Assembly: GCA_018062885.1 (NCBI GenBank)
Contig: JAGORJ010000005.1
Location: 2,703 to 44,789 of the forward strand
DNA: 42,087 nucleotides
Direction: 5' to 3'
DNA from: Patescibacteria group bacterium
Lineage (GTDB): Bacteria; Patescibacteriota; Patescibacteriia; UBA1558; GWA2-36-10
In this document: positions 1 through 42,087 of the stretch, in pieces
Position numbering within the stretch: the first letter of the stretch is position 1
How the letters are laid out: every line of letters starts with the position of its first letter
Notes under the pieces: generated by a model
Database searches by the model: none
Told to the model about the DNA's origin: nothing
The model's input: the letters and a program-made list of their open reading frames with translations, nothing else
Position numbers and translations under genes: made by a program

Positions 1-596
1 TTTTTCTTTAGGGCTTCAAAAAAAGTTTGAAAATTTTCTTCTAAAGCGCTAGTTTCAAAAGAAACTTTGCCGATGACCAAGTGAACATTACCGGTATCAT
101 CATTTTTGTAAGATACTTTACCTTTTTTCAATTCACCAATCATGCGCTTGACATCATCACCGATAGTACCAGTCTTTGGGTTTGGCATCAAGCCTTTTTG
201 TCCCAAAACTCTAGCAATCATAGCCAATGATTTCATAAACATTGGAGTGGTAATAGCTACATCAAAATCACATTTACCAGTTTTTTTAATCTCTTCTACC
301 AACTCAGCATCACCAGCAATATCAGCGCCAGCGTCTTTTGCCTCTTTGATTTGATCAGTTGGCACAAAAGCAGCTACTCTGACAGTTTTACCAGTACCGT
401 GAGGCAAGATAACAGAATCTCTGATTAACTGGTCACTCTTTTTAGGATCAATACCTAATTTGGCATGCACCTCAACTGAGGCATCAAATTTAACTTTGGA
501 AGTTTCTTTGATCAAAGCGACTGCTTCACTTAAAGTATAAACTTTTTCTACTTCAATTTTGGCTTTAGCTTCTTTTAATCTTTTGCTTATTTTCAT
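1..596 (-). CDS. rplA: 50S ribosomal protein L1 (uL1), C-terminus cut by window edge
   Basis: uL1 binds 23S rRNA at the mobile L1 stalk and in many bacteria represses its own operon by binding mRNA. Reading down from ATG at 596 gives 198 codons without a stop, up to the window edge; the family is about 230 residues, so roughly 30 are missing. The start (MKISKRLKEAKAKIE) and the segment GLMPNPKTGTI, a hallmark of L1, are visible. It follows rplK after a 62-base gap (597-658) that holds no ORF but a more GC-rich block that could be a leader. It is the last visible cistron of secE-nusG-rplK-rplA. The product is certain; the 3' end is not in the window. Confidence 0.95.
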   Translation of the reverse strand, partial: MKISKRLKEAKAKIEVEKVYTLSEAVALIKETSKVKFDASVEVHAKLGIDPKKSDQLIRDSVILPHGTGKTVRVAAFVPTDQIKEAKDAGADIAGDAELVEEIKKTGKCDFDVAITTPMFMKSLAMIARVLGQKGLMPNPKTGTIGDDVKRMIGELKKGKVSYKNDDTGNVHLVIGKVSFETSALEENFQTFFEALKK

Positions 597-658
597 ATAA
601 ATATAGTTTACGAGGTGCAAACGTGCCTAGGACTAGTAGCCACTCCCTCAAAAAATAA

Positions 659-1084
659 TTATTCTTCAACACTTACACCCATTTGACGAGCTGTACCAGC
701 GATAATCTTTTTGGCTTGCTCAAGGTCAGTGGTATTTAAATCTGGCAGCTTGGCCTTGGCAATTTCAGCCAATTGACTTTGGCTGATTTTACCCACCTTG
801 GAAGTCAATGCTTGACCAGAACCTTTTTTGATACCAGCTTTGGCTTTGATCATTTCAGCTGCTGGAGCTGTCTTTAAAACAAAATCAAAGCTACGATCTT
901 CATAAATCTTTAAATCAATCGGCACTACTTCACCCATACGATCCTTAGAAGCCTCGTTGAACTTGGTACAAAACTCTTGGATATTCACACCGTGTGGTCC
1001 TAAAGCGGTACCAACTGGAGGAGCTGGAGTGGCTTTGCCGCCGACTATTTGTAATTTTACCAGTTGTTTAATTGCTTTTGCCAT
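659..1084 (-). CDS. rplK: 50S ribosomal protein L11 (uL11)
   Basis: L11 binds the GTPase-associated region of 23S rRNA and supports factor-dependent GTP hydrolysis. The 141-residue protein has the usual length. Its N-terminal domain shows LQIVGGKATPAPPVGTALGP, the proline-rich linker region of L11, followed by GVNIQEFCTKFNE, and it ends in the RNA-binding C-terminal domain with GTARQMGVSVEE. The ATG at 1084 is preceded by a modest purine-rich AAGG stretch. It lies between nusG and rplA, the order usual in bacteria. The 94-base gap upstream carries an 18-base AT palindrome (1120-1137). Confidence 0.97.
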   Translation of the reverse strand: MAKAIKQLVKLQIVGGKATPAPPVGTALGPHGVNIQEFCTKFNEASKDRMGEVVPIDLKIYEDRSFDFVLKTAPAAEMIKAKAGIKKGSGQALTSKVGKISQSQLAEIAKAKLPDLNTTDLEQAKKIIAGTARQMGVSVEE

Positions 1085-1119
1085 ATTATTTTCTTACCTT
1101 CAATCTCGCTCGTTCTTTA

Positions 1120-1137
1120 CCTTTTTTTAAAAAAAGG
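1120..1137. repeat. 18-bp perfect palindrome in the nusG-rplK gap
   Basis: The sequence CC-T7-A7-GG is a perfect palindrome about 36 bases upstream of the rplK start, followed toward rplK by a GGTAAAG stretch. In mRNA it could form a weak A-U hairpin. The gap is where L1 autoregulatory leaders are found in some bacteria, but I cannot identify an L1-type binding site here. Confidence 0.35.
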
Positions 1138-1178
1138 AGAAGCCAAAGAGTGACGCGCGGAAATAATTAATTAATAAA

Positions 1179-1724
1179 TTAAATTTTCTTTATTTGTAAA
1201 AAGTCTAATTCTACTGGGGTCTCACGGCCGAACATAGACACCAAAACTTTGGCCTTGCCACGAGCTTCATCCACTGCAGAAATCTTACCTTCATAATCTT
1301 TGAAAGGTCCATCAGTAATTTTGACCAACTCACCAATAGCCATATCTACCTTGTATTCTGGCTCTTCATCGCCCATTCTATCCATCAAAGATTTGATTTC
1401 TTCTTCAGACACAGGAGATGGCGTTGTACCAGAACCGATAAAACCAGTCACATTTGGGGTATTACGCACAACATACCAAGACGCGTCAGTCACAATCATA
1501 TTGACCAAAACATAACCAGGAAAAATCTTTTCTTTCAGCATTTTACGCTTACCATTTTTGATCTTAATCTTAGTTTCAGTAGGAATCAAGACATCAAAAA
1601 TCTTATCCTCCATATCCATGGATTCAATTCTTTGGCGCAAATTTCTGCAGACATTTTCTTCATAGCCAGAGTAAGTATGTAAGACATACCATCTCTTACC
1701 TTGTTGCGATGTTTGTTTAGGCAT
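1179..1724 (-). CDS. nusG: Transcription termination/antitermination factor NusG
   Basis: NusG binds RNA polymerase and couples it to Rho or the ribosome. The 181-residue protein has the two expected domains. The NGN domain (about residues 10-115) contains KRWYVLHTYSGYEENV and FPGYVLVNM. The C-terminal KOW domain (about 125-181) contains ITDGPFKDYEGKISAVD and ends near FLQIKKI. It starts only 13 bases after the secE stop. No clear Shine-Dalgarno precedes the ATG. Length and context are typical and nothing looks degenerate. Confidence 0.97.
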   Translation of the reverse strand: MPKQTSQQGKRWYVLHTYSGYEENVCRNLRQRIESMDMEDKIFDVLIPTETKIKIKNGKRKMLKEKIFPGYVLVNMIVTDASWYVVRNTPNVTGFIGSGTTPSPVSEEEIKSLMDRMGDEEPEYKVDMAIGELVKITDGPFKDYEGKISAVDEARGKAKVLVSMFGRETPVELDFLQIKKI

Positions 1725-1737
1725 AAATTATATTATT

Positions 1738-1917
1738 TTATACAAATAATTGTAAAACTTTGTTTAACAAATAATCAATGCCACCCAAAAAGATAGCCAT
1801 GACAACAGAAAGTACAATCACTATTGCTGTGTGTTTAAAGGTAATTTGTTTTGATGGCCAAGCTACCTTAGCTAGCTCTTCACGAGATTCTTTGAAGTAA
1901 TTAATCAATTTAGTCAT
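1738..1917 (-). CDS. secE: Protein translocase subunit SecE
   Basis: SecE is the small membrane subunit that clamps the SecY channel. This 59-residue protein reads MTKLINYFKESREELAKVAW at its start; the amphipathic helix with the E-L-x-K-V-x-W-P-S motif is diagnostic for SecE. It is followed by a single transmembrane helix (about residues 30-50, TAIVIVLSVVMAIFLGGID). The short single-TM form is the usual one outside enterobacteria. It is the first cistron of secE-nusG-rplK-rplA, with a strong promoter about 60 bases upstream. Confidence 0.93.
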   Translation of the reverse strand: MTKLINYFKESREELAKVAWPSKQITFKHTAIVIVLSVVMAIFLGGIDYLLNKVLQLFV

Positions 1918-1943
1918 AAAAAAAGATTATGTTGGTATTTTAA

Positions 1944-1965
1944 AACAGCTGATTTGAGAGCTGTT
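1944..1965 (-). other. Hairpin in the secE leader
   Basis: The arms AACAGCT and AGCTGTT (7 bp, 8-base loop) lie just downstream of the predicted transcription start near 1970. On the minus strand they are followed by TTTTAAAA. The hairpin could be a leader attenuator or simply stabilise the mRNA; there is no further evidence. Confidence 0.4.
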
Positions 1966-1976
1966 ATTACAGCCAA

Positions 1977-2005
1977 ACTATAGCAAAAAAAACCTTTGCC
2001 GTCAA
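1977..2005 (-). promoter_or_regulatory. Sigma70-type promoter for secE-nusG-rplK-rplA
   Basis: On the minus strand TTGACG (2000-2005) is separated by 17 bases from TATAGT (1977-1982), preceded by TGC. This is close to consensus. It predicts a start near 1970 and a leader of about 53 bases before the secE ATG at 1917. Confidence 0.8.
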
Positions 2006-2063
2006 GTCTGATGCCTAAATCTCAATAAACTCTAAAAAAGCCCTAAATTTTGAGGAAAAAAAC

Positions 2064-2090
2064 AAAAGACCCTATATCTTAGAGTCTTTT
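2064..2090 (-). terminator. Intrinsic terminator of gyrB
   Basis: The arms AAAAGAC and GTCTTTT enclose a second CTA/TAG stem segment with one mismatch and a 5-base loop. On the minus strand the hairpin is followed by a T-rich run (GTTTTTTT). It starts 12 bases past the gyrB stop. Confidence 0.8.
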
Positions 2091-2101
2091 GGCCTGTTGA
2101 A

Positions 2102-4177
<2,076 letters not shown>

Positions 4178-4186
<9 letters not shown>

Positions 4187-4201
4187 GCCAAAATTGACTT
4201 G
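4178..4201 (-). terminator. Probable intrinsic terminator after pheT
   Basis: The arms CAAG and CTTG with an extra inner CA/TG pairing form a short hairpin (4184-4201), followed on the minus strand by six T (4178-4183). It lies 27 bases past the pheT stop. The stem is short, so confidence is moderate. Confidence 0.5.
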
Positions 4202-4227
4202 CCTTTTGCCCTAAAATCAGCCAAAAA

Positions 4228-6657
4228 TTAGCGTAATTTAGCGTTAAATTTTTTATTTAAAACTTCTAAAATTTGTTTCAAGATTTCTTCCACATCTTCA
4301 GACTCTAGAGTTTTTTCTAAACTACGAAACTCTAGATGAAAAGCGATTGATTTTTTATTTTCCTCTATACCATGGCCACTAAAAATATCAAAAGGCTCAG
4401 ACGAAATGAGTAAAGGCGAAACTTTACTAATTTCTTTGAGTATCTCTTCCCACAAAACATCTGTGTCTACGACGATGGCTAAATCTCTTCTCACACTAGG
4501 AAATTTTGCCAAACTTGTGTAAGTCATATTTTGATTGACATATTTGACTAGCAAAGAAAAATTGACCTGCCACCAAGCTACTTGAGTTTTACTAGAACCA
4601 CTATCAAACAAATTATTGTTTAATAAACCAAATTGTCCCAAAACCACATCTTGGGTTTTGATATCATAGACTAAACTACTAAAAGAATTGGCTGTTTTTT
4701 CAAAAGACAAAGTCAAACCAAAATAATCAGCCAAAGACTCCCATAAACCTTTTACTCTCAAAAAAGTTTTTTCGGCTGTCTCAAGAGAAACTTCTAGACC
4801 ACTAAAATATTTGTCCTGCAAAGGTAAATATTTTTTCTTATCAGGATCGGCATGATAAATACTTTTGTGTTTTTTATCAAAAACTCTATCAATCTCAAAA
4901 ATTTTGATACTATCAAAAAAGCGAAAATTCTCCTCAGCTTTTGCCAATAAGTTTGGCAATAAAGATAAATTTAAATACGACTGATCTAAGCTAATAGTAT
5001 TTTTGACTTTGATATGATCATTGAGACTCAAACCCAACTTTTCTAGCCAAGCAGGGTTAGTAAAAGGATAAGTATAAACTTCAGTATAAGCTTGAGACAA
5101 ACTCATCCAAGCCTTTAGGGCTTTCAAAGTTTGGTGAGCCACATCCGTGTGTGGAGCCTGCAAAGAAACTGAAGGTAAAGTTGACTGAATATTGTCATAG
5201 CCATAGATACGAGCTACTTCCTCGACAATATCTTCGGGGATAGAAATATCTTTAGTTGCCCTGAAACTTGGTACTTGGATAAAAAAAGTTTTGTTTTTGT
5301 AGTCAACTTTAAATTGCAACCTGCTCAAAATATCTTTGATGTCTTTGGTAGGAATCTCCACACCAAAACGACTATTGATCAAATCTTCTGGCACCACCAA
5401 ATTTATTTCTTTGAAAGGATTGTTATTTATATCTTGCAAGTGACTGGCCACATAGGCTTCGTCATTGAGAGACAAGATAAGCTCAGCGGCTTTACGAATA
5501 GCCAGTTCGGCTAAAACTGGATCTAAAGATTTTTCAAAACGGGCGGAACTTTCTGATCTCAAAGCCAAAAAGCCAGAACTACGACGAATATTGGAGGCCA
5601 AAAAATTAGCAGCTTCCAAAATAACTGTTTCTGTATCTGAAGAAATTTCACTGTTTTGTCCACCCATGATACCGGCAATAGCAACATACTTTTTGCCGTC
5701 AGCGATCATCAGACAATTTTCATTTAAGCGTCTTTTGGCACCATCTAAAGTGATAAACTTTTCCCCTTTTTTGGCACAAAGCACTTGGATTTCAGAACCC
5801 TCAATCATCCGAGCATCAAAAGCATGCATCGGCTGACCAAGCTCATACATAATATAATTAGTCACATCAACGATATTGTTTATCGGGCGCAAACCCACGG
5901 CTTGCAAACGATTTTTCAACCACAATGGTGATGGCTCTACTTTGACATTTTTGATCACCAAGCCCAAATAACGAAAACATTTATCTTTGTCTTTGATACT
6001 GACTTTGAGTTTTAGCTCTTCTTTTTCTTTGATAGGTGCCACTTGATAATCTGCTAAAGCCAGCTTATAAATAGCCGCCACTTCGCGAGCTAGACCATAT
6101 TGTCCCCACAAATCAGGACGATGATTGATAGACTTGTTATCAATATCAATAATAAAATCATTGAGCTGTAAAGCTTGAGATAAATCAGCACCAACTTTGG
6201 GGTTCAAATCACTTAAATCCAAAATTTCTTTTTCCGATTTGGCAGGAAACAAATCATTTAAACCGATTTCTGAGGAAGCGGCTATCATACCATTGCTTTC
6301 AATGCCACGAATTTTGACTTTTTCCAAAGTCACTAGCTCACCCTCACCGTGCCATTTGACTTTGGCGCCAACTGTCGCAACAGCTACCAGCATACCCTTA
6401 GATAAATTTGAGCCACCACAAACAATCTGATCAATGCGTGAGCCGAGGTCAACCTGACAAACTTGCAAACGATCAGCATCAGGATGAGGCGCAATTTCTT
6501 TGATCTTGCCTACTACTATGCCAGCTAAACTTGCTGCTTGATCTATGACCTCTTCTACCTCAACCGTGGACATAGTCAAATCATGTGCAATTTTTTCGGC
6601 ACTCAAATCTTTGGGTAATTTTAACCAATCTTTCAACCAATTTACTGATAAATACAT
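4228..6657 (-). CDS. pheT: Phenylalanine--tRNA ligase beta subunit
   Basis: The beta subunit of the (alphabeta)2 PheRS performs tRNA binding and editing of Tyr-tRNAPhe. The 809 residues match the family. Visible parts: N-terminal EMAP/OB-type tRNA-binding domain with VGKIKEIAPHPDADRLQVC (49-67); B3/B4 editing region with RPDLWGQYGLAREVAAIY and ILEAANFLASNIRRSS; B5 domain; C-terminal ferredoxin-fold anticodon-binding domain starting near SLAKFPSVRRDLAIVVD. It follows pheS by one base, so the pair is translationally coupled. A weak terminator and then gyrB follow. Confidence 0.97.
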   Translation of the reverse strand: MYLSVNWLKDWLKLPKDLSAEKIAHDLTMSTVEVEEVIDQAASLAGIVVGKIKEIAPHPDADRLQVCQVDLGSRIDQIVCGGSNLSKGMLVAVATVGAKVKWHGEGELVTLEKVKIRGIESNGMIAASSEIGLNDLFPAKSEKEILDLSDLNPKVGADLSQALQLNDFIIDIDNKSINHRPDLWGQYGLAREVAAIYKLALADYQVAPIKEKEELKLKVSIKDKDKCFRYLGLVIKNVKVEPSPLWLKNRLQAVGLRPINNIVDVTNYIMYELGQPMHAFDARMIEGSEIQVLCAKKGEKFITLDGAKRRLNENCLMIADGKKYVAIAGIMGGQNSEISSDTETVILEAANFLASNIRRSSGFLALRSESSARFEKSLDPVLAELAIRKAAELILSLNDEAYVASHLQDINNNPFKEINLVVPEDLINSRFGVEIPTKDIKDILSRLQFKVDYKNKTFFIQVPSFRATKDISIPEDIVEEVARIYGYDNIQSTLPSVSLQAPHTDVAHQTLKALKAWMSLSQAYTEVYTYPFTNPAWLEKLGLSLNDHIKVKNTISLDQSYLNLSLLPNLLAKAEENFRFFDSIKIFEIDRVFDKKHKSIYHADPDKKKYLPLQDKYFSGLEVSLETAEKTFLRVKGLWESLADYFGLTLSFEKTANSFSSLVYDIKTQDVVLGQFGLLNNNLFDSGSSKTQVAWWQVNFSLLVKYVNQNMTYTSLAKFPSVRRDLAIVVDTDVLWEEILKEISKVSPLLISSEPFDIFSGHGIEENKKSIAFHLEFRSLEKTLESEDVEEILKQILEVLNKKFNAKLR

Positions 6658-6658
6658 A

Positions 6659-7666
6659 TTAAAACTGTTTTAAAAATCTTAGGTCGCCTGACTGCAATAA
6701 TCTGATATCATCAATGCGATATTTCATCATGGCCATACGAGTCAAACCAAGGCCAAAAGCAAAGCCAGAATAAATCTTTGGATCTAAGCCACCGGCTTCC
6801 AAAACTTTGGGGTGAACCATGCCACAAGGCATCAGCTCTACCCAACCAGATTGTTTGCAAACCGAACAACCTTTGCCATCACAAACCAAACACTTAATAT
6901 CCATTTCAAAAGCTGGCTCCACAAAAGGAAAAAATCCCGGGCGTAGTCTGACATCAACTTCTCGTTTGAAAACAGCCGACAACAAAGTGCGCATCGTAGC
7001 AATCAAATTGCCGATGTTGATATTTTTGTCTACCATCAAACCCTCTAGTTGATAAAAAGTATGATCGTGAGAAGCGTCAGTGGACTCATAACGAAAAACT
7101 CTTCCGGGAAAAATACCACGAAAAGGTGCGCCATATTTTTCTAACATTCTCACTTGCAAATTGGAAGTATGAGTGCGCAACAAATTTTCGCCTTCTAGCC
7201 AAAAAGTGTCTTGAGTATCACGTGCTGGATGGTCGCCTGGAATATTAAGGGCTGTAAAATTATAATAATCTGACTCTAGCTGTGGACCATCGTAGACCGC
7301 AAAGCCCATGGCCAAAAAAGCTTCTTCAATCTCGTATTGCACGATAGTAGAAGGATGCAAATGACCTAAGTCTTTTTTGATACCTGGTAAGCTATGATCA
7401 AATTTTAAATCTGTCTGCTCATGAGGATTCAAAATCTTTTCTGTCTGACTAAAAATCTCGGCTAATTCTTGTTTGATTTCATTGGCTAATTTACCGATGC
7501 GTGGTTTTTCAGCTTCTGACAAATCTTTGACTGCCTTTAAGATTTCATTGAGCTGGCCTTTTCTGCCTAAATATTTATTTTTTAATTCTCCCAAAAGCTG
7601 ACCATCTTTTATTTCAGATAGTTCTTTCAAAATATTTTCTTTCAAATTTTTTAATTTAATTTCCAT
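6659..7666 (-). CDS. pheS: Phenylalanine--tRNA ligase alpha subunit
   Basis: The catalytic class II subunit charges tRNAPhe with phenylalanine. The 335 residues have an N-terminal coiled coil (about 1-80) and a catalytic domain with HPARDTQDTFW (146-156), RTHTS (164-168), FPGRVFRYESTDASHDHTF (186-204) and motif 3 GFAFGLGLTRMAM (301-313). Four cysteines (259, 262, 267, 270) form a CxxC-CxxC knuckle ahead of the phenylalanine pocket, seen in many bacterial PheS. It starts 8 bases after the 4-TM gene, so it is probably co-transcribed with it. Confidence 0.97.
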   Translation of the reverse strand: MEIKLKNLKENILKELSEIKDGQLLGELKNKYLGRKGQLNEILKAVKDLSEAEKPRIGKLANEIKQELAEIFSQTEKILNPHEQTDLKFDHSLPGIKKDLGHLHPSTIVQYEIEEAFLAMGFAVYDGPQLESDYYNFTALNIPGDHPARDTQDTFWLEGENLLRTHTSNLQVRMLEKYGAPFRGIFPGRVFRYESTDASHDHTFYQLEGLMVDKNINIGNLIATMRTLLSAVFKREVDVRLRPGFFPFVEPAFEMDIKCLVCDGKGCSVCKQSGWVELMPCGMVHPKVLEAGGLDPKIYSGFAFGLGLTRMAMMKYRIDDIRLLQSGDLRFLKQF

Positions 7667-7674
7667 ATAACAAT

Positions 7675-8085
7675 TTATTGGGTTTCAGCTTTACTAAAAC
7701 TTAAAATAATAAACTCTACCAGAGTGGCAAAGATAATAAGTAATAAAATATTCCACCAATTTAGTAACTCAGCTGCCTGCAAAATCAAAGCCAGGATAAT
7801 AACGACAGAAAAAATCAAAGCCTGCCTAAAAGATTTGAGAGCTAATTTTGCCGACAACTCTTTTTTTCTTTCTCTGCCAAATAATGACATAGGCCATAAT
7901 TTACGAAACAAAAAACCAAGTAAAGCCAGTGTGCCTAAAATACTCAAAAATAAAGAGAGGTAAACAAAAATAAAGACCACCGCATTAGCTTGCTGTGGAT
8001 CAAAACTATTGATAACCAAGATGAAAGCAAACCAAGCAAGTAGCGTGGCTCCTAGCATAGAAAGATTGTATGTTTTTAATTGCAT
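7675..8085 (-). CDS. Unknown four-helix membrane protein upstream of pheST
   Basis: I do not recognise a named family. The 136 residues contain four hydrophobic segments (about 9-27, 37-61, 88-106 and 111-130). A charged loop, FGRERKKELSAK, lies between helices 2 and 3 and suggests a cytoplasmic hairpin. No signal peptide, cysteine or catalytic motif is visible. It is followed after 8 bases by pheS and preceded by the DciA-like gene 45 bases upstream. The operon position does not by itself suggest a role in tRNA charging. The coding call is well supported by length, hydrophobic pattern and spacing. Confidence 0.75.
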   Translation of the reverse strand: MQLKTYNLSMLGATLLAWFAFILVINSFDPQQANAVVFIFVYLSLFLSILGTLALLGFLFRKLWPMSLFGRERKKELSAKLALKSFRQALIFSVVIILALILQAAELLNWWNILLLIIFATLVEFIILSFSKAETQ

Positions 8086-8130
8086 GTGCTTTAAATATAC
8101 TAAAAACGCCCAAAAAAATCAAGCCCACCA

Positions 8131-8427
8131 TTAATGTAAAAAATACAAATCCTCTACTACTTCAGACTGAAATTTTTTGTTCAAAACTTGGATAAATTCT
8201 GCCTTTTTGGCGCTGATATCCTGCTCACTTTGCTCTGCCAAAATAGCAAAGCTTAATACTTTATTTTTGAAATAAATTGCTTGCGCAGTATTGAGAATTT
8301 TTTCACCAAAAAAACTGTGCAACAAACTATTAGCTTCTTGAATAATCAATTGTTCTGTCACCTGTCGCCAAACTTGATGTTTGTTGACACGCCCAGAAGC
8401 GACATCTTTAAAACTATCCCAGGACAT
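8131..8427 (-). CDS. DUF721/DciA-like small protein
   Basis: The 98-residue protein begins MSWDSFKDVASGRVNKHQVW and ends in a segment (IYFKNKVLSFAILAEQSEQD) that resembles the KH-like DciA/DUF721 fold: a basic N-terminal helix, then beta strands with a V/F-x-N-x-V-L-x-F-A pattern, then a C-terminal helix. DciA proteins load or regulate the replicative helicase DnaB. The match is by pattern only and the protein is short, so the role is inferred. A TATAAT box (8440-8445), located in the inverted-repeat element directly upstream, would give a leader of about five bases. Confidence 0.6.
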   Translation of the reverse strand: MSWDSFKDVASGRVNKHQVWRQVTEQLIIQEANSLLHSFFGEKILNTAQAIYFKNKVLSFAILAEQSEQDISAKKAEFIQVLNKKFQSEVVEDLYFLH

Positions 8428-8428
8428 A

Positions 8429-8508
8429 TCCCGTTAGAAATTATAGTAAATTAATTAATAAAAAATAATATTTTTTACCCCGTAAAATTTTATAAATTTC
8501 TAACGGGA
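8429..8508. repeat. Inverted-repeat element 1 (CCCGTTAGAAATT ends)
   Basis: The arms TCCCGTTAGAAATT (8429-8442) and its complement (8495-8508) enclose about 52 AT-rich bases. A third CCCCGT motif is inside (near 8478). The element fills the gap between the uvrD stop (8513-8515) and the start codon of the DciA-like gene (8427). It resembles the elements at 20071 and 38091. A TATAAT (8440-8445, minus strand) overlaps the left arm and may act as a -10 box. Confidence 0.8.
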
Positions 8509-8512
8509 CATA

Positions 8513-11437
8513 TTAGTTATTTTTAGCAAAAGGGCAAATTTTATTAAAATCACAAGTACCACAGGCCCAGCCTGGTGTGGCGGTAAAATCTCCTGACAAA
8601 ATTTTGGCAATGGTTTCTAAAATCCAAAGTTTGGTTTTTTCCACTTCTTTATCAGTGCCCACAAAAGACACGGGCATATTGTTGCTCAGATAATAAAAAG
8701 TTAAATTTTTTACTTTGGTCTGAAAAACTTCTTCAGCCGCTATCTGATAAATCAATAACTGTTTTTTATCTTCAAAAGTTATTTTCTCACCTTTAGCCTG
8801 ACCAGTTTTGTAGTCCATGATCTCCCAAGTATTATCTCCTGCTACATCCACTCTATCAAAAACACCTTTGAGAGTATAATCTTTGACTTTGATGTTAAAG
8901 CCTTTTTCCAAAAACAATGGCACTGGCCAATTGCCTTCAAACTTATGATAAAACTCTTTCAAAATTCTTTCGCCGTCTTGACGATAATTTTCTTTTTCTT
9001 GAGCACCATTGTACCAGTCATCAATCCAAGACTCAGTATAAAAATTCAGTAAATCTTTAAGCTCAGGCATCGGCGCTGAAATTTTTTGACCAAACAAATC
9101 ACTTTGAGTTTTTGCTTTGCTCAAAATAATAGCATTAAAAAACTTTTGCAAGGTCGCATGCATGGTCTTACCAAAACTAAAACTAGCTTTACCTTTGCTC
9201 TGCAATTTTACTACATGAGAATAATAATATTGCCTTGGACAAGTCTCATAGGCTTTGAGCTGAGAAAAAGAAAAAGTTTTGGGGATCACATTTTTTACTT
9301 TTTCAAATTTTGTGTCTACCGCAACCGGATCTTTGACATCTTTGTTTGGCACATCTTGGGTAGCGATTTTGACTTCTTCGATAAAACGAGAAGGTTTACG
9401 CTCTCTCACACCACCATAGTCTTTGGCAAAAGTCAGATAAGCTGCCTTTTTGGCCCGAGTGATCGCTACATAAAACAAACGCCTTTCTTCTTGTAAATGT
9501 GCGTCTCCGCTAGGAAGCTGCTCTTTGATAAAATTTTCTGGCATAGCGATCGGATCGCGTCTTTCGGTACTAGGGAAACGCAAATGCGCTAAATTGGTAA
9601 TAAAAACATATTTAAACTCCAAGCCCTTAGAGCCATGAACTGTCATAATTTTGATAGCCTCAGGACCTGCCTCTGCATCTTGGCGTAGGGCACCCTGCTC
9701 GCCTGACTCTAGCTCCATTTCCATAGTAGCTAAAAATTGATGAATAGCCGGGTCCAAAGTTTCTTCTTCCCAAACTCTCACTTTTTTGAAAAATTGATTC
9801 AAAAAATGTAATTGCTCACGACTATAAACGCTATCTTCTAAAGTCAACAATTTGAGATAGCCACTTTCTTCGAGCCAAACATAGATAATATGTGAAGCTG
9901 ATTTAGCTTTGGCAAGCTCGGTATGGTTTTTGATCAAATCCAAAACATCGCGAATAATTTTTTGTTCATTGGAATTGATAGTCAAATGGCCATAATAATT
10001 TTGCAGAGTATAATATAAACTCCAAGATTTTTTGTAAGCCAAATGATTTAGGTTGATCAAAGTCTTGATATCAAGATTTACACAAGGCAAACTCAAAACT
10101 CTAAACAAAGCACCTGACTCATGATAGTTGTCTAACAATTTCAAATAAGCCAAAATATCCAAAACAATATCTTGACCATACAAGCCCCTAGACGCCAAAA
10201 ACTGATGTGGCCAACCAACTTTTCTCAGCATAGATACAAAACCACTTGCCTGATCATTGGCTCTGACTAAAATCGCAAAATCTGACCAAGTCAAAGATTT
10301 ATCTTTTTGTTTGAGATTTAAAATTTTATTTAAGATGCCATCTACCTCGGCATTTTTGTCAGCAAAAGAAAGGACCTTGACTTCACCCTCATCCTCACTG
10401 TGACTAATTAATTTTTTATTTAATTTTTTCTTACCGACTTTCAGTTGCGCTTCCAAGCGATCAGGGTTGTTGGCTTTGATAAAATTATAAGCGGTGTCTA
10501 ATATTTTTTGTCCCGAACGATAATTATCTACCAAAAAAATTTGGGCGCTTTCCGGAAAATCATGTCTGAAACTCAAAATATTGGAAATAGCCGCACCTCT
10601 AAATTTGTAAATTGCTTGATCATCATCGCCCACCACCATCAAATTATTTTTGGGTGAGGCCAAAATTTTGATCAGTTCGTATTGCGCCCAGTTAGTATCC
10701 TGAAACTCATCTACCAAAATATATTTGAACTGCTCACGAAATTTAGCTAAAACTGCTGGACGCTGCTGAAACAAACGCAAAGTATAATTGATCAGATCAC
10801 CAAAATCCAAAGCATTTTTGGAAAGCAATAGCTCTTGGTAAACATGATAGGCGTTGGCAATTTCTTGGACTCTTTTGATTTCTAATGCTGCGTCTTGTCT
10901 ATCTAAAGCGCTATCTGAATCTAATTGTAAATTTTGTGCATACTCCAAATAAGTTTCCGGATAAACTACTTCGTCCTTGCAACGAGAAAAATGTGAAAGT
11001 AATGCGTGAATAAACTTAGTCGGATTACCTAGAGGCTTGTAATAATCCAAAGCAAATTTATCTAAATTTTCTCTGACCAACATCCAAGCAGCTGTTGAGT
11101 CAAGTAATTTAAAATCATTAGGCAGGCCAATGTCTAAAGCATAATCTTTCAAAACTTTTTCAGCAAAACCATGAAAAGTATGGATCCACAGCTCAGCATA
11201 GCCCAAAGGCAAAAGCTGATCTACGCGCTCGGCCATTTCGCCAGCCGCTTTCTCGGTAAAAGTGACGGCCAAAATTTCTTCTGGCTTAGCCTTTTTTTGG
11301 GCAATCAAATGAGCAATGCGCTGAGTAATCACCGTGGTTTTACCAGTCCCCGCGCCCGCAATCAGCATGACAGGTCCCTGGTCGTGCAAAACGGCCTGCT
11401 TTTGCGCTTTATTTAGTTGACTTAAGTCTAGTGACAT
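8513..11437 (-). CDS. UvrD-family helicase with C-terminal RecB-type Fe-S nuclease
   Basis: Superfamily 1A ATP-dependent 3'-5' DNA helicase, 974 residues. Motifs: Q-motif LNKAQKQAV, Walker A AGAGTGKTT (27-35), VDEFQDTN, VVGDDDQAIYKFRGA, DNYRSGQ, TVHGSKGLEF and VAITRAKK. The C-terminal ~250 residues form a PD-(D/E)XK nuclease: FDRVDV, MDYKTG, then QLLIYQIA. Cys733 (YETCPRQYYY) and Cys959/962/968 (CGTCDFNKIC) are the expected Fe-S cluster ligands. This combines AddA-like helicase and RecB/AddB-like nuclease in one chain. Start 11437 (MSLDLSQLNK) was preferred over an upstream in-frame ATG at 11551: homology begins there and a promoter ends 7 bases before it. Confidence 0.92.
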   Translation of the reverse strand: MSLDLSQLNKAQKQAVLHDQGPVMLIAGAGTGKTTVITQRIAHLIAQKKAKPEEILAVTFTEKAAGEMAERVDQLLPLGYAELWIHTFHGFAEKVLKDYALDIGLPNDFKLLDSTAAWMLVRENLDKFALDYYKPLGNPTKFIHALLSHFSRCKDEVVYPETYLEYAQNLQLDSDSALDRQDAALEIKRVQEIANAYHVYQELLLSKNALDFGDLINYTLRLFQQRPAVLAKFREQFKYILVDEFQDTNWAQYELIKILASPKNNLMVVGDDDQAIYKFRGAAISNILSFRHDFPESAQIFLVDNYRSGQKILDTAYNFIKANNPDRLEAQLKVGKKKLNKKLISHSEDEGEVKVLSFADKNAEVDGILNKILNLKQKDKSLTWSDFAILVRANDQASGFVSMLRKVGWPHQFLASRGLYGQDIVLDILAYLKLLDNYHESGALFRVLSLPCVNLDIKTLINLNHLAYKKSWSLYYTLQNYYGHLTINSNEQKIIRDVLDLIKNHTELAKAKSASHIIYVWLEESGYLKLLTLEDSVYSREQLHFLNQFFKKVRVWEEETLDPAIHQFLATMEMELESGEQGALRQDAEAGPEAIKIMTVHGSKGLEFKYVFITNLAHLRFPSTERRDPIAMPENFIKEQLPSGDAHLQEERRLFYVAITRAKKAAYLTFAKDYGGVRERKPSRFIEEVKIATQDVPNKDVKDPVAVDTKFEKVKNVIPKTFSFSQLKAYETCPRQYYYSHVVKLQSKGKASFSFGKTMHATLQKFFNAIILSKAKTQSDLFGQKISAPMPELKDLLNFYTESWIDDWYNGAQEKENYRQDGERILKEFYHKFEGNWPVPLFLEKGFNIKVKDYTLKGVFDRVDVAGDNTWEIMDYKTGQAKGEKITFEDKKQLLIYQIAAEEVFQTKVKNLTFYYLSNNMPVSFVGTDKEVEKTKLWILETIAKILSGDFTATPGWACGTCDFNKICPFAKNN

Positions 11438-11444
11438 ATAGTCT

Positions 11445-11473
11445 ATTTTAGCTAAAAATAGCCTTTTTGGCAA
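11445..11473 (-). promoter_or_regulatory. Promoter of the UvrD-nuclease gene, possibly leaderless
   Basis: Minus strand TTGCCA (11468-11473), 17-base spacer, TAAAAT (11445-11450). The -10 box ends 7 bases before the ATG at 11437, so transcription would start at or next to the start codon. Confidence 0.6.
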
Positions 11474-11475
11474 AG

Positions 11476-11503
11476 AAAAAAGGCGGTACATTACAGCACC
11501 GCC
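11476..11503 (-). terminator. Intrinsic terminator of the carbonic-anhydrase-like gene
   Basis: The arms GGCGGT (11482-11487) and ACCGCC (11498-11503) with a 10-base loop are followed on the minus strand by six T. It lies 26 bases past the stop of the gene ending at 11530 and directly upstream of the uvrD-family promoter. Confidence 0.85.
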
Positions 11504-11529
11504 CACACACTGGAATTTCCAAGCGTGAC

Positions 11530-12069
11530 TCAAACATGGACGACAAAGCACTCCTTTGGATCACCGTCAAATGTTGCCATGTCATGAGGCATCAAGAGAA
11601 TTGTATGGACACGCAAACTCTGCTTATCAAACACCTTGGCAATATGCTGCAAATTGACGCCTGGATAAGCATCTGGTTGATACAGCATGTCCTCAAAACG
11701 TTTATACAAGGACAAAGATAAAAAATCAGCCCCCTTTCGTAAATCTGTCACATGTGCCATTCTTTCATCTTCAATAGAAGAAAAGGCAGATGTGCTGCCA
11801 TAGGCCAAACAATTCATATGGTTGCAAAGTACAACATCATACACATGATGTTTACCTACTGAGATTACAGCCAGATCATCAAGCTGCCTATCTGTCACCG
11901 GACAATTGGATATGACCTGTTGAGCACCTCCTGGTTTTGCACAAAAATCAATTTTGTCGCCGCCTACAATTTCTTCGGCAGCCTTCAGAGCTGTGCGAAT
12001 CCACAAGCCATCCATACATGTCACAAGCGCACCATGATAACGAAGCCTTGTCATAGAGCCACCCCCCAT
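11530..12069 (-). CDS. Beta-carbonic-anhydrase-like protein, active-site Arg replaced
   Basis: The 179-residue protein has the layout of beta-class carbonic anhydrases, which interconvert CO2 and bicarbonate: VTCMDGLW where enzymes have C-x-D-x-R, PGGAQQV in place of the NAG/PGG loop, and VVLCNHMNCLAYG matching H-x-x-C-G. The zinc ligands Cys, His and Cys and the aspartate are kept, but the Arg of the Asp-Arg dyad is not, so ordinary activity is uncertain. It has its own strong promoter and terminator and follows the SulP transporter gene. Base composition looks richer in G+C than its neighbours (two rows counted: 27 and 26 of 60, against 21 in a sulP row). ATG 12054 (MTRLRYHG) is an alternative start. 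The family call is by motif only. Confidence 0.6.
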   Translation of the reverse strand: MGGGSMTRLRYHGALVTCMDGLWIRTALKAAEEIVGGDKIDFCAKPGGAQQVISNCPVTDRQLDDLAVISVGKHHVYDVVLCNHMNCLAYGSTSAFSSIEDERMAHVTDLRKGADFLSLSLYKRFEDMLYQPDAYPGVNLQHIAKVFDKQSLRVHTILLMPHDMATFDGDPKECFVVHV

Positions 12070-12099
12070 TTTCCTGTCAATGAACTTTTTAAGAATATC

Positions 12100-12127
12100 A
12101 TTCTACCACTCTTAAAAAAGATGTCAA
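12100..12127 (-). promoter_or_regulatory. Promoter of the carbonic-anhydrase-like gene
   Basis: Minus strand: perfect -35 TTGACA (12122-12127), 16-base spacer, TAGAAT (12100-12105). It predicts a start near 12093 and a leader of about 24 bases. The -35 box lies inside the stem of the preceding SulP terminator, so terminator and promoter share sequence. Confidence 0.8.
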
Positions 12128-12146
12128 TACTTTTGACATCTTTTTT
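12114..12146 (-). terminator. Intrinsic terminator of the SulP transporter gene
   Basis: A perfect 14-bp stem, AAAAAAGATGTCAA with its complement TTGACATCTTTTTT, and a 5-base loop start 23 bases past the SulP stop. The stem carries its own A- and T-runs, so it could act in both directions. Confidence 0.88.
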
Positions 12147-12168
12147 ATAAAAATTTTTATTTGAACAA

Positions 12169-13794
12169 CTAAGCTTTTAAAATATCTGCAATTGCTTCAG
12201 AAGTACGATTGTAAATTTTTCCCTCCATAAGCTTTTGTTTATAAAAACCAGTTTTGTGTATATGCCTTTCAATTTCTCTGTTTATACCAGCAATGATAAT
12301 ATGGTCATTATGTTTTTTCAAAATTTCAATAATTTCTCCTAGATAATCTACTCCATCAGCATCTGCATAAAAAGCATGGCGCAAAGAAATGATAACATAT
12401 TTATTATTTTTAATCTTCTCTACCGCCTCTACATGAGCAGGCATATTAACATAAGTCAAAGTACCAGATATTTTATAAACTACAATATCAGAATCCAATA
12501 CATCTTTTGCTAAAAATTCATGTTTTAGCAAAGCATCCTTCATCTTACCATCTTTCCATAACAAGACTTCTGTTTGGCCATAAGAAATTTTATTGACAAA
12601 AATAAGTAATGCAATGATCGTTCCGGCTGCAATACCCATAATAGGATCTTCTACGACTACGACAGCAGCGACAAAAATGGAAATAAAAAAAGCTGTTTTG
12701 TGATTTTCTATCAAATGAATAAAATGCTCTTTCTCCACCATACCAATCGCCACGATCACCAAAATAGCAGCAATAACAGCCATCGGCATTAATTTAAAAT
12801 AATTTAAGAAAAACAAAGCAGTGAAACCAACTAAAATAGCATTAATCACACCGGAAGTTTTATGTTGAGCACCACTTTTGATATTTAAAGCTGTTCTAGC
12901 CAAAGCGGCGGTAGCTGGGATGCCACCCATCAAACCAGAGCCAATATTAGCGATCGATAAACCCAAAATTTCTTTAGGGCGATCAAATTTTGTTTTAGTC
13001 ATATGATTGGCAATTTGACCGGACAACAAAGTTTCTAAAACAGCAATAATCGCTGTGGCAATAGAAATAAGTAACACATCTTTAGCAAAAAATACATGCC
13101 AATCAAGATTATTAAAAATATTGATAAATAAGGTGCCCCTAAGATCTGGATATTTATCGCCTAAAGTCAAAATAGATAAATTAATTCCAAATTTTTGTAA
13201 ACCCAAAATTATAAAAATACTCAAGAAAGCGACGATAATAGCCCCTGGCAACTTGTTAAATTTTTTATTCCAAAAATATATAAACAAAGTGCTAATAAAA
13301 AATATTGCAAAAGCTAACCAATTTGCTTGATTAATATTTTGTAAACTAAGCCAAACATTTTCTATAAAATGTTCTGTTTTAACTAAATTATTCAAACCTA
13401 GGGCATTATCAATTTGACCAAAACCAATAATAAAAGCTACACCCAAAGTAAAACCATGGACAACGCTTTTAGGAATAAAAATAATATATTTATCTAAACG
13501 AAAAATGTAACACAAAAAAATAATAAAGCCAGCGACAATAGCAATAATGGGCAAAGAACCAGCACCATGAGTAATAGCATAAGCAATCAAAACGCCTGAT
13601 AAAGCGCCAGTTGGTCCAATGATATTAAAATTACTACTACCAAAAATAGCCCCCAATAAACCCGCCCAAAAAGCCGTGATGATACCTTGAGTTGGCGTTG
13701 CGCCTGAACCCAAAGCTAAGGCAATTGCTAGTGGCGTACTGATCAAGCTAACTGTTAAGCCAGATTTCCAATTTTTTAATAACAAATCTTTCAT
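12169..13794 (-). CDS. SulP-family anion (bicarbonate/sulfate) transporter with STAS domain
   Basis: SulP proteins move sulfate, bicarbonate or dicarboxylates across the membrane. The 541-residue protein has an N-terminal membrane domain (about 1-400, many hydrophobic helices). It includes IIGPTGALSGVLIAY and the family signature GGIPATAALARTALNIKSGA. A C-terminal cytoplasmic STAS domain (about 430-541) includes ISGTLTYVNMPAHVE and ISLRHAFYADADG. A carbonic-anhydrase-like gene on each side favours bicarbonate as substrate, as in BicA-type systems; this is inference. It has its own promoter (13899-13927), an unusual leader hairpin (13838-13867) and a terminator (12114-12146). Confidence 0.9.
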   Translation of the reverse strand: MKDLLLKNWKSGLTVSLISTPLAIALALGSGATPTQGIITAFWAGLLGAIFGSSNFNIIGPTGALSGVLIAYAITHGAGSLPIIAIVAGFIIFLCYIFRLDKYIIFIPKSVVHGFTLGVAFIIGFGQIDNALGLNNLVKTEHFIENVWLSLQNINQANWLAFAIFFISTLFIYFWNKKFNKLPGAIIVAFLSIFIILGLQKFGINLSILTLGDKYPDLRGTLFINIFNNLDWHVFFAKDVLLISIATAIIAVLETLLSGQIANHMTKTKFDRPKEILGLSIANIGSGLMGGIPATAALARTALNIKSGAQHKTSGVINAILVGFTALFFLNYFKLMPMAVIAAILVIVAIGMVEKEHFIHLIENHKTAFFISIFVAAVVVVEDPIMGIAAGTIIALLIFVNKISYGQTEVLLWKDGKMKDALLKHEFLAKDVLDSDIVVYKISGTLTYVNMPAHVEAVEKIKNNKYVIISLRHAFYADADGVDYLGEIIEILKKHNDHIIIAGINREIERHIHKTGFYKQKLMEGKIYNRTSEAIADILKA

Positions 13795-13837
13795 ATAAAT
13801 TTTTATTTTGCAAAATTAATAATATAATAAATGGTCT

Positions 13838-13867
13838 AAAAGACCTCCTGCTAGCAGGAGGTCTTTT
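13838..13867. promoter_or_regulatory. 30-bp perfect palindrome in the SulP leader
   Basis: AAAAGACCTCCTGCT pairs perfectly with its complement on the other side of the centre (13852/13853). It lies between the predicted promoter and the start codon of the SulP gene, so it would be transcribed as a strong hairpin with U-runs on the 3' side. It may be an attenuator-type terminator. The stem contains a perfect AGGAGGT anti-ribosome motif, but this is about 50 bases from the ATG. Confidence 0.6.
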
Positions 13868-13898
13868 GATAAATTGTAGGAGAAAAAATAATAGTAGT

Positions 13899-13927
13899 AT
13901 AATATACTAAAATTTAATCTGCGTCAA
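13899..13927 (-). promoter_or_regulatory. Promoter of the SulP transporter gene
   Basis: Minus strand TTGACG (13922-13927), 17-base spacer, TATTAT (13899-13904). It predicts a start near 13892 and a leader of about 98 bases that contains the palindrome at 13838-13867. Confidence 0.75.
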
Positions 13928-13936
13928 GACAAAAAT

Positions 13937-13964
13937 AAAAAATGCCATTGAAATGACATTTTTT
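13937..13964 (-). terminator. Intrinsic terminator of the ATP synthase operon
   Basis: AAAAAATG and CATTTTTT arms, extended by CA/TG past one mismatch, are followed on the minus strand by a T-rich run. It begins 11 bases after the stop of the last cistron (13975). Confidence 0.75.
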
Positions 13965-13974
13965 ATTTTCATAT

Positions 13975-14388
13975 TTATTCTAAAGTAATATACTCTAAAC
14001 CGTGTGGAGTGTTTTTGCTGTAGGTCAAAATAATTTCTAAATCACCTGGCAATTCTTTGGCCAAAATATTTTTGGCAGCTTGCAAATCTTGAACTAACTT
14101 TTGTTCGTCAGATAAATCTTCGATATGCCAAATAACTAATAATTTTTTAATATTATGTTTGCCACGAGAAAAAGAAATAATCTTTTCTACTACAGCTGTT
14201 TTGAAACCATTTTGTTTCAAAATTTCTTTACCACCATCTGGCCAAGAAAATAAATCAAAATCTACATAGCCCAAACCTTTTTCGACAAATTCTTGATCAG
14301 AAATACGAAAGCGCCAATCACTACATTTCAAAACAACGAGTGGGCAATCTTGCTTGTCCAAATTATCATTGGGGATAACAAAATTCAT
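13975..14388 (-). CDS. Beta-carbonic-anhydrase-like protein, last zinc Cys replaced, end of atp operon
   Basis: The 137-residue protein has VVLKCSDWRFRI near residue 20, a perfect C-x-D-x-R match to beta-carbonic anhydrase. SWPDGGKEIL follows in the loop position. Near residue 85 comes LLVIWHIEDLSDE, where enzymes have H-x-x-C-G. The second zinc cysteine is therefore replaced by Asp (H-x-x-D), so canonical activity is doubtful. It is much shorter than catalytic homologues. It starts 26 bases after atpC with a good Shine-Dalgarno (AAAGGAGC), so it is co-transcribed with the ATP synthase. It is not closely similar to the protein at 11530-12069. The call rests on motifs only. Confidence 0.55.
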   Translation of the reverse strand: MNFVIPNDNLDKQDCPLVVLKCSDWRFRISDQEFVEKGLGYVDFDLFSWPDGGKEILKQNGFKTAVVEKIISFSRGKHNIKKLLVIWHIEDLSDEQKLVQDLQAAKNILAKELPGDLEIILTYSKNTPHGLEYITLE

Positions 14389-14414
14389 AATGCTCCTTTC
14401 TTAATTTTTTTTAA

Positions 14415-14852
14415 TTAATGCTGGATGATATTTGTATTTTGTTTTTTATATTTTCTATAGACTCGCAAACGATTCAATTCTTTTTCTAAATTAGCCGACA
14501 AGAAAGCAAACTGCTCGCTGTCTAGATGCTTTTCTTTCAAAGCTTCCTCTGCTCTAAGTTTTGCTTCTTCGGCACGCTTCTCATCAATATCAGCAGCATA
14601 TTCGGCGCGATCAGCTAAAATAATCACTTCATCAGGTAAAACTTCGATGAAACCACCAAAAACTGCCATCAAACTTGCTTCTTTATCTTCATGTTTGACA
14701 ATGATTTCTCCTGGAGCCAACTGGCTAATAAGTGGCAAATGGTGCGGTAAAATGGTGATTTGTCCAGAAGTCGTCGAAACAGACATTTGACTGACTTCGT
14801 CTGTCAAAAGCACTTTTTCTGGGGTAACTATTTTTAGCTTAAATTTGTCCAT
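14415..14852 (-). CDS. atpC: ATP synthase epsilon subunit
   Basis: Epsilon belongs to the rotor stalk of F1 and inhibits ATP hydrolysis. The 145-residue protein has the N-terminal beta-sandwich (MDKFKLKIVTPEKVLL, then GQITILPHHLPLISQLAPGE and FGGFIEVLPDEVIILADRAE). A C-terminal two-helix hairpin rich in E, K, A and R follows (about 90-140). Length is normal. It lies 47 bases after atpD and 26 before the carbonic-anhydrase-like gene. Confidence 0.95.
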   Translation of the reverse strand: MDKFKLKIVTPEKVLLTDEVSQMSVSTTSGQITILPHHLPLISQLAPGEIIVKHEDKEASLMAVFGGFIEVLPDEVIILADRAEYAADIDEKRAEEAKLRAEEALKEKHLDSEQFAFLSANLEKELNRLRVYRKYKKQNTNIIQH

Positions 14853-14899
14853 AGATAGGGCTTGAATATCTTAATCCTTAGTCTCAATAATGTCAAACA

Positions 14900-17219
<2,320 letters not shown>

Positions 17220-17222
17220 ATA

Positions 17223-18740
17223 TTAATTTTTTACAAAAGTTTCTGTTAAATCTTCAAGTAAAGTTTTTAATTTAGCTTCGATCTCATCGGTCAGTGTGCC
17301 CTCAGTTTCAATGTGTTTGATAAAATCTTGAGCACTTTGTTCTAAATTGCTAGATAATTCTTTTTCAAATTTAGCTAAATCGCTAACTTCAATTTTATCG
17401 GTATAGCCATTGATAACCGCATAAATAATGGCGACTTGTTTTGAGACACTCAAAGGACTAAATTGTGGCTGTTTCAAAATTTCGGTAATTCTTGCACCTC
17501 TATTTAGCTGTTGCTTGGTGGCCTCATCAAGATCAGAACCAAACTGAGCAAAAGCCTCAAGCTCACGATATTGAGCCAAAGATAATTTGAGTTTACCGGC
17601 TACTTTTTTCATGGCTTTGATCTGGGCAGCTGAACCGACACGAGAAACTGACAAACCAGCATTCAAAGCTGGACGCACACCTTTGTAAAACAAATCTGTT
17701 TCCAAGAAAATCTGACCATCAGTAATAGAAATAACATTGGTAGGAATATAAGCAGAAATATCACCAGCTTGAGTTTCAATAATTGGCAATGAAGTCAAAG
17801 AACCACCACCGAAGTCTGCTGACATCTTGGCAGAACGCTCAAGTAAACGAGAGTGCAAATAAAACACATCACCAGGGTAAGCTTCACGTCCTGGAGGGCG
17901 ACGTAATAACAAAGAAATCTGCCTGTAAGCAACTGCGTGCTTAGACAAATCATCATAAACAACCAAAACATCTTTGCCTTTATCCATGAAATACTCACCC
18001 ATCGCAGTTCCTGAATAAGGCGCAATATAAGATAAAGAAGCTGATTGAGAAGCACCGGCCAAAACTACCGTGGTATAATCCATCGCTCCGGTCTCTTGTA
18101 GTTTGGCTACAATACGAGCAATTTTTGATTCTTTTTGGCCAATAGCCACATAAATACAAATTACATCTTTGCCTTTTTGGTTGATAATAGTATCAATCGC
18201 TAAAGCGGTTTTACCAGTTTGTCTATCACCGATAATCAACTCGCGTTGACCTTTACCTATAGGAATAATAGAGTCAATAACTTTGATACCGGTTTGCAAA
18301 GGCTGCGTAACTGCTTGACGAGTGATCACACCAGGAGCAATTTTTTCAACCGGATAAAACTCTTTAGTCTTGATCTGACCTTGACCATCAAGTGGCTCAC
18401 CTAATGGACTAAGTACACGTCCAATGACCGCTTCGCCAACAGGTACTTGTAAAATTTTGTTAGTACGACGAACAATATCTCCTTCTTTCAAAGTTTGATA
18501 TTCACCCAAAATAATAGCGCCAACGGAAAATTCTTCTAGGTTCAAAACGACACCGTAGATTTTTTCGCCTTTAGAATTTTCAAATTCTAACATTTCTGAA
18601 GCCATCACTTCAGCTAAACCAGAAATCTTGGCAATACCATCACCAATTTCAATCACTTCACCGACAGTTTCCACATTGGCTGTGCTTTGAAAATCTTCTA
18701 GGGCTTGCTGTAAATTTTTTACTAAATAATCGTAGGACAT
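17223..18740 (-). CDS. atpA: ATP synthase alpha subunit
   Basis: Non-catalytic nucleotide-binding F1 subunit, 505 residues. Motifs: [16 protein letters not shown]-like region ([17 protein letters not shown]), Walker [17 protein letters not shown] near residue 170, and the ATP synthase alpha/beta signature region [19 protein letters not shown]. It starts 13 bases after atpH. Everything is consistent with a functional subunit. Confidence 0.98.
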
Positions 18741-18753
18741 AAAATTAATTATT

Positions 18754-19158
18754 TTAATTGACTAAAGATTTGTTTAAATTATTGATTTGTTGCTTGATAG
18801 ATAAGTCCAAAACTTGATCTTGATATTTTATTTTTAAACCACCTAACAAATTTGCGTCTATCTTTTCTTCAATGCTCACAGTTTTATTTAAATTTTTTTG
18901 CAAATACTTGTCTATCGCATTTACTGTTTCTTTAGACAAAGGATGAACACTTGATATTTCAACGGCCAAAACATTATGAGCTTCGTTATCAAGCTCTTTT
19001 AGAGCTTCTAAAATATCTTTTAATAAATATAAATAATGATGCTGTTTGAGATACAACAAAAAATTTTCCACTATCACAGCAGTTTCTTTTTTATCTTTTT
19101 CTTTCAAGGACTGATAAACTGACTTGGCTAAAATTTTAACTTGTTGTTTCTTGTTCAT
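18754..19158 (-). CDS. atpH: ATP synthase delta subunit (short)
   Basis: Delta connects the peripheral stalk to the top of F1. At 134 residues it is shorter than the usual ~175-180. The C-terminal domain is clear: [19 protein letters not shown] followed by [19 protein letters not shown], matching the D-x-x-L-I-G-G-x-x-I pattern. The N-terminal helical bundle that contacts alpha is reduced. Its place between atpF and atpA supports the assignment. Short delta subunits seem to be normal for this kind of organism rather than a sign of decay. Confidence 0.87.
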
Positions 19159-19166
19159 GCTTTTGC

Positions 19167-19670
19167 TTAATTCTTTTCTTTTAGGTCGCCCAAAGCTTGT
19201 TTGATGTATTTTTGATCAATTTCTTTACTCAAATTTTTTGACAAAACTTTGTCTAAAGCTAAAACTAACATTTGAGAAAATTCTTTTTTGGCTTCAACAA
19301 ACATTTTTTCTTTTTCTTGAGCAATCTGTTCTTTGGCTTTCGCGACAACAACTTCTACTTCAGACTTGGCTTTATTTAAAGTTAGTTTACGATTTTCCTC
19401 TGCCTGACTATTGGCTTTATCTAAAATAAGCATCGCTTCTTTTTTGGCAACATTTAGCTGAGCTTTGACTTCTTTTTCTACTGCCAACAATCTTTCTTCT
19501 GCTTGTTTAGCATTGTCTAAGCCTGCAGATATCTCTTGATTGCGACTTTCCATGGTCTTTAATAAGGGCTTAATAGCAAAACGCCACAAGACAAAAAAGA
19601 CAATAGCAAAGTTCACAATTTGCGCTAACATCAATTTCCAATTGACTCCAAATAATTCTAAAATTTCCAT
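19167..19670 (-). CDS. atpF: ATP synthase b subunit
   Basis: Peripheral stalk subunit of 167 residues. One N-terminal membrane helix (about 10-30: LMLAQIVNFAIVFFVLWRF) is followed by a long charged coiled coil (about 40-140) that holds F1 to the a-subunit. It contains the typical start of the stalk, FAIKPLLKTMESRNQEIS. It is encoded between atpE and atpH, with only 8 bases before atpH. Only one b-type gene is present. Confidence 0.94.
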   Translation of the reverse strand: MEILELFGVNWKLMLAQIVNFAIVFFVLWRFAIKPLLKTMESRNQEISAGLDNAKQAEERLLAVEKEVKAQLNVAKKEAMLILDKANSQAEENRKLTLNKAKSEVEVVVAKAKEQIAQEKEKMFVEAKKEFSQMLVLALDKVLSKNLSKEIDQKYIKQALGDLKEKN

Positions 19671-19735
19671 AATTTCTTTTTTAAAAACTTTAGCTTGGCT
19701 TAAAATATTTTTAAGCCAATAAAAACTTTTAAATC

Positions 19736-19972
<237 letters not shown>

Positions 19973-20070
19973 TTACTTAGACTTTTATATATTTTGTTTT
20001 CAGTCGGCAAACTATTTTTTAATTAATACTTAATGTTTATTTACTAAAAAAAAATAAACAAACATCAGAT

Positions 20071-20147
20071 ATTAACCCCGTTAGATATTTATAATTTTAT
20101 TTTAAAAGTTCAGAAAGTAATTAACCCAATTATCTAACGGGGTTAAT
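20071..20147. repeat. Inverted-repeat element 2 between atpB and atpE
   Basis: ATTAACCCCGTTAGATA (20071-20087) and its complement (20131-20147) form 17-bp arms around 43 bases. A nested TTAACCC copy faces the right arm. The right arm runs into atpB: its TTA (20143-20145) is the atpB stop codon. It is related to the elements at 8429 and 38091. In mRNA it would fold between the a- and c-subunit cistrons. Confidence 0.85.
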
Positions 20148-21066
20148 GTTCATGGCTATGTGGAGTGGCCGCAATAGTAAAATAAACTAAAGTCAAAACT
20201 GCAAAAATCAAAGCTTGAATAACACCGACGATTAACTCCAAAAACATAAAAGGCAAAGGCACGCCCCAGGCTACCATGGCAGAAATTGAGGCCAATAATA
20301 CTTCACCGGCAAAAACATTACCAAACAAACGAAAAGACAGAGAGGCAATTTTGGCGAACTCAGAAATGATTTCAATCAAACCGACAAAAAAAGTGATAGG
20401 ATTTACCAAAATAATAGTTGGCTCTTTGATAATCTTTTTTGGAATCTCCAATAAAGCTTTGATGTTGATAAATTTATTAAAATATTCCCAAGCACCCACA
20501 GACATCACACCAAAAATATTAGCACCCACCACTGCAAAAATACCCAAGGCTAAAGTGGTATTTAAGTCCGCAGTACCGCCACGGAAAATATGATGACCAT
20601 TGAAACTAATAGAACCAATACCAGGCACTAAACCTAACCAATTATTGATCAAAATAAAAACAAAAATAGAAAAAACTACCGGAAAGGCTTTTTTACTTTT
20701 GTTTCTATCGTTAGTCACCAAATCCATCATACTCAAAGCGCCTTCTACGACAACTTCAACAGAACTTTGAAAAGCACTAGGAATTCTTTTGGTTTTTTTA
20801 CGAATAATTAAAGAAATTAAGATAATCAAAAAAACCGCTACCCAGGAAGTTATCAAAGAATTAGTTATAGGGAAACTTCCGATATGAGTAACCGGCTCTG
20901 CATATAAAGTTATTTCATGGGAATCAGCGTGCTCAGTTTCAGCCCCATGCTCAGCTTCCAAAGTTTGTGCATCACTTTCATGACCATCTTGCTCTAAAAC
21001 AGCTGGACTATTATGTTCAATATTTTGTTCTACTATAGGACTATTATCTTCGCTGGTCATGATCAC
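20143..21066 (-). CDS. atpB: ATP synthase a subunit with acidic His-rich N-terminal extension
   Basis: Fo a-subunit forming the ion half-channels, 307 residues. The core has FPVVFSIFVFILINNWLGLVPG and the essential Arg in IASLSFRLFGNVFAGEVLL, then a C-terminal ALIFAVLTLVYFTIA helix. About 60 N-terminal residues before the first membrane helix are rich in Glu, Asp and His (EAEHGAETEHADSHEI), and the protein ends TPHSHEH. It overlaps the upstream atpZ by 23 bases. ATG 21060 is an alternative start. The stop codon is supplied by inverted-repeat element 2. Confidence 0.95.
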   Translation of the reverse strand: MIMTSEDNSPIVEQNIEHNSPAVLEQDGHESDAQTLEAEHGAETEHADSHEITLYAEPVTHIGSFPITNSLITSWVAVFLIILISLIIRKKTKRIPSAFQSSVEVVVEGALSMMDLVTNDRNKSKKAFPVVFSIFVFILINNWLGLVPGIGSISFNGHHIFRGGTADLNTTLALGIFAVVGANIFGVMSVGAWEYFNKFINIKALLEIPKKIIKEPTIILVNPITFFVGLIEIISEFAKIASLSFRLFGNVFAGEVLLASISAMVAWGVPLPFMFLELIVGVIQALIFAVLTLVYFTIAATPHSHEH

Positions 21067-21343
21067 TACTTTCTTTATTATTTACTAACTTATTATCTTC
21101 TTTATTGACTTGTTTTAGATATTTCATTCCTATCACACCGATACCGACACAAGAAATTACAAAGGCTAAGGCCGTCAAACTAAAAAAATATAAATAGCCA
21201 GTATTGTACTTTTGGTCTAAAAATCTGCCGACAAATAGAGCGATTAGAACAGGCATTGCAATCAAACCACTCATTTGTGCAAAGGCCGTAAGCCCCAAAC
21301 GCCATAGATCTTTATCTTGGCTATTTTTGAAATCAAATATCAT
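21044..21343 (-). CDS. AtpZ/AtpI-type ATP synthase accessory protein
   Basis: This small membrane protein of 99 residues has two hydrophobic helices (about 21-42 and 50-72) with LIAMPVLIALFVGRFLDQKY and GMKYLKQVNK. It has the pattern of the AtpZ/AtpI (F0F1 ATPase gca1) family that precedes atpB in many operons and assists c-ring assembly or Mg2+ supply. The C-terminus is polar. It is the first cistron behind the atp promoter, with an untranslated leader of only about 12 bases. Confidence 0.8.
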   Translation of the reverse strand: MIFDFKNSQDKDLWRLGLTAFAQMSGLIAMPVLIALFVGRFLDQKYNTGYLYFFSLTALAFVISCVGIGVIGMKYLKQVNKEDNKLVNNKESSDHDQRR

Positions 21344-21351
21344 AAAAACAA

Positions 21352-21379
21352 CAGCGCCATCAGTATACTATAGGCGCTG
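21352..21379. promoter_or_regulatory. Inverted repeat around the atp -10 box (candidate operator)
   Basis: CAGCGCC (21352-21358) and GGCGCTG (21373-21379) are perfect 7-bp half-sites with a 14-base spacer that contains the -10 box. One half-site lies at the predicted transcription start, so this looks like a DNA-protein site rather than an RNA hairpin. Confidence 0.5.
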
Positions 21380-21390
21380 AAATTAGTCAA
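21362..21390 (-). promoter_or_regulatory. Promoter of the ATP synthase operon
   Basis: Minus strand TTGACT (21385-21390), 17-base spacer, TATACT (21362-21367). It predicts a start near 21355, just ahead of atpZ (ATG 21343). Confidence 0.82.
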
Positions 21391-21407
21391 TATATTTTTG
21401 CTGAAAA

Positions 21408-21424
21408 TAGCCAAAAATGGGCTA
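21408..21424 (-). terminator. Weak terminator overlapping the Nudix gene stop
   Basis: TAGCC and GGCTA arms (5 bp, 7-base loop) start at the TAG stop of the Nudix gene and are followed on the minus strand by TTTTC. The stem is short and the activity uncertain. Confidence 0.45.
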
Positions 21425-21829
21425 AAAAGGCTTAAACTTTTGTTTTAATAAATTTTGTAGTGGTACAAAACAAGGACTTGGTAAATTATCCCAGTCAAAC
21501 CATTCCCATTGCTCACACTTTTCTGGCTCCATTGCCTGAACTTCGCCGGCAGCATAATCAGTCACCATAAAAAGCGTGATATAATGTTTGCCTTCTTTGA
21601 CAAAAATATCATTGGTCACTGAACCAAATCTAATATTTCGTACTTCAATACCCACCTCTTCCATAACCTCTCTTTTCACACAATCTTCCCAAGCCTCATT
21701 CATTTCTAAATGGCCACCGGGAAAAGCCCAATCACCTTCGCCGTGAGCGTTTTTTCTTTTACCAAGCAAAACTTTATTATCTTTTATAATAAGAACACCA
21801 ACGCCTACTTTTGGTCTATTATATTCCAT
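21422..21829 (-). CDS. Nudix hydrolase, MutT/NUDT15-like
   Basis: Nudix enzymes hydrolyse nucleoside diphosphates linked to another group. The 135-residue protein carries a full Nudix box from GGHLEMNEAWEDCVK through REVMEEVGIEV (about residues 38-63). All metal-binding glutamates are present. The preceding GEGDWAFPGGHLE resembles NUDT15/MutT-type proteins that clean up oxidised or modified nucleotides; the substrate cannot be fixed from sequence. It follows the DHH gene by 66 bases and precedes the atp promoter. Confidence 0.9.
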   Translation of the reverse strand: MEYNRPKVGVGVLIIKDNKVLLGKRKNAHGEGDWAFPGGHLEMNEAWEDCVKREVMEEVGIEVRNIRFGSVTNDIFVKEGKHYITLFMVTDYAAGEVQAMEPEKCEQWEWFDWDNLPSPCFVPLQNLLKQKFKPF

Positions 21830-21851
21830 ATAATTAAATCAACTAATAATA

Positions 21852-21899
21852 CTATTTCTTTTTTAGCAACATTTTCTTTTTATATTCTTCTGAGCTCAT
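21852..21899 (-). CDS. Possible 15-residue ORF overlapping the DHH gene stop
   Basis: The stop of the DHH gene and an ATG overlap as ATGA (21896-21899). The frame reads MSSEEYKKKMLLKKK and then TAG. The translational-coupling geometry is attractive, but the peptide is tiny, lysine-rich and matches nothing I know. It may be chance in an A-rich gap. Confidence 0.2.
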   Translation of the reverse strand: MSSEEYKKKMLLKKK

Positions 21900-22834
21900 G
21901 ATTTTTCTATAAACTCTTTCATCAGTGGAGTTATCTCTTTTCTCATAATAATACGATTAGCGACGGCTAAATTATCATTAAATTTGATTTTTAAAATTGA
22001 TTCAAGTAAATTAATAGTGTCTTTATGTGCACTCACAAATGTATTACCCTTACCTTCTAAATCTATACCGTTTAGAAATATATGATCTAACAATTTTTGT
22101 TGCTTCATTTTTTCTAATATTTTTATTATTTCAGAAAGATTATTTTTAATATATTTATTAGTATCAGTAATCTCGAATTGAGCAATGCCTATTTTTTTAT
22201 CACCAAATTCAAAAGTTTTAAAATCTTCAAGTAAAACTTCTTCTAATGATTTAGTAATTTTTGATTTAGCAACAAACATTTCATGAATAAAATCTACCGG
22301 CAGATCAATTTGTTTTACTAACCACTCGGCAAGATCTTTATCTCTTTCGGTTGTGAGCTTACCTTGAAAATTTATAGTATTTGAAACTATGGCTGGATAA
22401 AGTAAAAAAGCTGCTTTTTTAGAAATAACAATATTATTTTGCCTAAATTTTTCAGCTACCAAAGTAGCACAAGCTCCAACTTGCTCAATTTGAATTTTAG
22501 CTTTAATAAATTTTTCTATTTCATTTATTTTTCTGTGATCAATGATTTCAATAACTTGCTCAGGTTTAATCACACTTGGTAAAGCTACCAAATCACTCGC
22601 ATCTACTAAGATAATATTTTCATAACCACTTGGTATAGAATCTATTTTATTTATTTGAATATTAAATTTATCCAAAACAAATTGCGCCTCTCTATGTGGG
22701 TCACCAAATAAACCAGCTATTGCATTAGCGCCTGTTTTATTTAAATATTCTGCATAAGCAAAAGCACAAGCCGTACCATCTATATCTGGATTAGCATAAG
22801 AAGTGACTAATATTTTTTGTTCTTGAATATTCAT
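21896..22834 (-). CDS. DHH-family phosphoesterase, divergent type II pyrophosphatase-like
   Basis: The 312 residues follow the family II (Mn-dependent) inorganic pyrophosphatase plan. The N-terminal DHH domain has SYANPDIDGTACAFAYAEYL, ILVDASDL and EIIDHRKI; the middle has VSNTINFQGKLTTERDKDL; the DHHA2 domain ends near IMRKEITPLMKEF, like the R-K-K-Q-V-x-P-P-L tail. Two differences stand out: the first metal-binding His (H-x-N-P-D-x-D) is Tyr here, and the DHH triplet reads DHR. A substrate other than pyrophosphate is possible. It lies 11 bases after rmuC. Confidence 0.75.
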   Translation of the reverse strand: MNIQEQKILVTSYANPDIDGTACAFAYAEYLNKTGANAIAGLFGDPHREAQFVLDKFNIQINKIDSIPSGYENIILVDASDLVALPSVIKPEQVIEIIDHRKINEIEKFIKAKIQIEQVGACATLVAEKFRQNNIVISKKAAFLLYPAIVSNTINFQGKLTTERDKDLAEWLVKQIDLPVDFIHEMFVAKSKITKSLEEVLLEDFKTFEFGDKKIGIAQFEITDTNKYIKNNLSEIIKILEKMKQQKLLDHIFLNGIDLEGKGNTFVSAHKDTINLLESILKIKFNDNLAVANRIIMRKEITPLMKEFIEKS

Positions 22835-22845
22835 AAAAATATTAT

Positions 22846-23883
22846 TTACTCAATTCTTGGCTTTTCTATTTCCTCAAGTTCTAAGCTTCCACCTTGGCCG
22901 CTGATTTTTAACACATCTTTGTCTACTTTTTTAAACTCTTTATTACTCAAATTATAGGTATTAACAACAGTAGTTAATTGCGCACCAACTTTTTTGTGGT
23001 ATTCAGAGTAGGCAGACAAGTGATTATTTAGTTTTTCGACATTGGCTCTGATTTCTTTAGCTGACTCCTCTATCTGTAAAGCGCGCAAACCTTGCAAAAC
23101 TGTCTGCAAATAAGCAGCAAAAGTAGTTGGAGACACTATAATCACTTTGCGCTCATTAAAAGCATAGTCTATCAAACTTCTAGTATTTACTTTGACAGCC
23201 CCGACTTCATTGATAAGTAGATCATAATAGATACCTTCTGCTGGAATAAACATAAAAGCAAAGTCTAGCGTTCCTTCAGATGGACGGATATATTTAGCGG
23301 TTTCGTCAATGCGTTTTTTCAAATCATTTTTAAACTCTTTTTCTAATTCTTTTTTCTTGTCTTCGTTGCTCTCGGCAACAATACGACGATAGTTTTCTAA
23401 AGAAAACTTGGCATCAACTGGTAAAATTTTATCTTTGATTTTAACGACTGCATCAACTGCTTCATTGTTTTTGAACCTGTACTGCATCTGATAACTTTGG
23501 GGTGGCAAAATATTTGCCAAAATCATTTCTAAACTTGCCTCACCTAAAGATCCTCTGTTTTTAGAGTTGGTCAAAACTTTTTCTAAGTTTGAAAGCTGGT
23601 CAGTAAAATTCACAACTTGCTTATTGGTTTCCTCTAGTTTAAATAATTTGTCTGTAATATCTTTGGACAAACGAGCGGTCTCCATAAACTGATCCTGCAA
23701 CATTTTGCTAGCATGATGAGAGCTTTCGTCCATTTTCTGACTCAGCTGTTTGTTTAAATCATTTATTTGTTGTTGCAATAATAAAGCCGACTGATTATCT
23801 TGGGGCTTTTGTGATTGTTTAAATAATAAAAATATCACCGCTGCAAATCCGACAATGAAAATGACTAATAATATTATGTCCAT
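22846..23883 (-). CDS. rmuC: RmuC-family DNA recombination protein
   Basis: RmuC limits certain genome rearrangements and inverted-repeat recombination and carries a predicted restriction-type nuclease fold. The 345-residue protein has an N-terminal membrane anchor (about 2-20), a coiled coil (about 30-110) and the RmuC core with DAVVKIKDKILPVDAKFSLE and FMFIPAEGIYYDLL, followed by VIIVSPTTFAAYLQTV. It precedes the DHH gene closely. Its biochemical activity is not settled for the family. Confidence 0.9.
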   Translation of the reverse strand: MDIILLVIFIVGFAAVIFLLFKQSQKPQDNQSALLLQQQINDLNKQLSQKMDESSHHASKMLQDQFMETARLSKDITDKLFKLEETNKQVVNFTDQLSNLEKVLTNSKNRGSLGEASLEMILANILPPQSYQMQYRFKNNEAVDAVVKIKDKILPVDAKFSLENYRRIVAESNEDKKKELEKEFKNDLKKRIDETAKYIRPSEGTLDFAFMFIPAEGIYYDLLINEVGAVKVNTRSLIDYAFNERKVIIVSPTTFAAYLQTVLQGLRALQIEESAKEIRANVEKLNNHLSAYSEYHKKVGAQLTTVVNTYNLSNKEFKKVDKDVLKISGQGGSLELEEIEKPRIE

Positions 23884-23996
23884 AAAATTACAATTTTTTT
23901 AATAACTCTTTGATATTAATACCACTTTTTTTGATTTTGATAAAATCTATAAATACGCATATTTTATATTAATTCTTTTAAGCTAATAATATTCAT

Positions 23997-24025
23997 AGTT
24001 TAACTTAAGGATAACTTAAAATCAA
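23997..24025 (-). promoter_or_regulatory. Probable promoter of rmuC
   Basis: Minus strand TTGATT (24020-24025), 17-base spacer, TAAACT (23997-24002). It lies in the 202-base AT-rich gap between the repeat-protein cluster and rmuC, giving a leader of about 105 bases. I see no convincing terminator in this gap. Confidence 0.5.
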
Positions 24026-24085
24026 CTTATTTATCTTATACTAAAAAAATTTAACAGCCTTTAGATAACATAGCGAGACTTTACC

Positions 24086-25180
24086 TTATAATCTTCCTTC
24101 ATATTTAAGTTTGTCAGCGCGTGCTTTTCTTACTCCAGCCATCATGCAATCACCATAAACACCCATAGCAACATAGCCCCCGATTGCTCCTTTGACTAAT
24201 AAGTCTTCTCTCATAGCCCAGGCTTTGTCTGAATCTAAACCAGCTAGAGCTAGCGCAACATAACCCTTGTCTGCTCCTTGAGCTAATAAGTCTTCTCTCA
24301 TAGCCCAGGCTTTATCTGAATCTAAACCAGCTAGAGCTAGCGCAACATAGCCCTTGTCTGCTCCTTGAGCTAATAAGTCTTCTCTCATAGCCCAGGCTTT
24401 ATCTGAATCTAAACCAGCTAGACCCATAGCAACCAAATCCTTGTCTGCTCCTTGAGCTAATAAGTCTTGGCGCATTTGCCAGGCTTTATCTGAATCTAAA
24501 CCAGCTAGAGCTAGCGCAACATAGCCCTTGTCTGCTCCTTGAGCTAATAAGTCTTCTCTCATAGCCCAGGCTTTGTCTGAATCTAAACCAGCTAGACCTA
24601 GCGCAACCCCGTCTTTGTCTTCTCCTTTAGCTAATAAGTCTTGGCGCATTTGCCAGGCTTTGTCTGAATCTAAACCAGCTAAGCCTCGAGCAACATGGCC
24701 CTTGTCTGCTCCTTGATCTAATAAATCTTGGCGCATTTGCCAGGCTTTGTCTGAATCTAAACCAGCTAGACCTTGAGCAACACAATTCTTGTTTGCTCTT
24801 TTGGCTAATAGGTCTCCTCTCATAGCCCAGGCTTTGTCTGAATCTAAACCAGCTAGAGCTTCAGCAACCAAATCCTTGCTTGCTCTTTGAGTTAATAAGT
24901 ATTGTAAATAATCTAAGGCTCTATCTTGAAACTCTGGCGAATTCATTAATTCTTGGTGAATATTATTGTATTCTATTTTGGCTTCATTAATTTCTGCTTG
25001 ATAAGTTTTTAAAGCTGTGAGTTCTTCTGCTGAGCCTTTTTCTACTTGACTTATTTTATCCATAGCTAAATCTAGCTTAGCTTTTATTTCTGGAGGATAA
25101 ACTATTCCTGCTTCTACTTTATTAGTTTCTCCTTCTGCTTTATTAGTTTGGTTAGTAAACTCTAATATTTTTTCTGACAT
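24086..25180 (-). CDS. Cassette protein, A-type: shared N-module + eight 29-residue repeats
   Basis: No known function. 364 residues: the shared N-terminal module (1 to about 65, starting MSEKILEFTNQTNKAEGETN), a linker with IHQELMNSPEFQDRA (about 74-88), eight 29-residue repeats (109-340) built on LAGLDSDKAWAMREDLLAQG, and the A-type tail GVYGDCMMAGVRKARADKLK. The repeats should form two helices each, an alpha-solenoid. No signal peptide or membrane helix, so cytoplasmic. Repeats 6-8 are almost identical at DNA level. It is the last cassette of the cluster, 17 bases after its B-type neighbour, and shares the DLAMDKI N-module version with the downstream block. Confidence 0.85.
   Translation of the reverse strand: MSEKILEFTNQTNKAEGETNKVEAGIVYPPEIKAKLDLAMDKISQVEKGSAEELTALKTYQAEINEAKIEYNNIHQELMNSPEFQDRALDYLQYLLTQRASKDLVAEALAGLDSDKAWAMRGDLLAKRANKNCVAQGLAGLDSDKAWQMRQDLLDQGADKGHVARGLAGLDSDKAWQMRQDLLAKGEDKDGVALGLAGLDSDKAWAMREDLLAQGADKGYVALALAGLDSDKAWQMRQDLLAQGADKDLVAMGLAGLDSDKAWAMREDLLAQGADKGYVALALAGLDSDKAWAMREDLLAQGADKGYVALALAGLDSDKAWAMREDLLVKGAIGGYVAMGVYGDCMMAGVRKARADKLKYEGRL
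24161..24856 (-). repeat. Eight 87-bp tandem repeats
   Basis: In-frame 29-codon units; for example, matching points at 24216 and 24303 are 87 bases apart. The scaffold half is nearly identical in every unit; the loop and second-helix half varies. Confidence 0.95.
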
Positions 25181-25196
25181 GTATTTGTGTATTATG

Positions 25197-26054
25197 CTAA
25201 TCTGTAGGGTATATTTTAAAACTGGGATGTTTCTTTCTTAGTTCAGCCCTTTTAGTTGAATTAAGATTATCAAGTCGTAAATTACCATTTACTGTTGTTG
25301 GTAGTGTTAAACCCTCAGCTGAAGTGAGCCCTCTAAGCCAAAGATAACCATTTACTGTTGTTGGTAGTGTGAGACCTTCAGCTGAAGTGAGGTTATCAAG
25401 CTGCAGATTACCATTTACTGTTGTTGGTAGTGTGAGACCTTCAGCTGAAGTGAGGTTATCAAGCTGCAGATTACCATTTACTGTTGTTGGTAGTGTGAGA
25501 CCTTCAGCTGAAGTGAGGTTATAAAAGTTAATTCTGTTTAAATTTGTTAAAGCTTCAATAGCTTGAGAAATATCTCCAGCTAAAATAGTGCTAGTGACTC
25601 TGATTTCTATTACATTATTATCTTCTATTTTAAGCCTTAAATCATCTAGACTAATATCTTCTGCTTGAAAATCTTTGTTGATGATTCTTTGTTTGGCAAA
25701 ACCTTTGTTTATTTGGATTACTAAATCTTCTAAGGCTTCTAATTCAAACCTATGTATTTGTTCTCCTTCAAAGTCTACTAGCTCCATCATTTTTTTATCA
25801 TGTGCTTCTTTCATTTTTTTATCATAGACTTCCTTTTCTTCTCTAGCTTTAGTTAGTAAGTTTATTTCTGCTTGATAAGTTTTTAAAGCTATGAGTTCTT
25901 CTGCTGAGCCTTTTTCTACTTGAGTTATTTTATCCATAGCTAAATCTAGCTTAGCTTTTATCTCTGGAGGATATACTATTCCTATTTCTGTGTTATTAGT
26001 TTCTCCTTCTGCTTTATTAGTTTGGTTAGTAAACTCTAATATTTTTTCTGACAT
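25197..26054 (-). CDS. Cassette protein, B-type: shared N-module + four 21-residue repeats
   Basis: 285 residues, no known function. The N-module (1 to about 65) matches the other cassettes, with NNTEIGIVYPPEI in place of NNTEQGIV. A charged linker follows, enlarged by a duplicated KKMKEAHDKKMM segment. The B-type middle region (about 95-178) has FEGEQIHRFELEALEDL and AEDISLDDLRLKIEDN. Four 21-residue leucine-rich-like units (180-263) are based on LTSAEGLTLPTTVNGNLQLD, and the tail is KKHPSFKIYPTD. The units here are almost perfectly uniform, indicating recent duplication. It lies 16 bases from both neighbours. Confidence 0.85.
   Translation of the reverse strand: MSEKILEFTNQTNKAEGETNNTEIGIVYPPEIKAKLDLAMDKITQVEKGSAEELIALKTYQAEINLLTKAREEKEVYDKKMKEAHDKKMMELVDFEGEQIHRFELEALEDLVIQINKGFAKQRIINKDFQAEDISLDDLRLKIEDNNVIEIRVTSTILAGDISQAIEALTNLNRINFYNLTSAEGLTLPTTVNGNLQLDNLTSAEGLTLPTTVNGNLQLDNLTSAEGLTLPTTVNGYLWLRGLTSAEGLTLPTTVNGNLRLDNLNSTKRAELRKKHPSFKIYPTD
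25266..25517 (-). repeat. Four 63-bp tandem repeats
   Basis: In-frame 21-codon units (matching points at 25284 and 25347 are 63 bases apart). They are nearly identical in DNA apart from the outward-facing residues (NLQL, YLWL, NLRL). Confidence 0.95.
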
Positions 26055-26070
26055 GTGTTTGTGTATTATG

Positions 26071-27018
26071 CTAATCTGCAGGCTCTATTTTAAAACTAGG
26101 ATGTTTTCTTCTTAATTCATTTCTTTCATCTGAGCTGAGGCTGCGAAGATCAAGATAGCCATTTAATGTTATTGGCAGTGTTAAACCTTCAGCTGATCTG
26201 AGATTGCTAAGATCGAGATTACCATTTAATGTGCTTGGTAGTATGAGGCCTTCAGCTAAGCTGAGGCTGCGAAGATCAAGAATACCATTTACTGTTGTTG
26301 GTAGTATGAGACCTTCGGCTGAGCTGAGGCTGTCAAGATAAAGATCACCATTTACTGTTGTTGGCAATGTAAGGCCCTCAGTTGAAATGAGGTTGGAAAG
26401 ATCAAGATAGCCATTTAATGTTATTGGCAGTGTTAAACCTTTGGCTGAAGTTAGATTTCCAAGACCAAGATTACCATTTAATGTTGTTGACAATGTAATG
26501 CCTTCGGCTGATTTGAGGCCGGAAAGACCAAGGTATTCTAAGTTTATTAAAGCTTCGAGTGGTTTAGAGATATCTCCAGACAAGACAGTGATGTTGGTGT
26601 ATATTTGTGTTACCTTATTATCTTCTATTGTAATCATTAAATCATCTAGACTAATATCTTTTGCTTTAAAGTCTTTGTTTATTATCCTTTGTTGAGCAAA
26701 GCCTTTGTTTATTTGAAGTATCAGATCTTCTAAAGCTTCTAGCTCAAACTTATGTATTTGTTCTCCTCTAAAGTCTATTAAAGCTTCCTTAGCTTCTTTT
26801 TCTTCTCTAGCTTTAGTTAGTGGGGTTATTTCTGCTTGGTAAGCTTTTAGAGCTGTGAGTTCTTCTGCTGAGCCTTTTTCTGTTTTAGTTATTTTATCCA
26901 TAGCTAAATCTAGTTTAGCTTTTATTTCTGGAGGATAAACTATTCCTTGTTCTGTATTATTAGTCTCTCCTTCTGCTTTATTAGTTTGGTTAGTAAACTC
27001 TAATATTTTTTCTGACAT
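26071..27018 (-). CDS. Cassette protein, B-type: shared N-module + six 21-residue repeats
   Basis: 315 residues, no known function. N-module with DLAMDKITKTEKGSAEELTA, a short linker (PLTKAREEKEAKEAL), the B-type middle domain (DFRGEQIHKFELEALEDLI to GDISKPLEALINL) and six 21-residue units (168-293). The tail is SSDERNELRRKHPSFKIEPAD. The first unit (AEGITLSTTLNG) lacks the conserved proline. Together with the gene at 34822 it is one of two B-type members with six rather than four repeats. Leader form CATAATACACAAACAC toward the next gene. Confidence 0.85.
   Translation of the reverse strand: MSEKILEFTNQTNKAEGETNNTEQGIVYPPEIKAKLDLAMDKITKTEKGSAEELTALKAYQAEITPLTKAREEKEAKEALIDFRGEQIHKFELEALEDLILQINKGFAQQRIINKDFKAKDISLDDLMITIEDNKVTQIYTNITVLSGDISKPLEALINLEYLGLSGLKSAEGITLSTTLNGNLGLGNLTSAKGLTLPITLNGYLDLSNLISTEGLTLPTTVNGDLYLDSLSSAEGLILPTTVNGILDLRSLSLAEGLILPSTLNGNLDLSNLRSAEGLTLPITLNGYLDLRSLSSDERNELRRKHPSFKIEPAD
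26140..26517 (-). repeat. Six 63-bp tandem repeats
   Basis: In-frame 21-codon units with the L-x-S-A-E-G-L-x-L-P-x-x-x-N-G-x-L-x-L pattern. They are more diverged from each other than those at 25266-25517. Confidence 0.92.
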
Positions 27019-27037
27019 GTGTTTTTGTGTATTTTTA

Positions 27038-27877
27038 TTATACTATATCTGCAGGCTCTATTCTAAAACTAGGATGCTTTTTTCTTAGTTCATTTCTTTC
27101 AGCTGAAGTGAGGCGGAAAAGATAAGGAGCACCATTTAATATTGTTGGTAATGTGAGGCCTTCAGCTGATTTGAGGCTTTGAAGCCAAAGATCACCATTT
27201 AATGTACTTGGTAAGCTTAAACCTTCAGCTGATTTGAGGCCACCAAGATCAAGACCACCATTTAATATTGTTGGCAGTATAAGACCTTTGGCTAATTTGA
27301 GACTACTGAGATAAAGATCACCATTTACTGTGCTTGGTAAACTTAAACCTTCGGCTGAGCTGAGGCTAGAAAGATCAAGCTTCTTTAAATTTATTAAAGC
27401 TTCGATAGGTCCAGAGATATCCCCAGATAAGATAGTGCTAGTAGTTTGGATTACTACTACCTTATTATCTTCTATTCTAATCTCTAAATCATCTAGCCTA
27501 ATATCTTCTGCTTTAAAGTCTTTGTTTATTATCCTTTGCTGGGCAAAGCCTTTATTTACTTGAACTATTAGATCTTCTAAAGCTTCTAGTTCAAACTTAT
27601 GTATTTGTTCTCCTTGAAAGTCTACTAGCTCCATCATTTCTTTATCATAGGCTTCTTTTTCTTCTCTAGCTTTAGTTAGTAAGTTTATTTCTGCTTGGTA
27701 AGCTTGTATAGCTATGAGTTCTTCTGCTGAGCCTTTTTCTACTTGAGTTATTTTATCCATAGCTAAATCTAGCTTAGCTTTTATCTCTGGAGGATATACT
27801 ATTCCTTGTTCTGTGTTATTAGTTTCTCCTTCTGCTTTATTAGTTTGGTTAGTAAACTCTAATATTTTTTCTGACAT
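27038..27877 (-). CDS. Cassette protein, B-type: shared N-module + four 21-residue repeats
   Basis: 279 residues, no known function. First cassette downstream of the vWA gene, 19 bases away. N-module with NNTEQGIVYPPEI, linker KAREEKEAYDKEMMELVDF, the B-type middle domain, and four units (172-255), the last altered (NGAPYLFRL). The tail is extended by two residues (KHPSFRIEPADIV) because the stop falls inside the junction motif GTATAATAAAAATACAC. Cytoplasmic by absence of signal or membrane segments. Confidence 0.85.
   Translation of the reverse strand: MSEKILEFTNQTNKAEGETNNTEQGIVYPPEIKAKLDLAMDKITQVEKGSAEELIAIQAYQAEINLLTKAREEKEAYDKEMMELVDFQGEQIHKFELEALEDLIVQVNKGFAQQRIINKDFKAEDIRLDDLEIRIEDNKVVVIQTTSTILSGDISGPIEALINLKKLDLSSLSSAEGLSLPSTVNGDLYLSSLKLAKGLILPTILNGGLDLGGLKSAEGLSLPSTLNGDLWLQSLKSAEGLTLPTILNGAPYLFRLTSAERNELRKKHPSFRIEPADIV
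27113..27364 (-). repeat. Four 63-bp tandem repeats
   Basis: In-frame 21-codon units. TTV/TIL/STL alternatives at the LPxxxNG position and variable residues at GxLxL. Confidence 0.92.
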
Positions 27878-27896
27878 GTGTTTTTGTGTATTTTTA

Positions 27897-29795
27897 TTAT
27901 ACTACAATCTTTTCTTTTAATTTCTTTTTAAGCTGTTCGGGAACTAATTTCACATTTTTAGCTTGAATACTATCTTTATAGAATCCTTTGACATGATCTG
28001 TTTCTGGACCAATACCAAAACCAATCAAATCAACTTCTGGATTTGTTTGTATTTTATCGGTCACTTCTGATAATTCACCTTCAGAAGATTTTGCACTATT
28101 ATAACGATTGCCCCCTGGTGCCGGCAAACCATCTGACATGACCATAAATAAATTTGTCTTAGCTAAATTTGCTAAAACTATAGTTTCATAAATTTTATTA
28201 ACACAAAAAGCATCACTATTATTCCTGGCACCAGGACCAGAAGTGATACCTATCATCCGCATCATTTTATCACGAACTTTATTATCAAATTCTTCTTCAA
28301 AAGCTTTAAACTCATAAACATCATCTTGAAAACCATGAATTGAAAAAGGTATACCAACATTATTCAAAACTTCCGCCACCATAGCCAAGCCTTTGAAAGT
28401 TTCTAGTATCTTAGCATTTTGCATTGAACCAGATAAATCAACCAGCATCGTCACGCGAAAATCATTTTTTTCATGACTAATAGTTTTTAAAAATAATTCA
28501 TCATAATTACCAGTTGCCTCAAAGAGCATAGGGCCACCACCAGACATATTTATGTCTGCTCCAGATGGAGCTGGTTTTTTAGTTGGCTGTCTCTTGGACA
28601 TAAATTCTGCCAAAAAAAACTGGGTCAGATTATCAATTTCTGAGCGTAGTTCTAAAACAGTTTTTTCATACTCTGATCTTGTAGCGTCTAATTTTGCCTC
28701 CGCTTCAGCCATCGCTTCTTCCATCTGACGCTTAATACTTTCATTATTCTCAGATTTCTTATCTTCTGAGCTCCTTTTTCCTGGCTCACCAAACTTACCT
28801 CCAATAACATCATTGGCACCTGCCTCAAGGCCGTCTAATTTTTTCTTGGCATCTGCTTTAGCCTTGTCTTCTAGGTTTTTGCGCTCCTCAGGATCCATGT
28901 CTTCAAGTTTTTTCCTTATTTTATCTTTTAATTTTTCTTTTACTGCATCTGGTAACTGATCAAATGGTATAGGCATACCAGAATCATCACCCTCTCCTTC
29001 ACCAAGTTCAAAGTCTCCATCTTCCAACATTTTTTTTAATAATTCATCCCATTGAGCATTTTCGTATGAAGCATCAACTAATTTTTTATACTCAGGCCAA
29101 ATAGCACCCCTAGTCAATTTGTACATCAGCCGTGCTTTTGCGACTATCTCAGCTGGTGATGGGGTCATAGATGGAACAGTATTATAGCAAGCTTGAGCTA
29201 TCTTATCTGTTTTTTCTAAAGCTGCTCTAACATCATCAGGCAAATCATCTGAAAATTCCCCTGTATGCCAACGACGAATCACTTCTAAACCAAACCGGAT
29301 ATGCTTTGGCGTGTACCCAACTTGTTGTTCAGCTAAATCTGTAATTTTTTGTTCATCATTATATTCATCATCATACACTTCATTTAGCCATTCCTTTGGG
29401 CCGGCGTATTTAGCTGACATCCAATTATTTACCCGCGGATCTTCCACGGCATTTAATAAAAACTTAAAACCACTTTCATTCCACTCTTCTTTGGGAATAA
29501 AATCAACCTTACTAATAATTTCATGCGCAGCCTCGTGAGATATTACACCCTTGCAAAATTCGGGTGATTTGTTTGCTACATCATTAGGACAAACTTCAAT
29601 AGTGTTACTACCAAATATATAGCGCCAACCTGGCTTTTTACCATAACGAACCTTGATATCACTACCCGAGGATGCTAAAAGCTCAGCTATCGCTGTAATC
29701 TCATTAAATTTTTTTCCAGCCTCTATATTTTCAATCGGCAATTCTTCCTCATTATTGACAAGTGGTATATTATTAACTGATTCAAATGTTCTCAT
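27897..29795 (-). CDS. vWA-domain protein with N-terminal HExxH metallopeptidase-like region
   Basis: Start 29795 (MRTFESVNNIPLVNN) gives 632 residues and a 22-base gap after the MoxR gene; an upstream ATG at 29864 would overlap MoxR. The N-terminal part has GVISHEAAHEII (HExxH at 87-91) and NAVEDPRVNNW (Glu118), the layout of the putative metallopeptidase domain often joined to vWA-like domains. A charged, low-complexity middle (about 260-400) is rich in K, E and D. The C-terminal vWA has the MIDAS DLSGSM (453-458), a later NNSDAF and VMSDGLPAPGG. vWA partners of MoxR ATPases act in assembly or remodelling of target complexes. It is framed by cassette genes and ends in the cassette junction motif. 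The peptidase role is inferred from motifs. Confidence 0.82.
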   Translation of the reverse strand: MRTFESVNNIPLVNNEEELPIENIEAGKKFNEITAIAELLASSGSDIKVRYGKKPGWRYIFGSNTIEVCPNDVANKSPEFCKGVISHEAAHEIISKVDFIPKEEWNESGFKFLLNAVEDPRVNNWMSAKYAGPKEWLNEVYDDEYNDEQKITDLAEQQVGYTPKHIRFGLEVIRRWHTGEFSDDLPDDVRAALEKTDKIAQACYNTVPSMTPSPAEIVAKARLMYKLTRGAIWPEYKKLVDASYENAQWDELLKKMLEDGDFELGEGEGDDSGMPIPFDQLPDAVKEKLKDKIRKKLEDMDPEERKNLEDKAKADAKKKLDGLEAGANDVIGGKFGEPGKRSSEDKKSENNESIKRQMEEAMAEAEAKLDATRSEYEKTVLELRSEIDNLTQFFLAEFMSKRQPTKKPAPSGADINMSGGGPMLFEATGNYDELFLKTISHEKNDFRVTMLVDLSGSMQNAKILETFKGLAMVAEVLNNVGIPFSIHGFQDDVYEFKAFEEEFDNKVRDKMMRMIGITSGPGARNNSDAFCVNKIYETIVLANLAKTNLFMVMSDGLPAPGGNRYNSAKSSEGELSEVTDKIQTNPEVDLIGFGIGPETDHVKGFYKDSIQAKNVKLVPEQLKKKLKEKIVV

Positions 29796-29817
29796 AATAT
29801 TTTTGATAATAAAAAAT

Positions 29818-31212
29818 TTATTGCATATTTTGACGTAATATCTCTTTATGATCTTCTGGCACATCTGGATTACTCAAAAGATCTGCATATAAATTCAATA
29901 CTTCTTCTCTGCTACCCTCTCTAGCTTGAGAAACTACTTTCTCCACTGGCTCATCTAGCTGAACAATATCTTCAGCTAAAACTTTCAATCTTTGTCTATC
30001 CTCAGGAGACTTTAATTTATCATAAAATATGGCCTGAAGCGCATCTTGAACTGTTTGTTTAAAATTACCTGGTTGACGAAATGTTAAAATAAATTGTTTA
30101 AATCTGACAGTATCACGTTGATCATAAGTAATATTTTGCTGCTCACCAGATTTTGTATTAATATCTTTTCCGACCATAGATTTTACCTTGCAGAAAAAAG
30201 TGGCATATTTAGTCATAAAACCTCTGACCCAAACATCATCATAAACATCACTTAACTTTGTAAATTGAGTCACATTTTCTTTTTCTTTGACTTCTACTAC
30301 AGTTGACTTTGTAGACTCTTCTAATCCTTCACTTATCAATAATCTATTTAGTTGCTCTGTTTCATTCATTGACCTCACTGATACAAAACGCCAACGACTA
30401 ACATAGTCTTCAGATAATTGAACGCGTCCTTTGATTCTTCCACCGGGTGGATTCATGGTGCCAAAAACTCTAGATTTAGGATCTCTCTTAATCTTTCTGT
30501 TTCCATTCTCACTTAAAATCATCTCCCCGCCTTTTTCTAATAGAGCGTTTAAGCGCACTAAAATTTGTGGCTCAGCAGTATTCACCTCATCAAGAATAAG
30601 CCAAGCGCCTTCCTCCTGCGCTCGAACAATGTCTGAGTCTTGCCATGTCCAATCTTCATCGCTAATTTCTATATTTTCATTTTCAGCAATTTTTTTTATA
30701 TCATCTTCTGAAAATCCCTCAACTAAAAAATCTCTCACTGCCTCTTGTCCCTCTGCGGGCTCTAATTCTAACTTTTGTGTATATTTAGCTACTATTTGTT
30801 TTGAATCTTCAGAAAGTGATGATCTATTTTTGATCTTATCATATAACTGTTGTTCTAAGCCTTTGTTTTTTGGTATCCATTTGCCAACCAGAGCGCCAAT
30901 GTCACTCTGACCATTCAAAGACACACGATACATTGGTCGATTTAATAAGGCGGCTAAATATTCGATAGTTATGTTTTTGCCTACCGCTGGATCACCTTCA
31001 AGTAATAAAGGATCGTTTGTGACTACTGCTTCTAAAATTTTTTTCATTAGATCTTGAGAATATTCATCTTCAACAAAATCCCTTAAAGTCTCTTTATTAA
31101 GTGAAGGAATGCGCTCGTGCTTGCGAGTATCTGTTTCAATTTCAAAGCCCATTAATTGAACGGTCTTTTCTTCAACGTTTTCTATGTTTTTAAAAGTTTC
31201 TTCAAATTTCAT
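29818..31212 (-). CDS. MoxR-type AAA+ ATPase with unusual Walker A
   Basis: 464 residues of the MoxR/AAA_5 (dynein-related) kind, proteins that work as ATP-driven chaperones with vWA partners. Walker A is GDPAVGKN (73-80): the usual final Ser/Thr is Asn. The pore-loop region (VSLNGQSDIGALVGKW) is followed by an acidic insertion of roughly 65 residues (about 120-195). Walker B LILDEVN (205-211), sensor 1 FGTMNPPG and an arginine-finger region SEDYVSRWRF follow. Nucleotide binding is likely; efficient hydrolysis is uncertain because of Asn80. The gene is 11 bases from the unknown gene upstream and 22 bases from the vWA gene, so the three form one unit. Confidence 0.88.
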   Translation of the reverse strand: MKFEETFKNIENVEEKTVQLMGFEIETDTRKHERIPSLNKETLRDFVEDEYSQDLMKKILEAVVTNDPLLLEGDPAVGKNITIEYLAALLNRPMYRVSLNGQSDIGALVGKWIPKNKGLEQQLYDKIKNRSSLSEDSKQIVAKYTQKLELEPAEGQEAVRDFLVEGFSEDDIKKIAENENIEISDEDWTWQDSDIVRAQEEGAWLILDEVNTAEPQILVRLNALLEKGGEMILSENGNRKIKRDPKSRVFGTMNPPGGRIKGRVQLSEDYVSRWRFVSVRSMNETEQLNRLLISEGLEESTKSTVVEVKEKENVTQFTKLSDVYDDVWVRGFMTKYATFFCKVKSMVGKDINTKSGEQQNITYDQRDTVRFKQFILTFRQPGNFKQTVQDALQAIFYDKLKSPEDRQRLKVLAEDIVQLDEPVEKVVSQAREGSREEVLNLYADLLSNPDVPEDHKEILRQNMQ

Positions 31213-31223
31213 ATTTCTTTATA

Positions 31224-31643
31224 TTAAACGTTTAAAATTGGATAAAAAATATCGCCTAGCTCATGGTTAGAATGATTGTATTCATCATCTGTCATACAAA
31301 CAAAAAGTTTGGCTTTGGAATCTGGATCTTTTTCTTGTTGATCAAATTTTAACTTAGCATACTTTGATAAGTAATTGATAAACATAAAAAAATCGCTATT
31401 TAGATCTTTATCTACAATAACTTTTACTACCCTACCTTGTTCTAGTGCCTCAAATATTGACTGGATATTTGGACTATCAAACTCTAAGGAAACATTAGTT
31501 GTGGAGATTTGGTTTGAATCGGGAAAATATTTATTAATTTCCGCTAAATCACTCTCATTTTTGTAGAGGACTAGGCCTATATTAAAAGAGCCGTGGTCTA
31601 GTTCTGTTTTACCTAAAAGTTGAATAAATTGTTCTTTTTTCAT
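31224..31643 (-). CDS. Unknown 139-residue protein of the MoxR-vWA unit
   Basis: No family recognised. Begins MKKEQFIQLLGKTELDHGSF and ends ELGDIFYPILNV. Mixed alpha/beta pattern, acidic, no cysteine pair, signal or membrane helix. Only 11 bases separate it from the MoxR gene, so it probably works with it. It lacks the shared N-module and the repeats of the cassette proteins. It lies at the border where the upstream cassette array stops in a truncated stub. The coding call is good; the function is open. Confidence 0.7.
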   Translation of the reverse strand: MKKEQFIQLLGKTELDHGSFNIGLVLYKNESDLAEINKYFPDSNQISTTNVSLEFDSPNIQSIFEALEQGRVVKVIVDKDLNSDFFMFINYLSKYAKLKFDQQEKDPDSKAKLFVCMTDDEYNHSNHELGDIFYPILNV

Positions 31644-31688
31644 ACAAATGAGATTAAATTATTAATATTTATATTTTTTATATATTCT

Positions 31689-31724
31689 TTATTTATTACT
31701 AAACTCTAATATTTTTTCTGACAT
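31689..31724 (-). pseudogene. Truncated cassette stub (MSEKILEFSNK then stop)
   Basis: The frame from ATG 31724 reads MSEKILEFSNK and stops at TAA (31689-31691). The first eight codons and the leader AAAAATCT before the ATG match those of the full cassette beginning at 33690. It directly follows the A-type gene at 31733, exactly like the full junction at 33690/33699. It is best read as the remnant of a cassette lost by deletion or recombination; a functional leader peptide is less likely. Confidence 0.7.
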
Positions 31725-31732
31725 AGATTTTT

Positions 31733-32842
31733 TTATAATCTTCCTTCATTTTTAAGTTTATCGGTGCGTGCTTTTCTTACTCCAGTCATTACACAGTCTC
31801 CATAAACACCTAGAGCAACCCGGGCTTTATCTACTCCTTGGGCTAATAAGTCTTCCCTCATAGCCCAAGCTTTATCTGAATCCAAGCCAGCTAGACCTTG
31901 AGAAACACTGCTATTGTCTGCTCCTTGAGCTAATAACTTGTCTCTCATAGCCCAAGCTTTATCTGAATCCAAACCAGCTAGACCCATAGCAACACCGCCA
32001 TTGTCTGCTCCTTGAGCTAATAACTTGTCTCTCATAGCCCAAGCTTTATCTGAATCCAAACCAGCTAGACCCATAGCAACAAAACGCTTATCTACTCCTT
32101 GGGCTAATAAGTCTTCCCTCATAGCCCAAGCTTTATCTGAATCCAAGCCAGCTAGACCTTCAGCAACCGAGTCTTGAGGCACTCCCTGAGCTAATAGCTC
32201 TTCCCTCATAGCCCAAGCTTTATCTGAATCCAAGCCAGTTAGACCCATAACAAAAGCGTCCTTAGCTACTCCTCCTTGATCTACTAGCTCTTCTCTCATG
32301 GCCCAAGCTTTATCTGAATCCAAGCCAGCTAGACCTTGGGCAACAAAGCTCTTATACGCTCCTTGATCTAATAACTTGTCTCTCATGGCCCAAGCTTTAT
32401 CTGAATCCAAGCCAGCTAGACCTTGGGCAACCGAGTTTTTATCTGTTCCTTGAGCTAACAACTCTTCTCTCATGGCCCAAGCTTTATCTGAATCCAAGCC
32501 AGCTAGACCTTGGGCAACAAAGCTCTTATACGCTCCTTGATCTAATAAGTCTTGTATATAAGCTATAGCTCTATCTTGAAACTCTGGTGAATTCATTAAT
32601 TCTTGGTGAATAAGCTCCATTGAGTTATTATATTCAACTTTAGCTTTGACTATTTCTGCTTGGTAAGCTTGTAGAGCTATGAGTTCTTCTGCTGAGCCTT
32701 TTTCTGTTTTAGTTATTTTATCCATAGCTAAATCTAGTTTAGCTTTTATCTCTGGAGGATAAACTATTCCTTGTTCTGTGTTATTAGTTTCTCCTTCTGC
32801 TTTATTATCTTTAGCTGTAAACTCTAATATTTTTTCTGACAT
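31733..32842 (-). CDS. Cassette protein, A-type: shared N-module + eight 29-residue repeats
   Basis: 369 residues, no known function. N-module in the AKDNKAEG version (shared with the B-type neighbour at 32869), linker ELIHQELMNSPEFQDRA, a partial repeat DQGAYKSFVAQG, eight repeats (113-345) and the tail GVYGDCVMTGVRKARTDKLK. Repeat 3 has one extra residue (ELVDQGGVAKDAF). Its repeats use a codon set of their own (GCCCAAGC, GAATCCAAGCC on the plus strand), unlike those of the gene at 24086. It lies 26 bases after its upstream neighbour. Confidence 0.85.
   Translation of the reverse strand: MSEKILEFTAKDNKAEGETNNTEQGIVYPPEIKAKLDLAMDKITKTEKGSAEELIALQAYQAEIVKAKVEYNNSMELIHQELMNSPEFQDRAIAYIQDLLDQGAYKSFVAQGLAGLDSDKAWAMREELLAQGTDKNSVAQGLAGLDSDKAWAMRDKLLDQGAYKSFVAQGLAGLDSDKAWAMREELVDQGGVAKDAFVMGLTGLDSDKAWAMREELLAQGVPQDSVAEGLAGLDSDKAWAMREDLLAQGVDKRFVAMGLAGLDSDKAWAMRDKLLAQGADNGGVAMGLAGLDSDKAWAMRDKLLAQGADNSSVSQGLAGLDSDKAWAMREDLLAQGVDKARVALGVYGDCVMTGVRKARTDKLKNEGRL
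31808..32506 (-). repeat. Eight 29/30-codon tandem repeats
   Basis: 87-bp units, one with a 3-base insertion. The LAGLDSDKAWAMR scaffold is invariant except LTGLD once; the xKxxVA segment varies in nearly every unit. Confidence 0.95.
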
Positions 32843-32868
32843 GTGTTTGTGTGTTATTGACTATTATA

Positions 32869-33690
32869 CTAATCTAAAGGTTGTATTTTAAAACTAGGAT
32901 GCTTTTTTCTCAGCTCATTTCTTTGATCTGAGCTGAGGCTGTTAAGATAAAGATCACCATTTAATGTTGTGGGTAGTATAAGACCTTTGGCTGATCTGAG
33001 GTTGGAAAGACTAAGGCCACCATTTACTGTTGTTGGTAGTATAAGACCTTCAGCTGAGCTGAGTCTAGAAAGACCAAGATCACCATTTACTGTGCTTGGT
33101 AGTGTGAGACCTTTGGCTGATTTGAGACTACTGAGATAAAGATCACCATTTACTGTGCTTGGTAGTGTGAGACCTTTGGCTGAGCTGAGGCTATAAAGAC
33201 TAATTGTTCTTAAATTTATTAAAGCTTCAATGGGCCCAGAGATATCCCCAACTAAGATAGTGCTAGTAAATTTGACTCCTACTACCTTATTATCTTCTAT
33301 TGTAATCTCTAAATCATCTAGACTAATATCCTCTGCTTCAAAGTCTTTATTGATAATTCTTTGTTGGGCAAAACCTTTGTTTATTTGAACTATTAGATCT
33401 TTTAAAGCTTCTAGCTCAAACTTATGTATTTGTTCTCCTTGAAAGTCTACCAAAGCTTCTTTAGCTTCTTTTTCTTCTCTAGCTTTGGTTAATGGGGTTA
33501 TTTCTTCTTGGTAAGCTTGTAGAGCTATGAGTTCTTCTGCTGAGCCTTTTTCTGTTTTAGTTATTTTATCCATAGCTAAATCTAGCTTAGCTTTTATTTC
33601 TGGAGGATAAACTATTCCTTGTTCTGTGTTATTAGTTTCTCCTTCTGCTTTATTATCTTTAGCTGTAAACTCTAATATTTTTTCTGACAT
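32869..33690 (-). CDS. Cassette protein, B-type: shared N-module + four 21-residue repeats
   Basis: 273 residues, no known function. AKDNKAEG N-module, linker PLTKAREEKEAKEAL, B-type middle (FQGEQIHKFELEALKDLI, EDISLDDLEITIEDN, GDISGPIEALINL), four units (168-251) and tail SSDQRNELRKKHPSFKIQPLD. It starts 8 bases after the stop of the A-type gene at 33699, with leader AAAAATCT. Its N-module is almost identical to that of the A-type gene immediately downstream although the C-termini are unrelated. Confidence 0.85.
   Translation of the reverse strand: MSEKILEFTAKDNKAEGETNNTEQGIVYPPEIKAKLDLAMDKITKTEKGSAEELIALQAYQEEITPLTKAREEKEAKEALVDFQGEQIHKFELEALKDLIVQINKGFAQQRIINKDFEAEDISLDDLEITIEDNKVVGVKFTSTILVGDISGPIEALINLRTISLYSLSSAKGLTLPSTVNGDLYLSSLKSAKGLTLPSTVNGDLGLSRLSSAEGLILPTTVNGGLSLSNLRSAKGLILPTTLNGDLYLNSLSSDQRNELRKKHPSFKIQPLD
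32938..33189 (-). repeat. Four 63-bp tandem repeats
   Basis: In-frame 21-codon units with SAKGL/SAEGL and LPSTVNG/LPTTVNG alternation. Confidence 0.92.
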
Positions 33691-33698
33691 AGATTTTT

Positions 33699-34805
33699 TT
33701 ATAATCTTCCTTCATTTTTAAGTTTATCGGTGCGTGCTTTTCTTACTCCAGTCATCAGGTAATCACCATAAACACCAATAGCAACCACGCCCTTGTTTGC
33801 TCCTTGAGCTAATAAGTCTTCTCTCATAACCCAGGCTTTTTCAGAATCTAAACCAGCTAGCCCTATAGCAACATGGTCCCTGTCTACTCCTTGAGCTAAT
33901 AAGTCTTCTCTCATAACCCAGGCTTTGTCAGAATCTAAACCAGCTAGACCTAGAGCAACCACGCCCCTGTCTGCTCCTTGAGCTAATAAGTTTTCTCTCA
34001 TATCCCAGGCTTTGTCAGAATCTAAACCAGCTAGACCCATAGCAACATAGCCCTTGTTTGCTCCTTGAGCTAATAAGTTTTCTCTCATATCCCAGGCTTT
34101 ATCTGAGTCCAAGCCAACTAAACCTTGAGCAACAAAGTCTTTAGACGCTCCCTGGGCTAATAACTTTTCTCTCATGGCCCAAGCTTTATCTGAGTCCAAG
34201 CCAACTAAACCTTGAGCAACATATTCCCCGTGTGCCACTTGGGCTAATAAGTCTTCTCTCATATCCCAGGCTTTGTCAGAATCTAAACCAGCTAGACCTA
34301 GGACAACATGGCCCTTGTATACTCCTTTGGCTAATAAGTCTTCTCTCATAGCCCAGGCTTTGTCAGAATCTAAACCAGCTAGACCCATAGCAACTAGGTC
34401 TTTACCTGCTCCTTGAGCTAACAACTCTTCTCTCATGGCCCAAGCTTTATCTGAATCCAAGCCAGCTAGACCTTGAGCAACAAAGCTCTTATACGCTCCT
34501 TGATCTAATAAGTCTTGTATATAAGCTATAGCTCTATCTTGAAACTCTGGTGAATTCATTAATTCTTGGTGAATAAGCTCCATTGAGTTATTATATTCAG
34601 CTTTAGCTTTGACTATTTCTTCTTGGTAAGCTTGTAGAGCTATAAGTTCTTCTTTAGAGCCTTTTTCTGCTTTACTTAAGCTAGCTAGACTTTGGTCTAG
34701 CTTAGCTTTTATTTCTGGAGGATAAACTATTCCTTGTTCTGTGTTATTAGTTTCTCCTTCTGCTTTATTAGTTTGGTTAGTAAACTCTAATATTTTTTCT
34801 GACAT
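33699..34805 (-). CDS. Cassette protein, A-type with mosaic repeats
   Basis: 368 residues, no known function. The N-module combines NQTNKAEG (as in the downstream block) with DQSLASLSKAEKGS (as in the two upstream cassettes). Linker ELIHQELMNSPEFQDRA; eight 29-residue repeats (113-344); tail GVYGDYLMTGVRKARTDKLK. The repeats fall into at least two synonymous-codon groups: the first and fourth resemble those of the gene at 31733, and most others have a third pattern (TTTGTCAGAATC on the plus strand). One unit reads LDSEKAW. This is the clearest mosaic in the cluster. Confidence 0.85.
   Translation of the reverse strand: MSEKILEFTNQTNKAEGETNNTEQGIVYPPEIKAKLDQSLASLSKAEKGSKEELIALQAYQEEIVKAKAEYNNSMELIHQELMNSPEFQDRAIAYIQDLLDQGAYKSFVAQGLAGLDSDKAWAMREELLAQGAGKDLVAMGLAGLDSDKAWAMREDLLAKGVYKGHVVLGLAGLDSDKAWDMREDLLAQVAHGEYVAQGLVGLDSDKAWAMREKLLAQGASKDFVAQGLVGLDSDKAWDMRENLLAQGANKGYVAMGLAGLDSDKAWDMRENLLAQGADRGVVALGLAGLDSDKAWVMREDLLAQGVDRDHVAIGLAGLDSEKAWVMREDLLAQGANKGVVAIGVYGDYLMTGVRKARTDKLKNEGRL
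33774..34469 (-). repeat. Eight 87-bp tandem repeats, mosaic
   Basis: In-frame 29-codon units. The residue after KAW alternates A, D and V; LAGL alternates with LVGL. Synonymous signatures differ by unit. Confidence 0.95.
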
Positions 34806-34821
34806 AGATTTTTGTTATTGA

Positions 34822-35781
34822 CTAATCTTCAGGGTATATTTTAAAACTAGGATGTTTCTTTCTTAGTTCGTTCCTTTCATCTGAGCTGAGACTATGAAGA
34901 TTAAGGCCACCCTTTAATATGCCTGGTAACACTAAGCCTTCAGCTGAAGTGAGACTTCTAAGATCAAGATCACCATTTAATGTTGCTGGTAGTGTCAAGC
35001 CTTCAGCTGATTTAAGATTACTCAAATAAAGACCACCATTTAATGTTGTGGGCAGCACTAAGCCTTCAGCTGAGCTGAGACTGTAAAGATTAAGATAGCC
35101 ATTTACTGTTGTGGGCAACACTAAGCCTTCAGCTGAGCTGAGACCAGCAAGATCAAGACTACCATTTACTGTTGTGGGCAACACTAAGCCTTCAGCTGAG
35201 CTGAGACTATTAATATCAAGACTACCATTTACTGTTGTGGGCAGCACTAAGCCTTCAGCTGAGCTGAGGCTATGAAGATGTATCCATTTTAAATTTATTA
35301 AAGCTTCAATGGGCTTAGAAATATCTCCAGCTAAAATAGTGCTAATAATTTGGATTGTGACTACCTTATTATCTTCTATTTTCAGCCTTAGATCATTTAG
35401 ACTAGCATCTTCTGCTCGAAAATATTTGTTTATTGTTCTTTGTTTGGCAAAGCCTTTGTTTACTTGAACTACTAGATCTTTTAAAGCTTCTAGTTCAAAT
35501 TGATGTATTTGTTCTCCTCTAAAATCTACTAGCTCCATCATTTTTTTATCATGGGCTTCTTTTTCTTCTCTAGCTTTGGTTAATGGGGTTATTTCTGCTT
35601 GGTAAGCTTGTAGAGCTATGAGTTCTTCTGCTGAGCCTTTTTCTGCTTTACTTAAGCTAGCTAGACTTTGGTCTAGTTTAGCTTTTATCTCTGGAGGATA
35701 AACTATTCCTTGTTCTGCTTTATTAGTTTCTCCTTCTGCTTTATTATCTGGAGTGGTAAACTCTAATATTTTTTCTGACAT
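34822..35781 (-). CDS. Cassette protein, B-type: shared N-module + six 21-residue repeats
   Basis: 319 residues, no known function. TPDNKAEGETNKAEQGIV N-module with DQSLASLSKAEKGS, linker KAREEKEAHDKKMMELVDF, B-type middle with some divergence (GFAKQRTINKYFRAED), six units (172-297), tail SSDERNELRKKHPSFKIYPED. The first four units share SAEGLVLPTTVNG or TTLNG and look recently amplified; the last two (LPATLNG, LPGILKG) are older. It starts 23 bases after the gene at 35805 with the TATAATAAAAATACACAAAACAC leader. Confidence 0.85.
   Translation of the reverse strand: MSEKILEFTTPDNKAEGETNKAEQGIVYPPEIKAKLDQSLASLSKAEKGSAEELIALQAYQAEITPLTKAREEKEAHDKKMMELVDFRGEQIHQFELEALKDLVVQVNKGFAKQRTINKYFRAEDASLNDLRLKIEDNKVVTIQIISTILAGDISKPIEALINLKWIHLHSLSSAEGLVLPTTVNGSLDINSLSSAEGLVLPTTVNGSLDLAGLSSAEGLVLPTTVNGYLNLYSLSSAEGLVLPTTLNGGLYLSNLKSAEGLTLPATLNGDLDLRSLTSAEGLVLPGILKGGLNLHSLSSDERNELRKKHPSFKIYPED
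34891..35268 (-). repeat. Six 63-bp tandem repeats
   Basis: In-frame 21-codon units; the first three in the coding direction are almost identical in DNA. Confidence 0.93.
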
Positions 35782-35804
35782 GTGTTTTGTGTATTTTTAT
35801 TATA

Positions 35805-36626
35805 CTAACCTAAAGGCAATATTTTAAAACTAGGATGTTTTTTTCTTAATGCATTTCTTTCAGCTGAGCTGAGGCTAGGAATATAAAGACTACCATTTAA
35901 TGTACTTGGTAGTATGAGACCTTCAGCTGATTTAAGATTGCTAAGATCAAGACCACCATTTAATATTGTTGGTGGCGTAAGACCTTCAGCTGATTTAAGA
36001 TTGCTAAGATCAAGATAACCATTTAATATTGTTGGTAGCGTAAGACCTTCAGCTGAGCTTAGGTTATGAAGATCAAGATTACCATTTAATGTTGTTGGTA
36101 GTATGAGACCTTCGGCTGAGCTGAGGCTGCGAAGACCAAGGTATTTTAAGCTTATCAGAGCTTCAATAGCTTTAGAGATATCTCCAGATAAGACAGTGGT
36201 ATTAGACCTTATTTGTATTACCTTATTATCTTCTATTATAATCTTTAAATCATCTAAACTAATATTTTCTGCTTTAAAATCTTTGTTTATTATCCTTTGT
36301 TGGGCAAAGCCTTTGTTTATTTGCAGTATTAGATCTTCTAAAGCTTCTAGTTCAAACTTATGTATTTGTTCTCCTTTAAAGTCTACTAAAGCTTCCTTAG
36401 CTTCTTTTTCTTCTCTAGCTTTAGTTAGTAAGTTTATTTCTTCTTGGTAAGCTTGTAGAGCTATGAGTTCTTCTGCTGAGCCTTTTTCTGCTTTACTTAA
36501 ACTAGCTAGACTTTGGTCTAGTTTAGCTTTTATCTCTGGAGGATAAACTATTCCTTGTTCTGCTTTATTAGTTTCTCCTTCTGCTTTATTATCTGGAGTG
36601 GTAAACTCTAATATTTTTTCTGACAT
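35805..36626 (-). CDS. Cassette protein, B-type: first cassette, four 21-residue repeats
   Basis: 273 residues, no known function. TPDNKAEG N-module with DQSLASLSKAEKGS, linker LLTKAREEKEAKEAL, B-type middle (FKGEQIHKFELEALEDLI, GDISKAIEALISL), four units (168-251; one has LTPPTILNG), tail SSAERNALRKKHPSFKILPLG. It begins 6 bases after the tatD stop, so the whole cluster is probably read through from the lipoprotein-cvpA-tatD operon, at least in part. No signal peptide. Confidence 0.85.
   Translation of the reverse strand: MSEKILEFTTPDNKAEGETNKAEQGIVYPPEIKAKLDQSLASLSKAEKGSAEELIALQAYQEEINLLTKAREEKEAKEALVDFKGEQIHKFELEALEDLILQINKGFAQQRIINKDFKAENISLDDLKIIIEDNKVIQIRSNTTVLSGDISKAIEALISLKYLGLRSLSSAEGLILPTTLNGNLDLHNLSSAEGLTLPTILNGYLDLSNLKSAEGLTPPTILNGGLDLSNLKSAEGLILPSTLNGSLYIPSLSSAERNALRKKHPSFKILPLG
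35874..36125 (-). repeat. Four 63-bp tandem repeats
   Basis: In-frame 21-codon units of the SAEGL-LP-NG type. Confidence 0.92.
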
Positions 36627-36632
36627 AGATTT

Positions 36633-37448
36633 TTATCTTATGTTAAAAAATTTAACAGCGTTTTGAAAAGTTTGTTCTATCACTTCTTCTTTAGTTAAAT
36701 TCAAAATCTCAGCAATTTTTTCCGCTACATGTTGTGTATGAATAGGCTCATTTCTTTTTCCTCTATGTGGCACTGGTGTCAAATAAGGTGCATCAGTTTC
36801 AATCAAAATTTTATCTAGAGGCATTATTTTGACAATGCTTTCTAAAACTCCAGTTTTATCAAAAGTAATAATACCAGTAAAGCCCAAATAAAAACCAGCG
36901 GCAATAAAATCTTTAGCGTCTTGTAAACTGCCACCAAAACAATGAATAACTGCTCGCTTTACATTTTCACTTTTTAAAACACTTAAAATATCTTGATAAC
37001 AACTAAATTTATTTTCTTTGTCATTACGGCCATGAATGACTAAGGCTAAATTATTGTTTTGAGCAAGCTTGATATGCTGAATCAAAACTTCTTTTTGTTT
37101 AGCTTTGTAAGTAGCAAAATCAACGCCGTATTTTTCTTCTACTTCATTAAAATGATAGTAGTCCAAACCAGTTTCCCCCATAGCGACTACTTCATTTTTA
37201 TTGTTATCAATTAATTCTTGATATTTACTAATATCAAAGTCTTCATCAAAAACATGAATGGGGTGTAAACCAAGACTGGCATAAAAATTTTTGTTGTTTT
37301 TAGCAAGCTCCACGGCTTTGAGACTAGTAGCATAAGCTGCGCCAATATTGACTAAAGTCATGGGTAAATTTTGACAGCGCAAAATCACCTCGTCACGATC
37401 TTCGTCATAAGCTTGAAAATTTAAATGAGTATGTGAATCAAACAACAT
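36633..37448 (-). CDS. tatD: TatD-family metal-dependent deoxyribonuclease
   Basis: TatD proteins are TIM-barrel metal-dependent nucleases of the amidohydrolase type, implicated in DNA repair. The 271-residue protein has FDSHTHLNF (H6, H8), VAMGETGLDYYHF, VIHGRND, AVIHCFGGS and LIETDAPYLTPVPHRGKRNEP-type motifs (LIETDAPYLTPVPHRGK), covering all metal ligands. Its ATG overlaps the end of cvpA by one base. The repeat-protein cluster starts directly after its stop. Confidence 0.95.
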   Translation of the reverse strand: MLFDSHTHLNFQAYDEDRDEVILRCQNLPMTLVNIGAAYATSLKAVELAKNNKNFYASLGLHPIHVFDEDFDISKYQELIDNNKNEVVAMGETGLDYYHFNEVEEKYGVDFATYKAKQKEVLIQHIKLAQNNNLALVIHGRNDKENKFSCYQDILSVLKSENVKRAVIHCFGGSLQDAKDFIAAGFYLGFTGIITFDKTGVLESIVKIMPLDKILIETDAPYLTPVPHRGKRNEPIHTQHVAEKIAEILNLTKEEVIEQTFQNAVKFFNIR

Positions 37449-37954
37449 TATAAAATAGATTTTATACTTTTGACAGCCTCAGGAATAAGTGGCTTCACTA
37501 CGACAGCGATAGTTGCTGCAATGGATGCTAACTGAGAGTTTAATAAAGCATCTTTGATGCCTTGAGAAAAAGGAAATAAAGATAATAAATAAACAAAAAT
37601 AGCCGCCACCAAAATACCACCAAGAAAGCCTACGGCTGCGCCCAAAAGTTTGTTGGCCAAATTAATAAAAGGAATGATATGAAAAATTTTGTTTATCACC
37701 CAAACAACAATACTGATCACAATATTAAGCGCCAAGAAAATAGCGATAAAGCCTAAGATATTAGCCAGACCCTGATTGTCAATATTAAAAGCCGACATAA
37801 TCCAAGCAGCCGCCGCAGACATATAGTGACTACCAGCCCAAATACCCAAAATAATACCAAGCAGAGAACCAATGGCGCCTACTAGTCCTGCTCTAAAACC
37901 TTGGAAGACACAAAGCACCAAGATAACCAAGATAACCACATCTAACCAATTCAT
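37448..37954 (-). CDS. CvpA-family membrane protein
   Basis: CvpA-type proteins are small integral membrane proteins, named for colicin V production in E. coli. The 168-residue protein has four or more hydrophobic helices. It has the family start NWLDVVILVILVLCVFQGFR followed by GLVGAIGSLLGIILGIW, and later FINLANKLLGAAVGFLGGIL. It lies 12 bases after the small lipoprotein gene and overlaps tatD by one base. The molecular role is not established. Confidence 0.88.
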   Translation of the reverse strand: MNWLDVVILVILVLCVFQGFRAGLVGAIGSLLGIILGIWAGSHYMSAAAAWIMSAFNIDNQGLANILGFIAIFLALNIVISIVVWVINKIFHIIPFINLANKLLGAAVGFLGGILVAAIFVYLLSLFPFSQGIKDALLNSQLASIAATIAVVVKPLIPEAVKSIKSIL

Positions 37955-37966
37955 ATTTTTGTTTTA

Positions 37967-38080
37967 TTAATTTAGCAAAACCTTATCAAAAGAAGATGTC
38001 TCCTCTATCGGTTTTAGACTACAAGCCGATAATGTAAACAAACTAATCATCAAAATAAATAAAATAATTTTTTTGTGCAT
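37967..38080 (-). CDS. Small lipoprotein, 37 residues
   Basis: ATG at 38080 opens a 37-codon frame. A classic lipoprotein signal (MHKKIILFILMISLFTLSAC) has the lipobox L-S-A-C and Cys20 as the lipidated residue. The mature part is only 18 residues (SLKPIEETSSFDKVLLN after the Cys). It is 12 bases upstream of cvpA and directly follows inverted-repeat element 3, whose left arm lies 10 bases before the ATG. No homologue is recognised; the signal makes a real gene likely. Confidence 0.7.
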   Translation of the reverse strand: MHKKIILFILMISLFTLSACSLKPIEETSSFDKVLLN

Positions 38081-38090
38081 ATCACTATTT

Positions 38091-38167
38091 ACCCCGTTAG
38101 ATAATAAATAAAAACAAATTTATTTAAAATAAAACTAATTTACTACAGCCCCATTATCTAACGGGGT
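38091..38167. repeat. Inverted-repeat element 3 after metG
   Basis: ACCCCGTTAGATAAT (38091-38105) and its complement (38153-38167) enclose 47 AT-rich bases. A nested CCCC copy faces the right arm (near 38149). The metG stop codon (38167-38169) begins at the last base of the right arm. Same family as the elements at 8429 and 20071. Confidence 0.85.
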
Positions 38168-39651
38168 TAATTTTCTAATCTTTTAAAAAGTGGCTCTGCT
38201 GGTTTTTTAATTTCTTTAGCTGTCAAAATATCTAAAATCGCTTGCGCAGTTTCTGGCATAAAAGCTTTGAGCGCAAAAGCAATCTGATACAAGTCATTGC
38301 TCAAAGTAGTCAAAACTTCTACTAAAGTTTTTTTATCTTCTTCACTTTCTGATTTGCTCAAGAGCCAAGGCTTAGTGGTATCTACTAAGACATTGGAATT
38401 TTGAATGAGCTTCCAAATGTCTAACAAAGCATCACGAAATTTTAGTTGTTCGATTTTGTGATTGACTGACAAAATAAATTCTGAATCTGTTTGCGGCTTC
38501 AAAGCAACAGTACCTGCTAAATACTGCTCCACCATATTGGTCACACGGCTCACTAAATTTCCTAAACCATTTACCAAATCAGCATTGTACTTGGCAGGAA
38601 AATCTTCTACTCTGATATCTGACTCAGCGCCAAAAGCAAACTGAGATAAAATCAAATACTTGGTACTTTCAGCACCATAAGTTTCTACCAAAGTATTAGG
38701 ATCAATCACATTGCCAATTGTTTTGGACATTTTTTGACCGTCTATGGTAAAAAAGCCATGAATGTTCAAAGATTTGGGCATTGGCAAATCTAAAGCCATC
38801 AAGATAGCAGGCCAGAAAATTGCATGAAATTTCAAAATATCTAGCGCTAGTAGCTGACAATCAGCTGGCCAAAACTTTTGAAAATTTTTGCCATCAGGAT
38901 AATCTAAAGCCGTAATATAATTTGATAAAGCATCTACCCAGACATAGGCCTTTTGGCTTTCATCCCAAGGTAAATCAATGCCCCAGGGCACTGAGAGCTT
39001 GGAACGAGAAATAGAAAAATCTGGCAAAGCTTGCTTTTCTAAAATACCCAAAACTTCATTTTTTCTGGATACAGGAAAAATAACTAATTCATCATTTTTT
39101 ATTTTTTCTATGATAGTCGGCAAATAGTCAGCCAGCCTAAAAAACCAATTTTTTTCGGCTATTTGTTCGGGCGCTTTTTTGTGATCAGGACAAAGGCCAT
39201 CTAGCAACTCGCTTTCTAAAATAAATTTTTCACAGCCTACGCAGTACAAACCCTGATAATCTCCCTGATAAATCACCTCGTTGCCCTTGGGCGTCTGAGC
39301 TGTTTTTAATTTTAATAAAATTTCTTGAACGGTTTTTTGATGCTTCTCGTCAGTCGTACGGATAAATTGATCATAAGAAATATCCAAATTTTTCCAAGCA
39401 AGCTTAAACTGCTCGCTGACTTGATCAGTAAAAGTTTGAGGGTCAATATTTAATTTGGCAGCAGATTCGGCAATTTTAGCGCCATGCTCATCAGTGCCAG
39501 TCAAAAAATAAACATTTTCCGGGCCTAATTTTTCTCGCCAAAACCTTGCCAAAACATCAGCTACAATAGTCGTATAAGCATGACCAATGTGTGGCTTGTC
39601 GTTGACATAGTAAATCGGCGTCGTGATGTAGTACTTATTTTTTTCTAACAT
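38167..39651 (-). CDS. metG: Methionine--tRNA ligase
   Basis: Class I synthetase charging tRNAMet. The 494-residue protein has HIGH at 21-24 (KPHIGHAYTT), a single zinc knuckle (C137, C140, C154, H157; YCVGCEKF and GLCPDH), the GTDEHG motif and KMSKT (307-311) as the KMSKS loop. The C-terminal helical anticodon-binding domain is complete. No C-terminal EMAP-type dimerisation domain is present. Its start overlaps the rsmI end by 17 bases. Confidence 0.96.
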   Translation of the reverse strand: MLEKNKYYITTPIYYVNDKPHIGHAYTTIVADVLARFWREKLGPENVYFLTGTDEHGAKIAESAAKLNIDPQTFTDQVSEQFKLAWKNLDISYDQFIRTTDEKHQKTVQEILLKLKTAQTPKGNEVIYQGDYQGLYCVGCEKFILESELLDGLCPDHKKAPEQIAEKNWFFRLADYLPTIIEKIKNDELVIFPVSRKNEVLGILEKQALPDFSISRSKLSVPWGIDLPWDESQKAYVWVDALSNYITALDYPDGKNFQKFWPADCQLLALDILKFHAIFWPAILMALDLPMPKSLNIHGFFTIDGQKMSKTIGNVIDPNTLVETYGAESTKYLILSQFAFGAESDIRVEDFPAKYNADLVNGLGNLVSRVTNMVEQYLAGTVALKPQTDSEFILSVNHKIEQLKFRDALLDIWKLIQNSNVLVDTTKPWLLSKSESEEDKKTLVEVLTTLSNDLYQIAFALKAFMPETAQAILDILTAKEIKKPAEPLFKRLEN

Positions 39652-40318
39652 AGCTATCTACGATAATTACAAACTCTCCTTTGACTTGGCTAGGATTTTT
39701 TTCTAAAATATTTTTGAGTTCTTGAGCGGTCCCTCGATAAATAGTTTCAAAAGTTTTGGTCAGCTCTCTGCCCAAAATTATTTGTTTGTCACTGCCTGCC
39801 AAAGCATCTAGAGTTTTGGAGATTCTGTGTACGGACTCAAAAAATATCACCGGAATTTTGGACTCTTTGATTTGCGTGATTAAAGTTTGACGACCATTTT
39901 TGTGAGGCAAGAATCCCAAAAACAAAAATTTGTCTAAGGCAATTCCAGCCACTGACATCAAAGTTGTCATAGCGGAAGCGCCAGGAATAGGCACTATTTT
40001 AACTTCCGGAAATTCCAGGATGATTTTTTCTATCAGCATACCGCCTGGATCAGACACGCCTGGAGTACCAGCATCAGTCACTAAGGCTAAATCTTTATCT
40101 TCTTGCAATAAATTTTTTATTTTTTGCCAATCAGCCATTTTACTGTGCTGTTGCCAGACAAGTAATGGTTTTTGGATTTCATAGTGAGCAAGCAATTTAC
40201 TTGTCACTCTTTTGTCTTCGGCTAAAATACAATCAACTTGCGACAAAATATTTTTGGCCCTTAAGGTCAAATCGTCTAAATTTCCAATAGGAGTAGCGAC
40301 AAAGTAAACAGTAGACAT
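39635..40318 (-). CDS. rsmI: 16S rRNA (cytidine(1402)-2'-O)-methyltransferase
   Basis: RsmI methylates the ribose of C1402 of 16S rRNA with S-adenosylmethionine. The 227 residues begin MSTVYFVATPIGNLDDLTLR, the family signature, followed by ILAEDKRVTSKLLAHYEI and VTDAGTPGVSDPGGMLI, then PIPGASAMTTLMSVAGI. It is slightly shorter than the E. coli enzyme and lacks its extra C-terminal part. It overlaps both neighbours: metG by 17 bases and the permease gene by one base. Confidence 0.95.
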   Translation of the reverse strand: MSTVYFVATPIGNLDDLTLRAKNILSQVDCILAEDKRVTSKLLAHYEIQKPLLVWQQHSKMADWQKIKNLLQEDKDLALVTDAGTPGVSDPGGMLIEKIILEFPEVKIVPIPGASAMTTLMSVAGIALDKFLFLGFLPHKNGRQTLITQIKESKIPVIFFESVHRISKTLDALAGSDKQIILGRELTKTFETIYRGTAQELKNILEKNPSQVKGEFVIIVDSYVRKK

Positions 40319-41364
40319 TATTCTAGTTGATTATCGGCTTTAACTTTTTCACCAGCTAAATCCTCTAAATAAACAGCTAAAGCAGTTGCAACTGGCACAG
40401 CTAAAATAGCACCTACAGGGCCTGCTAAGCGGGCACCAATCAAGATGCTCAAAATAACAACAATCGGATTTAAACCAACTGACTTACCCATGACTTTGGG
40501 TACTATCAAATGATTTTCTGCTTGCTGAATCAAAAAGTATAAAACAATGACAGCCACGGCTTTGCTTGGACTTTGAGCAAAAGCAAAAAATACGGCCGGT
40601 ATAGCTGACATCAATGGTCCTAAATAAGGAATAATCTCAAACAAGCCAGCCACTAAAGCTAAAATCAAAGCATATTTTACTCCCAAAATACTCAACCCAG
40701 TAAACACTAGAGTAAAAACAATCAATGACAAAATCAACTGACCTCTGAGCCAATAACCCATACGATGTTGAATGCGATTCATCAACTGCACGACATAAGG
40801 TTGGTGTTTGAGAGGTGTCATGGTGCGAATAAAACGCTTCATGCCATCTTCTTCAACCACTAAATAAAAAGTGATAACCAGCACAATAAAAAAGGAAATC
40901 ACTCCACCAAACAAAGAAGCTACAAAACTAAAAATACCAGAACCAGCTTTGGATAAACTGTTGGTCAAAACTGATAGACCATTAAATTGTTGCTGTCCAT
41001 CTTCATTGACACTAAATTGACCTAAATTTTTGAGACCATCTTCAATTTTATGATAAAACTCGGCTGTACTTGAATCTCTAGCAATATCTTTGATTTGAGT
41101 GACTACTGGTCCTGACAACAAAAAGATAGCACCAGACACTAAAGCCAGAAAAATAATATAAACCCCCAAAATACTTAAGGCTCTAGGTATTTTCTTTTTT
41201 TGTAAAGAATCAACCAAAGGATCAAAGGCGGCTGACAAAATCACTGCCACAAAGAGCAGAGCCAAAACATCTTTGATTAAAAAAAGAAATCCCAACACCA
41301 GCAAAATTACAATTGTCTTGATAATCGTACCGATGGAGATAGAAACTTTTTGAAACTCCGACAT
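40318..41364 (-). CDS. AI-2E family transporter (PerM/YdiK-type)
   Basis: The 348 residues have seven to eight membrane segments. There is an N-terminal pair (about 12-30 and 33-50), a soluble stretch (about 88-125) and a C-terminal block with ALILALVAGLFEIIPYLGPL and HLIVPKVMGKSVGLNPIVVI, the diagnostic AI-2E/PerM motifs. Members export varied substrates; the autoinducer link applies to few. It lies 10 bases after the M16 peptidase gene and overlaps rsmI by one base. Confidence 0.92.
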   Translation of the reverse strand: MSEFQKVSISIGTIIKTIVILLVLGFLFLIKDVLALLFVAVILSAAFDPLVDSLQKKKIPRALSILGVYIIFLALVSGAIFLLSGPVVTQIKDIARDSSTAEFYHKIEDGLKNLGQFSVNEDGQQQFNGLSVLTNSLSKAGSGIFSFVASLFGGVISFFIVLVITFYLVVEEDGMKRFIRTMTPLKHQPYVVQLMNRIQHRMGYWLRGQLILSLIVFTLVFTGLSILGVKYALILALVAGLFEIIPYLGPLMSAIPAVFFAFAQSPSKAVAVIVLYFLIQQAENHLIVPKVMGKSVGLNPIVVILSILIGARLAGPVGAILAVPVATALAVYLEDLAGEKVKADNQLE

Positions 41365-41374
41365 ATTTTTTTAT

Positions 41375-42087
41375 TTACTTATTTAAAAGATTAAGAAATT
41401 TCTTTTTATCAGCAAAAGGGCCGATCAAGGCCAAATTGCTTTGAGACATGACAAAAATATCTTTAGCTATTTGATTGACTTGCTTCAAAGTTATTTTATC
41501 TACTTCTTGTAAAAGCTCTTCTAATGTTTTTGGTTTTTGACCAAACAACTCCTGATCAGACAAAAAAGCTAAATAAGCTGAAGAATTTTCTAAACGCAAA
41601 ATCAAACGACCGCGAATATTTTCTTTAGCCTGTGCCAACTCTTCAGCCGAAATACCTTCATTTTTTACCTTGTCTATTTCTTCACGGATAGCCTGGATAG
41701 CTTCTTCTATTTTATCTTTATTGAGGCCTGCTGAAATTGCAAAATTTGAAATGTCTTCATAGCCATTTACACCAGCGCGGATAGAATAACATAAACCCCG
41801 TCTTTCACGGATCTGCAAAAATAAACGAGAGCTCATATTGCCTCCCAAAATATTAGCTAGCATCTGCAAGGCCAAAAACTTTTTGTCTTTCTTGGAAACT
41901 GAAGTCCAACCAAGCATCAGTTGCACTTGCTCTAAAGGACGATTAACTAACTGTACTTGGCTAGTTTTTTGCAAACTTTTTTTGACTGGCGTTATTTTGA
42001 CACGCTTTTTGGATTTTTTGACAGGGAAAAAATGATTGATCAAAGCCAAAGCCTCTTTGGTTTTGAAGTTTCCTGCTAGACTCAAAA
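41375..42087 (-). CDS. M16-family peptidase, C-terminal part (N-terminus outside window)
   Basis: Zinc peptidases of the M16 (insulinase/processing peptidase) family have two homologous halves. Only the C-terminal ~237 residues are in the window. The segments ANILGGNMSSRLFLQIRERR and GLCYSIRAGVNGY are the conserved C-half motif (R-x-G-x-x-Y). The catalytic HxxEH lies in the missing half, so activity cannot be judged. The frame runs to the window edge; a TTG at 42085 is not the real start. Confidence 0.88.
   Translation of the reverse strand, partial: LSLAGNFKTKEALALINHFFPVKKSKKRVKITPVKKSLQKTSQVQLVNRPLEQVQLMLGWTSVSKKDKKFLALQMLANILGGNMSSRLFLQIRERRGLCYSIRAGVNGYEDISNFAISAGLNKDKIEEAIQAIREEIDKVKNEGISAEELAQAKENIRGRLILRLENSSAYLAFLSDQELFGQKPKTLEELLQEVDKITLKQVNQIAKDIFVMSQSNLALIGPFADKKKFLNLLNK

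Follow-up and report, generated by a model that had tools for sequence, protein, structure and literature searches.

What does a MoxR-vWA gene pair do in the midst of nine paralogous repeat-protein genes? The question is raised by a locus in a tiny patescibacterium of the host-dependent type, at positions 24086-36626 of the window (the whole 42,087-nucleotide stretch of DNA analyzed here), where 12 ORFs, all on the minus strand, comprise three core genes, termed S, A and V, and nine cassette genes, c1 through c9. In the reading that we prefer, to which we assign a probability of about one half, the locus is an island that carries the patescibacterial V-S-A MoxR-vWA recognition machine with its hypervariable module, the target of a diversity-generating retroelement (DGR) in relatives, replaced by nine gene-encoded repeat proteins.

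Organization of the locus

The genes are transcribed in the order c9-c8-c7-c6-c5-S-A-V-c4-c3-c2-c1. A preliminary description had reported nine paralogues with a common N-terminal module around a three-gene core, and indeed all twelve ORFs were found, the N-module occurs nine times, and transcription order bears out its placement of the core, with five cassettes before it and four after it. The gaps of 8-26 bases that it gave hold within the array and also within the core (11-22 bases), but not between S and c5, the sole outlier at 89 bases. Given gaps of 8-26 bases, the cassettes are probably co-transcribed with the core. The most likely start of V, judged from sequence, is 29795 (MRTFESV...) and not the mechanical ORF start at 29864, which overlaps A. 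The sample is one genome of 731 kb, 94.8% complete, in a draft assembly of 57 contigs; the repeat array may be mis-assembled, against which argue the diverged copies, the unique flanks, and reading frames that are open and intact in all nine cassettes.

An acquired island between rmuC and tatD

Genomes of the same family share the gene order atp genes, rmuC, tatD, cvpA, metG, rsmI. In at least 12 of them (G001-G005, G007, G008, G011, G012, G014-G016) the site is empty, with an rmuC-tatD spacing of approximately 4 to 900 bases; in the window this spacing is 12.7 kb and holds the island of approximately 12.6 kb. The same space in family genomes houses small genes of several kinds, for example a toxin-antitoxin pair. 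A 38 bp imperfect repeat flanks the island: its right copy (36632..36669) is the 3' end of tatD, and its left copy (24030..24068), located by local alignment to 36632-36669, is an imperfect, attachment-site-like version of that end. The alignment scores 46 versus a maximum of 34 in 5000 mononucleotide shuffles, and no other repeat match in the window exceeds 29. Past the left repeat, positions 23885-24030 contain a decayed stretch resembling the post-tatD sequence of G001, G015 and G016, with a G016 match that barely exceeds its shuffles. This stretch is what persists in the window of a toxin-antitoxin-type region that these three genomes have in intact form between tatD and rmuC. A flanking copy of the tatD 3' end together with a decayed stretch is what insertion at the 3' end of a gene leaves; array and core make up an acquired, integrated island. 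No integrase was found within the island, and its GC content is close to that of its neighbors.

A phage origin was considered and rejected, as V matches a single phage CobT-like protein over only 33% of its length at 25% identity. Phage records contained no match to a HEAT-type cassette, and nothing was returned when viral contigs were scanned with cassettes of this type, the N-module, V or A. Two viral contigs with a full core (L112, L113) branch beside cellular Patescibacteria.

Core proteins

Protein A (29818..31212, minus strand) matches AAA_5 (60 bits, 2.8e-16), midasin, CobS and NorQ/CbbQ, not AAA_3, and these matches place it in the MoxR clade of AAA+ ATPases. Its P-loop, GDPAVGKN, ends in GKN rather than GK[ST]; since the final residue is N and not S/T, ATP hydrolysis is not assured. 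Several relatives that lack a DGR module carry SK variants of the P-loop, such as GKTSTSKT in L079. Going by these motifs, the P-loop variants of A and its relatives may amount to altered ATP handling. A ends before the variable module seen in its relatives and so has no C-terminal variable module.

Protein V (27897..29795, minus strand) combines an HExxH zincin-like domain (HEAAH, with NAVEDPR downstream) and a CobT-type vWA domain with the MIDAS motif DLSGS and the motif VMSDG. It matches Pfam CobT_C at 6.8e-12 and has CobT and midasin as relatives in the PDB.

The small protein S (31224..31643, minus strand) has 139 residues and belongs to a 27-member family that occupies the same place in relatives; by sequence, no convincing family match was obtained for it. 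Its predicted fold has a mean pLDDT of 80, and among the Foldseek matches listed the top ones are all AAA+ proteins (RuvB, ClpA/ClpB, dynein and the MoxR-clade NorQ) with E-values of 2e-3 to 1e-2; the comparison with NorQ (9qhd) gives a TM score of 0.64 by query length and a probability of 1.00. In neither S nor its relatives can a P-loop be seen, and this together with the AAA+-like predicted fold leads us to read S as a degenerate AAA+ domain, predicted to lack a P-loop. Homology of S to A by sequence was rejected (hhalign probability 0.2%), the link to AAA+ coming from the predicted fold.

A common N-module confined to the array

Residues 1-64 of the nine cassettes form a near-identical N-module with a mean column identity of 88%, and 43/65 columns of the alignment are invariant. 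The 731-kb genome contains nine copies, every one in the array. The module is absent from S, A and V and from the 31 other V-clade loci, and a search of 380 further genomes of the class and 322 of the phylum yielded 0 convincing matches, in agreement with the earlier proposal that it is tied to the core. No array like this one occurs in any other genome searched, so that the joint function of cassettes and core is read from a single locus. In the model of c8, the cassette chosen for folding, residues 1-28 are disordered and are followed by a low-confidence helical hairpin and then by the solenoid.

Four candidate matches to the N-module were rejected. Hairpins or N-termini of the accessory proteins of DGR targets reached an hhalign probability of 0.1%. 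In L056, the 94-residue stretch immediately following S scored 50, better than most shuffles of that sequence, and was dropped when several unrelated helical ORFs in the loci scored equally or higher. Weak matches in L104, which sits within an unrelated protein, and in L208 (E 0.009) were likewise set aside.

Two types of repeat module with few variable positions

Past residue 64 the cassettes carry two unrelated types of C-module. Modules with 29-residue helical repeats are found in c1 (24086..25180), c5 (31733..32842) and c7 (33699..34805), and modules with 21-residue LRR-like repeats in c2 (25197..26054), c3 (26071..27018), c4 (27038..27877), c6 (32869..33690), c8 (34822..35781) and c9 (35805..36626), all on the minus strand. 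Judged from the repeat pattern only, the former appear to be HEAT-like helical solenoids; a search with this type against PDB sequences gave no match. Matches of the helical repeats to DUF4113 and similar Pfam families were rejected as repeat artefacts, as no single stretch passes by itself. The repeat part of c8 is mostly modeled at pLDDT >85 with short strands, and LRR proteins are among the Foldseek matches listed for it, all weak at E-values of at least 0.05; the Pfam LRR models gave no match on the cassettes. With no signal peptide evident by eye, the cassettes would be cytoplasmic.

In the LRR-like repeat, positions 16/18/20 alternate with conserved Leu 17 and 19 beside a predicted strand. 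Compared between repeats, these positions have a dN/dS of 1.23 versus 0.17 for the scaffold, and positions 22-26 and 29 of the HEAT-like repeat have 0.77 versus 0.08; as the variable positions were picked after inspection of the data, repeats within a gene are non-independent and synonymous differences are high, these values describe a contrast and do not constitute a test of selection. Both cassette types probably expose a few highly variable positions on a conserved scaffold. The preliminary description had spoken of variable repeat modules, of which the focus of variation on few repeat positions stands, while the number of C-module types is two and not nine.

N-module identity is the same for cassettes of like and unlike C-type (0.892 vs 0.895, permutation p 0.59) and drops the farther apart two cassettes lie in the array (r -0.79, p 0.0002). 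As identity follows position and not C-type, local duplication or conversion has acted on the N-module, and the C-modules assort independently of it. The expandable, modular set of paralogues around a MoxR-vWA core that had been proposed is supported.

The drop in identity with array distance also suggests tandem duplication, and the array could be a selfish or neutral expansion around a DGR-type core that lost its DGR, with cassettes functionally unlinked to it. Similar repeats do occur in other genomes of the class (20 and 11 of 381), mostly without a detected core, and the array is known from one genome only. We consider this unlikely, however, given the position of the core in mid-array with short gaps, an N-module that is confined to this locus, nine intact reading frames and a scaffold that is strongly constrained (dN/dS 0.08-0.17). 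Among the class genomes with such repeats, two loci (L158, L169) have the same LRR-like repeats adjoining large proteins that share a conserved motif of the GTGWCTAG type. In genome G186, a helical-repeat protein (L176/L206, contig C54) is 56% identical to a window C-module, begins with a helical N-terminus of its own and contains a single in-frame TGA; that genome also has V beside a DGR-type target, on a different contig.

The cassettes might instead be effectors and not sensors, released by the machine to block components of an invader or of the cell (dominant-negative, Kaur et al.). Published MoxR-vWA cores are paired with variable effectors, some of which are inactive or scaffold domains (PMC7159879). 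We regard this as quite improbable here, as no enzymatic or toxin-like domain was recognized in the cassettes scanned and repeat solenoids are typical binders.

Relatives of the core carry a DGR module

DGR targets are abundant in Patescibacteria. The three core genes make up a conserved set, usually in the order V-S-A, that is sporadic in this group. V was found in 14/381 class genomes, and a wider scan returned 47 loci; the scan of genome collections used two peptide patterns, by which relatives will be missed. In a tree built by a quick method, the window's V and 31 others, mostly patescibacterial, form a clade of 32 members with an SH-aLRT support of 99. Its closest relative is the V of L056 (43% identity, sister support 99), beside which lie a reverse transcriptase (RT) and a pair of template and variable repeats (TR/VR); as the branch of the window's V is long, its exact place in the tree is unsure. 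The genome that contains L056, JAHIUG01, is patescibacterial and has two V-S cores (L056, L059) on different contigs, with an RT directly upstream of the core closest to the window's V.

In most relatives the ATPase is extended at its C-terminus by approximately 270 residues, and this extension often recurs as a stand-alone neighbor of 285-339 aa. The 3' ends of these ATPase and stand-alone genes are variable repeats, forming TR/VR pairs of 98-127 bases. Adenine-biased pairs are present in 15/31 loci, with 82-100% of mismatches at a template A; this share does not exceed 42% in 15 control loci from outside Patescibacteria and is 50% for the best pair in the window. An RT is found in 17/31 loci, many of them on short contigs, one RT (L076) being a fragment; all candidate RTs scanned (8/8) match Pfam RVT_1. 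The variable C-module of the relatives gave no match to PDB sequences. The 731-kb genome of the window has no RVT_1 match, and a DGR acting on the array itself was rejected, there being neither adenine bias nor RT.

The core pair had been expected to occur together with cassettes; instead, relatives commonly have V-S-A without cassettes and usually with a DGR module. As this module fills the place of the cassettes, what is conserved is the machine, and its variable partner can be exchanged. In L077 the ATPase likewise lacks the variable module, the 22-kb locus has no RT, and a protein with a helical N-terminus and WD40 repeats (PF00400, 41 bits, cut-off 27) is encoded on the strand opposite to V, at a distance of 21 bases. 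This single case of divergent orientation is only suggestive of a parallel in which the core has taken another partner.

Two further groups of loci were observed. L062 (QZIJ01000065, labeled Anaerolineaceae), from a bin labeled Chloroflexota, has a core and a DGR that group in the tree with a Paceibacter one, and its placement reflects misbinning or recent transfer. In L071, L073 and L087-L100 (Planctomycetota, Myxococcota, Pseudomonadota) the HExxH-vWA protein adjoins an AAA protein of approximately 900-1000 aa, and neither S nor RT was detected in the loci fetched.

If the machine is a chaperone, the cassettes could be its clients, assembled or folded by MoxR-vWA into a cytoplasmic scaffold or complex with no recognition of foreign targets. 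The characterized pairs CobST, NorQD and RavA-ViaA are assembly or maturation chaperones (PMC7159879), the PDB relatives of the core are CobS/CobT, NorQ/NorD and midasin, and probable co-transcription would suit a machine and its clients. We nonetheless find this doubtful: variation focused on few repeat positions and nine diverged copies fit recognition better than housekeeping, and recognition is also favored by the island character of the locus and by the fact that in relatives a DGR hypermutates the equivalent partner.

A proposed fixed repertoire for a recognition machine

Since the same machine has a self-mutating recognition domain in relatives, the window looks like a case in which the changeable part was swapped for a set of fixed recognizers. 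In the favored recognition reading, the common N-module, a disordered acidic tail with a helical hairpin, would be held by the core, perhaps through the MIDAS site of the vWA domain. In MoxR-vWA pairs, a peptide of the client is caught at the vWA site and remodeled at the expense of ATP (PMC7159879), and by analogy the acidic tail could plausibly be a peptide of this kind. The two kinds of solenoid, LRR-like and HEAT-like, would bind different cytoplasmic targets. Upon binding, the cassette-V complex would be remodeled by the A ring, possibly partnered by S as a non-hydrolyzing AAA+ protein, and the changed state of A-S-V could trigger an output that may consist of proteolysis by the HExxH domain. 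The likeliest purpose of array and core would be to act in conflicts, such as those with phages. The preliminary interpretation, taken as a whole, is partly supported.

We tentatively propose, further, that one immune-type machine of Patescibacteria, a MoxR-vWA-pseudoAAA core, uses two interchangeable strategies, either a DGR-hypermutated module or, in the window, a gene-encoded repertoire of several genes for LRR-like and helical solenoids exchanging modules by recombination, a bacterial counterpart of LRR-based repertoires. The V-S-A set links a group of patescibacterial DGRs to a defined three-protein machine. With the same machine and a fixed array, the window is a natural swap experiment, which predicts that cassettes and hypervariable module serve one and the same function. 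What these DGRs are for thereby becomes testable through the V-S-A core and a cassette.

Comparison with known systems

CobS/CobT and NorQ/NorD are among the nearest characterized relatives of A and V; unlike cobaltochelatase CobST, however, A and V score far below the equivalog cut-offs (CobS 34.8 of 558.6 bits, CobT 21.5 of 759 bits). Precedent for MoxR-vWA conflict systems, to which the preliminary description had appealed, is found in the MoxR-vWA-centric ternary systems of Kaur et al. 2020 (PMC7159879), for which a role in conflict is proposed and not proven. Shared with these are a MoxR-clade AAA+ protein, a MIDAS vWA protein, a third conserved component, and variable partners with a small helical adaptor-like domain. 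Compared by description, their third component is a VMAP, iSTAND, FtsH or beta-propeller protein, whereas S has no family match; the window's V differs in having an HExxH domain. Their effector-associated domain is common to the partners and a core protein, whereas the N-module is absent from S, A and V.

CPR-clade DGR targets typically have no recognizable membrane or other conserved domain in one survey (PMC8144416), and as summarized in PMC10907252 (citing Paul et al. 2017), CPR targets are often an AAA ATPase with a variable C-type-lectin-like domain. The ATPase homologues in our loci (e.g. L058-L090) similarly carry a DGR-type variable C-module beside V and S, and from the published description they would be these same targets; the available text of PMC10907252 makes no mention of V and S partners in these bacteria. 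Like the DGR relatives, the window has a homologous ATPase together with a vWA protein and a small partner; it differs in having no RT, no adenine-biased repeats and no variable module on the ATPase, with nine repeat proteins instead. The clade 5F DGRs of CPR and DPANN are judged unlinked to conflict systems in PMC10907252. The same paper describes DGR-diversified MoxR ternary systems of multicellular bacteria, proposed to be antigen sensors, which as described there resemble the window in joining a MoxR/vWA machine to a hypervariable recognition partner; in the window, by contrast, diversity is stored as an array and is not made by an RT.
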